Positions 1-64,000 of a DNA stretch of 64,000 nucleotides are shown piece by piece. Made by a program: the position numbers and the translations under genes. Position 1 is the first letter of the stretch. Every line of letters starts with the position of its first letter. The DNA lies in contig JALWVU010000004.1 of NCBI GenBank assembly GCA_027079305.1, positions 1 through 64,000 on the forward strand, read 5' to 3'. The DNA is from Aquificaceae bacterium (GTDB lineage Bacteria > Aquificota > Aquificia > Aquificales > Aquificaceae). A model generated the notes under the pieces. The model saw nothing but the letters and a program-made list of their open reading frames with translations, was not told where the DNA came from and did no database searches.

Positions 1-363
1 AAGTATAGTTCTTAGTGATCTTCTAACTTCTACAAATATTAGAATGATAAGTCCTAATAATGAGATTAATGTTATCGTTCTTAGAATAAAAAAATTGGAT
101 ATAACATTTTCATTTACTAATATTAATAGACCAAAGATTGTTGTATATAAAACTATCGCCAGCCCAATTGTCTTTTTTGGTTTGCTCATAAAAATTATTA
201 AATAGTTTAACAAAAATATTTGTTCAGTTATTAATTCAATGTCGATTTTTAATGCTTTCAAATTGAACATAATGTCCATAGAGTATGCTATACTGTTCAG
301 AAGTAGTAGAGGACCTGAAATTATTACCATTAGGCATCTTACTTTTTCTTTGTCAAAATTCAT
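1..363 (-). CDS. Membrane protein, C-terminus cut by window edge; putative RHS-tip immunity protein
   Basis: An open frame runs from an ATG at 363 to the window edge without a stop (121 codons). The translation starts MNFDKEKVRCLMVIIS and contains at least three hydrophobic stretches (around residues 10-25, 65-85 and 95-115), so it is a polytopic membrane protein. It starts 16 bases after the stop of the orphan RHS tip gene on the same strand. That position, directly behind a tip, is where the other membrane proteins of this array sit, so it is inferred to protect against that tip. Base composition is strongly AT-rich. I recognise no family. Confidence 0.6.
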   Translation of the reverse strand, partial: MNFDKEKVRCLMVIISGPLLLLNSIAYSMDIMFNLKALKIDIELITEQIFLLNYLIIFMSKPKKTIGLAIVLYTTIFGLLILVNENVISNFFILRTITLISLLGLIILIFVEVRRSLRTIL

Positions 364-379
364 ATTCCCAACCTACAAA

Positions 380-874
380 TTATTTACAAGTGATATTCGG
401 TCTTAAACACTTTTCATATACATAAACTGAACCGCCTGCAATACAAGCTAAGCATGCCGATGCCGGACCTTTTAAAGATCCTCTCGAAATTAATGATATT
501 GAACATAGAAGAATGCAGGGTCTCGTAACAGGCTCTCTATAAACACCTATTAGACATCTGGCTATACCAACCCATTTTATATCGCAGTTTAAATCTTGCC
601 CATCGCAACCACACGTTCCTAATTGTTTACAAATCGGAGGACCAAAGGGAGGACCAAACAATTCTCCCTCCCAATCCCCATAGTTCACAAAATCACAGCC
701 AGTGTAAGAGTATAGATTTATCCCACCTTCAAAGAGGATAGGATCTCTTTGTATAAACCTTCTCAGTTCAGGTGAGTAATACCTCGCCCTAAGGTAGTAT
801 AACCCCGCCTCCCTGTCATAGTATGCTCCCGTGTAAAGGAAAGGCTGTTCCACTCTCTCCTCTATCCCCCTCAT
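380..874 (-). CDS. Orphan RHS C-terminal module (core end plus cysteine-rich tip)
   Basis: The 164-residue product lacks all YD repeats. Residues 1 to about 70 are the end of an RHS core (PFLYTGAYYDRE, ARYYSPELRRFIQRDP, NLYSYTG), about 90% identical at DNA level to the full-length RHS gene at 5,764-5,985. After GDWEG the sequence becomes a different tip with about fifteen cysteines and no similarity to the full-length tip. Its ATG overlaps the stop of the upstream membrane gene (ATGA). The canonical DPxG at the core/tip joint is DWEG here. In RHS systems such orphan modules are spare toxin tips that can be recombined onto the full-length gene; that role is inferred. The toxic activity is not recognisable. 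Confidence 0.75.
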   Translation of the reverse strand: MRGIEERVEQPFLYTGAYYDREAGLYYLRARYYSPELRRFIQRDPILFEGGINLYSYTGCDFVNYGDWEGELFGPPFGPPICKQLGTCGCDGQDLNCDIKWVGIARCLIGVYREPVTRPCILLCSISLISRGSLKGPASACLACIAGGSVYVYEKCLRPNITCK

Positions 875-892
875 GTTCCCGTCGGGCCAGTA
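671..892 (-). repeat. RHS core-end homology block, orphan copy
   Basis: This 222-bp segment aligns without gaps to 5,764-5,985. I counted about 22 mismatches by hand. The match stops abruptly at the TAC codon of YWPDGN on one side and at the GDW joint on the other. It is long and similar enough to serve homologous exchange of tips. Confidence 0.8.
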
Positions 893-1611
893 AAAATATC
901 TTGTAATCCTTCTTTGTATTTATGTCTCCACAAGATCATAAATGTAAGCAACTCTAAGAGAACATATTCCAATGCGCTTATAAGATTAATTTTTTCATTT
1001 AAAATTTCAGCTTTATATATAATAAGGAAATCTGTAAGTAAATTAATGGACAAAAATAACACAATAAAGACGGAAATAAAACCAGGCCTGAAGGTCTTTA
1101 TATTCTTATAAACTGTAGAAAATACAATAAATGTGGTCGCAAAGAACGAGAATTCGTCCTTAAAAGCTCTTATAAAAAATGAATCTAAATATGTAAAGGC
1201 GATGATACCTATCATAATGTGTATATGCGAACTTTCCTGAAAATGCTTCTCTTTTCTAAGAAAAGTAGAAAAAACTAGAGTTAATGATAGGAGAGTTGTA
1301 ATAAAGAATAACAAGAAGGAGAAAATTAAAAAGTGAGAGCAATTCGCTATAGCAATATTACCTGTAGTTATAAAAATTTTGAGACATTTTGAAAATACGA
1401 AAGCAGTTAGAAGTGATGCAGTTAAATATAAAATCCATAGCTTATAATTCTTTAAGATTATGAACTTTAGAGTGTTTAGGGAAATCAAAAGAAGAAAAGC
1501 AACTAATGGATTTACAGGTAAAAGAGGCAGACCTCTAAATGTTTGAAATAGAAAGAACAAAACGCTAAAAAACTGGAAGTTGCGCGAAATCAAGGTCTTC
1601 CTCCTTTCCAT
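871..1611 (-). CDS. Polytopic membrane protein, putative immunity protein of the adjacent orphan tip
   Basis: 246 residues with about seven hydrophobic segments and few charged residues apart from short loops such as LRKEKHFQE. The start lies 22 bases inside the preceding degenerate RHS tip gene (stop at 1,590), as expected for a coupled toxin/immunity pair. The last codons (ending FTGPTGT) are RHS core DNA read out of frame: core homology begins at 892, so recombination placed a new C-terminus on this gene. Its TGA overlaps the ATG of the next orphan tip. AT-rich. No family recognised; the immunity role comes from position only. Confidence 0.6.
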   Translation of the reverse strand: MERRKTLISRNFQFFSVLFFLFQTFRGLPLLPVNPLVAFLLLISLNTLKFIILKNYKLWILYLTASLLTAFVFSKCLKIFITTGNIAIANCSHFLIFSFLLFFITTLLSLTLVFSTFLRKEKHFQESSHIHIMIGIIAFTYLDSFFIRAFKDEFSFFATTFIVFSTVYKNIKTFRPGFISVFIVLFLSINLLTDFLIIYKAEILNEKINLISALEYVLLELLTFMILWRHKYKEGLQDIFTGPTGT

Positions 1612-2072
1612 GCTGTTTTATAAATCCATTTTAAAAGCTCCATACATCCTTCATCACACTCCTTTGGATAACACTTTTTTAAAATTTCTGAAGCAAGAAA
1701 AACAACATTGTTATTTAAACAGTGGTCTGGATCACTATATCTTGCCCTACATTCTTGCATTTCAGGGCCATTAAACTTTGAAAGACAAATAAAACACTTA
1801 TATGAAAACTTAACAAACTTATACGTCTTATGAGATACTATTGTAGCAATTATAAGCTTAATAGGAAATTTTCCTTCCCAATCTCCATAATTTACAAAAT
1901 CATAACATATGCAAAAGTATAGGTTTATCCAAAGATATTCCATACTTTTTGAAAGTAGAATAAACCTTCTCAGTTCTGGAGAGTAATATCTAACTTTCAG
2001 ATAGTACAACCCTGTTTTCCTATTATAGTGAGCTCCTGTATGAAGAAAAGACTGTTCTATCCTCATTTCCAT
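1590..2072 (-). pseudogene. Degenerate orphan RHS C-terminal module
   Basis: An open frame of 160 codons starting MEMRIEQSFLHTGAHYNR. It matches the RHS core end (GLYYLKVRYYSPELRRFI, then CYDFVNYGDWEG), but the middle that should read QRDPILFEGG is scrambled to LLSKSMEYLW and several invariant residues are changed. The following tip (GKFPIKLI to the end) carries about nine cysteines and differs from the other tips. The frame is intact, so it could still be made. The scrambled core suggests an older, decaying module than the one at 380-874. Its 3' end overlaps the downstream membrane gene by 22 bases. Confidence 0.6.
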
Positions 2073-2103
2073 TCAGTGTACCTCTCTATCAACGATTTAA
2101 ACA

Positions 2104-2371
2104 TTAGTATAATCTTAGGCAATTTCTTAGCAAGTGAAAACTAAAGAAAACCAGGACGAAAAATGCTATGGAAAATGCATATATTAAAAGAATCTTTTCT
2201 ATTTTGTTGGCTTTTCTCCAAAAATGAAAAAGTCCTAATATAAAAATTAATACACATAGTATAGATCCTATAAAGTTTAAACAGACATTCTTTGGAATAA
2301 CTACTAAAGAAAAAAAATGTAAACAAAAACAAAAAGAATAGGAATATATTTACTTTCTCTTTTACTTGCAT
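2104..2371 (-). pseudogene. Small membrane protein gene frameshifted at a homopolymer; putative immunity protein
   Basis: An ATG at 2,371 follows an AGGAG ribosome site. The first frame codes MQVKEKVNIFLFFLFLF up to a run of eight T (plus-strand A-run 2,310-2,317). After the run a different frame gives a clean hydrophobic product (LVVIPKNVCLNFIGS, then LLIYAFSIAFFVLVFF) ending at a TAA at 2,104. Removing one T joins the two into an 88-residue protein with about three membrane segments. It could be a true frameshift, a slippery site or a sequencing error. It follows a tip remnant, so it fits the array's immunity position. Confidence 0.5.
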
Positions 2372-2509
2372 ATATAAACTCCTGCCCTGTTTATTGAGAT
2401 AACCATTAAAACTAAAGCTTTGCAAAGCTTTAATTCCATCTGCTTTCCTCCTTTTTACACAAATTCTGGCACAACCCCTCAATAATCCTTCTTCAAACCA
2501 CTTCCTCCC
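2372..2509 (-). pseudogene. RHS tip remnant (C-x3-C fragment)
   Basis: Only a short part of a tip survives: a frame reading KWFEEGLLRGCARICVKRR. It corresponds to EWAECVRACLQERRE in the full-length RHS tip and to NCARICVKRR in the remnant at 4,649-4,856. A 30-bp stretch here is nearly identical at DNA level to the one at about 4,820-4,856. The core end and the C-terminal part of the tip are gone. Confidence 0.5.
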
Positions 2510-2515
2510 TGCTAC

Positions 2516-2842
2516 CTAATCATGGTTTAATATACAACCCATAAAACTTTTAGTGAAAATTAAAAGCAGTATCAAAAAGCCAAGGCTCCATATAAAACTA
2601 ATTATCCTCTCAAGATTGTTCAGATGTTTATAAATAAATTTTAAATTATACAAGCTAACTATGTTAATAGTGAGCAAAATAAATGAATAGATAAACAATG
2701 ACAAGCATTTATCATACCTTTGTATAAGAAAAAAATTAATGGCAAGGCTTATGTAAATAAGCCAAAAGATATAAATATACCATCCTGGATACCTTATCCT
2801 ACTTATACCAAATACCTCCGCATTATTACCTACATACTCTAA
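2516..2842 (-). pseudogene. Hydrophobic membrane-protein fragment without a normal start
   Basis: The frame is open from 2,842 to a TAG at 2,516 (about 108 codons). It encodes a protein with about four hydrophobic segments (for example WYIYIFWLIYISLAINFF and LGFLILLLIF). No ATG or GTG lies near the upstream end; the first usable start is a TTG at 2,704, which would remove the first membrane segment. A GGAGG lies just downstream of the glycine-rich tip gene's stop, so an unusual start is possible. It sits in the immunity position behind the gene at 2,826-3,185. Either a truncated pseudogene or a gene with a non-standard start. Confidence 0.4.
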
Positions 2843-3185
2843 TTATGCACAGATCTATACCTATCGAAAATCCTATAGCTGCACCAGGAAATGGAGGGAC
2901 ATATCCACTAATGCCACCACCACCAAATCCATTTTCGTTAAAACTAAAACCAATACTTCCACCTATTCCTTTCACAAAAGCCACATCTCCACCAATACCT
3001 ATACTATAACTTGTAGAACAGTTTTGATTGCAGTTTCCGTTTACAGTATCTGGTGATATTCCTGTGGTAAGCTCCGTTCCTACACCTATGTAGGCTCCTG
3101 CTCCGTTTACTGCGTAGTAAGTATAAATATAACCATCAAAATCAGTTTCTATACTGTAAAGCCTTAAAATATTCATTCTCCCCAT
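2826..3185 (-). CDS. Glycine-rich displaced tip-like protein
   Basis: 119 residues starting MGRMNILRLYS (an inner ATG at 3,176 is equally possible). The body is very rich in glycine (GAGAYIGVGTE, SIGIGGDVAFVKGIGGS, NGFGGGGISG) and ends in a hydrophobic, cysteine-containing tail (IGIDLCIIRVCR). There is no signal peptide and no RHS core end. The start overlaps the end of the upstream membrane gene by about 40 bases, and a membrane-protein frame follows at once. The placement suggests another displaced toxin tip whose core has been lost. Glycine-rich tails occur in other RHS-type proteins, but I recognise no catalytic family. Confidence 0.5.
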   Translation of the reverse strand: MGRMNILRLYSIETDFDGYIYTYYAVNGAGAYIGVGTELTTGISPDTVNGNCNQNCSTSYSIGIGGDVAFVKGIGGSIGFSFNENGFGGGGISGYVPPFPGAAIGFSIGIDLCIIRVCR

Positions 3186-3621
3186 ATAGAAGAATTAGCG
3201 CTATTGTATAGTTTACAATCAAAGTGAGAATTATAATATACTCAGGCATTTCTAAACTCAATAGCAAAGAAATTAGCCTATAATAAGAATCCATTATAGG
3301 AAGGGCTTCAATAAAGAGTATAACTGCTACGGGATCTAAAGGGATAATAAATGTGAGAATATAAAAAAGTCCCCTTTCTATGGACAGAAATTTACATATA
3401 TAATAAGTAAACTTGGAATGTAGATTTAGAAAACAAAGCATCATTAAGGAAAGCACGAACCCACCCTGTAGAATATACCAATTGCAGATTCTAAACTTGG
3501 CGTGAGGATTTGAAATAAAAAAATAAAAGAAGGAAATAAATCCAAGAACAATTAATATAGTATGAGCATGTAATATATATCTCACATACAATTCTTTGTA
3601 TATAGATGCTATTCTCCCCAT
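3142..3621 (-). CDS. Polytopic membrane protein, putative immunity protein (paralogue of 4138-4662)
   Basis: 159 residues with about four membrane segments. It resembles the product at 4,138-4,662: both have an SIER motif followed by a hydrophobic TF-IP segment, then VNY with a hydrophobic run and a terminal E-x-EY-x-K. Its ATG lies 13 bases inside the end of the orphan RHS tip gene at 3,609. The tips preceding the two paralogues also belong to one family. Matching pairs of tip and membrane protein are what one expects of toxin and cognate immunity protein. Function is inferred; no named family recognised. Confidence 0.6.
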   Translation of the reverse strand: MGRIASIYKELYVRYILHAHTILIVLGFISFFYFFISNPHAKFRICNWYILQGGFVLSLMMLCFLNLHSKFTYYICKFLSIERGLFYILTFIIPLDPVAVILFIEALPIMDSYYRLISLLLSLEMPEYIIILTLIVNYTIALILLYGENEYFKALQYRN

Positions 3622-4106
3622 TTCACATCAAAGTCTGGCAAAGGACTTCCAAATATATCAAAAGGATTTTCTGTATTAAAAATGCAGTTCAAGAAACAAT
3701 ATCCATGCTCGGAAGTATACATTATTACAGCCATTATATTATTATTATCTTTTACACATTCTACTTTGTAAAAGATTTGCAAACAAGCTCTGACACAATC
3801 TTCCCATTCGTCAGTAAATCTATACCTATCAAGTACTCTGAACTTGGGACAGAAAAAGGAGGCTACATGACAGGGATAAATATCTCCAGTTTCCTTACAA
3901 GCATACTCGTAAATCTTACAGCTCTCTGTTCCAAATAATTCCCACCAATTCCCATAATTTACAAAGTCACAGCCTGTGTATGAATAGAGGTTTATATTGC
4001 CCTCAAACAATATAAGATCACGTTGTAAAAATCTTCTGACTTGGGATGAGCAACAGCGGTATCTGAGATAATATAGACTTTCCTTAATCATAACTTTACT
4101 AATCAT
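3609..4106 (-). CDS. Orphan RHS C-terminal module, same tip family as the full-length RHS
   Basis: 165 residues. The core is cut shorter than in the other modules, starting near LYYLRYRCCSSQVRRFLQRD and running to NLYSYTGCDFVNYGNWWELFG. The tip follows the full-length tip closely: GTESC, TGDIY, EWEDCVRACLQ, EHGYCFLNC, and NTENPFDIFG-SPLPDFDV. Eight cysteines are spaced as in the full-length tip (C-x6-C-x8-C-x6-C, then two C-x3-C pairs). Core residues are mutated (RYRCCSSQ for RARYYSPE), so this is probably a spare or decaying cassette. It overlaps the downstream membrane gene by 13 bases. Confidence 0.7.
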   Translation of the reverse strand: MISKVMIKESLYYLRYRCCSSQVRRFLQRDLILFEGNINLYSYTGCDFVNYGNWWELFGTESCKIYEYACKETGDIYPCHVASFFCPKFRVLDRYRFTDEWEDCVRACLQIFYKVECVKDNNNIMAVIMYTSEHGYCFLNCIFNTENPFDIFGSPLPDFDVKWGE

Positions 4107-4137
4107 AACCTTTCTACAACACTAGCTTATCTAAGAT

Positions 4138-4662
4138 TTATTTTCTAATCTCCTTTAAATATTCGAATTCTACTTTCAACAGTATGTATAAAAGGCTGTA
4201 ATTAACAATAAAAACTATTGATATCAACATAATGGATAGTCCCTTTTTAATAGATTCCATAATATTTATTAATTCTATTATTATTTTGCAATTAAATATT
4301 TCTGATATGATAAATCCATAAATAGTTATAAGGTATTGCCCTTCAGAGAAAATTAAGCCAAGTGGATTGAACATGATTGGTGGGATGAAAAAAGTTGCTA
4401 AGTACAAAGTTATTCGTTCAATAGATGTCATGAAACAAAATAATTTAGTTTTTTTGAACAAACAAATAATAAGCATAGGGGTAATTAATAATGCCTGGAA
4501 AAAATGGGGGGTGTTAAGGTATTTCAAGGGCTTCCCGAGCTCAAGAGAATATAAAAGGAAGGTGTCAATGTTGCCTAATATCAAAGTGAAAAGATGAATA
4601 ACGATAATATACTTTTTATAAAAATGGTAGTATCCATTAACAAATGATTTAAAAGTTCTCAC
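4138..4662 (-). CDS. Polytopic membrane protein, putative immunity protein (paralogue of 3142-3621)
   Basis: 174 residues with about four to five hydrophobic segments and a lysine-rich end (EFEYLKEIRK). It shares the SIER, TF-IP and VNY motifs with the product at 3,142-3,621. The start overlaps the last codons of the tip remnant (stop at 4,649) by 14 bases, almost the same overlap as in the paralogous pair. That preserved architecture supports a toxin/immunity relation. Base composition is very AT-rich. No known family recognised. Confidence 0.6.
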   Translation of the reverse strand: MRTFKSFVNGYYHFYKKYIIVIHLFTLILGNIDTFLLYSLELGKPLKYLNTPHFFQALLITPMLIICLFKKTKLFCFMTSIERITLYLATFFIPPIMFNPLGLIFSEGQYLITIYGFIISEIFNCKIIIELINIMESIKKGLSIMLISIVFIVNYSLLYILLKVEFEYLKEIRK

Positions 4663-4856
4663 GGCAACCCCAATCTATATCAAAATCTGGCAATGGCGGA
4701 CCTGATGGATTAAAGGGATTCTCGGGATTTCTTCCACACCTGTAAAAACAATAAGCATGATCAAAAATATATCCGCCCAGGTCTTGCTTTGACAGGTTTC
4801 CTTTCTCTTTCATACCTGTGCCTCCTTTTTACGCAAATTCTGGCACAGTTCCTCAT
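4649..4856 (-). pseudogene. RHS tip remnant, frameshifted
   Basis: The first frame starts at an ATG (4,856) overlapping the stop of the membrane gene upstream and reads MRNCARICVKRRHRYERE, ending at a TGA at 4,761. A second frame starts at an ATG at 4,813 behind a good AAGGAGG and reads MKEKGNLSKQDLGG to a TAA at 4,649. It contains DHAYCFYRC and NPENPFNPSGPPLPDFD, the C-terminal motif of the full-length tip. One frameshift therefore separates two halves of the same tip. The AAGGAGG also falls where the intact tip codes for arginines, so it may be accidental. Confidence 0.6.
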
Positions 4857-5398
4857 ACTTCCGTTTCCCTTACGATTTTAGTTTTTATGCTATAAAGAAC
4901 TTCTAATGCAGTAATTATCAGCCATATTATATATATAGTTACAGTTAAAAGTCTAAATATTCTAAATTCGCTGTACAAAGTATTTAAAAATAGTACCATG
5001 ATTGAGATTGCTAATAGAACAAGATAAAACTTCTTTTCAAAAAAGCAACCCTTATGGTGGTTTGTCACAGCAATAGTCCAAAACAAGATGGCACAATAAA
5101 AGTATAATTCTAATCCTATACAAGTAATATTTATAGAGTTTTTTATAAACAAGACTGTATAATATTCTGGCAATATAATTGTAAATGGAAACATAGGAAA
5201 AAAGAGAAGATTTCCTACAACCAATCTCCATATAAAGATGAAATGATTAAAGCTTTTTGTTCTCAAATGTCGTATCAAAATATAAAGCTCATAAAGTGCA
5301 ATTATATATAAAATAACTTTTGACTGGTTTATATTATGAAGGTTAAGCAATCCCACAATTATCCAAGCTATATGAACGTAACCAGTAATCTTAACCAT
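4853..5398 (-). CDS. Polytopic membrane protein, putative immunity protein of the full-length RHS tip
   Basis: 181 residues with about five to six hydrophobic segments and short charged loops. Its ATG follows the stop of the full-length RHS gene by two bases, so the two are almost certainly co-translated. Membrane-protein immunity is typical where the toxin acts on the membrane or in the periplasm. The attached tip is cysteine-rich and would be disulphide-bonded outside the cytoplasm, which fits. No catalytic or transporter motif is visible. Function is inferred from position. Confidence 0.65.
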   Translation of the reverse strand: MVKITGYVHIAWIIVGLLNLHNINQSKVILYIIALYELYILIRHLRTKSFNHFIFIWRLVVGNLLFFPMFPFTIILPEYYTVLFIKNSINITCIGLELYFYCAILFWTIAVTNHHKGCFFEKKFYLVLLAISIMVLFLNTLYSEFRIFRLLTVTIYIIWLIITALEVLYSIKTKIVRETEV

Positions 5399-5400
5399 AG

Positions 5401-8400
5401 TTAATTTATTAATGGCACATTCGGTTTTATTTCAATATTAGGTATAACATCATAGTCGGGAAGCTGTTCACCAGAAAAAGGATCAAATGGATTTTCCGGA
5501 TTAATAAAGCAGAGACTAAAGCATAATGGATGATCAATGAAAAGTCTATATGGAATATCTATAAGTGGAACATATGACATACACCTTGATTGTTCCCTCC
5601 TTTCTTGTAAGCAAGCCCTAACACATTCAGCCCACTCTTTAGGCAACGGCACTTTCTTAATTTCCTTACAAGCTGGACCTGCAATAAAACAACTGTATAT
5701 ATCTCCCGTATATTTACACAATATATCATAATACTCACAGCTCTCTGTTCCAAATAATCCCCACCAATCCCCATAATTTACAAAGTCACAGCCTGTGTAA
5801 GAGTATAAATTGGTTCCACCCTCAAACAGAATAGGATCTCTTTGTATAAATCTCCTAAGCTCAGGTGAGTAATATCTCGCCCTCAGGTAGTATAATCCCG
5901 TCTCCCTGTCATAGTATGCTCCCGTGTAAAGGAAAGGCTGTTCTACACTCTCCTCTATCCCCCTCATGTTCCCGTCTGGCCAGTAGTCATACCTGTTTAC
6001 AATCCTTCCCCTCCTGTCCACGAGGGCTATAACAGAACCCTGGTGGTTGTGAATGTAGTAGTAAGCCCTGAGTCTGTTCCCCCTCTTTACCACCATCGCC
6101 AAGGGCCTGTCCAGTCTTCCGGGAAGGTAAACGTAATACCTCTCTTCCTTCAAGTTGCCCCCCTCAATAATCCTCTCGTAAAGCAGGTTACCGTCCACTC
6201 CGTAAAGATACTCATGAACTCTGTCTTCAAACTCCTTCCTCCACCTGAACCCGAGAGCTGTGTAAGAAAACCTCACCTCCCTGCTACCTACCCTCACCGT
6301 CTTTAACCTTAGATCGTCTCCGTATTCATACTCCCTCCTTCCCCAGTTCCCCTCCCAGAGAATGAGATCGCCCAAAGCGTTATACTGCAAACTCTCCTGT
6401 CCCCTTTCGGTCTCCATGCTTATAAGCTGTGAGGCGGAATCGTATACCGCGTTCCTGAAGACAAAAGGTTTCAACACGGATTCGCTTCCGAAAAGGCCTT
6501 CCTGTTCCTGAACCACCACCCTCCCCAGGGAATCCCTTACATACTTTATCTTTATCTCTTCGTGGTGCTTGCCCTCAATCTCTATCTTCTTTACCAGCCC
6601 ACGCCCGTCATACTTGTATTCCACCCTGGTCCTTCCCAGCCTGATCCTTTCGGGAAGTCCCCTGCGGTCGTAGGAGAACCTTATCCTTCCGCCTCTGAAC
6701 TTAATACCTTTAACGTTGCTGTCCTTGTTATATCTGAACCTGACGGTGAAGTCTCCGGGATATACAATCTCACTGATGAGTCCCTCGGGAGTGTAGCTGT
6801 AGGAAACCTCCAGGTTGAGAACCTCGTCTATTAACCTCGTGGGCCTGTTGAGGGAATCGTATTCTATCCTAAGCGTTGTGTTCTGATTCTTCGCGACCAG
6901 AATATTTCCGTTCCCGTCGTAGGTGAACTCTTCATAGGAACCGTCTGGATAGTTTACTCTGATAGGTCTTCCCGAGCTGTCGTATTCGTAGGTTATCCTC
7001 CGACCGTCCGGCAGAGTTATGCTCATTAGCCTGAAGTTGTTGTCGTATTCTTTCACGAGGGCGTTCCCCAGAGGATCCCTTACGCCCGCGGGATAACCCG
7101 CAACGTCCCTGAGCATATCCCACCTGTTGCGGTTGTAGTCTATCAGGGCGACCACCCTTCCTATTTCGTTCCTCACGTAGGAGTAGCAGTTTCCTTCCTT
7201 GCAGACCTCCGTGAGGAGATCAAGGGGATCGTATGAGTATAAGGTCTCCTTCCCTGCGGGATCCACATACCTTACGAGATTCCTGTGGTTGTATTCAAAG
7301 GAATAAACGTTCCCCTCGGAATCCCTGATACTCACAACCCTCCTGAGGTTGTCGTATTCATACTCGTAAGAGTTACCCTCGGGATCCTGAACCCTTTTTA
7401 GGTTCCCGACCGCGTCGTAGGAGAACCTCCACCTTCTACCGCTCGGCAGGATTACCTCCCGAGTATATCCGTAGTCGTCGTATCTTATGCGCAGTTTCCT
7501 CCCGCCCCGCGTTATAACCTCCGCGGGGAGACCCTTTTCGTTGTAAGATATCCGAGTCTCAAGTCCGTCCGGATAGGTTATGGAAATAAGGTTCCCTTTA
7601 TCGTCGTAAAGGAACAGGTATTCGTTACCGTTTCTGTCCCTGTATCTTGTAGGAAGGTCGTAGTCGTTGTAGGTGAACTCTTCGTAGGTTCCGTCCGCGT
7701 AGCTTATCCTGGTGATGTTTCCCCTGCTGTCGTAGCTCAGCTCCACTCTGTTTCCCTGAGAGTCCACTATCAGGTTCCTGAGTCCCTCCGCATTGTATCC
7801 GTAAAGGACTATCCTTCCCTTTGCGTTGAAAACCTCCTCCGTCCATCCCGGATATACGTTCCAGTATGAAATCCAGGTCCCGTCCGGATAGTCCACACGC
7901 GTGTTGTAGTGACTCTGCCAGGTTCTGTATCTCTTGACCTGTCCGTTAGGTAAGTGGATAGCGGTCAGGGCGTATCCCTCCCAGGTGGTATAGTAGTTGA
8001 ACCTGTAGGTTCCATTTGGTAGTCTGAGTTCAACGAGGTAGCCGTTGTTGTCGTAGACGTATTCCACCACCGTTCCGTAAGCGTCCACGTTCCTTATCAG
8101 GTGCCCGTCAGAGTCATATTCGTAGGTTATAACCACACCGTTGAAGGTTCTCACACTGCTGACGTATCCCTGATCGTTGTATTCCAGAAGTATCTCCCTT
8201 CCCGCGGAGTCCACTATCCTCACAGGTTTGAAGGGAATGCTGTCGTCCCTGTATTCAAACCTGATGGAGTTTCCGTTCCTGTCCCTTATCTCAACGAGCC
8301 TGCCTATATCGTCGTAAACCCAGAACAATCTGTCGTATTTTCTGTAGAGCACATACCTGTTCCCTTCCATCCAGAGCTTGTCCGATGCTCCGTATTCCGG

Positions 8401-9666
8401 AATGAAGCTGTCCGTGCTCTGGTCGTAGTAAAAGTGAACTATCCTTCCGGTGGGAGTATACCAGTCCACACCCCCTGAGGGAGTTCTTCTCAATCTCGTT
8501 CCGTAATACCAGCTCCACCCTTTACCGAATACGGATACGTGAGGGGAATCCGCGTTGTAGGTTCTTTTCAGGAGGAACTCTACCCCGTAATGTCTGTATC
8601 TGAAATCCACATCGGATATGACGAGGTTGAGAGTGGCTGTGTTGGCAAGAATAGCTGGCAGACCCATGGAAGCCCCACAGGACGTGGTCTCAAAGTCCGT
8701 ATTGGGATTATCCTCCGGACCTCCCAGCTCACCGGGAGGACAGCACCAGCAGTAGGCACCGAACAGTTTTTCCGCAACCTCGGGATTTACCTCCGCAAAC
8801 TTCCCCTTCTCAAAGACGAGGGCGTATCCTGTGTATTTCTCTTCAAAGACTCTGATGTTTTCAACCAGCACTCTCCTTCCCTTTGCGGGATCCATATAGG
8901 CTACGTCCGCGCCCTTTCTACCGAGCAAAACCACAAAGTGTTTACTCTTTAGAAGAACTATCTTTGGCTTTGAAGTTTTCACAAGATCTTTCAGCCCAGC
9001 TTTTACCACCCGGACTTCTACACCCTTCTTCTCAAGAAAAGCTTTGAGCTGAGCGAGACTAACGCCCTTATTGCTTACCGCAAGCCTGACTACCTCCTCC
9101 CATCTGACGGGAAGGTTGAGCCTGTCCACGACCGCAAGGAGAGACCCTCTCCCGCAGGCGAAGGCTACAGGTCCGAAACTGCTCTGATACTCCTTAACCT
9201 TCCTTATGTATCTCAACCAGTAATTGCAGAACTTTATCTGCCTTTCATCGTTCGTGTTCTCAAGGACTTCCCTCAGAAGTCTCTCCGCCTCGTCAAGCCT
9301 GCCGAGGTAGAAGAAAACCGAAGCCATATGAGTCTTGGCATCGTTTGCTATTCTCACTTCCGGTGATAATTCCACAGCCTTTCTGTAATGGAAGAGGGCG
9401 CTGTCGAAGTCTCCTTCGTACTTGTAAAGAAGCCCCAGCCTGAGGTGGGCGAAGGCTACCTCCTGAGGGGAGTAATTATCAGGGGCTGACAGGATCTCTT
9501 CTATTGTAGCTCTCGCTTCTGTGAACCTGCCCTTTTCAAAGAGAGTGTCTATCTCTCTTATAAGCGGATCAGGATGGTTGAGGTAGGCTCCCGAGAATTC
9601 CGTAGGAAAGGCGAGGCTTAATACCAGAAACAGGGCTGTGAATAGAAAGGAGAGAACCATTTTCAT
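5401..9666 (-). CDS. Full-length RHS/YD-repeat polymorphic toxin with TPR and C39-like domains
   Basis: 1,421 residues. Order: signal peptide (1-20), TPR-like helices (about 35-155), a C39-peptidase-like domain (about 160-285; Cys171-Gly, His243 in KHFVVL, Asp259 in DPAKG, then YTGYALV), an RHS N-terminal domain (about 320-400; LLKRTYN, FGKGWSW), YD repeats to about 1,220, the core end (YWPDGN at about 1,227, ARYYSPELRRFIQRDP) and an 8-cysteine tip from about 1,304. RHS proteins form a shell around a toxic C-terminus that is released by cleavage; the usual DPxGL site reads DWWGL here. I do not see the C39 oxyanion-hole glutamine at its usual place before Cys171, so protease activity is uncertain. 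The tip is AT-rich while the body is GC-rich, so the gene is a chimera. GGGAGGG precedes the ATG. Confidence 0.9.
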   Translation of the reverse strand: MKMVLSFLFTALFLVLSLAFPTEFSGAYLNHPDPLIREIDTLFEKGRFTEARATIEEILSAPDNYSPQEVAFAHLRLGLLYKYEGDFDSALFHYRKAVELSPEVRIANDAKTHMASVFFYLGRLDEAERLLREVLENTNDERQIKFCNYWLRYIRKVKEYQSSFGPVAFACGRGSLLAVVDRLNLPVRWEEVVRLAVSNKGVSLAQLKAFLEKKGVEVRVVKAGLKDLVKTSKPKIVLLKSKHFVVLLGRKGADVAYMDPAKGRRVLVENIRVFEEKYTGYALVFEKGKFAEVNPEVAEKLFGAYCWCCPPGELGGPEDNPNTDFETTSCGASMGLPAILANTATLNLVISDVDFRYRHYGVEFLLKRTYNADSPHVSVFGKGWSWYYGTRLRRTPSGGVDWYTPTGRIVHFYYDQSTDSFIPEYGASDKLWMEGNRYVLYRKYDRLFWVYDDIGRLVEIRDRNGNSIRFEYRDDSIPFKPVRIVDSAGREILLEYNDQGYVSSVRTFNGVVITYEYDSDGHLIRNVDAYGTVVEYVYDNNGYLVELRLPNGTYRFNYYTTWEGYALTAIHLPNGQVKRYRTWQSHYNTRVDYPDGTWISYWNVYPGWTEEVFNAKGRIVLYGYNAEGLRNLIVDSQGNRVELSYDSRGNITRISYADGTYEEFTYNDYDLPTRYRDRNGNEYLFLYDDKGNLISITYPDGLETRISYNEKGLPAEVITRGGRKLRIRYDDYGYTREVILPSGRRWRFSYDAVGNLKRVQDPEGNSYEYEYDNLRRVVSIRDSEGNVYSFEYNHRNLVRYVDPAGKETLYSYDPLDLLTEVCKEGNCYSYVRNEIGRVVALIDYNRNRWDMLRDVAGYPAGVRDPLGNALVKEYDNNFRLMSITLPDGRRITYEYDSSGRPIRVNYPDGSYEEFTYDGNGNILVAKNQNTTLRIEYDSLNRPTRLIDEVLNLEVSYSYTPEGLISEIVYPGDFTVRFRYNKDSNVKGIKFRGGRIRFSYDRRGLPERIRLGRTRVEYKYDGRGLVKKIEIEGKHHEEIKIKYVRDSLGRVVVQEQEGLFGSESVLKPFVFRNAVYDSASQLISMETERGQESLQYNALGDLILWEGNWGRREYEYGDDLRLKTVRVGSREVRFSYTALGFRWRKEFEDRVHEYLYGVDGNLLYERIIEGGNLKEERYYVYLPGRLDRPLAMVVKRGNRLRAYYYIHNHQGSVIALVDRRGRIVNRYDYWPDGNMRGIEESVEQPFLYTGAYYDRETGLYYLRARYYSPELRRFIQRDPILFEGGTNLYSYTGCDFVNYGDWWGLFGTESCEYYDILCKYTGDIYSCFIAGPACKEIKKVPLPKEWAECVRACLQERREQSRCMSYVPLIDIPYRLFIDHPLCFSLCFINPENPFDPFSGEQLPDYDVIPNIEIKPNVPLIN
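5764..5985 (-). repeat. RHS core-end homology block, copy in the full-length gene
   Basis: This is the partner of 671-892: 222 bp, ungapped, about 90% identical by hand count. Both copies end at the same codon (TAC of YWPDGN). A recombination here would replace the tip and immunity genes of the long RHS gene with those of the orphan module. Confidence 0.8.
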
Positions 9667-9679
9667 ACTTTTCCCTCCC

Positions 9680-9892
9680 TCAGTTTATTTGAACTTCGAG
9701 TATGTTTCCGTTATTGTCGTAGATATATCTTATGTTCACCGTCTCCGTGGGGCTTTCATACCTTTCCCGCTCAAGCCTATCTTGGTTGTCGTATGAGTAG
9801 TTATCTTTGTAAGAGTCTTCCGAATCTCCGCAGGAGGAAAGTATCAGGGCGAGCAGGACCACAAACTTCAGAGCGAACGCCTTGGTGACCAT
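9680..9892 (-). CDS. Small lipoprotein with a single YD-repeat pair
   Basis: 70 residues. The N-terminus is a lipoprotein signal (hydrophobic stretch to LILSSC, lipobox cysteine at about 21). The rest contains NYSYDNQDRLERE and RYIYDNNGNILEV, two YD-type motifs as in the RHS repeats. It is the first gene after the RHS promoter and ends 13 bases before the RHS start, so the two form one transcript. It may anchor or nucleate the RHS shell at the membrane, or be a leftover from a larger YD protein. Neither is proven. An AGGAGGGG ribosome site precedes the ATG. Confidence 0.7.
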   Translation of the reverse strand: MVTKAFALKFVVLLALILSSCGDSEDSYKDNYSYDNQDRLERERYESPTETVNIRYIYDNNGNILEVQIN

Positions 9893-9929
9893 TCACTTAC
9901 CCCTCCTACCCTTATGATCTTTTGCCCTT

Positions 9930-9958
9930 ATTATACAGAACGAGGTAAAAAATTTCAA
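9930..9958 (-). promoter_or_regulatory. Sigma70-type promoter of the RHS locus
   Basis: On the minus strand TTGAAA (9,958-9,953), a 17-base spacer and TATAAT (9,935-9,930) form a near-consensus promoter. It lies about 40 bases before the lipoprotein start and is the only strong promoter I see for the array. Confidence 0.7.
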
Positions 9959-9965
9959 GCTATAC

Positions 9966-10448
9966 TCACTTCTTCAAACTCTCCTGAAGTGTGTCCCTGA
10001 AGACGCTCTTTCTCTCCTCGCTGTATATCTCAGTTATCCTTACACCGAACTTCTCTCCGACGACCACAAGCTCCCCTTTGGCTATCAGCTTGCCGTTCAC
10101 CTTTATGTCCACCGGTTCGGTGGTCTCCCTGTCCAGTTCTAAAACCGAGCCGGGACCGAGGTTTATGAGCTCCTTTATCTGTATAACGGTCTCTCCCACC
10201 ACTACCTCCACCTTGAGAGGTATGTCCATGAGCCTGTCGAGGATCTTGGTAATGTCCCTGTCGCCGAGCTTTTTGGGTTCACTGACCTGGGGTTGCTCTT
10301 CTTTGGCTTCCTCTGGCTTCTCCTCCTCTTTCGTTTCCTCCGCCGTTTCTCCTGTCTGGGACTGCTGGAGGAGTGCCTCCTCCCACTGCTTTGCCAGCTC
10401 TTCCTGGGAGAGCTCCTGCTGTTCCTCTTCCTTCTTATCCTCTTCCAT
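9966..10448 (-). CDS. fliN: Flagellar motor switch protein FliN
   Basis: 160 residues. The C-terminal ~85 residues are the SpoA/FliN fold (DRLMDIPLKVEVVVGE, LGPGSVLELD, GKLIAKGELVVVGEKFGVRI), which forms the C-ring that binds CheY-P and the export ATPase regulator. The N-terminal half is an acidic Glu/Gln-rich extension, longer than in E. coli FliN. The gene follows ispG by about 20 bases in a run with mogA and the GYD gene, so no flagellar neighbour is nearby. A stray flagellar gene in a housekeeping operon fits the scattered gene order of Aquificae. Confidence 0.93.
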   Translation of the reverse strand: MEEDKKEEEQQELSQEELAKQWEEALLQQSQTGETAEETKEEEKPEEAKEEQPQVSEPKKLGDRDITKILDRLMDIPLKVEVVVGETVIQIKELINLGPGSVLELDRETTEPVDIKVNGKLIAKGELVVVGEKFGVRITEIYSEERKSVFRDTLQESLKK

Positions 10449-10467
10449 CCTTTCCCCTCTACTTAGT

Positions 10468-11523
10468 TTAATTCATGTTCTCTATCTCTCTGAGAAGCTC
10501 CTCTGCCATACTGCTCTCGTCCACCTTCTTTATGGGCTTCCCGTCCTTGAAGAGCCAGGCAAAGCCCCTCCCGCAGGCGAGACCTATGTCCGCTTCCCTG
10601 GCCTCCCCTATCGCGTTCACCACGCATCCCATTATGGCCACCTTAAGTGGTTTGTCCACACCGCTGAGCTTCTCCTCCACTTCCCTGACTACCTTCGGAA
10701 GGTCCACCTCTATCCTTCCGCAGGTGGGGCATGCCACTATCTCAACACCCCTTCTCCTCAGGCCGAGGGACTTGAGTATCTCGTAGGCGGTCTCCACCTC
10801 CACCACTGGATCGTCTGTGAGGGAAACCCTCACCGTGTCTCCTATACCCATGTAGAGGAGTATCCCGATGCCGACGGAGGACTTAATTATCCCCTTCCTT
10901 CCCATGCCCGCTTCCGTTATCCCTATGTGGAGGGGGACGTCCGTCCTCTCCGCAAAGATGAGGTTCGCCCTGACGTTCTCGAGAACATCCGAGCCCTTTA
11001 TGGAAACCTTGTAGTTGAAGAGACCCCACTTTTCAAATCTTTCGGACCACCTGAGGGCGCTCTCCGCGAGGGCCTCCGCTGAGGGGTATCCGTATTTCTC
11101 AAGGAGATCCTTCTCCAGAGACCCCGAGTTCACACCCAGCCTGACCGCCACCCCTCTCCTTTTGGCCTCCTCCACTATCTCCCTGACTATCTCCTCTTTA
11201 CCTATATTTCCGGGATTTATCCTTATGCCGTGGACCCCTCTCTCCATGGAGAGGAAGGCGTAAGAGGGGGCGAAGTGTATGTCCGCTATAACAGGAATGG
11301 GGCTCTTCCTGACTATCTCCTCGAGGGCTTCCACGTCCTCCTTATGGGGAACCGCCACCCTGATCAGCTCACAGCCGGCCCTGTAGAGCCTTTCTATCTG
11401 ATCTAAGGTGGCCTCCACATCACGGGTCTTGGTGGATGTCATGGACTGGACTACGACGGGGGCTCCCCCGCCTATCTTCACGCTTCCCACACTTATCTGC
11501 CGTGTCTTCCTTCTCTCGATCAT
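10468..11523 (-). CDS. ispG: 4-hydroxy-3-methylbut-2-enyl diphosphate synthase IspG
   Basis: 351 residues, the bacterial length. It converts methylerythritol cyclodiphosphate to HMBPP in the MEP isoprenoid pathway using a 4Fe-4S cluster. N-terminal TIM-barrel motifs are clear (VQSMTSTKT, IRVAVPH, DIHF, RINPGNIG). Cluster ligands are visible as Cys265 and Cys268 (ACPTCGR), Cys300 (MGCVVN) and Glu307 (GEARE). Electrons probably come from ferredoxin in this organism (inference). No good ribosome site precedes the ATG. Confidence 0.96.
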   Translation of the reverse strand: MIERRKTRQISVGSVKIGGGAPVVVQSMTSTKTRDVEATLDQIERLYRAGCELIRVAVPHKEDVEALEEIVRKSPIPVIADIHFAPSYAFLSMERGVHGIRINPGNIGKEEIVREIVEEAKRRGVAVRLGVNSGSLEKDLLEKYGYPSAEALAESALRWSERFEKWGLFNYKVSIKGSDVLENVRANLIFAERTDVPLHIGITEAGMGRKGIIKSSVGIGILLYMGIGDTVRVSLTDDPVVEVETAYEILKSLGLRRRGVEIVACPTCGRIEVDLPKVVREVEEKLSGVDKPLKVAIMGCVVNAIGEAREADIGLACGRGFAWLFKDGKPIKKVDESSMAEELLREIENMN

Positions 11524-11547
11524 AGAGGATAAGATAGACCTAAAAGT

Positions 11548-11847
11548 TTACTTGGAAAGCTCCTCCAGATCCTTTATCAGGGTGTCTATGTCTATAGCGG
11601 GCATGGTGAGGGTCCTTATGGTTCCCCTCGAGTTGAGCTCAATGGCCATCTTTACCACCGTATCGTTGTCGGGAGCTTCGATGATGTTAACGAAGTCGTA
11701 GGGACCCATGACCGCATACTGGGCCAGTATCTTTACCCCGAACTTCTCCATAACCTCCTGATCCACCTCTTTGATCCTCTGTGGGTTGTGCTTTAAGGTT
11801 TTAGCACCCTCGTCCGTCAGAGTTGTGAGCATGACAAATACCGGCAT
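11548..11847 (-). CDS. GYD-domain protein
   Basis: 99 residues from the ATG at 11,847, chosen over a GTG at 11,856 because AAGGAGG lies eight bases before this ATG and would overlap the GTG. It matches the small GYD family: VMLTTLTDEG at the start, GVKILAQYAVMGPYDFVNIIEAPD in the middle and RTLTMPAI near the end. The GYD signature itself reads GPYD. These ferredoxin-like-fold proteins are of unknown function. It sits between mogA and ispG on the same strand with short gaps. Confidence 0.8.
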   Translation of the reverse strand: MPVFVMLTTLTDEGAKTLKHNPQRIKEVDQEVMEKFGVKILAQYAVMGPYDFVNIIEAPDNDTVVKMAIELNSRGTIRTLTMPAIDIDTLIKDLEELSK

Positions 11848-11875
11848 GGCCTCCACCTCCTTAGTAAACAGTTTA

Positions 11876-12403
11876 TCACTTGGAGGGTCTGAAGGCCTTT
11901 ACTTTTTCTTCATAGGTGTCTATGAAGGCCCCGCCTATTAGGTCTATGCAGTAGGGTATGGCGGGAAAGACCGCGTCCAGGCAGAGCCTTATGGACTGGG
12001 GCTTTCCGGGGAGGTTAACTATAAGGCAGTGCTTCCTTATACCCGCGGTCTGCCTCGAGAGTATGGCGGTCGGAACCTGCTCTAAGGATACCTTCCTCAT
12101 CAGCTCCCCGAAACCCGGGAGCATCTTCTCGCAGACCGCCTCGGTCGCTTCAGGTGTGACGTCCCTCGGAGCCGGTCCCGTCCCTCCCGTGGTAAGGATC
12201 AGACTACAGCCCACCTCGTCCACGAGCTCTATGAATGTCTTCTCTATGAGATCCCTCTCGTCGGGGATCACCCTGTATTCGACCTTGTAAGGGGTCTTTA
12301 TGACCTCCTTCAGATACTCGATGATGGCCTTTCCGCTTATGTCCTCGTATTCTCCCCTGCTGGCCCTGTCGGATACGGTGACTACACCTATTATGGCTTC
12401 CAT
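11876..12403 (-). CDS. mogA: Molybdopterin adenylyltransferase MogA
   Basis: 175 residues. It adenylates molybdopterin before molybdate insertion. Motifs are GVVTVSDRASRGEYEDISG at the N-terminus, the MPT-binding TTGGTGPAPRDVTPEAT, and NLPGKPQSIRLCLDAVFPAIPYC near the C-terminus. The last favours MogA over MoaB. It leads a run with the GYD gene, ispG and fliN. No other molybdenum cofactor gene is in the window. Confidence 0.88.
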   Translation of the reverse strand: MEAIIGVVTVSDRASRGEYEDISGKAIIEYLKEVIKTPYKVEYRVIPDERDLIEKTFIELVDEVGCSLILTTGGTGPAPRDVTPEATEAVCEKMLPGFGELMRKVSLEQVPTAILSRQTAGIRKHCLIVNLPGKPQSIRLCLDAVFPAIPYCIDLIGGAFIDTYEEKVKAFRPSK

Positions 12404-12417
12404 AAGAGATATTTTAA

Positions 12418-12430
12418 GGCCCGGCGGGCC
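12418..12430 (-). terminator. Possible short terminator hairpin
   Basis: GGCCC-GGC-GGGCC forms a 5-bp GC stem. On the minus strand it is followed by TTAAAATA. It lies between the cytochrome P460-like gene and mogA. The stem is short and the T-tract broken, so the call is weak. Confidence 0.3.
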
Positions 12431-12443
12431 CGGAGGCTATGAG

Positions 12444-12959
12444 CTACTTCCTCTTAACGTAGTCCGTGAAGACGAAGTCCTTCTTCTCCACCAGCTTGTG
12501 ACAGGTGAAGCACTGCATGTAGTCCTTGGCGCTCTTTCCAAAGACCTTGTATCTTCCCGTCTTCTGGTCCTTTACGAACCTGGCAAATCCCCAGCCTCCC
12601 GTGTCCTTGAACCTCTTGGAGTCCTTTATCATGAACTCTACCCTCTGTATGGCTTCAGGTTCCACCGAGGCCTCGAAGGCGGGGTTCTTCTTCAGGCTGT
12701 AGCCGATCTTGACCAGAATTGCTCCGTCGGGGAATTCCTTTCCGTTGAGGGGTATCCCGCTCCTGTAGGCCTTGACCGCTATGTCGTTGCCTATTATGTA
12801 GCGGAGCTCGTTCTTATCCGTCCTGTAGTGGGTGGCCACCACGTGCCAGTCCTCGTATCCCTTTATGAGACCGAACTTAAGGCCCGTTGGTGCCTCAAGA
12901 TCCCAGTCGCTCGCAAAGGCCACGGCTCCCGCTCCTAAGGTGATGAGAAGCTTTCTCAT
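12444..12959 (-). CDS. Cytochrome P460-family c-type cytochrome
   Basis: 171 residues from the ATG at 12,959, which has GGAGG at a normal distance; the upstream GTG would overlap that site. It has a signal peptide (RKLLITLGAGAVAFA), a P460-like beta domain (YRTDKNELRYIIGND, FPDGAILVKI, GWGFARF) and one heme site near the C-terminus (CFTCHK) followed by KDFVFTDY. P460 proteins oxidise hydroxylamine or related nitrogen compounds in the periplasm; several homologues have no known substrate. It is divergent from the two-component genes and may be controlled by them (inference). Confidence 0.8.
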   Translation of the reverse strand: MRKLLITLGAGAVAFASDWDLEAPTGLKFGLIKGYEDWHVVATHYRTDKNELRYIIGNDIAVKAYRSGIPLNGKEFPDGAILVKIGYSLKKNPAFEASVEPEAIQRVEFMIKDSKRFKDTGGWGFARFVKDQKTGRYKVFGKSAKDYMQCFTCHKLVEKKDFVFTDYVKRK

Positions 12960-13010
12960 ACCGTTCACCTCCCTATCGGTTTGTCTACAATCTCTTTCCG
13001 GAATTTGAAA

Positions 13011-13044
13011 TTTTCTTGAACTTTTCTTGAAAGGATTTCAAAAT
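13011..13044 (+). promoter_or_regulatory. Direct repeats and promoter of the response-regulator operon
   Basis: TTTTCTTGAA occurs at 13,011-13,020 and 13,022-13,031, an 11-bp spaced direct repeat of the kind OmpR-type regulators bind. The same stretch holds TTGAAC (13,016-13,021), a 17-base spacer and CAAAAT (13,039-13,044). Transcription would start at about the ATG (13,053), which has no ribosome site, suggesting a leaderless mRNA. Confidence 0.45.
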
Positions 13045-13052
13045 TTCCCCCT

Positions 13053-13730
13053 ATGAAGGGAAAGATATTGATAGTTGAGGACGATCCCCTGATAGCGGAC
13101 ATGGTGAGAAGGTATCTGGAAAGGGAAGGTTTCAGGGTCTTCTGGGACGAAAGGGGAGAGGAAGCGGTAAAAACCTTAGATATCCACAAACCGGACGTGG
13201 TGATCCTCGATCTGATGCTTCCTGATGTGGACGGCTTCGATCTTTGCAGGATCTTCTCGGAGAAAGGGACTATGGTCCTCGTTCTGACCGCTAAGGATGC
13301 GGATGAGGACAAGATCCTGGGCCTTGAGCTGGGGGCGGACGACTACATGACGAAGCCCTTCAACATGAGAGAGCTGGTGGCGAGGGTAAAGGCCCTCCTT
13401 AGGAGGAGGGATAAGATAAGCTCATACAGAGACACGGTTTACGTGGGGCCCTTCGAGATAAGGCAGGATGAGAGGCGTATATACCTCAAGGGCACACCTC
13501 TCGATCTGACGCCGAAGGAGTATATGATCCTGAGGAAGCTCCTCCTCAGCAGAGGGAAGGTCGTATCCCGCGAAGAGATCATGGAGGAGGTATACGAGAG
13601 GGACCTCCCCGATTACGAACGCATAGTGGACACCTACATATACAGGATCAGAACCAAGCTCATGGAGGTGGACAAGACCTCCGCGGAGAGGATAAAGACC
13701 GTAAGGGGGTTCGGCTATCGGTTCGAGTAA
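13053..13730 (+). CDS. OmpR-family response regulator
   Basis: 225 residues. The receiver domain (1-115) has the acidic pocket ED (9-11), phospho-acceptor Asp53 in ILDLMLPDVDG, Thr79 and Lys101 (MTKPF). The C-terminal winged helix carries LTPKEYMILRKLLLSRGKVVSREEI and RIKTVRGFGYRF. A sensor kinase gene follows with overlap or near-overlap. The divergent P460-like gene and the downstream multiheme cytochromes are its likely targets. No ribosome site is visible before the ATG. Confidence 0.92.
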   Translation: MKGKILIVEDDPLIADMVRRYLEREGFRVFWDERGEEAVKTLDIHKPDVVILDLMLPDVDGFDLCRIFSEKGTMVLVLTAKDADEDKILGLELGADDYMTKPFNMRELVARVKALLRRRDKISSYRDTVYVGPFEIRQDERRIYLKGTPLDLTPKEYMILRKLLLSRGKVVSREEIMEEVYERDLPDYERIVDTYIYRIRTKLMEVDKTSAERIKTVRGFGYRFE

Positions 13731-13782
13731 GGTCTCCCTCTTCAGAGTTCTGCTCGTATCTCTCTTCATTACCTACCTTGTT

Positions 13783-14682
13783 GTGGCGAGCCTGATAGCC
13801 TTCTTCACGGTCAAGATAGTGGGTATCCCTATAGGGAAGAAGATGTTCACCAAGATAGTCCTATCCATACTCGCCTTCGTTCCCCTTTACCTCCTTCTGG
13901 CTTACCTACTCTCCAGGTTCCTGAGCAGGGACATAAGGAGACTCGAAGAGAGTGTGAGGAAGCTCCCCTACGGCGGTGAACCTGAAGATAGCTGGATAGA
14001 GGAGGTGGACAGCCTCTCCAGGGTCATAGGCAGGCAGGCGGAGAGAATAAGGGAGATAATAGAGGTCCAGAGATTAACCTTATACAGAATAGCCCACGAT
14101 CTCAGAACTCCGCTAACCAACGTAAGAAACGTGATCCTTGCAATTAAGGAGGGCGTTATACCCCCTCCCGAGAGGGAAATGTATCTGGACAAGGTGATAA
14201 AGGAGACCGACAGGATAAAGGATCTGCTCGAAGAAGCCCTGTCCATACTAAGGAAGGTGAGCAGAGAGACCAGAATAGAGAGGATAGAGCTGTGTTCCCA
14301 CCTCCGGGAAATCCTGTCCCTGTGGGAGGTTCGGCTGAGATCAGAAAGGGTGAAGCTGATCTTTGAGTGTGAGGATAAGGTCTACATAAAGGCATCACCT
14401 CTGGATCTGGAGGAGATAATAAACAACCTTCTGGAAAACTCTCTCAGGCACGCGCACCCTAAGGAGATACGATTCTATACGCATAAAGAGGGAGACAGGG
14501 TGCTCGTAGAGCTTTCGGACGCGGGCAGGGGGGCGGACACCGCCAAGTTAAAGGAAGCTTACAGAAAGGGAAGCCTCGGCCTCTACATAGTCAGGGAGCT
14601 TACCTGGAGGAACGGGGGTAGTGTGGAAATAGGCTCCTCCGAAAAGGGAACGAGGGTTGCCCTCAGCTTTCCGGCAGGGTAA
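13783..14682 (+). CDS. Sensor histidine kinase
   Basis: About 300 residues from the first standard start (GTG 13,783). Two membrane segments at the N-terminus flank a very short outside loop, then a linker, HisKA with His105 (YRIAHDLRTPLTN), an N box (INNLLENSLRHAHP), and G boxes (DAGRGAD, GSLGLYIV). The reading frame stays open upstream to 13,712 and would add SLFRVLLVSLFITYLVV, which completes the first membrane helix. No ATG, GTG or TTG exists there, so the true start may be a rare codon overlapping the regulator's stop. Partner of the preceding regulator. Confidence 0.88.
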   Translation: MASLIAFFTVKIVGIPIGKKMFTKIVLSILAFVPLYLLLAYLLSRFLSRDIRRLEESVRKLPYGGEPEDSWIEEVDSLSRVIGRQAERIREIIEVQRLTLYRIAHDLRTPLTNVRNVILAIKEGVIPPPEREMYLDKVIKETDRIKDLLEEALSILRKVSRETRIERIELCSHLREILSLWEVRLRSERVKLIFECEDKVYIKASPLDLEEIINNLLENSLRHAHPKEIRFYTHKEGDRVLVELSDAGRGADTAKLKEAYRKGSLGLYIVRELTWRNGGSVEIGSSEKGTRVALSFPAG

Positions 14683-14715
14683 ATTTTTAGAAGATCAGAG
14701 CGGGAGGGCAAAAAG

Positions 14716-15543
14716 ATGAAAGCAAAAGCATTAATCGCGGTCCTATCCCTAAGCGGGATTCTCTTCTCAGCGGACAAAGTTATCCTAAAAAAGCCTCCGG
14801 AGTCCCTCAAGAAGTTCTATCCACCCGCTTCCCAGAAGTTCGAATTCCTCTCCAACATGTACTCCATGAGCACCGCCTTTTACGGGATAAACCTGAACAT
14901 AAACGAGGGCAACTGGAAGGGAGCAAAGGAGTGGGCCCTGAAGCTCAAGAAGACCTACATCGAGACCTCCAAGATGGTCCCCGAGTGGAAGGATTACTTC
15001 AAACCGAAGCTGGCGGACAATCTCGTCAAGGCTGTGGAGTCCAAAAGTGTGGACAAGGTCATAGAGGCATCCAAGAAGCTGGGCCAGACCTGTGCTAAGT
15101 GTCATGCGGACAACCAGGTGGCGGTTAAGCTCGTATACCACTTCCCCAGCTTTGACAACATCAAGATAGAGGATCCGGTGGAGTTCATGGAGCTGGAGAC
15201 GGGCAAGTATATGAAGAAGCTCACCAACTCCCTCAAGGCCCTCAAGGTCTACCTGACGCAGGGCAACGTGGAGGCGGCTCAGGAGGCTGGGGCCAACTTC
15301 ATAGAGAGGGCCCGCCAGCTCAGGAGCATGTGCTCCAAGTGCCATACCAACAAGCTCTCCGAGGAGGTGATCGTGGGCAAGGAGTTCGAGGGGCACCTCA
15401 ACAAGCTGGAGGAGCTCCTCTCCGCCCAGAAGCCCAATAGGGAGGAGATATTCAAAACGCTCGGATCGATAGGTATGTCCTGTAGCAGGTGTCACAACGT
15501 TCACCTGATCCCCGCCCTCGTCCAGGAGGCCTTCAAGAAGTGA
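14716..15543 (+). CDS. Periplasmic triheme cytochrome c
   Basis: 275 residues with a signal peptide (ending ILFSA). Three CxxCH heme sites lie at 126-130 (CAKCH), 206-210 (CSKCH) and 256-260 (CSRCH), each at the end of a helical segment, so the protein looks like repeated cytochrome-c'-like helical units. The next gene, another multiheme cytochrome, starts on its last base, so the two are coupled. Probably part of a periplasmic electron-transfer chain; the substrate is unknown. Confidence 0.85.
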   Translation: MKAKALIAVLSLSGILFSADKVILKKPPESLKKFYPPASQKFEFLSNMYSMSTAFYGINLNINEGNWKGAKEWALKLKKTYIETSKMVPEWKDYFKPKLADNLVKAVESKSVDKVIEASKKLGQTCAKCHADNQVAVKLVYHFPSFDNIKIEDPVEFMELETGKYMKKLTNSLKALKVYLTQGNVEAAQEAGANFIERARQLRSMCSKCHTNKLSEEVIVGKEFEGHLNKLEELLSAQKPNREEIFKTLGSIGMSCSRCHNVHLIPALVQEAFKK

Positions 15544-16451
15544 TCCCCCTCCTCCTTCTCCTCCTGTTTCTGGGAGGGTGTGAGAAGCTCGAGACCGTCT
15601 TCGTAGAGGAGGATCTTCTCCAGAGACCGCCCGCCAAGAGGTGCTCTGACTGCCACGCGGACATATACAGGGAGTGGAAGAAGAGCAGGCACTTCCACGC
15701 CTGGACGAGCGAAAGGTTCAGAATCGAAACGGAGAATTACGCTAAGGTTAAGTGCCTTGCCTGCCACGCACCCCACCAGGTGGACCCTGGGAGGAAACCA
15801 GAGCTCAGGGCGGAGTTCAGGGAGGACGGGGTTAGCTGTGTCGCCTGCCACTTTAAAGAGGAAACTAAATCCATGCACGGCCCCCTCAAGGTCTGGTCAC
15901 CTCCCCACCCCTCCAAGCAGGACCTGAGCTACACCAAGTCCAGTTTCTGCGCAAGCTGTCATAGAGAAACCTACAAGGAGTGGAAACTCGCAAAGGTGGA
16001 AAGATCCTGCCAGTCCTGCCACATGCCCTCCCTCGGAAAGAGGGATCTGATACAGAAGTTCCCCTTCCACCTCTTCCACCTGGCCAAGCCCAGAACCTCC
16101 CACGAGTTCCCCTCCCTAAAGGCCAGACCGGAGGACGTGGAGGTGAGGCTGGAGCCGGGCAAGATTGTCCTCACAAACGTGGGTGTTCCCCACAACCTCC
16201 CCACCGCGGACCAGGGGGATCCCAAGCTCTACCTCCTGGCGGAGGTGATCTACTCGGACGGCAGAAGGAAGAAGGTCAGGAAGATCCTCTCCCCCCAGTC
16301 CAAGACCGCCTTGGCCTACAGAGAGCCCAGGGAGATAAGGATACCTCCCGGGGAGGTGAAGGAGGTCAGGGTGAAGCTCCTGAGGAGGCTCGCCTGGAGC
16401 GAGGAGAAGGAGCTCATAAAGGAGATCACCCTGCGAACTCCCTCTCCCTGA
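15540..16451 (+). CDS. Pentaheme cytochrome c lipoprotein
   Basis: 303 residues from the GTG at 15,540, which overlaps the upstream stop (GTGA) and has AGGAGG ten bases before it. A lipoprotein signal ends at LGGC (Cys14). Five CxxCH sites lie at 35-39, 72-76, 100-104, 137-141 and 157-161, like the heme-packed cytochrome c554/NrfB class. A heme-free beta domain of about 120 residues follows (VGVPHNLPTAD, REIRIPPGEVKEV). It converges with the ABC permease gene and overlaps it by 26 bases. Electron transfer is likely; the partner is unknown. Confidence 0.83.
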   Translation: MIPLLLLLLFLGGCEKLETVFVEEDLLQRPPAKRCSDCHADIYREWKKSRHFHAWTSERFRIETENYAKVKCLACHAPHQVDPGRKPELRAEFREDGVSCVACHFKEETKSMHGPLKVWSPPHPSKQDLSYTKSSFCASCHRETYKEWKLAKVERSCQSCHMPSLGKRDLIQKFPFHLFHLAKPRTSHEFPSLKARPEDVEVRLEPGKIVLTNVGVPHNLPTADQGDPKLYLLAEVIYSDGRRKKVRKILSPQSKTALAYREPREIRIPPGEVKEVRVKLLRRLAWSEEKELIKEITLRTPSP

Positions 16452-17400
16452 CCCTCGGATCTATCCAGGCCAGGAGCAGGTCCGCTATCAGGTTCCCCAC
16501 TATGAGCATTATGGTCCCTATGTAAAGCCCTCCCATCACGAGGAAGAGGTCCTGGGAGAGAACAGCGTCCAGCATAAGCATCCCCATCCCCGGCCAGCCC
16601 ACGATTATCTCTATCAGCGCCGCACCCGAGATCAGGCTCGCTATCTCGTATCCCAGGAGTGTTGTGAAAGGGTTCATGGCGTTCTTGAGAACGTGCTTCA
16701 GAAGTGTCAGCCCCGAAACCCCCTTGGCCCTGAGGGCGACCACCATGGGGCTCTGAAGGACCTCTAAGACCGCGCTCCTCACGAGTCTGGTCAGCCCCGC
16801 CAAGGACACGAAAGCAAGGGTCATGGCGGGTATGAAGAGGTGGTGGAGCACGTCCAGAACCTTACCTACGGGGCTGAGCTTCTCAAAGTCCGGGCTCTGA
16901 ACGCCCCCTATCGGGAACCAGCCCGTCTTGCTGGCGAGGAAGAGGAAGAGGAAGACGAGGAAGAAGCTGGGGACGGACATGAAGGAGTAGGCGTAAGCCT
17001 GAATGAGCTTATCGATCTTACTTCCTTCCTTGAAGGCAGAGAGTGTTCCTAAGGGAATCGCCAGGGTCCAGGCTATAAGGGCGGAGCTCACCGAGAGCAG
17101 GAGTGTGTTGGGGATCCTCTCGAGGATAAGCTCCGTTACGGGGGCGTGATACTGGAAGGAGTAGCCGAGATCGAAGAATATGGCGGATTTGAGCCATTTG
17201 AGATACTGGACGAGCACGGGCTGGTCGAGGCCGTAGAGCTTCTCCAGCCTCTCTATGGTTTCGGGCGAGATCTGGGGGTTGAGCTTGAGCTGGTCGAGGA
17301 AGTCTCCCGGGGCGAGCTTTATTATGAGGAAGGAGATAAAGGTCACCCCGATAACCGTGGGGACAGCCTGGAGAAGCCTCAAGAGCAGGAACTTGATCAT
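16426..17400 (-). CDS. Peptide/nickel-type ABC transporter permease (DppB/OppB family)
   Basis: 324 residues with six membrane segments. The family N-terminus (LLRLLQAVPTVIGVTFISFLII) is followed by LAPGD, a periplasmic region (LYGLDQPVLVQYLKWL) and the inner-membrane signature (ALRAKGVSGLTLLKHVLKNA). It imports oligopeptides or related ligands with partner subunits that are not in the window. It starts one base into the stop of the DUF1232 gene (TGATG), so the two are coupled. Confidence 0.92.
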   Translation of the reverse strand: MIKFLLLRLLQAVPTVIGVTFISFLIIKLAPGDFLDQLKLNPQISPETIERLEKLYGLDQPVLVQYLKWLKSAIFFDLGYSFQYHAPVTELILERIPNTLLLSVSSALIAWTLAIPLGTLSAFKEGSKIDKLIQAYAYSFMSVPSFFLVFLFLFLASKTGWFPIGGVQSPDFEKLSPVGKVLDVLHHLFIPAMTLAFVSLAGLTRLVRSAVLEVLQSPMVVALRAKGVSGLTLLKHVLKNAMNPFTTLLGYEIASLISGAALIEIIVGWPGMGMLMLDAVLSQDLFLVMGGLYIGTIMLIVGNLIADLLLAWIDPRVREREFAG

Positions 17401-17777
17401 CAGAAGTAGTTGGCTATGAAGAACTTGGTGCTCTCGAAATACCTCTCTATCTCCTTTTTGTGCTTCTCCTTAACGTATCTGACGAGCCTGTAGTCGTCCC
17501 AGTAGCCTATCATGGGTATCCAGTCGGGTATCCCGTCCCTCGTGTCTATGAAATACCAGAGGGCCGCTATGAAGTCCTCCCTCGCATCCCTCTTGAGATC
17601 GAACTCGGGATCTATCAGTATCCTGTAGAGGAGCTTCACATCCAGTATAAGGTTCCTCAGATACTCCATAGTTGGGGGGATCTTCTCGAGCTTTTTGGGA
17701 AACTCAGCTTTCAATCGGTCTAAGTTATTGAGGTTCTCGTAGGTTTTATACTTCTGGAGCTTGCTCTCAAAACTCAT
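17400..17777 (-). CDS. DUF1232 (YkvA-like) protein
   Basis: 125 residues. The C-terminal part has the DUF1232 signature: AALWYFIDTRDGIPDWIPMIGYWDDYRLV, comparable to the usual YFL-SPIDLIPDFIPVLGYLDD. The N-terminal half is charged and probably helical. Function of the family is unknown. It precedes the ABC permease with a one-base overlap. Confidence 0.75.
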   Translation of the reverse strand: MSFESKLQKYKTYENLNNLDRLKAEFPKKLEKIPPTMEYLRNLILDVKLLYRILIDPEFDLKRDAREDFIAALWYFIDTRDGIPDWIPMIGYWDDYRLVRYVKEKHKKEIERYFESTKFFIANYF

Positions 17778-17839
17778 GGCAGTAATTATATCACCGACCT
17801 TCGAGAGGCCCTATATTAAAAGTGAAGGAGGGGCGAGCC

Positions 17840-18298
17840 ATGAGGAGCTTAGTTCTCTTGGTCTTTATTATCCTGGGAGTTTCCCTCGGGCAGGAGGTCT
17901 ACGTTCCCACACCCTTTACCAGGAGTGTCGGAGATTACATGGTGAGCATAGGCATTATGCCCATCTCGGAGATCAGGAAAGAATTTCCGAGGGCCTACAA
18001 GCTTCTGGTAAAGCATCATGGAGAGCCCGCATCCAAGGACACCCACCACCTTGCGGTGAGCGTATGGAAAGAGGAAAAGGGAGAGGTGAAGTATCTCTCG
18101 AACTTTAAGGTGGAGGCGGAGGTGAGATCCCCCATGCTAAGGGCGGTCCGCAAGGAGCTTTCCAAGTATTCCCACCAGTATGGGGACAACTACGGCGGGT
18201 GGTTCGATATGTCCGACAGGGGCCTCTACCACATAACGGTGATAATCTACGAGGACGGAGAGAAAAAGAGGGTGGACTTCGACTACCTCGTTCAGTAG
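17840..18298 (+). CDS. Secreted protein of unknown function
   Basis: 152 residues from the ATG at 17,840, which has GGAGG eight bases upstream (the GTG at 17,822 does not). A signal peptide is clear (MRSLVLLVFIILGVSLGQEV). The rest is a soluble mixed alpha/beta protein with no cysteines and no motif I recognise. It lies between the divergent DUF1232 gene and sucC. Confidence 0.7.
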   Translation: MRSLVLLVFIILGVSLGQEVYVPTPFTRSVGDYMVSIGIMPISEIRKEFPRAYKLLVKHHGEPASKDTHHLAVSVWKEEKGEVKYLSNFKVEAEVRSPMLRAVRKELSKYSHQYGDNYGGWFDMSDRGLYHITVIIYEDGEKKRVDFDYLVQ

Positions 18299-18357
18299 GC
18301 TTTTCGGTTAAAATTAAAGTCCGGTGATCAAACACCCTTTTGCCCGGAGGTAGTCTG

Positions 18358-19509
18358 ATGAAACTACACGAACACCAGGCCAAGGAGATCTTCTCCCGCT
18401 ACGGGATCCCAGTTCCCGAAGGGAAGGTGGCCTTCTCCCTTAAGGAGGCGAAGCAGGTTGCGGAGGAGCTGGGAGAATTCCCCCTCGTGGTGAAGGCCCA
18501 GATCCACTGCGGAGGAAGGGGAAAGGCGGGAGGAGTGAAGATAGTCAAGAACATGGAGGAGCTCGAGCAGGCTGTTGAGGGGATGCTGGGAAAGGTGCTC
18601 AAGACCTTCCAGTGTCCGGACGGAAAGCCCGTGAACAGGGTCTGGATAGAGAAGGCGACCGCCATAGATAAGGAGTTCTACCTCTCCATAACCCTCGACA
18701 GGGCGCGCTCCAAACCGGTCCTTATGGCCTCCGCGGCGGGAGGAATGGAGATAGAGGAGATAGCGAAAGAGAACCCCGAGGCCATAATCATAGAGGAGAT
18801 AGATCCAGAGCTGGGACTTATGCCCTACCAGGCGAGGAAGCTCGCCTTCAGGCTCGGCCTTCCCGTTAAAGACTTTTCAAAAATGGCGCTCACTTTATAC
18901 AGGATCTACACGGACCTGGACGCCTCCCTGGTGGAGATAAACCCACTTGTATTGGACAAGGAAGGGAAGATTATAGCCCTCGATGCCAAGCTGGACGTAG
19001 ACGACAACGCCCTCTTCAGGCACAAGGACATAGAGGAGATGGAGGACGAGAGTCAGATCTCACCCCTCGAGGTGGAGGCTAAAAAATACGGCCTCAACTA
19101 CATAAAGCTCTCGGGGAATATAGGCTGTATGGTCAACGGTGCGGGCCTCGCGATGGCTACCATGGACATAATAAAGCTCGCAGGAGGGGAGCCTGCCAAC
19201 TTCCTCGATGTGGGGGGAGGAGCTAACGTGGAGCAGATAGCCAACGCCTTCAGGATACTGATGGCGGACGAGGACGTGAAGGCGGTCTTCATAAACATCT
19301 TCGGCGGTATCCTCAGGTGCGACAGGCTTGCCCAAGGGCTCGTTGAAGCGGGCAAGATGGTGGAGCTCAGCGTCCCCATAGTGGTGAGGATGGAAGGAAC
19401 GAACGTGGAGGAGGGCAAGAAAATCCTCGCGGAGTCCGGTATGAACTTCGTGAACGCGGAAGACATGTGGGACGGGGCGAGGAAGGCTGTGGAGCTGGCG
19501 GGAGGCTGA
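18358..19509 (+). CDS. sucC: Succinyl-CoA synthetase beta subunit
   Basis: 383 residues from the ATG at 18,358 with CCGGAGG upstream. ATP-grasp N-terminus ([36 protein letters not shown]), metal site [10 protein letters not shown], and the ligase domain ([41 protein letters not shown]). With SucD it forms or splits succinyl-CoA; in a reductive TCA cycle it runs towards succinyl-CoA. Length and motifs fit SucC better than the longer citryl-CoA synthetase subunit. A Uma2 gene separates it from sucD. Confidence 0.95.
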
Positions 19510-19516
19510 TACCGGC

Positions 19517-20053
19517 ATGGGCCTTGCGGAGAGGTTTCTGCCCCACTACACGGTAAGAGATTATGAAAAATGGGAAGGAAACTGGGAGCTGATAGAGGGA
19601 ATACCTTATGCCCTTGCCTCACCTTCTCCACTCCATCAGAGAACGCTCGCACGGACGGTCAGGGTATTTGAGGAGGCTCTGGAAGGGTGTCCCAACTGCG
19701 GTGTCTACGTGGAGCTCGATTGGTATATATCCGAGGACACTGTGGTTAGACCTGACATGGTCGTGGTATGTTCCGAAGAACCTTTTGAAAAGTTGGACTT
19801 CACACCCCAGCTAGCGGTGGAGGTGGTCTCTCCATCCACAAGGGAAAAGAACGAGGAGCTGAAGAGGATACTTTACGAGAGGGCAGGCCTTAAGTGGTAT
19901 GTGCTGATTTACCCTGAGGAGAAGGAATTCAAGATCTTTGAGCTATCCGAGGGCTTCTTCAGCCTCGCATATTCAGGTCCGGAAGGCTGGTTCGGGTTCA
20001 GTTTAGGTGAGTGCAAAGTGAGTGTAAACTTTAGAGAAATTTTCACAGGATAA
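19517..20053 (+). CDS. Uma2-family (DUF820) PD-(D/E)xK endonuclease-like protein
   Basis: 178 residues. Typical Uma2 features: YTVRDYEKWEGNWELIEG at the N-terminus, Asp80 in VVRPDMVVV, Glu102 in AVEVVSPST, Lys116 and LYERAGLKWYVLIYPEEK. These are the restriction-endonuclease-fold catalytic positions. Uma2 genes are common in cyanobacteria and occur in thermophiles; their role is not established. This one lies eight bases after sucC and 13 before sucD, inside what is normally a continuous pair, so it probably inserted there. A GGAGG lies about ten bases before the ATG. Confidence 0.88.
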   Translation: MGLAERFLPHYTVRDYEKWEGNWELIEGIPYALASPSPLHQRTLARTVRVFEEALEGCPNCGVYVELDWYISEDTVVRPDMVVVCSEEPFEKLDFTPQLAVEVVSPSTREKNEELKRILYERAGLKWYVLIYPEEKEFKIFELSEGFFSLAYSGPEGWFGFSLGECKVSVNFREIFTG

Positions 20054-20066
20054 GGAGGTTTGAAGG

Positions 20067-20984
20067 ATGGCCATACTCGTGGATAAGAACACCAAGGTTG
20101 TGGTTCAGGGGATAACGGGTAAGGAAGGCTCCTTCCACGCAACTCAGTGCAAGGCTTACGGGACCCAGGTGGTGGCGGGTGTCACTCCCGGCAAGGCAGG
20201 GCAAGAGGTGGAAGGTATACCCGTTTTCAACACCGTAGAGGATGCTGTGAAGGAAACCGGAGCCAACTGCTCTCTCATATTCGTTCCCGCGCCCTTCGCC
20301 GCGGATGCGATAGTGGAGGCCCTCGACAGCGGTATAGAGCTCGTGGTTTGCATAACCGAGGGAATTCCTGTCAAGGACATGATGATGGTAAAGGACTATA
20401 TGAAGAAGAACTACCCCGACGCCAAGCTGGTAGGTCCCAACTGCCCCGGACTCATAACTCCCGGCGAGGCCAAGGTGGGTATAATGCCCGGTCATATATT
20501 CAAGAGGGGCAACATCGGTATAGTCTCGAGGAGCGGGACGCTAACATACGAGGCGGCCTATCAGCTCACGAGGCTCGGGCTCGGCCAGAGCACCGCTGTG
20601 GGCATAGGTGGAGATCCTGTCCACGGACTCTCCCACAGGGACGTTATAGAGATGTTCAACGAGGATCCCGAAACGGAAGCGATCCTGATGATAGGTGAGA
20701 TAGGGGGAACCGCGGAGGAGGAGGCTGCGGAGTTCATAGAGGCCCACGTGGACAAGCCCGTCTTCGCCTACATAGCTGGTATAACCGCACCCCCCGGAAA
20801 GAGGATGGGACATGCGGGAGCGATAATAATGGGTGGTAAGGGAACCGCCAAGGCGAAGATGGAAGCTCTCGAGAAGGCGGGAGCCTACGTGATAGACAAT
20901 CCCGCCAAGATAGGGGAGACGGTAGCCAAAATACTGGGAATACTCGAGGTTGCGGAAGAGGAGAAAACGTGCGATACTGATTAA
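20067..20984 (+). CDS. sucD: Succinyl-CoA synthetase alpha subunit
   Basis: 305 residues, slightly longer than most because of a short C-terminal tail (EEEKTCDTD). CoA-binding Rossmann domain ([13 protein letters not shown]), [33 protein letters not shown], and the phosphohistidine His249 in [12 protein letters not shown]. Partner of SucC. AAGGAGG precedes the ATG. The two ferredoxins downstream suggest a link to 2-oxoglutarate:ferredoxin oxidoreductase, which consumes succinyl-CoA in the reductive TCA cycle. Confidence 0.95.
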
Positions 20985-21052
20985 GATTATCTTGATATAT
21001 TGAAGTTCTTTTCTATTTTTATATGTCCGAAGAAACCTAAGGAGGTGCACGG

Positions 21053-21283
21053 ATGGGTCTGAAGGTGAGGGTAGATCAGGATACCTGCACAGCCTGCGAG
21101 CTCTGCTACGACAGAATTCCCGAAGTTTTCAAGGATATTGGAGACGGCATAGCGGACGTAGTCCGCGTTGATATAGAGGACGGGGACGAGAGGTGGATGA
21201 ATGTCCCCGAAGATCTTTCCGACGACGTTCAGGAGGTCGCTGACGAGTGCCCCAGCGGCTCCATAATCGTCGAGGAGGAATAA
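21053..21283 (+). CDS. 4Fe-4S ferredoxin, first tandem copy
   Basis: 76 residues, acidic. One 4Fe-4S cluster with ligands Cys12, Cys15, Cys18 and Cys66 (TCTACELC, DECPSGS). Small single-cluster ferredoxins of this kind donate electrons to 2-oxoacid:ferredoxin oxidoreductases in Hydrogenobacter. AAGGAGG lies close to the ATG. The second copy follows after one base. Confidence 0.92.
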   Translation: MGLKVRVDQDTCTACELCYDRIPEVFKDIGDGIADVVRVDIEDGDERWMNVPEDLSDDVQEVADECPSGSIIVEEE

Positions 21284-21284
21284 T

Positions 21285-21524
21285 ATGCCTAAGAAGAAGG
21301 TTCGCATAGAGTATGACACCTGCACCGCCTGCGAACTCTGCTACGATAGAATTCCGGAGGTCTTCAAGGACAAGGGGGACGGGATAGCGGACGTGGTCCG
21401 CTACGACATAGAGGAGGACGAGGAGACCAAGTGGATGTTTGTCCCCGAGGATCTGGAAGAGGAAGTGGAAGAGGTGGCGGACGAGTGTCCGAGCGGTTCG
21501 ATAATAGTTGAGGACGCCGAATAG
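21285..21524 (+). CDS. 4Fe-4S ferredoxin, second tandem copy
   Basis: 79 residues. Cluster ligands Cys13, Cys16, Cys19 and Cys68. It is closely similar to the first copy over its whole length, but has a more basic start (MPKKKVRIEYD) and a more acidic loop (EEDEETKW). A recent tandem duplication is the simplest reading. A good GAGGAGG lies at the end of the first copy. Confidence 0.92.
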   Translation: MPKKKVRIEYDTCTACELCYDRIPEVFKDKGDGIADVVRYDIEEDEETKWMFVPEDLEEEVEEVADECPSGSIIVEDAE

Positions 21525-22272
21525 AGTAATCATCCTCGGAACCGCAGGCGGCAGGGTCACCACCTTCCGCCTCGTAAGGAGATCTGGGGGCTTTTTAGTA
21601 GACTTTGACGGCCCCAAGGTTCACGTAGACCCCGGGCCGGGAGCCTTTGTCTACCTGAAGGAGAAAGGGATAGACTACAGAGAGATATCCCTCATAGTTC
21701 TCTCTCACATACATCTCGACCACACCGCTGACGTGAACACCCTTATAGAGGCCTGCACGGACGGGGGGAAGAGGAGGGGACTCTCCCTCGTGGCTCCGAA
21801 ATCCGCGGTCGAAGGTATGGACAGGGTGGTGCTTCCCTACCTGATGGGAAGGCTCGATAGGGTGGAGCTTCTGGAAGAGGGCAGATCCGTAGAGATCGAT
21901 GGTGTCAGGATAAGAGCCATCATGAGGCACACCCACCACGGGGCGGAGACCTACGGCCTCGAGATAGGAGAAGGCGTAGTTTACCTCTCCTGTGCCAGAT
22001 ACGACAGGAGGATGCTAAAGGCATACCCTAAAAACCCGAAGCTCATGATAATCAATACCACCTTCTACAGGAAGAGGCCCGGCATAGACCACCTCTCGGT
22101 GGAGGAGGTCAAGGAGCTCATAGCGGAGTGCAGACCTGATCTCACGGTTCTCACCCACTTCAGCATGGAGATGCATCAGAAAAATCCCGATACGGTGGCC
22201 CAGGAGCTCGGTGAGGAACTCGGTCTGAACATAGTGGCCGCCCACGACAGCATGGAGATAGAGCTAAAATAG
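21508..22272 (+). CDS. Metallo-beta-lactamase-fold hydrolase
   Basis: 254 residues from a TTG that overlaps the ferredoxin gene by 17 bases. I see no better start before the family's first strand (VIILGTAGG). Metal motif SHIHLDHTAD (His67, His69, Asp71, His72), later RHTHHGAETYG and LTHFSMEM. The GTAGGR start and the HTHH motif resemble RNase-Z/phosphodiesterase-like members. Substrate unknown. Probably co-transcribed with the ferredoxins and the decarboxylase. Confidence 0.82.
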   Translation: MRTPNRVIILGTAGGRVTTFRLVRRSGGFLVDFDGPKVHVDPGPGAFVYLKEKGIDYREISLIVLSHIHLDHTADVNTLIEACTDGGKRRGLSLVAPKSAVEGMDRVVLPYLMGRLDRVELLEEGRSVEIDGVRIRAIMRHTHHGAETYGLEIGEGVVYLSCARYDRRMLKAYPKNPKLMIINTTFYRKRPGIDHLSVEEVKELIAECRPDLTVLTHFSMEMHQKNPDTVAQELGEELGLNIVAAHDSMEIELK

Positions 22273-22276
22273 GAGC

Positions 22277-23449
22277 ATGAAGGAAACCTCCATAAGGGCG
22301 GGAGAGCTCCAGTTTGCTTACGCAAAAAAGTATTTTGAAGAGTTCCTCTCCTCCAGACCCAGACTTAAGGAGAAAATAATGGAGGTGGAAACTCCCTCGC
22401 TCCTGATGGACCTAGACGGGGTCAAGAGCAGATACGTTCAGATAAAGTATCACCTGCCCGAGGTGAACGTATACTATGCGGTGAAGGCCAACGACCATAT
22501 AGATGTTTTGAGAGCCCTCTCCGAGGTGGGCTCCGGCTTCGAGGTGGCCTCGATACAGGAACTCGAAAGGGTCCTATCCCTCGGTGTTCCTTCTGAGAAG
22601 ATAATATCGAGCAATCCCGTAAAGCCCGAGGAGTTTGTAGCCTTCGCCTACGAGAAAGGTGTGAACAGGTTCGCGGTGGACAGCTATGCGGAGGTGGACA
22701 AGATAGCGAGGGTGGCTCCCAGGGCGAGGGTTTACGTTAGGATAGTGGTTCCAAACGAGGGGAGCGAGTGGCCCCTCTCGAGGAAGTTCGGTGTGGACGA
22801 GGAGACGGCACTCTCTCTGCTTGAGTATGCAAAGGAAAAGGGTCTCGTTCCGATCGGCGTAACCTTTCACGTGGGATCCCAGTGCAACAACCTGAGGAAC
22901 TGGTTCATAGCCATAAGAAACTCCTCCAGGTTATGGGAGAGGGCGCGTGGTAGAGGTCTGAGGCTCCAGGTCCTCAACATGGGAGGGGGCATCCCCGTCA
23001 GATACGTACAGGAGTCCCTGAAGATCGAGGACATAGCCTACTACGTGAGGGGACTTCTGAGGAAGTATTTCCCCACGCCTCCCTACGAGCTTCAGATGGA
23101 GCCCGGGAGGGGGATAGTGGGGGATCAGGGCGTTCTCGTGGCTAAGGTAATAGGGAAGGCCGGAAGAGGCGATGAGATGTGGCTCTACGTGGACACGGGG
23201 GTCTTCAACGGGCTCGCAGAGGCCCTGGGGGGGATAAGGTATCCCGTCTACGTGGAGAGGGAAGGGGAGCTGAAGGAGTGGGTCATAGGTGGTGTTTCCT
23301 GCGACAGCATGGATGTTATAGCCAAGAGGGTTTACCTGCCCGAGCCTGAAGTGGGGGACAGGATCTACTTCCTCTCCGCGGGCGCCTACACAACCGTATA
23401 CGCCTCCGAGTTCAACGGCTTCCCCAAACCGAAGATCACAGCTCTTTAA
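22277..23449 (+). CDS. Fold-III PLP decarboxylase, ornithine/lysine decarboxylase type
   Basis: 390 residues. PLP lysine Lys70 (YYAVKAND), TFHVGSQ, NMGGGIP, MEPGRG and a second-half active-site Cys342 in GVSCDSMDVI. CDS-D is the form found in ornithine or lysine decarboxylases; diaminopimelate decarboxylase has CE-x-D. It probably makes putrescine or cadaverine for the long polyamines of thermophiles. Carboxynorspermidine decarboxylase is less likely. It starts four bases after the hydrolase gene. Confidence 0.85.
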   Translation: MKETSIRAGELQFAYAKKYFEEFLSSRPRLKEKIMEVETPSLLMDLDGVKSRYVQIKYHLPEVNVYYAVKANDHIDVLRALSEVGSGFEVASIQELERVLSLGVPSEKIISSNPVKPEEFVAFAYEKGVNRFAVDSYAEVDKIARVAPRARVYVRIVVPNEGSEWPLSRKFGVDEETALSLLEYAKEKGLVPIGVTFHVGSQCNNLRNWFIAIRNSSRLWERARGRGLRLQVLNMGGGIPVRYVQESLKIEDIAYYVRGLLRKYFPTPPYELQMEPGRGIVGDQGVLVAKVIGKAGRGDEMWLYVDTGVFNGLAEALGGIRYPVYVEREGELKEWVIGGVSCDSMDVIAKRVYLPEPEVGDRIYFLSAGAYTTVYASEFNGFPKPKITAL

Positions 23450-24287
23450 TGGAGAAGCTTATCCTCTCCCCCTTCTCGTCCAGACTGAGCTCTATAACTC
23501 CCGAGATCAACCTTATCACCTCCTTGGACTCCTCTTTCAGGAAGACCTCGAAGCTCCTCTTCAGAGCCTCCACGCTCGAGGCGGTGACGCTCAGGATCGT
23601 GAGTATGGGTATATCGAAGAGCTTTCTAACCGACCTGAAGGCGTCCTTCATAGCTATATCGCTTATGTAGATTATCTCGGGGTGGAAGAAGAGGGCCTCC
23701 TCTATCCCCTCGTCGAAGCTGTCCACGTCCACGCCCACCTCCCTCTGGACCACTATGGAGTTGCTGTGCTTTATCAGGTAGGTTATGGGCCTCTCCAGGA
23801 CGTATATGAGACCTGACTCCCTGTCGCATATCTCCTTAAGGAGTGAGTAAGAGAAAAGGTTGTGTATCACGTAAGACTTCCCGATTATAGCCAGTATCCC
23901 GTTCGTCCTCCTGAGAGTATCGAAGAGATCCTCCAGATCCTCCCTGTTGGAGACGAGCTCGTTCAGGGGAGGTATATCGTAGGGGACCTTCACTATGCTG
24001 ACCACGTAGCTTCCCCTCTGGGTAAGGTAGGTTACCCTTATCCTGCCCACCTGAGGGATGCCGAAGGAGAAGAAGCCCTCCTTTCCGAGGGGGCCGAGGG
24101 AGGTTGGTGTGTGAGACCTTAAGGAAACCAGTGTGTCCCTTATGTCCTCGGGCGAAAGTATCACGTCCATTATCCTGTTTATGGTCCTGTCCCTCCTCTC
24201 CACGGGAGAGGCCTTGGGGGCTAAAATCACCTCAGTGAACTCTCTTCTCTCCGCAAGGTAGTTAAGAATTTCGGGCGCTATGTTCAT
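23436..24287 (-). CDS. PilT-like protein with degenerate nucleotide motifs
   Basis: 283 residues that follow PilT/GspE ATPases in outline. RIRVTYLTQRGSYVVSIVKVPYDIPPLNEL matches the domain just before Walker A. The Walker A region reads NGILAIIGKSYVIHN (about 129-143), without the GxxGxGK[ST] loop. The Asp-box region reads VLERPITYLIKHS, QREVGVDVDSF matches PilT QREV, and Walker B is PEIIYISDI with no acidic pair at the usual place. It should therefore not hydrolyse ATP. It could be a regulatory partner of an active pilus ATPase. Converges with the decarboxylase gene, overlapping by 14 bases. Confidence 0.65.
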   Translation of the reverse strand: MNIAPEILNYLAERREFTEVILAPKASPVERRDRTINRIMDVILSPEDIRDTLVSLRSHTPTSLGPLGKEGFFSFGIPQVGRIRVTYLTQRGSYVVSIVKVPYDIPPLNELVSNREDLEDLFDTLRRTNGILAIIGKSYVIHNLFSYSLLKEICDRESGLIYVLERPITYLIKHSNSIVVQREVGVDVDSFDEGIEEALFFHPEIIYISDIAMKDAFRSVRKLFDIPILTILSVTASSVEALKRSFEVFLKEESKEVIRLISGVIELSLDEKGERISFSIKEL

Positions 24288-24410
24288 AGTTCAATATGAT
24301 AAACCCGACCGGACAAAGGCGCGCGATATTGTGAAGATTACCTCTCGGGGCTCACCAAAGGGATCTAAATTTAATTTAAAGAGGGATTTAAGATATGGGA
24401 GGTGAGTGTT

Positions 24411-26075
24411 ATGAGGAGGAGGAGTTTGAAAGCCTTTATACCTTTGATGAGTGCAATTATACTAACGGTAGCCTGCGGTGGAGGTGGAGGGGGTGGAACT
24501 ACAACAAGTAATACCGGCGGAGGGGGTGGCGGAGGAGGAGGTGGTGGTTCAACTACCTACACTGTAGGGGGCACGGTAACCGGACTGAACGGCACCCTTG
24601 TCCTTCAGAACAACGGTCAGGACGACCTCACGATCACTTCAAACGGTCCTTTCACCTTTCCCACTCCTCTGCAGGACGGCTCCGCATACAACGTTACAGT
24701 CCTCACTCAGCCGACCGGGCAGACCTGCTACGTAAAGAACGGTTCAGGAACCATATCGGGAGCGAATGTAACTAATGTTAACGTGAACTGCTACGATTCG
24801 GGAACGCTCGATCCGGACTTCGGCACTGGCGGGATAGTTATCCAGTCCGATGTGGCGGGTGGCAACAGCAGTGATCACGGATATTCCATCATAACGGACG
24901 GTCAGGGGAGGATACTGGTAACCGGATGTAGCAAGAACAGTAACAATGACTACGACATGGTAATCTGGAGGTTCAATCCGGATGGGACGCCGGACACGAG
25001 CTTTGGAAATAACGGAATTGTCATCCATGATAATGCGGCAAACGGTAACGGCGACGATTGCGGGCGTTCTATCACCTTAGACAGCCAGGGGAATATATAC
25101 GTAGCAGGATACAGCTGGAACGGTTCCAATTTTGACATGGTGGTCTGGAAGTTCAACTCGAACGGGGTTCCAAGCACGGACTTTAATGGAAAAGAGAAGA
25201 TCGTTCACAATAGTGCTGCAGGAGGAAACGGTGATGACTTCGGATATTCGATAGTTCTGGACAACCAAGGGAAGATACTGGTCGCAGGATATAGCAAAAA
25301 CAGTAGTAACAACTTTGATATGGTGATCTGGAGGTTTAATTCCAACGGAACTCTCGATTCAACCTTTGATTTTGATGGTATAGTTGTTCACGGGAACGCG
25401 GCTGGCGGAAACGGTGACGACAAAGGTTTCTCAATTACCTTAGACAGCCAGGGGAGGATACTCGTTGCAGGATATAGTGAGGGCAGTGGCACCGGCTTAG
25501 ACATGGTTATCTGGAAATATAACTCTGACGGAACACTGGACACGAGCTTCGGTAATAATGGACTCGTGGTTTACAACAGCTCGGGCGGTGCTTCCGATGT
25601 GGGATTCTCAATTACGGTGGACAGTCAGGATAAGATTCTCGTGGCAGGATACAGCTACAACAACTCCCACGGCAATAATGACTTGGTTATCTGGAAGTAC
25701 AACTCCGACGGAACACCGGATACGAACTTCGGCACTAACGGAATCGTCACCTACGACAACGCGGCTGGCGGTAACGGGAACGATTACGGGCGTTCAATTG
25801 TTATAGACAGTCAGGGGAGGATACTCGTTACTGGATTCAGCCAGAACACTAATACCGATTACGACATGGTAATCTGGAGGTTCCTCTCTGACGGATCGCT
25901 CGATACAAATTTCGGGAATAACGGAGTGGTGGTTCATGCAAGCACAGCTGGCGGTAATCTTCACGACCGTGGATATTCTATCACCTTAGATTCTGATGGC
26001 AAGATACTGGTGACTGGTGATAGCTTTAACGGCTCTAACAACGAAGACATGGTTATCTGGAGATACATCCCTTAA
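24411..26075 (+). CDS. Delta-60 repeat lipoprotein
   Basis: 554 residues from the ATG at 24,411, behind GGGAGG. Lipoprotein signal ending ILTVACG, then a glycine/threonine linker, a small beta domain (about 45-130), and seven copies of a repeat of about 60 residues: LDTSFGNNGIV, then SITLDSQGRILVAGYS, then DMVIWRFNSDGT. This is the delta-60 repeat, a beta-propeller-like unit of surface proteins. Its function is unknown. The gene is less GC-rich than its neighbours. A terminator follows. Confidence 0.9.
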   Translation: MRRRSLKAFIPLMSAIILTVACGGGGGGGTTTSNTGGGGGGGGGGGSTTYTVGGTVTGLNGTLVLQNNGQDDLTITSNGPFTFPTPLQDGSAYNVTVLTQPTGQTCYVKNGSGTISGANVTNVNVNCYDSGTLDPDFGTGGIVIQSDVAGGNSSDHGYSIITDGQGRILVTGCSKNSNNDYDMVIWRFNPDGTPDTSFGNNGIVIHDNAANGNGDDCGRSITLDSQGNIYVAGYSWNGSNFDMVVWKFNSNGVPSTDFNGKEKIVHNSAAGGNGDDFGYSIVLDNQGKILVAGYSKNSSNNFDMVIWRFNSNGTLDSTFDFDGIVVHGNAAGGNGDDKGFSITLDSQGRILVAGYSEGSGTGLDMVIWKYNSDGTLDTSFGNNGLVVYNSSGGASDVGFSITVDSQDKILVAGYSYNNSHGNNDLVIWKYNSDGTPDTNFGTNGIVTYDNAAGGNGNDYGRSIVIDSQGRILVTGFSQNTNTDYDMVIWRFLSDGSLDTNFGNNGVVVHASTAGGNLHDRGYSITLDSDGKILVTGDSFNGSNNEDMVIWRYIP

Positions 26076-26092
26076 ATCACGGAACGTATCCG

Positions 26093-26113
26093 CGGGGAGG
26101 AGAATCCTCCCCG
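26093..26113 (+). terminator. Rho-independent terminator after the delta-60 gene
   Basis: CGGGGAGGA-GAA-TCCTCCCCG is a perfect 9-bp stem with a 3-base loop, followed by TTGGTTCTATACTTTT. It separates the delta-60 gene from mrp. Confidence 0.7.
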
Positions 26114-26213
26114 TTGGTTCTATACTTTTCATCCCGATGACAGCAGTCATACTTAAGATCTCAATTTACTATATTCTTTACTTAGAAGCCTTTCCGTCAA
26201 GGAGGAAGAGTTT

Positions 26214-27263
26214 ATGGCTGTAAAGGACATAATGGACGCTCTCAAAGGAGAAAGTCTCGAGGATCTTGGACTTAAGGAAAATCTCGCCCAGCTGGTTAAG
26301 GACATAAAGCTCATAGGTGATGAACTCGATGTTCTCCTGTATCTTCCAAAGCCCGGTCTCGAGGATGTCCTGAGGGCCAAGGTGGAGCAGGCCCTCTCTG
26401 AGGTTCCGGATGTAAAGAGACTAAACGTCAGGTTCGCTCAGGCCCCTCCCGAGCAGAAGCCCCAGATACCTGTGGGACAGCCCGCCTTCACGAAGAGGAA
26501 GGTTCCCGGTATAAAGCACCTGGTCGCGGTGGGGAGCGGTAAGGGAGGCGTTGGTAAGTCCACGGTGGCGACTAACCTCGCTTTAGCTCTGGCCAAGATA
26601 GGCTACAAGGTGGGGCTTCTGGACGCTGATATATACGGCCCCAGCGTTCCAACCCTATTGGGACTTAAAGGGGAAAGGGCTACCGTGAACGAGAGGAACA
26701 AGATAGTGCCCGTGGAGAAGTTCGGTATAAAGGTCCTCTCCATAGGCTTCATGCTCCCTTCCGAGGACACCCCCGTGATATGGAGGGGACCGATGCTTAT
26801 GAAAGCCCTCACCCAGTTCCTCTTCGACGTGGAGTGGGGAGAGCTGGACTTCCTTATAATGGACCTTCCTCCCGGGACGGGGGACGTTCAGCTCACCCTC
26901 GCCCAGAACGTGGAGATGTCAGGAGCGGTTGTAGTCACCACTCCCCAGGACGTTGCCCTGGCGGACGTGAAGAAGGCTACATCCATGTTCAGGGAGGTTC
27001 AGATACCGGTTCTGGGAGTTATAGAGAACATGGCCTACTTCATCTGCCCAGGCGACGGCCAGAAGTATTACATATTCGGCAAGGGAAAGGTGGCGGAGTT
27101 CGCCTCCGCTTACGGTCTCAAGATACTCGGCTCCATACCCATAGATCCCGAGGTCTCCGAAAGGTCGGACAGGGGAGAGCCCATAGTTGTGGGAAGTCCC
27201 GACTCGGAGGTGGCGAGGGCTTTTGTGGGGATAGCTAAGGTTCTGGCTCAAGAATTAGGATGA
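26214..27263 (+). CDS. Mrp/ApbC-family Fe-S carrier P-loop ATPase
   Basis: 349 residues. A short N-terminal domain (1-90) precedes a P-loop with the deviant Walker A GSGKGGVGKST (107-117), DADIYGPSVP, DLPPGTGD and TTPQDVALADV. The usual C-terminal CxxC that holds a bridging cluster is changed: FICPGDG gives Cys278 but Asp281 in place of the second cysteine. Mrp proteins carry and insert Fe-S clusters. The cysteine-desulfurase-like gene follows by 12 bases. AAGGAGG precedes the ATG. Confidence 0.92.
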   Translation: MAVKDIMDALKGESLEDLGLKENLAQLVKDIKLIGDELDVLLYLPKPGLEDVLRAKVEQALSEVPDVKRLNVRFAQAPPEQKPQIPVGQPAFTKRKVPGIKHLVAVGSGKGGVGKSTVATNLALALAKIGYKVGLLDADIYGPSVPTLLGLKGERATVNERNKIVPVEKFGIKVLSIGFMLPSEDTPVIWRGPMLMKALTQFLFDVEWGELDFLIMDLPPGTGDVQLTLAQNVEMSGAVVVTTPQDVALADVKKATSMFREVQIPVLGVIENMAYFICPGDGQKYYIFGKGKVAEFASAYGLKILGSIPIDPEVSERSDRGEPIVVGSPDSEVARAFVGIAKVLAQELG

Positions 27264-27275
27264 GGAGGTAAGAGG

Positions 27276-28505
27276 ATGTTTGCGAAGAAGGCAGGTGCGA
27301 GGGTCGTTTACCTGGATCACATAGCTACCACTCCCGTTGCGGAAGAGGTATTGGAGGCCATGCTCCCCTACTTCAGGGAGCGCTTCGGAAATCCCACCTC
27401 TCTCCACAGCTTCGGTCAGGAAGCCAAGAAGGCGATAAACGAGGCGAGGGAGAAGATCGCCACCCTGATAAACGCCAACACACCCGAGGAGATAATCTTC
27501 ACCTCAGGAGGTATAGAGGCTAACAACCTGGCCATAAAGGGGATAGCGAGCGCCTACAAGAGGAGGGGAAACCACATAGTCACTACCGAGATAGAGCACC
27601 ACTCTATACTCCACCCCTGCAAGAGCTTAGAAAGAGAGGGCTGGGAGGTCACCTATCTAAAGCCCGATAAATACGGCCTTATAGACCCCGAGCAGGTCAG
27701 GGAGGCTGTGAGAAAGGACACTGTTCTCGTCTCCATAGGACACTCCAACAGGGAAATAGGGACCATACAGAACATAAAGGAGCTCGTTCAGGCTGCTAAA
27801 GAGAAGAACCCCAAGGTAATCTTCCACACGGACGCGGCCCCCACCCTGGGACATTACCCGGTGGACCTCAAAGAATGGGGCGTGGACGCTGCTTCCTTCA
27901 CAGCGCATCTCATGTATGGACCTAAAGGTGTAGGTGCCCTCTGGACCAGGAAGGGAGTCAAAGTCAGACCCCTCATAGAGGGAGGGACCCAGGAAAGGGG
28001 TGTGAGAGCGGGAACCGAGAACGTCCCCGGAATAGTTGGCTTCGGCGCCGCTGCGGAGCTCACCATGAAGGAGCTCGAGGACAGGATGAAAAGGCTCGCC
28101 GGCTACAGGGACAGGCTCAAGAAGGCCATAGAGGAGAAGCTCGAATACATAGAGTTTACGGGACATCCCACCCAGAGGCTTCCCCACCACCTTTCCCTCA
28201 TAGTTCACTTCATAGAGGGAGAGGCCATGCTCCTGAGATGCGACTTGATGGGAATAGAGACCGCCTCCGGATCCGCTTGTGTTTCCCTCGCTCTCAAGCA
28301 GTCCCACGTTCTCTTCGCCATAGGTGTTCCCAAGGAGGTCTCCAACGGCTCGATCGTCTTCAGCTTCGGAAGGGAAAACACGGAGGAGGACGTGGATTAC
28401 GTCTCGGAGGAGTTTCCCAAGATAGTTAACTGGCTCAGAAGCCTCTCCCCCTTCAATCCCGAGAACTGGGAAAAGTATGTGAAGTCGAGGGAAGGAGCAC
28501 ACTAA
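27276..28505 (+). CDS. NifS/IscS-like protein lacking the PLP lysine
   Basis: 409 residues and clearly cysteine-desulfurase fold: FTSGGIEANNLAIKG, EHHS, GTQERGVRAGTENVPGIVGFG, and the sulfur-accepting cysteine Cys335 in ASGSACVS. The PLP-lysine motif SAHK-x-YGPKG reads TAHLMYGPKG, so the Schiff-base lysine is Leu212. Other cofactor contacts are altered as well: YLDHIATTP for YLDNAATTP, HSNREIG for H-x-NNEIG, DAAPT for DA-x-Q. Asp186 remains. It probably does not act as a normal PLP enzyme, and may be a scaffold or sulfur-transfer partner of Mrp (inference). Its stop converges on folK. Confidence 0.85.
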   Translation: MFAKKAGARVVYLDHIATTPVAEEVLEAMLPYFRERFGNPTSLHSFGQEAKKAINEAREKIATLINANTPEEIIFTSGGIEANNLAIKGIASAYKRRGNHIVTTEIEHHSILHPCKSLEREGWEVTYLKPDKYGLIDPEQVREAVRKDTVLVSIGHSNREIGTIQNIKELVQAAKEKNPKVIFHTDAAPTLGHYPVDLKEWGVDAASFTAHLMYGPKGVGALWTRKGVKVRPLIEGGTQERGVRAGTENVPGIVGFGAAAELTMKELEDRMKRLAGYRDRLKKAIEEKLEYIEFTGHPTQRLPHHLSLIVHFIEGEAMLLRCDLMGIETASGSACVSLALKQSHVLFAIGVPKEVSNGSIVFSFGRENTEEDVDYVSEEFPKIVNWLRSLSPFNPENWEKYVKSREGAH

Positions 28506-29017
28506 GATATCCGGCTCCCCTTCCCCTCCCTTTTCAAAATACAGCAGAAGGGCCTGAGCCCGTTGCTGAGCCTGACCTTTCTGTAAGGCTCACCGCTGAG
28601 CGGATCCTTCAGATTGGGGTCCAGCTCCAGCATGGGGATCAGGACGAAATCTCTCTCCTTTATGAAGGGGTGTGGGATCCTGAGCTCGGGAGTGTCCACC
28701 ACCTCCTCTTCGTAGAGGAGTATGTCTATGTCTATCTCCCTCGGTCCCCAGCGGAAGCGCTCCTTCCTTCCTACACGCTTTTCTATTTCCTTCAGCCTTT
28801 TGAGGAGCGTGAAGGGATCGAGCCCTGTGAAGAGCTCTAAAACGCAGTTCAGAAAGGGATCCTGATCGACGACACCCCAGGGCTCGCTCTCGTAGACGGT
28901 GGAGATCCTTCCCAGTTCACCTATTCTTTCCAGCTCATCTATCGCCTTCAGTATGTAAGAGATCCTGTCTCCTACGTTGCTTCCGAGGCCGAGCAGAATC
29001 CTCTTCCTTGACTCCAT
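28502..29017 (-). CDS. folK: 2-amino-4-hydroxy-6-hydroxymethyldihydropteridine pyrophosphokinase
   Basis: 171 residues from the ATG at 29,017. The upstream extension of the frame is in another gene's territory and has no family match. HPPK motifs: LLGLGSNVGDR, YESEPWG, DQDPFLNCVLEL, RWGPREIDIDILLY and IPHPFIKERDFVLIPMLELDP. It transfers pyrophosphate from ATP to the pterin in folate synthesis. No other folate gene is nearby. Divergent from the NPD-family gene. Confidence 0.93.
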   Translation of the reverse strand: MESRKRILLGLGSNVGDRISYILKAIDELERIGELGRISTVYESEPWGVVDQDPFLNCVLELFTGLDPFTLLKRLKEIEKRVGRKERFRWGPREIDIDILLYEEEVVDTPELRIPHPFIKERDFVLIPMLELDPNLKDPLSGEPYRKVRLSNGLRPFCCILKREGKGSRIS

Positions 29018-29065
29018 ACCTGTGAAAACTAAAATTAATAAAACTTTAAAGCAAAGGAGTCTGAG

Positions 29066-30202
29066 ATGAACCTGCCCAAGCTGAGAATAAGACACATAGA
29101 GGTGGACATCCCCATAATCCAGGGTGGAATGGGAGTGGGCATCTCCTGGGAGAGGCTCGCGGGATCGGTCGCTGCTACAGGAGCCATAGGAGTGGTATCC
29201 GCGGTGGGAACCGGATACAGGCACCCGGACCTTGTAAAGAGGGATAAGTTCGGAAGGCCGATAGGCTCGGAGAACACCCACCATCCCGAGGCCCTAAAGA
29301 GGATAATCAGAGAAGCAAAAGAAATCTCGAGAGGAAAGGGAGCCATAGGGGTGAACATTCTCGCCGCCATAACCGATTACGGGAGGGTTGCGAGGGACGC
29401 GGCGGAAGCCGGGGCGGATCTGATAATCTCCGGTGCTGGACTTCCTCTTTCCCTCCCCCAGCATGTGGAGGGATACGATGTTGCCCTCGTTCCCATAGTC
29501 TCCTCCGCAAGGGCCTTAAACCTCATATGCAGGACCTGGAAGAGGAGATACGGGAGGCTCCCGGACGCGGTCATCCTGGAGGGTCCCAAGTCGGGAGGGC
29601 ATCAGGGATTCAAATACGAGGACTGCTTCAAGCCCGAGTTCCAGCTGGAGAACCTGGTCCACAGCGTGGTCGAGGAGGCCAGAAGGTGGGGAGATATACC
29701 CGTCATAGTGGCGGGAGGTGTATGGAGCTACAGGGATATACTCTGGTATCTGGAGCAGGGAGCAGCAGGTGTTCAGATGGCTACCCGCTTTGTGGCCACC
29801 CACGAGTGCGACGCACCGCTTATATACAAGGAGGTTGTTCTTAACGCGGAGGAAGAGGACATAATACTTCTAAAGTCCCCCGTCGGGTATCCCCTGAGAG
29901 TCATAAGGACCCCCTTCATAGAGAAGCTTTTGGCGGGCGTGAACGGTTGGAAGGGATGCGTCTCCAACTGCGTTACCCCCTGCAACAGGGGGGAAGAAGC
30001 CAAGAAGGTGGGTTTCTGCATAGCGGACAGGCTGGGTGCTGCATGGCTCGGGAACTACGAGGAAGGGATATTCATAATCGGGGCCAACGGACACCTTCTC
30101 AAAAGGCAGGGTATAGTTCACGTCCAAGAGCTTATAGACATGCTTACAGGCAAGAGGCCCGATCCAACCCTCGAACCCGAGACAAGGAAGATAGTGAGCT
30201 GA
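29066..30202 (+). CDS. Nitronate monooxygenase/NPD-family flavoenzyme
   Basis: 378 residues of an FMN-binding TIM barrel. Motifs: IPIIQGGMGVGISWERLAGSVA at the N-terminus, GVNILAAI, GADLIISGAGLP, GPKSGGHQGF and IPVIVAGGVW. A cysteine cluster near the C-terminus (GCVSNCVTPCN) is unlike simple nitronate monooxygenases and could bind metal or a cluster. Family members include nitronate monooxygenases and enoyl reductases; the substrate here is open. AAAGGAG precedes the ATG. Confidence 0.82.
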   Translation: MNLPKLRIRHIEVDIPIIQGGMGVGISWERLAGSVAATGAIGVVSAVGTGYRHPDLVKRDKFGRPIGSENTHHPEALKRIIREAKEISRGKGAIGVNILAAITDYGRVARDAAEAGADLIISGAGLPLSLPQHVEGYDVALVPIVSSARALNLICRTWKRRYGRLPDAVILEGPKSGGHQGFKYEDCFKPEFQLENLVHSVVEEARRWGDIPVIVAGGVWSYRDILWYLEQGAAGVQMATRFVATHECDAPLIYKEVVLNAEEEDIILLKSPVGYPLRVIRTPFIEKLLAGVNGWKGCVSNCVTPCNRGEEAKKVGFCIADRLGAAWLGNYEEGIFIIGANGHLLKRQGIVHVQELIDMLTGKRPDPTLEPETRKIVS

Positions 30203-30214
30203 GGCGTTTCTAAG

Positions 30215-30286
30215 AGCGGGCGACGGGACTCGAACCCGCGACCTCCTGCTTGGGAAGCAGGCGTTCTACCACTGAACTACGCCCGC
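30215..30286 (-). tRNA. tRNA-Gly (anticodon CCC)
   Basis: A 72-nt cloverleaf on the minus strand with acceptor GCGGGCG/CGCCCGC, D arm GTTCAGTGGTAGAAC, anticodon loop TTCCCAA and T arm GGGTTCGAGTCCC. CCA is not encoded. Confidence 0.96.
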
Positions 30287-30307
30287 TGTAGAAATTATTA
30301 TATCCAC

Positions 30308-31945
30308 CTAATCCCCCCAGACCACCCTGTTCTTCCCGCTCCTCTTGGCTTCGTAGAGGTTCTTGTCCGCTCTATCTATGAGTTCGTCCACGCTCTCGCC
30401 ACTCCTTCCTTCCGCTACACCCACGCTGACGGTCAACCTCACCTCCCTTCCGTTTATCCTGAAGACGGTCATCTCCACCCTTCTCCTGACGTTCTCCGCA
30501 GCCTTTACAGCTCCCTTCAGACCAGTTCCCGGCAGTATAACAACGAACTCCTCGCCTCCGTATCTGAACACCATATCCGAGTCCCGGAGGGCCTCCTTTA
30601 TGGTCCTTGCCACGCCCGATAGGACCATGTCTCCCACCTGATGTCCGAACCGATCGTTCACCTCCTTGAAGTTGTCGATATCTATCATAAGAACAGAAAC
30701 AGGCTTACCTATGCTCATCATCTTCTCTATAAACTTCCTGCCGAACTCCTCGAAAGCTCTCCTGTTGAACACCTCCGTTAGGCTGTCGGTGTAGGCTTTG
30801 TTGGTGTATAGATCTATCTCCTTGGAAAGTGTATCCACGTAGCTCTTTATCTCCTCCGCCATCTCGATCACAGCAAGCCTTATCCTGTCTATCTCGTCTT
30901 TTACCTTCTCCACCCCCTCTTTCTTGATCTCCTCAAAGCGCTTGCTCTTTACAAGTTCTATAACATTCAGTGTCCTCTCTATCCTCAGGTAGATCCTCGA
31001 AAGAATCACGAGAAGAAGAGATAGGATGATAAACATGGGAGGTGCGTAAAAGAGCAGAACGTTTTTCAAACCGCCCAGCAGAGCCTTGGCGGTAAGATCC
31101 GTAAAGTCCCTGTATACGAAGAAGTATCCCACTATCCTTCCCGAAAAGTCTTTGAGAGGCTCACCGCAGAGGACAAAAGTCCTGCCATTCACACTGAACT
31201 CCGCGGAGGTAGATCCGATAAGGCTTATTGGAACTTCCTCAGGACTTAGCTTTCCTCTTGTCTCCACCACGAACTCCCCCAACTTCTTCCTTCTTTCCAG
31301 ATACCTTTGGTAGCTCTTGTCGAGGAGAGACTTCTTTAGAACCTTGTCGAGAACCGCAAGACCGCTCCCATGGCCTGTTATATCCGTATACCTGGTGATA
31401 AAATCTTCCATATCTATGCCCACCGAAGCGACTCCCACCGCGCGTTTGTTCCAGATGATAGGGCTGGTAGCCCTTATGCCTACATAGTTTATGCAGATCA
31501 CCAAGGATTGGGTGGAGGTGCACGTCTTTCCCGTGTAAACTACGTCCTTTCTCCTTTCGCTCACGTCTCTGGTGGGAGCCTCTGGATTCCTGACGTTCAG
31601 AAATGTTGTGGCAGGGAGCTTGAATATGACCATCTCCCTTATGAGATCGTCCTTGCTGACCGCTTCGTATAGGGGTTTAAGTCTGCGGTAGAGCTTCTCT
31701 TTGTCCTCCTCCGCCACGGCTTTTGCCACTTCCGAATCTCTGGATATGTATGAGGAGATGGCCCTTGCCACCGTCTTGTGGAACTCAACAAATTCCCTGT
31801 ATTCTCCGAGGCTGTCTCCGCAGAACCTATCTTTTTCTTCCTCCAAGAGCCTTCTGTAGTTGCTCCACTGATGTATACCGCCTGCGATGACCGCGAGAGA
31901 AAAGGAGATTGTGGTTAGAAGGAAGAGCTTCTTCTTAAAGGTCAT
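30308..31945 (-). CDS. Membrane diguanylate cyclase with periplasmic sensor
   Basis: 545 residues. One membrane helix at 8-25, a periplasmic Cache-like sensor region of about 260 residues, a second membrane helix at about 295-315 (FIILSLLLVILSRIYL), a helical linker and a GGDEF domain from about 385. The active-site motif is GGEEF (463-467). An inhibitory RxxD site (RDSD) lies just before it, so product inhibition is likely. It makes c-di-GMP in response to an outside signal. It follows lysS by about 24 bases. Confidence 0.92.
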   Translation of the reverse strand: MTFKKKLFLLTTISFSLAVIAGGIHQWSNYRRLLEEEKDRFCGDSLGEYREFVEFHKTVARAISSYISRDSEVAKAVAEEDKEKLYRRLKPLYEAVSKDDLIREMVIFKLPATTFLNVRNPEAPTRDVSERRKDVVYTGKTCTSTQSLVICINYVGIRATSPIIWNKRAVGVASVGIDMEDFITRYTDITGHGSGLAVLDKVLKKSLLDKSYQRYLERRKKLGEFVVETRGKLSPEEVPISLIGSTSAEFSVNGRTFVLCGEPLKDFSGRIVGYFFVYRDFTDLTAKALLGGLKNVLLFYAPPMFIILSLLLVILSRIYLRIERTLNVIELVKSKRFEEIKKEGVEKVKDEIDRIRLAVIEMAEEIKSYVDTLSKEIDLYTNKAYTDSLTEVFNRRAFEEFGRKFIEKMMSIGKPVSVLMIDIDNFKEVNDRFGHQVGDMVLSGVARTIKEALRDSDMVFRYGGEEFVVILPGTGLKGAVKAAENVRRRVEMTVFRINGREVRLTVSVGVAEGRSGESVDELIDRADKNLYEAKRSGKNRVVWGD

Positions 31946-31969
31946 GTCCCAGCTAATATATATCTCGGC

Positions 31970-33682
31970 TCATTGGGGCCTCATGTGAGGGAAGAGTATG
32001 ACGTCCCTGATGGTGTCCGTGTCCGTCAGGAGCATCACGAGCCTGTCTATACCTATACCCTCTCCCGCGGTGGGGGGCATTCCGTATTCGAGCGCTCTGA
32101 CAAAGTCCTCGTCCATCTCCATAGCCTCCTCGTCCCCCATCTCCCTCTCCCTGAGCTGCTGAAGGAACCTTTCCCTCTGGTCCATAGGGTCGTTTAGCTC
32201 CGTGTAGGCGTTCGCCACCTCGTAGGTGGCAACTATGAGCTCGAACCTCTCCACGAGGTCCGGATCCTCCCTGTGGGTCTTCGCGAGAGGCGAGAGAAGC
32301 TTGGGGAAGTCTATAACGAAGGTGGGCTGGATGAGATCCTCCTCCGCCACCCTCTCGAAGACCTTGTCGATGAGCTTGGCGTGGGTTAGCTTCTCGTAGT
32401 TGGGGATCTCGAGCTCTTTAGCGAGGTTTCTCAGGCCTTCGAGATCTCTTAAGAAAAACTCCTTGTCCTTGCCCGTCTTTTCCTTGAGAAGATCGAAGTA
32501 TTTTACCCTCCTGAAGGGGGGCGTGAAGTCTATCTCCTTACCTCCGTAGTTTATCTTCAGCTTCCCGATAACCTTTTTCAGGAGGTGGACGATCAGCTCC
32601 TCGGTGAACTCCATCAGATCCCTGTAGTCCCAGTAGGCCACGTAGAACTCCACCATGGTGAACTCGGGGTTGTGAGTCCTGTCCACGCCCTCGTTCCTGA
32701 AGTTCTTTCCGATCTCGTAAACTCTCGGGAATCCTCCCACTATCAATCTCTTCAGGTAAAGCTCGGGAGCTATCCTCAGGTAGAGGTTCATCTCCAAGTA
32801 GTTGTGGTAGGTGATGAAGGGTTTTGCGTTCGCCCCGCTCGCTATGGGCTGGAGCACGGGGGTCTCCACCTCCACAAAACCCCTCTCGTCCAGAAACCTT
32901 CTGAGCTCGCTTATCAGCCTGCTCCTGAGGAGGAAAGTCCTCCTCGAGTCGGGATTGGCTATGAGGTCCAGATACCTCTGCCTGTAGCGGACCTCCACGT
33001 CTTTCAGACCGTGCCACTTCTCCGGGAGAGGGTGGAGGCACTTGGAGAGGAGTTCGAAGCTGTGAACCTCCACAGTCAGCTCCCCCGTCTGTGTCCTGAA
33101 GAGCTTACCCTTAACACCGACGATGTCCCCGAGGTCGAATATCTCGTTGAAGAAGTAAAAGTTCTCATCCCCTACTATATCCTTCCTTATGTATATTTGG
33201 ATCCTGCCCGTCAGGTCCTGAATATGACCGAAGATCGCCTTCCCCATGGTCCTGAGGGAGACGAGCCTCCCCGCGAGGGAGACTTCCTCACCTTCTGGAT
33301 CCGAATCGAACCTTGCCTTGATCTTCCTTATGCTCTCCCCATCGCCCTCGGAGAGCTTCGCATCCACAACACTCAGCTTCCCCTCGACCCTCGAGAGAAC
33401 ACCCTCGAAGGTGTAGGTCTCACCCTGCCTGAGCCCCTCTTCCCTTGTAAACACGAGGATCTCCACGTTCTCCTCGTCCGAGAGCCTGACCATAAAGCCC
33501 TCTTCCGTTCTGGAGACTCTCTTCGCCTTACCCCTCACCTTCACTTTAAGTCCTTCGGGGACCTCCCTCTCGAACCTGCTCCTGACGTTGCCTATGAAGT
33601 CGGAGATCTCGAACCTGTAGGGGTAGGGGTTTACACCTTTCTCTCTGAGCTTTTCGAGTTTTTTCAGCCTGCTCTCTTCCAT
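31970..33682 (-). CDS. lysS: Lysyl-tRNA synthetase, class II
   Basis: 570 residues. N-terminal OB anticodon domain (about 45-170), then class II core motifs: [13 protein letters not shown] with the following [48 protein letters not shown], and the C-terminal [13 protein letters not shown]. Charges tRNA-Lys. A slightly long insert after motif 2 (about 365-430) makes it bigger than the E. coli enzyme. Lies between the DUF4384 gene and the diguanylate cyclase gene, all on the minus strand. Confidence 0.96.
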
Positions 33683-33709
33683 GGTGAAGAAGATTATAAA
33701 GGCCTTTCC

Positions 33710-34528
33710 TCAGCGGATGAGGTAGAAGTCGTCCACCATGTCGTAGTTCTCCGCTCCAAGCTGGATCAGTATCTCGTTGAACCTCTCCACCGTCTTTGGA
33801 TATGCCTGTGTCAAGAGCTTTCTTAGTTCCTTTTCGTCTTCCGCAAAGGCGGAAGGGAAGAACTCCTCAAAGGAGCGGATCTTTTCCCTTGCACATACAA
33901 AGAGTATCTCCTCCCTTTGGGGTAGAGGACGCCCGGGCAGGGGTTCAACCACAAGCTTGTAGCTGTGTGAGATCATCCTCTCTGTAGGAAACCTTACCTT
34001 GCCCATTAGCTTAAAGGATTTCTCTACCGGATTAGGCAAGAGCCTGTAGACTCTCCCCTCCGCGTCCACGCTGAAAAGGTATGGAAAGCAGGGCTTTTCG
34101 GAGGAGATTTCAAGGTAAAGCTCTTCTCCCGCTTTTAGCTTCTTCTTGCTCAAAACAAGCACGAGGCTGAAGTCCGCAGGTTTTAAGCTTTCATCCGGTA
34201 TATCAAATCGGGCCCTCGCGAAAACACATATCTGATCCTTTCCCACAATCCTCGGCTCTCCGTAGACCGGTTCATTAACCCTCTTGATCTTTCCCACCAT
34301 GCGAGTTTGGATTATGTCTCTCATTATCTTGCTGTTCACAATGAGCGTCTTTGAACTGATCAAAACACCGAGGTGCCTCTCAACCGCATTTATTTTGGCG
34401 TTCTTCAGAGCCTCCCTTTTGGCTTCCTTTATGTCGGAACTGCATCCCTCACCCTCAGATTCCACTATTGCGGAGAAAGAAGTTCCTAAAAGGATAAGGA
34501 GGATTAGGAATATACCATTCATTCTCAC
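33710..34528 (-). CDS. Secreted DUF4384-type protein
   Basis: 272 residues with a signal peptide (GIFLILLILLGTSFSA). The N-terminal half has an LPP20-like helix pattern (KEAKREALKNAKINAVERHLG). The C-terminal half has the DUF4384 pattern: YLEISSEKPCFPYLFSVDAEGRVYRLLPNP, then PQREEILFVCARE. DUF4384 proteins often accompany caspase-like peptidases. This start overlaps the caspase-like gene's stop (ATGA), so they are one unit. Function unknown. Confidence 0.75.
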   Translation of the reverse strand: MRMNGIFLILLILLGTSFSAIVESEGEGCSSDIKEAKREALKNAKINAVERHLGVLISSKTLIVNSKIMRDIIQTRMVGKIKRVNEPVYGEPRIVGKDQICVFARARFDIPDESLKPADFSLVLVLSKKKLKAGEELYLEISSEKPCFPYLFSVDAEGRVYRLLPNPVEKSFKLMGKVRFPTERMISHSYKLVVEPLPGRPLPQREEILFVCAREKIRSFEEFFPSAFAEDEKELRKLLTQAYPKTVERFNEILIQLGAENYDMVDDFYLIR

Positions 34529-36084
34529 TCTACCGGGAATATCTCAAAGTCCTTGGGACCCCACACATCCGGAGTCTGCTTCCCGTCAGCGGAAACTTTT
34601 CTTACCCACTTGGTTAGAGGTCTTATCAGCTCCTTTATCTCCACATACCCGTCGTCGTCAAAGTCCAAATTAACAAGCCCTGAGCTTGCCATCTCGTAGA
34701 GTGCCCTTGTAAAGGCTGAATACCTCTTATCCTTGTCCACGTTAGATAGCTGTCCCTGTTTTGTGGAAAACACCATAGCTATGTCAGAGAGCTTAGGTTC
34801 ATACACAACCACCGCAGGCTTCCACGGAGGGTCTATCCTGCAGGCGTCTATGAAGGCAACCTTCTTACCTTTGGCTCTTGATAGGAGTCTCTTGAGGGTG
34901 TTTATATTCACACCGCTCTCTCTGAGGGCTTCTTCATCTTCTATAGAGGCGTCCGCAGGCAGGATGTAGAACTTGCCTTTAGAGTCCAAGATGCCGTGTC
35001 CTGAGTAGTAGAAGTAGAGCCGTGCGTCGTGTTTCTTTATCCTCTTCGCAAATCTGAGCAATTCTCTCTTTAGTTCCGCGTAGGAAGGGTTTTCTATTAT
35101 CTTCATGTTAACTTCCGGAACTCCCATATAGCAGGCGGCGAGCTTGCGGATAATCTCTTTATCGTTCTTAACGTATTCAAGCTTTCCTATCTCTTTGTAG
35201 TTATATACCACAACTGCGAACAGGTAGTTGTTGGCGCTGGGAAGTGGACAATCGCTGGGAAGAGTGCTGACAGATTTCGTAGATTGACCACTCGGCGTAC
35301 CTTTGCTTGTGCTCTTAACAGAGGGAGCGCTTTTGGGTTTTTGTACAATGGTGGATTTGGGCTTGGTTTGGGATATAGGACGGAGGATTAGTATAAGTAT
35401 ACCTACACCGACCTTACCATCTACATTTGCTTTTGCTGCTGGTATATTATTAATTGCATATACTTCATCTAAACATAAGTAAGATTTAAAGCTTTTAATC
35501 TTATTTTCACAGTATTCTTCGAGGATAATCTTCGCTATGTCATAACTTGTAAGAATTGTATATGCTTTTATAAGCCTCTTCTTAGGTACATGTTTAACTG
35601 GCTTTTTTTCATTATCAAGGACGCGGATAGGTATTTTCCCTTCCCTCCTTATAGCAAGCTTTATGCCAAGAATTATATCTCCCTGAACAATTTCAAGCTT
35701 TTTAACAAGTTTATATCTGCCTTTGCTCTTTGCTGAAGATTTCCATTTTTGTATGGTTTCATAGGTTTCCTTTTTGCTCAAAACTTTTAAAGCTATATGC
35801 TCTTTCCTACTTCTTATATATATAGACTTATTAGCTAATTTCCTTCTGAGGTTATCTATATACTCTTTCAAGGAATTTGAACGGTGTACAATCGGGATTA
35901 ATACTTCCTTTTCAAACTCTTCAAGGGAACTGAAGGATAGATCAGGCTTCTTATTATAAGATGTTTTATCTTGCCCATACCCAGAGTAACTATAGCTCGT
36001 AGAAGAAGGTGGTGGAGCACAACTGAATATGAATATTACAACCAGTACAGACAACGCAATCAATATGCGTCCCATACTTCCCAT
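34525..36084 (-). CDS. Caspase-like (peptidase C14) lipoprotein with an EF-hand
   Basis: 519 residues from the ATG at 36,084, six bases after GGAGG. Lipoprotein-type signal (VVIFIFSC, Cys22), a poorly conserved lysine-rich region of about 250 residues, a Pro/Ser linker (about 240-278), then a caspase fold with catalytic His363 (YYSGHG) and Cys415 (FIDACR). A canonical EF-hand loop follows at 474-485 (DFDDDGYVEIKE) with all calcium ligands. Caspase homologues in bacteria cleave after Arg/Lys or Asp and act in stress, defence or protein turnover. Outer location and calcium control are inferred. The 5' half is more AT-rich than the 3' half. Confidence 0.88.
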   Translation of the reverse strand: MGSMGRILIALSVLVVIFIFSCAPPPSSTSYSYSGYGQDKTSYNKKPDLSFSSLEEFEKEVLIPIVHRSNSLKEYIDNLRRKLANKSIYIRSRKEHIALKVLSKKETYETIQKWKSSAKSKGRYKLVKKLEIVQGDIILGIKLAIRREGKIPIRVLDNEKKPVKHVPKKRLIKAYTILTSYDIAKIILEEYCENKIKSFKSYLCLDEVYAINNIPAAKANVDGKVGVGILILILRPISQTKPKSTIVQKPKSAPSVKSTSKGTPSGQSTKSVSTLPSDCPLPSANNYLFAVVVYNYKEIGKLEYVKNDKEIIRKLAACYMGVPEVNMKIIENPSYAELKRELLRFAKRIKKHDARLYFYYSGHGILDSKGKFYILPADASIEDEEALRESGVNINTLKRLLSRAKGKKVAFIDACRIDPPWKPAVVVYEPKLSDIAMVFSTKQGQLSNVDKDKRYSAFTRALYEMASSGLVNLDFDDDGYVEIKELIRPLTKWVRKVSADGKQTPDVWGPKDFEIFPVE

Positions 36085-36166
36085 ACTTAACCTCCAAAGC
36101 AACCGGCTCTTAGAAAATATAATAGTCCAACACTAACCCCTGCACATAACCTTAGAATAGAAGGCG

Positions 36167-36616
36167 ATGGAAGACCGGAAGAAACTAATACAAGCCCAAA
36201 AGAAGTTAGAAAGTATCCTCGGTACCAAAAAGAAGGCGGATGTGAAGATCGGTCAAAGCGTTCGTATAGCAGACTTCCCGAGGAAGGAGAAGATGAAGGG
36301 TATAGTAACGGATCCTTTCGGTTACGAATTCTTCTTCACGGATTACAGAGTTAAGCACAGCCTGAAGGACAAAAAACCGCACCATGAGAAGGTGATAGCT
36401 GATTTATGGAAACGTATAGGTGAATTTTTCAGCAAACCTGACGTTATAGTCCACGACAGACTGAGAGGAGCTTTGCTCTACGCTTTCAGGAGAGGAGAGC
36501 TTTTTGTAGTTTTCGTGGCTGGTGTAGAGAAAAGAGTGTTATGGACAGCCTACACGAGAAAGTTGCTCAGAGAGACGGAAAGATTTAAATTCCTATATGA
36601 GAAGGAGGGTATCTAA
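36167..36616 (+). CDS. Possible PBECR-type nuclease-fold protein
   Basis: 149 residues, basic. A lysine-rich helix (1-30) leads to YRVKHSLKDKKPHHEKV, a helix and strand ending in KPDVIVHDR, then ALLYAFRRGELFVVFVAGVEKRVLWTAYTRK. The order H-x-n-H, KP-x-VI and a paired strand ending in TAY resembles PBECR (phage-Barnase-EndoU-ColicinE5/D-RelE) nuclease domains. The match is by eye and not certain. The next gene starts on the base after the stop and is acidic, as an antitoxin would be. Confidence 0.5.
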   Translation: MEDRKKLIQAQKKLESILGTKKKADVKIGQSVRIADFPRKEKMKGIVTDPFGYEFFFTDYRVKHSLKDKKPHHEKVIADLWKRIGEFFSKPDVIVHDRLRGALLYAFRRGELFVVFVAGVEKRVLWTAYTRKLLRETERFKFLYEKEGI

Positions 36617-36967
36617 GTGTCTGCGATCCTTGAGCTTGATAGGGAAGCCCTTGAGCACGGATTTATACACTTGAAGAGAAAAGATCCCTATAAGCCTACC
36701 CAAAACGACCTTGAAGAGGAAAAATTGGCGGAAGAGGTCGGAGCGGACACCCTGTATCTTTCCGAGGACGATCACGTATATATGTTTGACGTCTGTCTCG
36801 GAGATGACCCCTTGGATGTTTTGGACTATCTGGTAGAACATGCTGATAAAGTAAAGGGCGTTTATACCGTGGAAGATCTCGGGCTCTACAATGTCTCTTT
36901 TGCCGAAGTTCTAAAAGCTATCAAAAAGTTCTACGACCAAAAGCTGACCATTCCAACGCAAAAATAA
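36617..36967 (+). CDS. Acidic protein, candidate antitoxin of the preceding gene
   Basis: 116 residues from a GTG immediately after the upstream stop. The AGGAGGG site lies inside the end of that gene. It is strongly acidic (LEEEKLAEEVGADTLYLSEDD, GDDPLDVLDYLVE) with no membrane segment and no DNA-binding motif I can see. The pairing of a small basic protein with a small acidic one in abutting frames is typical of toxin/antitoxin or nuclease/inhibitor pairs. I recognise no family. Confidence 0.55.
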   Translation: MSAILELDREALEHGFIHLKRKDPYKPTQNDLEEEKLAEEVGADTLYLSEDDHVYMFDVCLGDDPLDVLDYLVEHADKVKGVYTVEDLGLYNVSFAEVLKAIKKFYDQKLTIPTQK

Positions 36968-37034
36968 TCTCTTTCACTCCACCAGGAAGATCTAAAAATC
37001 CTTGTGTCCCCATATAGTTCACCATTAGATAAGC

Positions 37035-37220
37035 CTACAGTGGACTGCTATAAGAGAAATATATAGACTCAAATTCGGACACTCTTTTAGGTCTATGTTT
37101 CTTTGTAGCGTCAGGGGGGAATCTTCTCGAGCAGGCTATGCATAGATGGGTTTGTTTACCTTTTTTGCCGTTCTTCACTATCCTATCGTTTCCACACTCC
37201 GGGTACCTCATGAGGTTCAT
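37035..37220 (-). pseudogene. Transposase zinc-ribbon remnant (IS1/InsA-like)
   Basis: 61 codons reading MNLMRYPECGNDRIVKNGKK, then QTHLCIACSRRFPPDA. It matches the N-terminal zinc ribbon of IS1-type transposases (CP-x-C-x-n-K-x-G-x-n-C-x-x-C-RRF). The first ligand is Tyr (YPEC), and the frame ends soon after the ribbon, so it is a dead fragment. No terminal repeats are visible. It marks an old insertion just upstream of the ribosomal operon. Confidence 0.65.
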
Positions 37221-37257
37221 TCTAAATCATCTAATTAGCGATGTGTCCATTTTGAGC

Positions 37258-37286
37258 TTGCCTTCTGTCCCCTGAATTGTTAGAAT
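37258..37286 (+). promoter_or_regulatory. Promoter of the rplN ribosomal operon
   Basis: TTGCCT (37,258-37,263), a 17-base spacer and TAGAAT (37,281-37,286), ending 51 bases before the rplN start. Confidence 0.55.
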
Positions 37287-37337
37287 ACTATTTTGTCTCT
37301 TTTCAGGAAAGCACTTTAGATTTTGGGGTGAAAAGCC

Positions 37338-37703
37338 ATGATACAGCGCCAGAGCTACATGAACGTTGCGGACAACTCGGGAGCCAAGAGGGTTCAGGTG
37401 ATAGGTATACCATACGCTCCGAGGAAATACGCCACCCTCGGGGATGTGATAACGGTGACGGTCAAGGACGCCCTCCCCGACGGGAACGCCAAGAAGGGAA
37501 AGATATACAGGGCGGTTGTTGTAAGGACCGCCAAGGAGGTCAGACGCCCTGACGGTAGCTACATAAAGTTCGACGACAACGCCTGCGTCCTGCTGAATCA
37601 GTATGGAGAACCCCTCGGGACCAGGGTTCTCGGTCCAATAGCAAGAGAAGTAAGGAACAGAGGCTTTACCAAGATAGCTTCCTTAGCACCGGAGGTAGTT
37701 TAA
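37338..37703 (+). CDS. rplN: Ribosomal protein L14
   Basis: 121 residues, full length. Begins [20 protein letters not shown] and has the family signature [20 protein letters not shown]. Binds 23S rRNA near the L3/L19 site at the subunit interface. It is the first gene of the operon here. The genes normally upstream (rplP, rpmC, rpsQ) are absent, so the S10/spc cluster is split at this point. Its TAA overlaps the rplX ATG. Confidence 0.98.
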
Positions 37704-38062
37704 TGGCTGCGAAGATAAAGAAAGGAGACACAGTAATAGTGGTAAGAGGTAAAAAGGCGAACAAGGGACAGACGGGAAAGGTGATAAGGGTGATCCCAGA
37801 GAAGAACAGGGTGGTGGTGGAGGGTGTCAATCTGGTAAAAAAGCACCTGAAAGAGATCCCCAACGTCAGAGAGGGCGGAATCATAGAGATGGAAGCTCCT
37901 ATCCACGTGAGCAACGTGATGCTCGTGTGCCCTAACTGCAACAAGCCGACAAGGGTCGGTTTTCGCATAGTTGAGGAGAAGGGAGTTCTGAGGAAATACA
38001 GATACTGCAAGAAGTGCGGTGAGAACATAGATCTTGTAAGGGAAAAACAGTTGAGAGGTTAG
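37703..38062 (+). CDS. rplX: Ribosomal protein L24
   Basis: 119 residues. KOW motif at the start ([21 protein letters not shown]) and [21 protein letters not shown]. The C-terminal CPNC and CKKC pairs form the zinc-type ending found in many L24 proteins. Assembly initiator of the 50S subunit. Translationally coupled to rplN by TAATG. Confidence 0.97.
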
Positions 38063-38066
38063 GGTG

Positions 38067-38630
38067 ATGGCTGTAGCTACCAAGTATGTCCCCAGGCTTT
38101 ATAAGAAGTATAAGGAAGAGGTCGTCCCGCGCCTGATGCAAAGGTTCGAATACAAGAACCCTATGGAGGTTCCCAGGATAGTGAAGGTGGTGGTGAATAT
38201 GGGCGTGGGCGAGGCTGTTCAGGACATAAAGAACCTGGAGAGGGCTGCGGAGGACCTCAGGCTCATAACCGGCCAGCAACCCTCTATAAGAAGGGCCAAG
38301 AAGTCCGAGGCTGGCTTCAAGCTCAGGAAGGGTATGCCTGTGGGTCTTAAGGTCACCCTCAGAAAGGAGAGGATGTGGGACTTCCTTGACAAGACCATAT
38401 CGGTGGCTCTTCCGAGGGTCAAGGACTTCAAAGGTCTCAATCCCAGGTCCTTCGATGGAAGGGGCAACTACTCCTTTGGTATATCGGAGCAGATAGTCTA
38501 TCCCGAGATAGACTACGACAAGGTGGACAAGATCAGGGGTATGGACATAAGCATCCACACCACCGCTGAGACCGATGAGGAGGCCCTGTGGCTTCTTTCC
38601 CTTTTAGGTCTTCCCATAAGAGCATCTTGA
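38067..38630 (+). CDS. rplE: Ribosomal protein L5
   Basis: 187 residues from the ATG at 38,067; a GTG just before is less likely. Family motifs: [49 protein letters not shown] and [15 protein letters not shown]. Binds 5S rRNA in the central protuberance. Confidence 0.97.
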
Positions 38631-38640
38631 GGAGGTTGTT

Positions 38641-38829
38641 ATGCCGAGGAAAGCGAAGGTCGCCAAGGATCTTAAGTATTACCCCAAGTGGAGGGTGAGG
38701 AAGAAAAACAGATGCCCCATATGCGGTAGGCCGAGAGGTTTTATAAGGTATTTCAATATGTGCAGGCTCTGCTTCAGAGAGAGAGCCCTGAGGGGCGAAC
38801 TGCCCGGAGTCAGGAAATCAAGCTGGTAA
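38641..38829 (+). CDS. rpsN: Ribosomal protein S14, zinc type
   Basis: 62 residues, the short form. Zinc ligands lie in CPICGRPRG and MCRLCFRE. Part of the 30S head. GAGGAGG-like site directly upstream. Confidence 0.97.
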
Positions 38830-38842
38830 TCGGAGGTAGGAG

Positions 38843-39247
38843 ATGGACCCGATAGCGGATATGTTCTCTGCGATCAAGAACGCGATAATGAGGAAGAAGG
38901 ACTACGTGGATGTGCCCTCCTCCAAGGTTAAGGAGAGGATCCTTGAGGTTCTAAAAAGGGAGGGCTTTATAAAGGACTGGGAGAGGATAGAGGAAAACAG
39001 AAAGGGAACCCAGTATACCCTCAGGATACACCTAAAATACCTTGACCCTAAGAAGGAGAGAAACGCCATAACAAATCTTGTCAAGATCTCGAAGCCCGGA
39101 AAGAGGGTTTACTCACCTGCAAAATATATACCCTACGTTAAGAGGGGCCTCGGTATAGCCCTCGTGTCCACCGACGCGGGGATAGTGACGGACCACGAAG
39201 CGAGGAAGATGAGGAAGGGCGGTGAGATCCTCGCAATAGTCTGGTAG
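38843..39247 (+). CDS. rpsH: Ribosomal protein S8
   Basis: 134 residues. [18 protein letters not shown] at the start and [20 protein letters not shown] near the end are typical. It binds the 16S central domain, and in E. coli it represses the spc operon through the L5 region. I did not identify such a leader site here. Confidence 0.97.
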
Positions 39248-39257
39248 GAGGAAGGAG

Positions 39258-39797
39258 ATGTCGAGGATAGGCAAGAATCCCATACCGATACCTGATAACG
39301 TGAAGGTAAGCGTTCAGGGGAACACGATAACCGTTGAAGGTCCTAAGGGTAAGCTCTCGATGGACTTTCACCCCGATATGAAGGTCGTTGTGGAGGACAA
39401 GCAGATAAAGGTAGAGAGGCCCACCGATAGGGCATTCCACAAGGCTCTCCACGGGACCACTGCCGCGCTCATAAGGAACATGGTGAAAGGTGTAACGGAA
39501 GGATTTACGGTAGTCCTCGAGGTCCACGGGCTCGGTTACAGGGCGGCGGTTAAGGGGAACAACCTCGAGCTTAACCTGGGTAAGTCCCATCCTGACATAT
39601 ATCCAATACCCAAGGACATAAAGATAGAGGTGAAGGGGAACGAGATACACGTAAGCGGTATAGACAAGCAGAGGGTAGGTCAGGTGGCAGCGGAGATAAG
39701 GGCTCTCAGGAAGCCCGATCCATACAAGGGCAAGGGAATCAGATACAAGGATGAGGTCATAAAGCTCAAGCCCGGAAAGGCTGCCGGTAAGAAGTAA
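39258..39797 (+). CDS. rplF: Ribosomal protein L6
   Basis: 179 residues with the two L6 repeats. [17 protein letters not shown] opens it and the signature [19 protein letters not shown] closes it. Located near the factor-binding site of the 50S subunit. Confidence 0.97.
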
Positions 39798-39808
39798 GGA
39801 GGAATAGG

Positions 39809-40180
39809 ATGGCCAGACTGAGCAGGAGAGAGAAGAGGATAAGGAGGCACAAGAGGATAAGGAAAAAGGTTTTCGGAACTCCCGAGAGGCCGAGGCTGGC
39901 GGTTTACAGGAGTCTTCACCACTTCTACGCCCAGATAATAGACGACACCGTGGGCCACACACTCGTTTCCGCCTCCACCCTCGATCCCGAGTTCGAAAAG
40001 CTAACCGGTAAGAGAGGAGGAAAGTCCATAGAGGACGCCCAGAAGGTGGCGGAGATCCTCGTCAAGAGGGCTCTGGGAAAGGGCATAAAGAAGGTTGTCT
40101 TCGACAGGGGTGGTTTCATATACCACGGGAAGATAAAGGCCTTTGCGGACAAGTGTAGAGAGCTTGGACTTGAGTTCTAA
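39809..40180 (+). CDS. rplR: Ribosomal protein L18
   Basis: 123 residues, with a very basic N-terminus ([15 protein letters not shown]) followed by [13 protein letters not shown] and [18 protein letters not shown]. Binds 5S rRNA. Ordered as in other spc operons. Confidence 0.97.
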
Positions 40181-40191
40181 GGAGGAGTTTT

Positions 40192-40812
40192 ATGGGTGGT
40201 AAGGACATCGACAGGATGATCGAGGAGAGAAGGAAGAGGTTCGGCGTCGCTGAGATGATTGACGAACTCCAGCTTGAGGAGAGGCTAATATACGCCAACA
40301 GGACCGCAAGGGTTACCAAAGGCGGTAGGAGGTTCTCCTTCAGCGCCCTCGTAGTTGTGGGAGACAAGAGAGGGTTCGTAGGCTTTGGCCACGGAAAGGC
40401 TAAAGAGGTCCCCCTCGCGATAGCCAAGGCCATAGAGCAGGCCAAGAAGAAGATCATAAGAGTTCCCATAATCGAGGGAACCGTTCCCCACGATGTGGTC
40501 GGGCACTTCGGCCCCACGAAGATAATAGTCATGCCCGCCAGAAGGGGAACGGGTGTTGTCGCAGGTGGTGCGGCAAAGCCCATATTCGAACTCGCTGGAT
40601 ACACGGACGTTCTCACGAAGATAATAGGAAGCACGACGCCGGACAACGTGGTGAGAGCGGTCTTCGACGCCCTGCTCCAGCTAAAGACCCCGGAGCAGGT
40701 GGCAGAGGAGAGAGGTCTTCCCCTCGAAGAGATCCAGAAGAGATACCGCATCTACGCCAACCCCAAGCTCAGGGTAAAACTTTACTACCCGTGGAGGGGA
40801 GTCCATGGCTAA
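40192..40812 (+). CDS. rpsE: Ribosomal protein S5
   Basis: 206 residues, longer than E. coli S5 because of an extended N-terminus and a C-terminal tail. [20 protein letters not shown] and [14 protein letters not shown] are the S5 signature. Its end overlaps the rpmD start by eight bases. Confidence 0.97.
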
Positions 40813-41023
40813 GAAAAAGAAGGAATCCAAAAAAATGGTGAAGGTTACCCTCGTGAGAGGCCTTGCGGGAAAGCCTGAGAGCCATATAAAGGCGGTAAAG
40901 AGCCTCGGGCTCAGAAAGCCCGGCCAATCGAGAGTATTGGAGGACAACCCCATGGTGTGGGGAAACATCAGGAAGGCCCATTACCTCGTAAAGGTGGAGG
41001 AAGTGAGCGATGAAACTTCATGA
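40805..41023 (+). CDS. rpmD: Ribosomal protein L30
   Basis: 72 residues. A lysine-rich start ([10 protein letters not shown]) precedes the L30 fold: [36 protein letters not shown] and [14 protein letters not shown]. It starts inside rpsE and ends inside rplO, so the three are tightly coupled. Confidence 0.95.
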
Positions 41024-41455
41024 ACTTCAGCCCCATCCGGGAGCTACAAGAGAAAGAAAGAGAGTTGGCAGAGGTATAGCGGCGGGACAGGGCAAGACCG
41101 CGGGAAAGGGCCATAAGGGCCAGAAGAGCAGATCCGGAGACAGAACGCTCCCTCCTTACTTTGAAGGTGGTCAAACACCGCTCCACCAGAGACTTCCCAA
41201 GAGAGGGTTTGTAAATCCAAACAGAGTGGAGTTCACTCCGGTTAACGTGGGAACCCTCGAGAGGATCTTCGAAGACGGAGCGGAGATAACACCTGAGACC
41301 CTCGTTCAGAAAGGACTCTGTTCCAAAAAGGACAGGGTGAAAATACTCGGTGATGGAGAGCTTACCAAGAAGTTCACTGTAAAGGCCCACGCCTTTTCTA
41401 AGAGCGCCAAGGAGAAGATAGAGAAAGCGGGAGGATCCTGCGAGGTAATCGGGAA

Positions 41456-41459
<4 letters not shown>
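41010..41459 (+). CDS. rplO: Ribosomal protein L15
   Basis: 149 residues. [38 protein letters not shown] and [20 protein letters not shown] are typical. It overlaps rpmD at its start and secY at its end (4 bases). Confidence 0.97.
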
Positions 41460-44162
<2,703 letters not shown>

Positions 44163-44165
44163 AGG

Positions 44166-44405
44166 ATGGGAAAGAAGAAAAAGCAGGAGCGTGAGAAGGA
44201 GAAAGGCATAGTTATGGAAGGAGAGGTGGTGGAAGCTCTTCCCAACGGCATGTTCAAAGTAAAGCTCGAAGGCGGGCACGAGGTTCTGGCCCACATATCG
44301 GGTAAGATGAGGATAAACTTCATAAGGATCCTTCCCGGCGACAGGGTCAGGGTGGAGCTTTCCCCCTACGACCTGACCAGGGGAAGGATAGTCTACAGGC
44401 TCTGA
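44166..44405 (+). CDS. infA: Translation initiation factor IF-1
   Basis: 79 residues. A lysine-rich leader of about 15 residues precedes the OB fold: [31 protein letters not shown], then [22 protein letters not shown]. Starts three bases after map. Confidence 0.97.
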
Positions 44406-44415
44406 GGAGGTAGAC

Positions 44416-44529
44416 ATGAAGGTAAGAGCTTCGGTCAAGAAGAGGTGTGCCAAGTGCAAGATAATCAGGAGAAAGGGAAGGGTTTACGTGATATGCGAGA
44501 ACCCCAAGCACAAGCAGAAGCAAGGCTAA
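44416..44529 (+). CDS. rpmJ: Ribosomal protein L36
   Basis: 37 residues: [20 protein letters not shown] and [16 protein letters not shown]. Zinc ligands are Cys11, Cys14, Cys27 and His32. TGAGGAGG lies before the ATG. Short but complete and in its usual place between infA and rpsM. Confidence 0.96.
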
Positions 44530-44542
44530 CGGAGGTCGTAAG

Positions 44543-44920
44543 ATGGCAAGGATAGCTGGAGTAGATCTTCCCGACCACAAGAGGCTCGAGATAGCCCTCA
44601 CCTACATCTACGGGATAGGCAAGTCGAGGGTAAAGGAGATATGCGAGGGGACCGGTATAGACTGCAAGAAGAGAGTGGGCGAGCTTACTCCGGAGGAGCT
44701 TAATACCTTGAGGAAGTTCATAGACGAGAACTATAAGGTGGAAGGAGATCTCAGAAGGGAAGTCCAGCTCAACATAAAGAGATTGATAGATATGGGATGC
44801 TACAGGGGTCAGAGGCACGCGAGGGGCCTCCCCGTCAGAGGCCAGCAGACGAGAACCAACGCCAGAACGAGGAAGGGGAGGAGAAGAACCGTTGGCGGAA
44901 CCAAGAAGAAAGGTAAGTAA
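44543..44920 (+). CDS. rpsM: Ribosomal protein S13
   Basis: 125 residues. [33 protein letters not shown] and the C-terminal [20 protein letters not shown] are typical. Located in the 30S head, bridging to the 50S subunit. Confidence 0.97.
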
Positions 44921-44931
44921 GGAGGAGGCAC

Positions 44932-45309
44932 ATGGCTAAGAAGAAAAAGCAGAAGAGAACGGTTACGAAAGGTATAGTCCACATACACACGACCTTTAAC
45001 AACACGATCATAAATATAACCGATCCCCAGGGGAACACAATAGTTTGGGAGAGCGGTGGAACTGTTGGATTTAAGGGAACGAGGAAGAGCACCCCGTATG
45101 CGGCTCAGGTTGCAGCCCAGAAGGCCATGAGAAGAGCGATCAACGAATTTGGGCTTCAGGAAGCGGAAGTCTGGATAAAAGGACCAGGAGCGGGAAGAGA
45201 GTCTGCCCTCAGGGCAGTGTTCGCTTCCGGCATAAAGGTTACCGCCATAAGGGACGTTACACCGATCCCTCACAACGGATGTAGGCCACCCGCAAGGAGG
45301 AGAGTCTGA
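44932..45309 (+). CDS. rpsK: Ribosomal protein S11
   Basis: 125 residues. [35 protein letters not shown] and [20 protein letters not shown] are typical. Platform of the 30S subunit. The TGA overlaps the rpsD ATG by one base. Confidence 0.97.
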
Positions 45310-45944
45310 TGGGCAGGTATATAGGACCCTGGGTAAAGCTCGACAGAAGGTTTGGAGTAGTAGTCTCAGGAAAGAAATCAGCTCCGAGGATACTCCAGCG
45401 CAGGAACTACCCGCCCGGCCAGCACGGAAGGATAAAGGGAAGAAGAAGGAAGCTGAGCGAATATGGCATCCGTCTCATGGAGAAGCAGAAGCTCAAGTTC
45501 CTCTACGGAGGCCTGAGGGAGAAGCAGTTCAAGAGATACTTCGATAGAGCCACAAAGTCTAAGCAGAACACGGGAGAGGTCCTCCTCCAGCTCCTTGAGA
45601 GGAGGCTGGACAACGTGGTATACAGACTCGGCTTCGCAACAACCAGGAGGCAGGCACGCCAGCTGGTTTCCCACGGCCACATACTTGTGAACGGAAAGAA
45701 GGTGGACATACCCCACTACGAGGTAGAGCCCGGTGACATCATAGAGGTAAAGCCCTCCTCGAGGGATATTCCCTTCCTGAAGGAGAACCTGGAAAACATA
45801 GATCCCAGAAGCGTTCCAGAGTGGCTGGAGCTGGACAAGGACAATTTCAGGGGGAAGGTTCTCAAGCTCCCCGAGAACGTGGCTGAGTATCTGGAAGTGC
45901 CCGTTAACGTTCAGTATATTATCGAGTTCTATTCTAAGGTTTAA
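45309..45944 (+). CDS. rpsD: Ribosomal protein S4
   Basis: 211 residues. An N-terminal segment without a zinc knuckle precedes [21 protein letters not shown] and the S4 RNA-binding domain ([35 protein letters not shown]). Nucleates 30S assembly. Confidence 0.97.
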
Positions 45945-45959
45945 TCTGGAGGTCATCAG

Positions 45960-46910
45960 ATGCTAAACGAGTTTGTCTTTCCCAACAAAATTTACTGGGA
46001 GCAGAAGGACAAGGACAGGGGAGTTTTTGTAGTTGAGCCACTGGAGAGAGGGTTCGGAACCACCCTCGGAAACGCCCTCAGAAGGGTTCTGCTCTCATCG
46101 ATTTCGGGGACTGCAGTGACCGCAGTGAAGATATACGGGGTATACCATGAATTTTCCTCACTCGAAGGTGTAGCGGAAGATGTGGTGGAGATAATAGCGA
46201 ACCTAAAAGGTGTGCGCTTCAACCTAAAGGACTCGGAGGTGGAGGTTCTCTATCTCAAGAAGAAGGGAGAGGGAGAGGTAAAGGCTTCGGATATAGCCTT
46301 ACCGCCTAACGTGGAGGTAGCAAACCCGGACAAGGTGATAGCCACCATAACTAACCCGGATGTGGAGTTCAACGCGGAGATAAAGATAGAGAGGGGCAAG
46401 GGTTACGTTCTGGCGGAGGAGATGGAGGCTATAGGTGAGACGGGCTGGATACTTCTGGATGCGGACTTCTCTCCCGTTAAGCTCGTAAGCTACAAGATAG
46501 AGCAGACGAGAGTGGGAGAGAAGACCGATTACGAGAGACTCACGATGGAGATCCTCACCGATGGGACCAAAACACCCGAAGAGGTCGTAAGCGAGGCAGT
46601 GGACATACTCAAGAGACATCTGGCTCTTCTGGAGCACATATCTTACGAGGTTCCTACCCTCGAGGAGCCTATACCCGTCGACGAGCTATCCGAGAAACTC
46701 ACGCTGTCGATAGAGGAGCTCGATATATCCCAGAGGGCTTTGAACTCCCTCAAGCGCATGGGGATAACCACCATAGGGGATCTGGTCCAGATGACGGAAG
46801 AGGAACTCAAGAGCACAAAGAACATAGGGAGGAAGGCCCTTGCGGAGATAAAGGAGGCCTTAAAGCAGATGGGCCTTCAGCTTGGACTTAATATAGAGAG
46901 TAAGAGGTGA
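45960..46910 (+). CDS. rpoA: RNA polymerase alpha subunit
   Basis: 316 residues. N-terminal assembly domain (PLERGFGTTLGNALRRVLLSS, then GVAEDVVEIIANLKGV) and C-terminal domain (LNSLKRMGITTIGDLVQMTE, IGRKALAEIKEAL) that contacts UP elements and activators. Gene order rpsD-rpoA-rplQ is the standard alpha operon. Confidence 0.97.
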   Translation: MLNEFVFPNKIYWEQKDKDRGVFVVEPLERGFGTTLGNALRRVLLSSISGTAVTAVKIYGVYHEFSSLEGVAEDVVEIIANLKGVRFNLKDSEVEVLYLKKKGEGEVKASDIALPPNVEVANPDKVIATITNPDVEFNAEIKIERGKGYVLAEEMEAIGETGWILLDADFSPVKLVSYKIEQTRVGEKTDYERLTMEILTDGTKTPEEVVSEAVDILKRHLALLEHISYEVPTLEEPIPVDELSEKLTLSIEELDISQRALNSLKRMGITTIGDLVQMTEEELKSTKNIGRKALAEIKEALKQMGLQLGLNIESKR

Positions 46911-46916
46911 GGAGAG

Positions 46917-47273
46917 ATGAGACACAAAGTTAAGAAGAAGAAGTTTGACAGGACGAAGGAACAGAGGCTGGCTCTCTACAGAAGCCTTGCGAGAGCTTTG
47001 ATACTTGAAGAGAGAATAGAGACCACCGTTGAGAGGGCGAAGGCCCTCAGGAGCTTTGTGGAGAAGCTCGTCACCCTTGGAAAGAAGGGAGACCTCGCCT
47101 CCAGGAGGAGGGTGCTCGAGCTCCTTCCCGATAGACAGGTAGTAAAGAAGCTCTTTGAGGACATAGCTCCCCGCTTCGAGGATAGGAACGGAGGTTATAC
47201 GAGGATCGTAAAGCTCCCCAACCGCAGAAAGGGAGATGGGGCGGAGATGGCCATAATAGAATGGGTTGAGTAA
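46917..47273 (+). CDS. rplQ: Ribosomal protein L17
   Basis: 118 residues. [41 protein letters not shown] and the end [20 protein letters not shown] are typical. Its TAA overlaps the start of the YggT gene. Confidence 0.97.
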
Positions 47274-47512
47274 TGCTCCCCAAACTTCTCCACCTGATAA
47301 TAGAGCTTTTGATAATTCTTATCTTCATCCATGCCCTCGGCTCCTGGATACCACAGATAAGGGAGAGCAGGTTCTACGAGCTTCTTGACAGAATAGTAGA
47401 GCCCATGCTCAGACCTATAAGGCAGGTTCTTCCCCACATGGGAGGCATAGACATATCCCCCATGATCCTTATATTCATCCTCATACTCATAGACAGGTTG
47501 ATCGCGAGATGA
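47273..47512 (+). CDS. YggT-family small membrane protein
   Basis: 79 residues with two membrane helices separated by the YggT linker (ELLDRIVEPMLRPIRQVLP, then DISPMILIFILILI). The family is linked to envelope or cell-division processes without a settled mechanism. It overlaps rplQ by one base and the Fe-S gene by four. Confidence 0.87.
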   Translation: MLPKLLHLIIELLIILIFIHALGSWIPQIRESRFYELLDRIVEPMLRPIRQVLPHMGGIDISPMILIFILILIDRLIAR

Positions 47513-48057
47513 AAAGACCCGTAATGCTCATAGACCTCGACAGGTGCATAGGCTGTCTCTCCTGCGAGGTGGCCTGCCTTCAGGAGAAGGGTCTCGAGAA
47601 GTTCGGCGTGAGGCCCATGAAGGTTTTCAGAGTGGAAGGTTTTTACGAAAAGCCGGACGCTTTCTTCCTCCCCATGAACTGCTTTCACTGCGATCCTGCA
47701 CCGTGCGTAATGGCCTGCCCCACCTCAGCCATGAGAAAGAGGGAGAAGGACGGGATAGTGTATGTGGAAGAGCTTTTATGTATAGGCTGTAAGGCCTGCA
47801 TAATAGCCTGCCCTTACGGGGCCATATCCTTCAACCCAGCCACCATGAAGGTGGAAAAGTGTGATTACTGCTACAGTAGAGTTGATAAGGGACTGCTTCC
47901 CTCCTGTGTTTCCAAGTGCGTAACCAATTGCCTCTACTTTGTCGAGCTGGAAGAGGTTCCAAAGGAGAGACACAGAGTAAAGAAGATAGACTCGGAGCTC
48001 TACAGAGAGATCTTCGGAGCGGGGAATAAGGTCGCAGGTTTAACTTCCGCTCCTTGA
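47509..48057 (+). CDS. Multi-cluster 4Fe-4S electron-transfer protein
   Basis: 182 residues of the DmsB/HycB type. Cysteine groups: CIGCLSCEVAC, CFHCDPAPCVMACP, CIGCKACIIACP and CDYC with C-x3-C later, enough for up to four clusters. It transfers electrons for a membrane-bound or molybdopterin oxidoreductase whose catalytic subunit is not in the window. Its placement at the end of the alpha operon, overlapping the YggT gene, is unusual. A promoter for the tRNA cluster begins at its stop codon. Confidence 0.85.
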   Translation: MKRPVMLIDLDRCIGCLSCEVACLQEKGLEKFGVRPMKVFRVEGFYEKPDAFFLPMNCFHCDPAPCVMACPTSAMRKREKDGIVYVEELLCIGCKACIIACPYGAISFNPATMKVEKCDYCYSRVDKGLLPSCVSKCVTNCLYFVELEEVPKERHRVKKIDSELYREIFGAGNKVAGLTSAP

Positions 48058-48082
48058 CCGCCTGTTGGACTTGAATTAAAAT
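48054..48082 (+). promoter_or_regulatory. Promoter of the tRNA cluster
   Basis: TTGACC (48,054-48,059), a 17-base spacer and TAAAAT (48,077-48,082), 15 bases before the first tRNA. Confidence 0.65.
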
Positions 48083-48096
48083 TATCCTCCGTGTCC

Positions 48097-48169
48097 GCTG
48101 GCGTAGCTCAGTCGGCAGAGCGCGGGATTTGTAATCCCGTGGTCGCGGGTTCAAGTCCCGCCGCCAGCT
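48097..48169 (+). tRNA. tRNA-Thr (anticodon TGT)
   Basis: Acceptor GCTGGCG/CGCCAGC, anticodon loop TTTGTAA, T arm GGGTTCAAGTCCC. 73 nt; CCA not encoded. First of the Thr-Tyr-Gly group. Confidence 0.97.
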
Positions 48170-48245
48170 TGATGTCGGTGGATATACGCCTATACGCGAA
48201 GTTGACAACTTGCGAAAGCGTTGTAAAATGTCTATTTGGCTGTCA

Positions 48246-48332
48246 GGAGGGGTGGCCGAGCGGCCAAAGGCAGGGGACTGTAAATCCCCCGGGCTTCGCC
48301 CTGCGCAGGTTCGAATCCTGCCCCCTCCACCA
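48246..48332 (+). tRNA. tRNA-Tyr (anticodon GTA)
   Basis: Acceptor GGAGGGG/CCCCTCC, anticodon loop CTGTAAA, a long variable arm (CGGGCTTCGCCCTG) and T arm AGGTTCGAATCCT. CCA is encoded, unlike in its neighbours. 87 nt with CCA. Confidence 0.96.
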
Positions 48333-48336
48333 GGAA

Positions 48337-48409
48337 GCGGGTGTAGCTCAGTTGGTAGAGCAGCGGCCTTCCAAGCCGCAGGTCGCGGGTTCGAGTCCCG
48401 TCGCCCGCT
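48337..48409 (+). tRNA. tRNA-Gly (anticodon TCC)
   Basis: Acceptor GCGGGTG/CGCCCGC (one G-T pair), anticodon loop CTTCCAA, T arm GGGTTCGAGTCCC. 73 nt, four bases after tRNA-Tyr. Confidence 0.97.
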
Positions 48410-48439
48410 CTTGATATATAAATGGGGAGGTAGGATACT

Positions 48440-49813
48440 TTGAGACCGTTAGTTCTCATGCTTTTCTTCGTTAAAATTTCCCTTGCGGCTGAAGTGGCCA
48501 TAGGATTCGGAAAACTTACTCCCGACGAGGAAATTATTAAACTTCTTGAAAGGTGTAATGCAAAAATAAGAGCCACATGGTATGCATCTCCCTACGGTAG
48601 TGGAGGGTCCGGTGCAGAAAGAGAATGGTATGAACCAAGGAAATTCTTTGTTAAACTAAGGAACGACTTCACTAATATATATAAGACTACATACTTTGAA
48701 AGAGTAATAGGTTTTAAAATTATTTTGGAGAACAACTTACTGACAGTCGATGATTTAGCTAAATATCCAAAACTGCTTAAGTTTATAAGAGGACTTGTAA
48801 ACATCTATTATGAATACAAGGAGGGTTATTTATACATCAAGAACAAAGGACCTATAGTTTACGCGGTTCTTGCCAAAACTGATGACGTTGAGTGTATAGA
48901 AAGTAGCAGGCTCGTTAAAGATATCAGCGTCAACTACTTTCCGCTTTTTACAGCCTTTCTCAAATATGTTCCCTACTACTTCAGACCCAAGAGATACAGT
49001 CAGTATTACTTCTTTCCTGAAGTAAAAAATGCAAAACCTGAAGAGCTTTACAAAATGATGCAGAAGGCTGTAAAAGAACTTGAAAACAATGAGGAATTCA
49101 TTCAGTATTATGAAAAATTTTATGTGAAAGGCAACTTTTATCAGACTATGTTTAAATCCTTAAAAAGTTCAATAGAAGGTGCAAAGAAACGTTCTATCAT
49201 AAAGAACAGTAAACGAGAGGCTTCCATACCCACTTTTTACCCAAATGAGGGAGATATTTTTTACACTGGAACAAATGTAGTTAGATACTATAAAATCCAG
49301 TGGAACAATCCGGGAGATTGGTCTGTTGACATACCTGGATATGAACACGATTTAGTAGCGAAAAACGATTACTTTACTGGATGTCGTTCTTCATCTGATC
49401 TACCTGACTGGTATGACGACTGTCCTACAGCCTGCGTATCGGAAATGTCTGGAGATTACTGCGCTTTCTCCTTCGGGACTTATAACGCCCTGCTCATCGA
49501 GCCTATGTATCCTTATACGGGTGTGGTTCAACTAACGAGAGGTTCCGCAAGTTCAACAAATTTCCGTCTCAACGCTCAGGAGGTATTTCACTCTCCGAAG
49601 TGTTTTAAGCTTCTGAACAGGTGGATCTGTATTCCCTGTCCCTTTGACACTCCTTGGTGCATGGGTGGAACTCCCTATAGAGATGGAAGTCCTTACCTAA
49701 ACTGTCCCACCAACTCTCTGATTCTAAAAACCTGTGAGTTCAGGAGATTCTTCCCTTACGGTAGTGCATGGTCAGGTAAATACGATTGCACACCTGCAGG
49801 TTGGTGTGATTAA
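48440..49813 (+). CDS. Secreted cysteine-rich protein of unknown function inserted in the tRNA-tuf operon
   Basis: 457 residues from a TTG (48,440) with GGGGAGG in front. A signal peptide is clear (LVLMLFFVKISLAAE). The middle is Tyr/Lys-rich and probably helical. The last ~140 residues hold about fifteen cysteines (GCRSSSDLPDWYDDCPTAC, CIPCPFDTPWC, YDCTPAGWCD), suggesting a disulphide-bonded exported domain. The gene is AT-rich and sits between tRNA-Gly and tRNA-Thr, where other bacteria have nothing. I recognise no family. It may be a recent acquisition. Confidence 0.75.
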   Translation: MRPLVLMLFFVKISLAAEVAIGFGKLTPDEEIIKLLERCNAKIRATWYASPYGSGGSGAEREWYEPRKFFVKLRNDFTNIYKTTYFERVIGFKIILENNLLTVDDLAKYPKLLKFIRGLVNIYYEYKEGYLYIKNKGPIVYAVLAKTDDVECIESSRLVKDISVNYFPLFTAFLKYVPYYFRPKRYSQYYFFPEVKNAKPEELYKMMQKAVKELENNEEFIQYYEKFYVKGNFYQTMFKSLKSSIEGAKKRSIIKNSKREASIPTFYPNEGDIFYTGTNVVRYYKIQWNNPGDWSVDIPGYEHDLVAKNDYFTGCRSSSDLPDWYDDCPTACVSEMSGDYCAFSFGTYNALLIEPMYPYTGVVQLTRGSASSTNFRLNAQEVFHSPKCFKLLNRWICIPCPFDTPWCMGGTPYRDGSPYLNCPTNSLILKTCEFRRFFPYGSAWSGKYDCTPAGWCD

Positions 49814-49826
49814 ATTAATATCCTCA

Positions 49827-49899
49827 GCCCAGGTAGCTCAGTCGGTAGAGCGCACCCTTGGTAAGGGTGAGGTCGCCGGTTCAAGTCCGGTCCTGGGCT
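49827..49899 (+). tRNA. tRNA-Thr (anticodon GGT)
   Basis: Acceptor GCCCAGG/CCTGGGC, anticodon loop TTGGTAA, T arm CGGTTCAAGTCCG. 73 nt, 13 bases after the inserted gene and 77 before tuf, as in the E. coli thrT-tufB order. Confidence 0.97.
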
Positions 49900-49908
49900 T
49901 AAAACTAT

Positions 49909-49937
49909 TTGTCTTTTCATAAAAAAGGGATTATGAT
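49909..49937 (+). promoter_or_regulatory. Promoter of tuf
   Basis: TTGTCT (49,909-49,914), a 17-base spacer and TATGAT (49,932-49,937), 39 bases before the tuf start. Confidence 0.6.
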
Positions 49938-49976
49938 ATTCTGTTAGCTCAAAATCATACGGAGGTATGGAGAGAG

Positions 49977-51194
49977 ATGGCGAAGGAGAAGTTTGAGAGG
50001 ACAAAGGAACACGTCAACGTAGGAACAATAGGACACGTAGACCACGGCAAATCCACACTTACCTCCGCCATAACCTGCGTAATAGCAGCGGGCCTTGTAG
50101 AAGGCGGAAAGGCAGAATGCTACAAATACGAAGAGATAGACAAGGCACCTGAAGAGAAAGAGAGGGGAATAACAATAAACATCACACACGTTGAATACGA
50201 GACCGCAAAGAGACACTACGCCCACGTGGACTGCCCAGGCCACGCTGACTACATCAAAAACATGATCACGGGAGCGGCCCAGATGGACGGTGCTATCCTC
50301 GTCGTCTCCGCCGCTGACGGCCCCATGCCCCAGACCAGGGAGCACGTCCTCCTCGCCCGTCAGGTCAACGTTCCCTACATAGTAGTGTTTATGAACAAGT
50401 GCGATATGGTGGACGACGAGGAACTCCTCGAACTCGTCGAACTCGAAGTGAGAGAACTCCTGAACAAATACGAGTTCCCGGGAGATGAGGTCCCAGTCAT
50501 AAGAGGCTCAGCCCTGGGAGCCCTTCAAGAGCTTGAGCAGAACTCCCCAGGCAAGTGGGTGGAGTCCATAAAAGAGCTCCTCAATGCTATGGACGAATAC
50601 ATCCCCACTCCGAAAAGGGAGGTGGACAAGCCCTTCCTCATGCCCATAGAGGACGTCTTCACCATCTCCGGAAGGGGAACGGTCGTCACAGGAAGAGTTG
50701 AGAGAGGTGTTCTCAAGCCCGGTGATGAGGTTGAGATAGTGGGTCTCAGAGAAGAGCCTCTCAAGACAGTCGCTACTTCAATAGAGATGTTCAGGAAGAT
50801 CCTTGACGAGGCATTGCCTGGAGACAACGTGGGAGTGCTTTTGAGGGGAGTAGGTAAGGACGATGTTGAAAGGGGACAGGTGCTTGCTGCGCCTGGGAGT
50901 GTGACGCCACACAAGAGGTTTAAGGCGCAGGTGTATATTCTTTCGAAGGAAGAAGGTGGGAGGCACACGCCCTTTTTTGTGAACTACAGGCCGCAGTTTT
51001 ACTTTAGGACAGCTGATGTGACTGGGACAGTAGTGAAGCTTCCTGAGGGAGTGGAGATGGTGATGCCAGGGGACAATGTGGAGTTGGAGGTAGAGTTGAT
51101 AGCTCCGGTTGCTATGGAGGAAGGGCTGAGGTTTGCTATTAGGGAAGGAGGAAGGACTGTAGGGGCTGGTGTTGTTACTAAAATTCTCGATTGA
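49977..51194 (+). CDS. tuf: Elongation factor Tu
   Basis: 405 residues. GTP-binding motifs [21 protein letters not shown] and NKCDM, then the beta-barrel domains ([32 protein letters not shown], GMxE-type end [15 protein letters not shown]). Delivers aminoacyl-tRNA. Codon choice changes within the gene: up to about 50,800 it uses C-ending and ACA/ATA-rich codons, after that many T- and G-ending codons (TTT, GCT, TTG, GTG, GGG). The 3' part may derive from another tuf copy or source. Confidence 0.98.
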
Positions 51195-51204
51195 GGAGTG
51201 AGAG

Positions 51205-51363
51205 ATGGCGTCCGTCCGCGAGATAATTACCCTTGCCTGCACCGAGTGCAAGAGGAGGAACTACACTACTACCAAGAACAAGCAAAAACATCCCGAAAGG
51301 CTTGAACTTAGAAAATACTGCAAGTGGTGCAGGAAGCACACCATACACAGGGAGGTAAAGTAA
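51205..51363 (+). CDS. rpmG: Ribosomal protein L33
   Basis: 52 residues: [20 protein letters not shown], then [18 protein letters not shown] and HTIHREVK. Zinc form with CTEC and CKWC. Lies between tuf and tRNA-Trp, as in many bacteria. Ribosome site GAGGAG before the ATG. Confidence 0.95.
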
Positions 51364-51364
51364 A

Positions 51365-51437
51365 GGGGCAGTAGCTCAACTGGCAGAGCGCGGGACTCCA
51401 AATCCCGCGGTTGGGGGTTCGAGTCCTCCCTGCCCCG
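51365..51437 (+). tRNA. tRNA-Trp (anticodon CCA)
   Basis: Acceptor GGGGCAG/CTGCCCC with discriminator G, anticodon loop CTCCAAA, T arm GGGTTCGAGTCCT. 73 nt, directly between rpmG and secE. Confidence 0.97.
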
Positions 51438-51451
51438 CATGGGAAGGTCCT

Positions 51452-51646
51452 ATGGGAAAGTTAAAGGAGTTCCTCCAAGGGGTAAGATCCGAGCTACGGA
51501 GGGTAACCTGGCCGGATAGAAAACTCGTCGTGAAGGCAACGGTAAGTGTTATAATTTTTTCTTTGGTCGTAGGTGTATACCTTTGGATTTTGGACCTGGC
51601 TTTTACGAAGATTCTCTCTCTCATATTCGCTCTTAGGGGTGCGTAA
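51452..51646 (+). CDS. secE: Protein translocase subunit SecE
   Basis: 64 residues with one membrane helix. The amphipathic family motif is [20 protein letters not shown], then a hydrophobic helix ([19 protein letters not shown]). Clamps SecY. The stop overlaps the nusG ATG by one base. Confidence 0.95.
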
Positions 51647-52371
51647 TGGCGGAAAAACAGTGGTACGCTCTTCAGGTTGAGGCGGGAAAGGAGGTTGCTG
51701 CAAGGGAGAACTTCCTGAAGGTTCTTGAGCTTGAGGGCCTGAAGGATCTGGTAGAGCAGGTGGTAGTTCCTGCGGAGGAGAAGGTAGTAATAAGGGCGAT
51801 GGGAAAGGAGAAGTACAGGCTTTCCCTTAAAGGTAACAACAGGGACCTTCCCGTCCTCGGCAAGAAGGGAGTTACAACATTCAGGATAGAGAACGGCACT
51901 GTAAGAGTTGTGGAAAGCGTTGAAGGTGACGATTGCCTCAAAGCACCCCCCATATCAAAGCCGGGCCAGAAGCTCGTTTGCAAGGACAACAGGACGGAGG
52001 CCAAGATAGTTCTCGATAACAAGATGTTCCCCGGATACATACTGATAAAAGCACACATGAACGACAAGCTACTCAGGGCCATAGAGAAAACTCCTCACAT
52101 ATACAAACCCGTTCTCGTGGGAGGCAAGGTGGTTCCCCTGAAGGAGGAAGAGGTTAACAGGATACTGGAGCAGGTTCAGAGGGGTGTGAAGACGAAGAAG
52201 GTAGAGTTCGAGAAGGGAGATCAGGTGAGGGTTATAGAAGGACCCTTCATGAACTTTACGGGAACCGTCGAGGAGGTTCATCCGGAGAGGGAGAAGCTCA
52301 CGGTTCTCATAAGCATATTCGGAAGGTTAACCCCCGTCGAGCTTGACTTCAACCAGGTCGAGAAGATTTAG
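51646..52371 (+). CDS. nusG: Transcription factor NusG with inserted domain
   Basis: 241 residues against about 180 in E. coli. The NGN domain starts [18 protein letters not shown] and is split by an extra beta domain at about 45-120 ([37 protein letters not shown]). It resumes at [15 protein letters not shown], and KOW follows ([21 protein letters not shown]). Aquifex NusG has a comparable extra domain. Links RNA polymerase to Rho and the ribosome. Confidence 0.96.
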
Positions 52372-52382
52372 GAGGAAAGGAG

Positions 52383-52820
52383 ATGGCCAAGAAGGTGGTA
52401 GGAACCATAGAGCTTATGCTCCCCGCACAGCAGGCCTCGCCCGCACCGCCTGTGGGTCCCGCTCTCGGTCAGCACGGTGTGAACATAATGGAGTTCGTCA
52501 AGCAGTTTAACGCGGCGAGCAAGGACTTCGAGCCCGGAACGATCCTTCCCGTGGTGATAACCGTCTACCAGGACAGGAGCTTCACCTTTATAATGAAAAC
52601 CCCGCCCGTCTCTTACCTTCTCAAAAAGGCGGCGGGAGTAGAGAAGGGAGCTTCCGATCCGAAGAGGCAGAAGGTAGGGAAGGTTACCCTCAAACAGGTG
52701 GAGGAGATAGCCAAGATGAAGCTCAAGGATATGAACACGGACGACCTCCAGGCTGCCATGAGGACCGTGGCGGGGACCGCAAGAAGCATGGGTATAGAGA
52801 TAGAAGGTTGGAAGGAGTAG
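52383..52820 (+). CDS. rplK: Ribosomal protein L11
   Basis: 145 residues. Typical parts: [46 protein letters not shown] and [12 protein letters not shown]. Part of the GTPase-associated centre. Confidence 0.97.
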
Positions 52821-52824
52821 TGCC

Positions 52825-53553
52825 ATGGCGAAGAGAGGGAAGAAGTATCTTAAAGCTTTAGAGCTTGTGGACAGGAACAGGACCTACACCGTTGAAGAGG
52901 CTGTAGATCTTATCAAAAAGATGGCGGAAGTGGCCCAGAGAGGCTTCGATGAAACCGTGGAACTCGCCATGAGACTGAACGTGGATCCCAAGTACGCGGA
53001 TCAGATGGTAAGGGGCTCTGTCGTTCTCCCGCACGGGCTCGGAAAGCCCATAAAGGTTCTCGTCCTTGCGGAAGGTGAGGAGGCCAAAAAGGCGGAAGAG
53101 GCAGGGGCGGACTACGTGGGCGGAGAGAACCTGATAAACAAGATCCTCAAAGAGGAGTGGATAGACTACGACGTGGTTATAGCCACACCCGAGATAATGC
53201 CCAAGGTGGCCAAGCTCGGAAGGATCCTGGGTCCCAGAGGTCTAATGCCCAATCCCAAAACCGGAACGGTGACGAGGAACGTGGAGCAGGCCATAAAGGA
53301 TGCCAAGAAGGGAAGGGTCGAGTTCAAGGTGGACAAGGCGGGGAACATACACATGCCCGTAGGTAAGGTCTCCTTCGATAAGGAGAAGCTCGTAGAGAAC
53401 ATCTACTCAGCCATAGATGCCGTTGTCAGGGCAAGGCCCCCGGGAGCAAAGGGCCAGTATGTCAAGTCTATAACTCTCTCCACCACGATGGGCCCCGGCA
53501 TAAAGATAGATATACCCGAGACCATGAAGAAGCTACAGGAGCTTGCAGCTTAA
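52825..53553 (+). CDS. rplA: Ribosomal protein L1
   Basis: 242 residues. Typical parts: [52 protein letters not shown] and [15 protein letters not shown]. Forms the L1 stalk. In many bacteria it represses its own operon; no leader site was identified here. Confidence 0.97.
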
Positions 53554-53565
53554 AGGAGTGGAGCC

Positions 53566-54105
53566 ATGGAAAGAAAGAGCCTTATAAGAAAAAAGGAGCT
53601 GGTAGCCTCTTACAAGGAGAGGCTCAAGAAGTCTAACGGTTTCGTGGTCTTCTTCAACTTCCAGGGGATAGATGCCTTCCCCTTCTCCCAGCTGAGGGCA
53701 AAGATAAGGGCTACTTCGGGAGAGATAGTCGTGGGAAGGAACACCCTGCTTTACAGGGCCTTCGAGGACACCCCGCTGGTGGACCACAGGGACATATTCG
53801 TGGGACCGAGCGCGGCTCTGTTCGCCTACGAGGATCCGGTTTCTACCACCAAGACTCTCGTGGAGTTTTTAAAGGAGGTCTTCGACAAAGAGTATAAGGA
53901 GAAGCTCAAGGGTGGCCTTATAAACGGCAAGTTCATGACCCCGGAGGAGGTCGTCGCCCTCGCGGAGCTTCCGAGCAGGGAGGAGCTCGTGGCCAAGCTT
54001 CTGGGAGTTCTGATGGCTCCCGTAACCCAGCTGGCGATGACCCTGAAGGCGGTTCCCCAGAAGCTCGTTCTTACTTTGAAAGCTATAGAGGAGCAAAAAT
54101 CTTAA
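53566..54105 (+). CDS. rplJ: Ribosomal protein L10
   Basis: 179 residues. An RNA-binding N-terminal domain ([40 protein letters not shown]) and a C-terminal helix that binds L7/L12 dimers ([20 protein letters not shown]). Base of the L12 stalk. Confidence 0.96.
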
Positions 54106-54117
54106 GGAGGTTCTGGT

Positions 54118-54507
54118 ATGGCTACACTTACCATTGACGAAATCGTCGAGGCTATCAAGAACATGAGCGTTCTCGAGGTGGCCGAGCTTGTTAAGAGACT
54201 CGAGGAGGAGTTCGGAGTCTCAGCAGCAGCCATGGTTGCTGCCGCACCCGCCGTAGGAGCAGCCGCAGGTGGAGCCGCCGCGGCGGCCGAGGAGAAGACC
54301 GAGTTTGACGTTATCCTCAAGTCCCCCGGCGGGAACAAGATACAGGTGATCAAGGTAGTCAGGGAGATCACCGGTCTCGGCCTCAAGGAGGCCAAGGAAC
54401 TCGTCGACAACGCACCCAAGCCCATAAAGGAAGGCGTCTCCAAGGAGGAGGCGGAGCAGATAAAGGCCAAGCTCGAAGAGGCAGGGGCAGAGGTAGAGCT
54501 GAAGTAA
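54118..54507 (+). CDS. rplL: Ribosomal protein L7/L12
   Basis: 129 residues. N-terminal dimer domain ([31 protein letters not shown]), an Ala/Gly hinge and the factor-binding domain ([36 protein letters not shown]). AAGGAGG lies at the end of rplJ. A terminator-like hairpin follows before rpoB. Confidence 0.97.
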
Positions 54508-54543
54508 TAGTGGATCGCGCCTGTATAGAGGCTTCTGGGAACG

Positions 54544-54566
54544 GGGCACCCGATAATCGGGTGCCC
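54544..54566 (+). terminator. Hairpin between rplL and rpoB
   Basis: GGGCACCCGAT and ATCGGGTGCCC form an 11-bp inverted repeat around a central A, followed by TATTCTGGGTTTTT. It probably acts as a partial terminator that lowers rpoBC expression relative to rplKAJL, as the E. coli attenuator at the same place does. Confidence 0.7.
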
Positions 54567-54635
54567 TATTCTGGGTTTTTGGTGTTCTGTGCTAAAATTA
54601 AAAATTTGCCACTAAATCTGTAAGGGGTGGAAAGT

Positions 54636-57600
54636 ATGAGAAACGTCGCACTTCCGAGAAAGTTCTTCGGGAGGAGAGAAGAAATTATAGAGCCTCCCTA
54701 CCTATTGAGTGTACCAAAAAACTCCTTCGAGAGCTTCATTCAGCTCAGGAAGGCACCCCACGAGAGAGAGAACAAGGGACTTGAATACATATTCAGAACC
54801 TCCTTTCCTTTCGTAGATCCGGACGGAAACATATACATGGAGTATCTCGGCTATGAGATAGGGGACTGGGAGTGTAACGCCTGCGGGTATAAGCCCGAGT
54901 CCGACTTCCTGGCGGGGTGGGGAGTGGACTGTCCCAACTGTGGAGGAAAGCTCGTTTACAAGGAGAAATACACACCCGACGAGTGCAAGATAAAGGGCCT
55001 TACCTACTCCGCTCCTCTGAGGGTAATGTTCAAGCTCAAGGTAAAAACCAAGGACGGAGAGAGGGAAACGCCTCCTAAGAAGGTCTACTTCGGTGAGATA
55101 CCCCTCATGACAGACTGGGGGTCCTTCATCATAAACGGGAGCGAGAGGGTAATAGTAAACCAGCTGATAAGATCTACGGGTGTTTTCTTCGAGGAAAAGG
55201 AGGAGAAGCAGAAGGACGCCACCATCACGAGGATCATATACAGGGCGAGCATAATTCCCGATAAGGGATCGAGGATAGAGTTCGAGCTCTCCGGAACCAC
55301 GGACCTCTTCTCTGCGAGGGTAGACAAGAAGAAGGTAAGCGGTATAGCAATACTGAGGGCATGGGGTTTTGAGACCGCCTACGAGATCCTCTCCAACTTC
55401 TACGAGGGCGTCAGAAAGCTCGTTGTCAGGGACGGTGCCCTCTTCGATGCCCAGACCGGGGAGGAGTTCAAGCCCGAGGATCTGGAGCACCACTACATAT
55501 TCGCCATACTCAGGTATAAGGCCAAGCTCGAAGACTCGGACAAGGAGAAGGAGTTTATAGAAGAGAGGTTCATAGAGAATTGGGAAGGTCTGGAGCTTCT
55601 CCTTAAGGACGACAGGATAAAGGTCGAGGCTGTAACGATCCTTCCCAACGAGAACGCTGTAAAAAGCCCCTACGCCAAGATAGTGGTCGAGACCCTTGAA
55701 GAGGATACGAGGCCGAGAGACCCCGACAGGATGAGCCCCGTCAAGGTCCCCTCCCAGTTTTCCCTCAGAGACTACGGCTACATGGAGATCTACAAGAAGC
55801 TCAGACTCGTAGAGACCATGACCATGGAGATAGAGAACCTCATCGAGAGGGCACGCTCCTACTTCGAGACCTTCTTCGGACACATCACCAGATACGATCT
55901 CTCGAAAGTCGGTAGGGTCAAGATAAACGCCAAGGTCCACAAGCTTCCCAAAACTCTAAAACCTGCTGACGTTGACCTCCTCGACAAGTTCCCTCCCCTC
56001 GCCCTTGCGGAGGACGTTGGCAAGTATAAGGAGGGGACCAGGTTAACCAAAGATATCCTCAAGGAGATCTTCAAGAAGGTCAAAGAGATAAAGGTAAAGG
56101 ACTACACAGAAGAAGAAGCGAGGTTCATCCTCCCGATAGACCTGATAAACATACTCAAGTATCTGATAGATCTGAGGTTCAGGAGGGAGAGGAAGGATGA
56201 CATAGCCCACCTCGGAAACAGGAGAGTCAGGTCCGTAGGTGAGCTTCTCGAGAACCAGGTAAGGACCGGCATAGCCAAGATGGAGAAGGTCTTCAGGGAC
56301 AGGATAGCGGTCATAAACCCCGAGGACCCCAACATAAGACCTCAAGATCTCATAAACCCCAGATACGTGACCAACTCCATCGTGGAATTCCTCAAGGGAG
56401 GACAGCTCTCCCAGTATCTCGACAACGCCAATCCCCTTTCCGCTCTAACCCACAAGAGGAGGCTCTCCGCTCTCGGACCGGGAGGACTCACCAGGGAGAG
56501 CGCCAAGTTCGAGATAAGGGACGTCCACCCCTCCCACTACGGGAGGATATGTCCCATAGAGACTCCCGAGGGACAGAACATAGGACTCGTTACCTCCATG
56601 ACCGTCTACGCCCAGGTGAACGAATACGGCTTCCTCATAACTCCCTACAGGAAGGTTGAGAACGGTGTGGTCACCGACAAGATAGAATATCTGGCCGCCT
56701 ACGAGGAGGAGGACTACGTCATAGCCCAGAGCACCCCTACCGACGAAAAGGGAAGGATACTCGCTGAACGGGTTCTCGCAAGGCACAAGAACGACATAAG
56801 GATAGTAAAGCCAGAGCAGGTGAACTACATAGACGTATCTCCAAGGCAGGTGATCTCGGTGTCCGCGTCGCTAATACCCTTCCTTGAGCACGACGACGCG
56901 AACAGGGCCCTGATGGGGTCGAACATGCAGAGGCAGGCTGTCCCGCTGATCCTGACTCAGGCGCCCCTTATAGGGACCGGTATGGAGAAGAAGGTGGCCA
57001 GAGACTCCCACTCGGTAGTCGTGGCAAAGAGGGGAGGCGTAGTCGAAGAGGTGGACAGCTCGAGGATAGTGATAAGGGTGAATCCCGAGGAGATAGATCC
57101 TTCCGATCCCCTCGACTTCGGGATAGACATATACGAGCTCAAGAAGTTCCAGAGGACGAACCAGAATACCTGCGTTAACCAGAGGCCCCTCGTGAAGAAA
57201 GGGCAGGAGGTAAAGGCGGGAGAGGTCATAGCGGACGGTCAGTCCACCTACAGGGGAGAGCTCGCCCTCGGGAAGGACGTTCTCGTCGCCTTCATGCCCT
57301 GGAGAGGATACAACTTCGAGGACGCTATAGTCATCTCCGAGAGGCTCGTCAAGGAGGACGTATACACATCCATCCACATAGAGGAGCTCGAGGTGGAGGC
57401 GAGGGAAACCAAGCTCGGTGAAGAGGAGATAACGAGGCAGATCCCCGGAATTCCGGAGAAGGCCTTAGCACATCTGGACGAGCTTGGAATAGTGAGGATA
57501 GGGACCTACGTAAAGCCCGGAGACATACTCGTCGGTAAGGTGACCCCCAAAGGGGAGACCCAGCTCACTCCTGAAGAGAAGCTCCTCCAGGCCATATTCG

Positions 57601-59036
57601 GTGAGAAGTCCAAGGACGTTAAGGACTCCTCTCTCAGATGTCCTCCGGGTGTAGAAGGAGTAGTTATCGACGTTCAAATATTCACGAGGAGAACCGGGGA
57701 GAGGAGGAGCATGCTCGCGGACACGGTGGAAAGGGAGGAGATGGAGTCTCTGAAAGAGGAGCTCGAGAAGAGGAAGAACCTGATAGTCGAAGGCAGGAAC
57801 AAGGTTCTCAAAGGTCTCCTGCTCGGGAAGAAGATAGAGAAAGATGTCACCATAAGGAAGAAGACCTACAAGGCGGGAACCAAGATAGACGAGAGCGTGC
57901 TCAAGTCACTCCTCAACTTCATAATTTCCAAACCTGACAACTTCTTCAAGAGCAAGAAGCTGATACAGCAGATAAGCGAGGTGGTCAGCAGGTCCAAGAG
58001 CCAGATCCAGATGCTCACTAAGATCTACGAAGAGAAGAAGAAGATGCTCTACAGGAGGGGAGACCTGCCCCCCGGTGTCATAACGCTGGTGAAGGTCTAC
58101 ATAGCTCAGAAGAGGAAGATAAAAGTCGGAGACAAGATGGCGGGAAGACACGGGAACAAGGGTGTTATCTCCGTGGTCCTTCCAGTGGAGGACATGCCCT
58201 TCCTGCCCGACGGAACTCCCGTGGACATAGTCCTCAATCCCCTCGGTGTTCCCTCCAGGATGAACGTGGGTCAGATACTCGAAACCCACCTCGGATGGGC
58301 GGCGAGGGGCCTCGGCAAGAAGATAGGGGAGATGCTCGCCAAAGGTGTGGACAGGAAGAAGCTCACCGAATGGATGAAGGAGACCTACGCGATAGGTGAT
58401 CCTACCGGTGAGAACGCCAGGTTCATAGAGGAGTTCCTGAACTCCCTATCCGATGAGGAATTTTACGAGGTCATGAAGGACTACGCCCAGAACGGCATAC
58501 CCATGGCAACGCCCGCCTTCGAAGGGGCGGAGGAGGATGCAATAAAGGAGCTTCTCAAACGGGCGGGCCTTCCCGAAAACGGAAAGACGATACTCTACGA
58601 TGGAAGGACGGGAGAGCCCTTCGACTTCGAGGTAACGGTAGGCTACATGCACATGCTCAAGCTCATCCACATGGTGGACGACAAGGTCCACGCCAGGTCC
58701 ACAGGACCCTACTCCCTGGTCACCCAGCAACCTCTCGGCGGAAGGGCCCAGTTCGGCGGTCAGAGGCTCGGGGAGATGGAGGTCTGGGCGCTCGAGGCTC
58801 ACGGCGCTGCCTACACGCTCCAGGAGATGCTCACAGTCAAGTCCGACGACATCGAAGGAAGGAGCAAGGTTTACGAGTCAATCGTCAAGGGCAAGTATAC
58901 CTACTCTCCGGGCATACCCGAGTCCTTCAGGGTTCTTGTAAGGGAGCTTAAGGCCCTCAGCCTCGATGTTAGATGTATGAACGGTGAGGACGTTGGCTGT
59001 GATCAGGTTGAGATGAAGGAGGAGGAAGAAAGATGA
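54636..59036 (+). CDS. rpoB: RNA polymerase beta subunit
   Basis: 1,466 residues from the ATG at 54,636 (AAGGGG at good spacing; the GTG at 54,627 lies in that site). Core motifs include the rifampicin region [20 protein letters not shown], then [31 protein letters not shown] and the C-terminal [20 protein letters not shown]. An additional CxxC-x15-CxxC ribbon lies at residues 80-102, inside the N-terminal lobe. A helical insert sits at about 1,020-1,150. The stop overlaps the rpoC start (ATGA). Confidence 0.97.
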
Positions 59037-62000
59037 ATCAGAAAAGGAGAGGTCTCTTTCCTTTCGAGAAGATAAAGCTCATGCTCGCCTCCCCCGATGA
59101 GATAAGGAGCTGGTCCCACGGGGAGGTGAAGCGTCCCGAAACCCTGAACTACAGAACACTAAAGCCGGAAAAGGACGGACTCTTCTGTGCAAAGATATTC
59201 GGACCTGTTAAGGACTACGAGTGTCTGTGCGGTAAATACAGAGGAAAGAGATACGAGGGAACGATATGTGATAGGTGTGGAGTGGAGGTAACCCTCTCCT
59301 ACGAGAGGAGGAAGAGGTTTGGACACATAGAGCTCGCTGCCCCCGTGGCCCATATCTGGTTCCTCAAATCCACGCCCTCAAAGATAGGAACACTCCTGAA
59401 CATGACCTCAAGGGACGTGGAGAGGGTTATATACTTCGAGTCCTACCTCGTCATAGAGTATCCCAACGAGGAGGAAGAGGAGGCCTTTGAGAAGGCGGAG
59501 GATACAATACCTCTCAACGATGGGACCACGACCAAGTGGGTTAAGCTCCACATAGTTACCGAGACCGAGTTCGAGGAGGAGTATTCCTTCACGGTAGACG
59601 AGAAGTATGAATACGGGATGGGGGCGGAGATAATAAAGCAGGTCCTCTCCCAGCTCGACCTCAACGAATACTCCAAGAAACTCAAATCTCTTATAAAGCC
59701 CTACAGCATAGGCTTTGAGGATCTCGGAAAAGAGGTGGAGATTCAGCACAAGAATCTCTACGAGAAGATAATCAGGACCATAGCGGAGGACTTCAGGTCC
59801 TTCGGAGTGAACTTCCCCAACCTCGAGGAGAAGGGGCTTTCTCTGGAGGAAGCCATACACAAGCTCATAAGCGAGGAGATATACCTCAACGTGGAAACGG
59901 GAGAGCTTTCAGAGGAGGACAAGGGAGAGGATTACCTGACCGGGAAGGAGGCCATAAGGACCTACTACGAGAACCTCAGGAAGAAGAAGAACCTGCCCAT
60001 ATTTGAGAGGATTAAGGAAGACATCAGGGCGACCGTTCTCAAGGAGGTATCCGAACAGAAGGTCCGCAAATACCTGAGGATACTCAAACTGGTGGAGGGC
60101 TTCATAAAGAGCGGGAACAGGCCCGAGTGGATGATCCTCGAGGTCATACCCGTCCTGCCTCCAGACCTCAGGCCTCTGGTGGCCCTCGACGGGGGAAGGT
60201 TCGCCACCTCAGACCTCAACGACCTCTACAGGAGGCTCATAAACAGAAACAACAGGCTCAAGCGCCTTATAGAGCTCGACGCTCCCGAGATCATAATCAG
60301 GAACGAGAAGAGGATGCTCCAGGAGGCGGTGGACGCCCTCATAGACAACGGAAAGAGGGGAAGGGTGGTAACGCAGAACGGAAGACCACTCAAGTCCCTG
60401 GCGGACTACCTCAAAGGCAAGCAGGGAAGGTTCAGGCAGAACCTCCTCGGTAAGAGGGTGGACTACTCGGGCCGTTCAGTCATAGTGGTTGGGCCCGAGC
60501 TCCAGATGCACCAGTGCGGGCTTCCCAAGATAATGGCTCTCGAGCTCTTCAAGCCCTTCGTCTACAGAAGGCTCGAGGAGAAGGGATACGCCACATCCAT
60601 AAGGAACGCTAAGAAGCTTGTCGAGCAGAAGACGCCCGAGGTCTGGGAGTGCCTGGAGGAGGTGGTAAAACAGCACCCGGTGCTCCTGAACAGGGCACCC
60701 ACCCTCCACAGGCCCTCCATTCAGGCCTTCGAGCCTGTCCTGGTGGAGGGTAAGGCCATAAAACTCCACCCCCTCGTCTGTCCTCCCTTCAACGCGGACT
60801 TCGACGGGGACCAGATGGCGGTTCACGTTCCCCTCGGCATAGAAGCCCAGCTCGAGTCCTACATACTCATGCTCTCCACCCAGAACATACTCTCACCGGC
60901 CCACGGAAAGCCCCTAACTATGCCCTCCCAGGACATGATTCTCGGAACCTACTACATGACCCAGGATCCAATTCCCGGAAGGAAGGGAGAGGGCAAGGTC
61001 TTCTCTTCTCCGGAGGAGGTTTTAAAGGCCCTCGATCTCGGAAAGGTAGACATCCACGCCAGGATAAAGGTGAAGCTCGACGGCAAGCTCGTAGAGACCA
61101 CACCAGGAAGGGTTCTCTTCAACTCCATAATGCCCGAAGGTGTTCCCTTTGTTAACCACACCCTCGACAAGAAGAACCTCTCCAAGCTCATAACGGACCT
61201 CTACATACAGGTGGGGAACGAGGAGACGGTCAAGTTCCTCGATAGGGTGAAGGAGCTCGGCTTCGTTAGGGCAACCCTGGCGGGCATATCCATAGGCGTG
61301 GACGACCTCCAGGTTCCCAAGGTCAAAAAGCAGATAATAGAGGAAGCTCTCAAGGCAACCGACGAAATCTGGAACCAGTATGTGAACAACATCATCACCA
61401 ACAAGGAGCGCTACAACAAGATCATCGACATATGGTCCGAAGCCACCAACAGGATATCCAAGGCCATGTTCGACGAGATAGAGAAGTCCGAAAGGCTCGA
61501 AAACGGTAAGAAGTTCCCCGGCGTCTTCAACCCCATCTTCATGATGGCCAACTCGGGAGCGAGAGGTAACAGGGATCAGATCCGTCAGCTGGCAGGAATG
61601 AGGGGTCTGATGGCCAAGCACTCGGGAGAGTTCATAGAGACTCCCATCATCTCCAACTTCCGTGAAGGACTATCTGTTCTTGAATACTTCATCTCCACCT
61701 ACGGAGCACGTAAGGGTCTGGCGGATACCGCTCTCAAAACAGCCTTTGCAGGATACCTAACCAGAAGACTCGTGGACGTGGCCCAGGACATAACGGTAAC
61801 CCAGCACGACTGCGGAACTCTCAAGGGCATAGAGATAGAACCTATCGTGGAGGGCGGTGAGGAGAAGGTTCCTCTCAAGGAGAGGATCTTCGGAAGGGTT
61901 CTCGCGGAAGATGTGAAGGATCCCTATACGGGAGAGGTCATAGCCAAGAGAAACGAGGTCATAGACGAGAAGCTTGCGGAGAAGATAGCCAGGTCCGGCG

Positions 62001-63769
62001 TGGAGAAGGTGAAGGTGAGATCGCCCCTCTCCTGCGAAGCGAAGCGTGGCGTGTGCGCCATGTGCTACGGATGGGACCTCTCCCAGAGGAAGATAGTCTC
62101 GGTAGGAGAGGCGGTGGGCATAATCGCGGCCCAGTCCATAGGTGAGCCGGGAACCCAGCTGACGATGAGAACCTTCCACATAGGTGGAGCTGCAACAGCC
62201 CAGAAGGTCCAGAACGTCCTTATAGCGGAGACCGCAGGTAAGGTTAAGTTCTACAACCTGAAACTCATAACCAACAGAAAGGGAGAGGTGATAAACATAT
62301 CCAGAGAGGGAGCCATAGGTATAGAGGATCAGGAAGGAAGGGTGGTAGAGAGACACGCGGTTCCCTACGGAGCTAAGATCCTCGTCGAGGAAGGTCAGGA
62401 GGTCAAGGAGGGAACCTCCCTCGCGGAGTGGGATCCCTTCAACACCTACATAATCGCTGAGGAGGAAGGAAAGGTAGAGCTCAGGGACATAATCCTCGAC
62501 GTTACCGTCAGGGAAGAGAGGGACGCCCTTACCGGTAAGACAGCCACCATAGTCTCCTTCATGAGACCCAAGGACGCCATGCTCCACACCCCGAGGGTTG
62601 TGGTGGTAACCGAGGACGGAAAAGAGCTAACCTACGACCTTCCCGTGAACTCCATACTCAACATACCCGCGGACAAGATGGAGATAGAATGGCACAAGTG
62701 CCCCACCTGTTCCGAGGCTGAGGACGCCCACATAGAGCACAAGTATTACGTGGTTAAGGACCTGAAGGTCAAACCGGGAGACGTGCTCGCCAGAATTCCC
62801 AAGGAGATGGCCAAGGTCAGGGATATAGTGGGAGGTCTCCCCAGGGTCGAGGAGCTCTTCGAGGCCAGGAAGCCCAAGAATCCCGCCATAATTTCCGAGA
62901 TAGACGGCTACGTGAAGATCTACGAGGACGCGGACGAGGTGATCGTCTACAACATGGCCACGGGAGAGACGAGGAAGTATCCCGTCAAGAAGGACGAGCT
63001 GATACTGGTGAGACACGGCCAGTTCATAAAGAAGGGCCAGCCTATAACCGAGAGCGTTGTCTCCGAGATAGACGGCCAGGTTAGGATGAAGGGAAGCAAG
63101 GGCTTCAGAGTGATCGTCTACAACAAGGAGACCGGTCTCGAGAAGGAGTATCTCGTCCCCAAAGGTAAGCACCTACTTGTCAAGGACGGGGACGAAGTGA
63201 AGGCGGGAGAACCTCTCACCGACGGAACGCCGATACCCGAAGAGATGCTCAAGGTCAAAGGCATAGAGGAGCTCCAGAAGTTCCTCCTCAAAGAGGTTCA
63301 GATGGTCTACAAACTCCAAGGTGTCGACATAAACGACAAGCACTTCGAGATCATCATCAAGCAGATGCTCAGGAAGAGGAGGATCGTGGATCCCGGAGAC
63401 AGCAACTTCCTCGTGAACGAGGAGGTGGACAAGGAAGAGCTCGAGGAAGAGATCCAGAGGATCAAGGAGGAGGGCGGAAAGCTACCCAAGGCGGAGCCTG
63501 TCCTCGTCGGAATAACCAAGGCCTCCCTCTCCACCAGAAGCTGGATATCCGCGGCATCCTTCCAGGAGACGACCAAGGTCCTCACCGAAGCGGCCTGCGA
63601 AGGTAAGGTGGACGAGCTCTACGGGCTCAAGGAGAATGTCATAATCGGGAACCTGATACCCGCCGGAACGGGAGTGGACGATTACTCCAGGGTGGATGTT
63701 GTGGAGGAAGGCAAGAAGCTCCTCTTCAAGGAGGAAGAGACGGAGGAATTGAAGGAGTCTGAAGATTAA
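59033..63769 (+). CDS. rpoC: RNA polymerase beta' subunit
   Basis: 1,578 residues. N-terminal zinc ribbon ([20 protein letters not shown]), the catalytic [12 protein letters not shown] at about 584-595, the bridge/trigger region ([21 protein letters not shown], then [16 protein letters not shown]), and the second zinc site ([24 protein letters not shown]). A large insert of about 200 residues lies at about 130-330 before the clamp resumes. The C-terminus ends acidic ([13 protein letters not shown]). Confidence 0.97.
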
Positions 63770-63777
63770 GGTATAAT
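63749..63777 (+). promoter_or_regulatory. Promoter for rpsL at the end of rpoC
   Basis: TTGAAG (63,749-63,754), a 17-base spacer and a perfect TATAAT (63,772-63,777), 33 bases before the rpsL start. It allows the rpsL (str) genes to be transcribed separately from rpoBC. Confidence 0.65.
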
Positions 63778-63809
63778 AGTTGATTGCGTGTTTTCAGGAG
63801 GAGAAGAGT

Positions 63810-64000
63810 ATGCCGACGATTAACCAGCTTATCAAGCACGGAAGGGAGAAGAAAAAGAAGAAGTCCAAGGCTCCCGCCCTCGAAGGGTGCCCCCAGAAGA
63901 GGGGAGTCTGCGTTAGGGTATACACGGTGACTCCCAAGAAGCCCAACTCCGCCCTCAGGAAGGTCACGAGGGTCAGGCTCTCCAACGGAATAGAGGTAAC
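63810..64000 (+). CDS. rpsL: Ribosomal protein S12, cut by window edge
   Basis: The first 63 residues are present: [20 protein letters not shown], then [20 protein letters not shown] and [16 protein letters not shown]. Decoding-centre protein; Lys in TPKKPNS corresponds to the streptomycin-related position. CAGGAGGAG precedes the ATG. It follows rpoC by 40 bases, as in the usual rpoBC-rpsL order. Confidence 0.97.

Follow-up and report, generated by a model that had tools for sequence, protein, structure and literature searches.

A cysteine desulfurase homologue of Aquificaceae that probably works without PLP, as a scaffold for cluster assembly on IscU

In the textbook scheme of Fe-S assembly, the first step belongs to a PLP enzyme that takes sulfur from cysteine. 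Group I IscS/NifS proteins use PLP, and structures of IscS and NifS have given roles to the lysine that forms the Schiff base, to a ligand of the PLP phosphate, to a pair of residues close to the ring, and to an arginine that binds the substrate carboxylate. PLP-less IscS proteins are already known in archaea. The IscS of A. fulgidus has no Schiff-base lysine and no desulfurase activity, and it is bound to IscU, to whose cluster it contributes a cysteine ligand (PMC7585200; PDB 4EB5/4EB7, IscS-IscU complex). The essential lysine is likewise missing from IscS1 of Methanosarcina acetivorans, which forms a pair with an IscU (PMC7585200). The SMS system of M. jannaschii goes further, using sulfide with no desulfurase at all (PMC12192291).

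We analyzed a window of 64,000 nucleotides from an Aquificaceae bacterium (contig JALWVU010000004.1). Its forward strand carries, at positions 27276–28505, an intact ORF that starts with ATG and encodes an IscS/NifS homologue of 409 residues with the lysine-site motif SFTAHLMYGPKG. The NifS/IscS profile models match this pseudo cysteine desulfurase below their equivalog cut-offs: it scores 487.9 bits with TIGR03402 (NifS; equivalog cut-off 530.75) and 396 bits with TIGR02006 (IscS; equivalog cut-off 643.2), and passes only the cut-off of the looser NF002806 subfamily (334.9 versus 304). Aligned with E. coli IscS (a reference sequence whose residues 150–237 match a PDB chain), the protein shows K206L, T76I, N155R, Q183P, and R354V, together with a conservative S203T. 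The Schiff-base lysine of the SxHKxxGPKG motif is replaced by Leu212 (CTC, 27909–27911), the PLP-phosphate-binding Thr76 by Ile80 (ATA, 27513–27515), Asn155 by Arg159 (AGG, 27750–27752), Gln183 by Pro189 (CCC, 27840–27842), and the substrate-carboxylate Arg354 by Val361 (GTC, 28356–28358), all on the forward strand. Retained, in E. coli numbering, are D8, E77, H104, N154, D180, H205, and C328, the last being the catalytic cysteine of the mobile loop (SGSAC). This cysteine, Cys335 of the protein (TGT, 28278–28280, forward strand), is a candidate persulfide site or cluster ligand; its context ASGSACVS is invariant among the orthologues. The original prediction, made from the letters of the window, had read the lysine codon as leucine, the loop cysteine as present, and the protein as intact at 409 residues, and the alignment agrees throughout. 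It had also named three other changed cofactor contacts; the changes are real but the count was low, as four are altered besides the lysine, in addition to S203T.

These substitutions are a property of the lineage. A survey of the lysine-to-leucine change among relatives, proposed along with the original prediction, found lysine absent from all orthologues: position 206 is Leu in 30 of 30 Aquificaceae-type sequences (that of the window included) and Tyr in 17 of 17 Hydrogenothermaceae-type sequences. In all 47 orthologues of the two families, position 183 is Pro or Ala and Ile76, Arg155, and Val354 are constant, so that five sites are altered in each. A set of 73 Aquificota loci, drawn from a collection scan and from genome loci and partly overlapping the 47, has 48 Leu and 25 Tyr; the Leu group comprises Aquifex, Hydrogenobacter, Thermocrinis, and Hydrogenobaculum, and the Tyr group Persephonella, Sulfurihydrogenibium, and Hydrogenothermus. 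Pairwise dN/dS among orthologues, for the pairs where it was computable, is 0.015–0.05, indicating strong purifying selection. The constancy of position 206 as Leu or Tyr argues against a sequencing slip, and the 47 altered orthologues, the 73-locus set, and the dN/dS values rule out sequencing error or a pseudogene.

The nearest PDB chains to the protein are those of 9WFY and its variants 9WFE, 9WFB, 9WF8, 9WEW, 9WER, and 9WEP. Chain A of 9WFY (wild type, 89% identical to the window protein) corresponds exactly to the ORF of a relative genome (G019) and likewise carries Leu, Ile, Arg, Pro, and Val at the five altered sites. The IscU chain of the entry matches the IscU of the window's genome at E=6.6e-98, and this chain (D) departs from 2Z7E, the structure of A. 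aeolicus IscU (PMC13423590), at a single site across the aligned region, the D/A residue in the CGD motif. The orthologue is apparently from Aquifex aeolicus. With the orthologue as chain A and IscU as chain D, 9WFY is thus a deposited IscS-IscU complex for a protein 89% identical to that of the window. An AlphaFold model of the window protein, built on 10 aligned sequences, was of low quality (mean pLDDT 60.5) and was set aside; crystal structures of the orthologue exist. The orthologue was solved with IscU in 9WFY. The deposits are titled "cysteine desulfurase" and are silent on distribution, on Mrp, and on the absence of other systems, and a literature search found no paper on 9WFY or on the Aquificales PLP-less IscS.

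Across the six variant entries, residues are exchanged stepwise: first R for N and L for K; next V for R, P for Q, I for T, and, beside the N-terminal Asp-His, I for A; and last T for S, along with two adjacent residues. The series from 9WFE to 9WEP looks like an effort to restore the enzyme. This bears on whether the protein could still be a PLP enzyme, with its cofactor held non-covalently or through another lysine and with desulfurase or some other activity. Three residues that surround the PLP ring (His104, Asp180, and His205) are retained, as such an enzyme would require; however, neither the Schiff-base lysine nor the phosphate Thr remains, Asn155, Gln183, and the substrate Arg are lost as well, and restoring canonical residues step by step would be pointless if the wild type were active. 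We regard a surviving PLP enzyme as very improbable, and from its residues the protein would hold no PLP in the cell. The original suggestion of a functional non-PLP derivative fits the strong purifying selection, the lineage-wide alteration of these residues, and the finding that the orthologue was crystallized together with IscU.

We examined 92 genomes of the phylum that are at least 90% complete, 69 of them from Aquificaceae and Hydrogenothermaceae and 23 from other lineages. PLP-less IscS is found in 67 of the 69 and in none of the 23, where matches were weak (~23 bits or less). IscU has the same distribution (67/69, and 0/23 in lineages without PLP-less IscS); its CGD motif is intact, as is LPPxK[IM]HC in most copies. 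The distribution of SufB is reversed, with 0/69 genomes in the two families and 23/23 in the lineages that lack PLP-less IscS and IscU. The pattern of these genes as a whole rests on few independent lineages, making it strong as description and weaker as statistics. With SufB absent, SUF is ruled out as the true Fe-S machinery of the two families, and no Fe-S scaffold system other than IscU with PLP-less IscS was found in them. Carriers of the IscA type are present, and HscB is missing from 59 of 61 genomes, with two marginal matches.

Neither profile nor protein searches of the window's genome revealed a second, active cysteine desulfurase; after the PLP-less IscS, the strongest match to PF00266, at 103 bits, is an aminotransferase-like protein. 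Seven single-contig relatives (G017, G025, G026, G031, G032, G048, and G067) also have no other cysteine desulfurase. A lysine-bearing desulfurase occurs in only six of the 43 Aquificaceae genomes that are at least 90% complete. At two loci (L065:2105-3304, reverse strand, and L069:2075-3190, forward strand) this gene adjoins an fdhE-like gene, named by eye; the setting hints at a role in maturing formate dehydrogenase, not in Fe-S assembly. Among Hydrogenothermaceae, a second copy is found in 21/26 genomes; those examined keep the lysine and adjoin tsaB-like genes (also named by eye).

It appears that a bacterial order runs IscU without a PLP desulfurase. We think it likely that the window protein is a PLP-less IscS that extracts no sulfur from cysteine, scaffolds cluster assembly on IscU, and is fed by sulfide or persulfide. 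Having given up PLP, and cysteine as a sulfur source, the cysteine-desulfurase fold would serve as the platform on which IscU assembles its [2Fe-2S] cluster. A. fulgidus IscS is the nearest functional parallel. Both proteins have lost the lysine and the substrate Arg (Leu in A. fulgidus, GTLLLTLGR), the window protein retains the loop cysteine, and its partnership with IscU is seen in co-occurrence, in gene adjacency, and in the co-crystal of the orthologue; the A. fulgidus protein differs in being archaeal and in having Asp at the lysine position, where Aquificota have Leu or Tyr. By analogy, Cys335 would probably be a temporary cluster ligand or a docking point for persulfide. M. acetivorans IscS1 shares the loss of lysine and the pairing with IscU but differs in that its genome also encodes an active IscS2. 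Group I proteins (E. coli IscS, or Desulfofundulus IscS with iscU downstream) belong to the same family but keep Lys, Thr, Asn, Gln, and Arg; the lysine-bearing bacterial relatives at 48%–52% identity pair with iscU as well.

The protein has lost its key residues and is nevertheless kept nearly unchanged as a partner of IscU, so the sulfur probably does not come from cysteine. Sulfide would be a plausible source, given the lack of a desulfurase and, as a precedent, the use of sulfide by the SMS system of M. jannaschii; in these organisms of sulfur-rich habitats, sulfur is expected from sulfide or from a persulfide carrier of the rhodanese or TusA type. The main rival to the scaffold reading is a PLP-independent relay, in which the loop cysteine would take persulfide sulfur from a donor of the rhodanese, TusA, or DsrE type and pass it to IscU. 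The invariance of this cysteine and of its ASGSACVS context, along with the lack of another desulfurase in most relatives, would suit a relay, but no sulfurtransferase gene adjoins in the window (read by eye) and the A. fulgidus precedent suggests a ligand rather than a donor of sulfur. On balance we consider a relay unlikely and favor a scaffold for IscU.

Directly upstream, at 26214–27263 on the forward strand and separated by a gap of 12 bases, lies a gene for an Mrp/ApbC-type P-loop ATPase. An mrp gene occupies this position in 46/47 loci (the exception is L033). The iscU gene lies 0.1–0.5 kb downstream of the PLP-less IscS gene in many Hydrogenothermaceae-type genomes; in Aquificaceae-type loci it is not adjacent. 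The original prediction had left the role open among sulfur carrier, scaffold, and regulator. The demonstrated partner, which it did not name, is the IscU of the orthologue's co-crystal, and mrp is the near-invariant upstream neighbor; of the three roles the scaffold is favored and the regulator disfavored. A protein acting mainly as a regulator or stabilizer of IscU or Mrp, outside the cluster chemistry, would agree with mrp being the most constant neighbor, but would have no need to keep an invariant loop cysteine, and the co-crystal partner is IscU. This seems to us the least probable of the accounts considered. In the scaffold reading, Mrp would probably take part in the same step of assembly or transfer.

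The Mrp protein is itself altered. The CXXC cluster-binding motif of ApbC/Mrp reads CPGD in the window, leaving one motif cysteine. Beside PLP-less IscS genes, CP followed by two non-cysteine residues is found in 115/118 Mrp ORFs (some genomes being counted twice), and the whole protein usually has only one cysteine (loci L009-L054 and L105-L175). CPxC is intact in all 11 Mrp from SufB-using Aquificota lineages that lack PLP-less IscS. This suggests that Mrp and PLP-less IscS changed together, and the loss of the Mrp cysteine may have been a single event.

Outside Aquificota, the closest lysine-bearing relatives are Bacillota proteins (48%–52% identity) with iscU downstream. PLP-less IscS genes were also seen beyond the phylum (L191:5001-6152, L193:5001-6176, and L186:877-2040): two Nitrospirota-type proteins without the lysine have Arg at 206 and iscU downstream, and one from an actinomycete MAG has Gln. 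In a tree of bacterial sequences without the long-branched, divergent second NifS-like genes, the PLP-less sequences all fall into a single clade (support 100/96) that contains Aquificota (100/99). A wider and more tentative reading, which we hold as a possibility with somewhat more doubt than confidence, is that the Aquifex and Persephonella groups make Fe-S clusters with IscU, PLP-less IscS, and a one-cysteine Mrp, drawing sulfur from sulfide or sulfane carriers and not from cysteine. PLP-less IscS would then have a single origin in a bacterial clade reaching Nitrospirota and Actinomycetota, and Mrp would have changed with it, its cysteine acting with IscS/IscU.

While a structure from A. 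aeolicus has been deposited, the bacterial PLP-less clade, its place in the only scaffold system found in two families, and the loss of the Mrp cysteine appear to be new. They extend to bacteria a feature seen in few archaea, and the structural role of the IscS fold would seem to be separable from catalysis. These organisms offer a natural setting in which to study functions of IscS other than sulfur supply, and a warning that genomes annotated with a "cysteine desulfurase" may have none.

Two further observations concern other lineages and genes. In families f2, f4, and f5 (G087-G103 and G037-G049), no cysteine desulfurase and no IscU were detected, and nearly all genomes have a single SufB-like gene; in this they resemble the archaeal SMS system, so that they too seem to be without a desulfurase. 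A second, divergent, and degenerate NifS-like protein, with Ser or Phe at the lysine and Pro at His205, is encoded on the reverse strand at L070:1824-2912 and L071:1730-2860. Its gene lies between aldehyde:ferredoxin-oxidoreductase-like and homocitrate-synthase-like genes (named by eye), and similar matches occur in G062 and G063.
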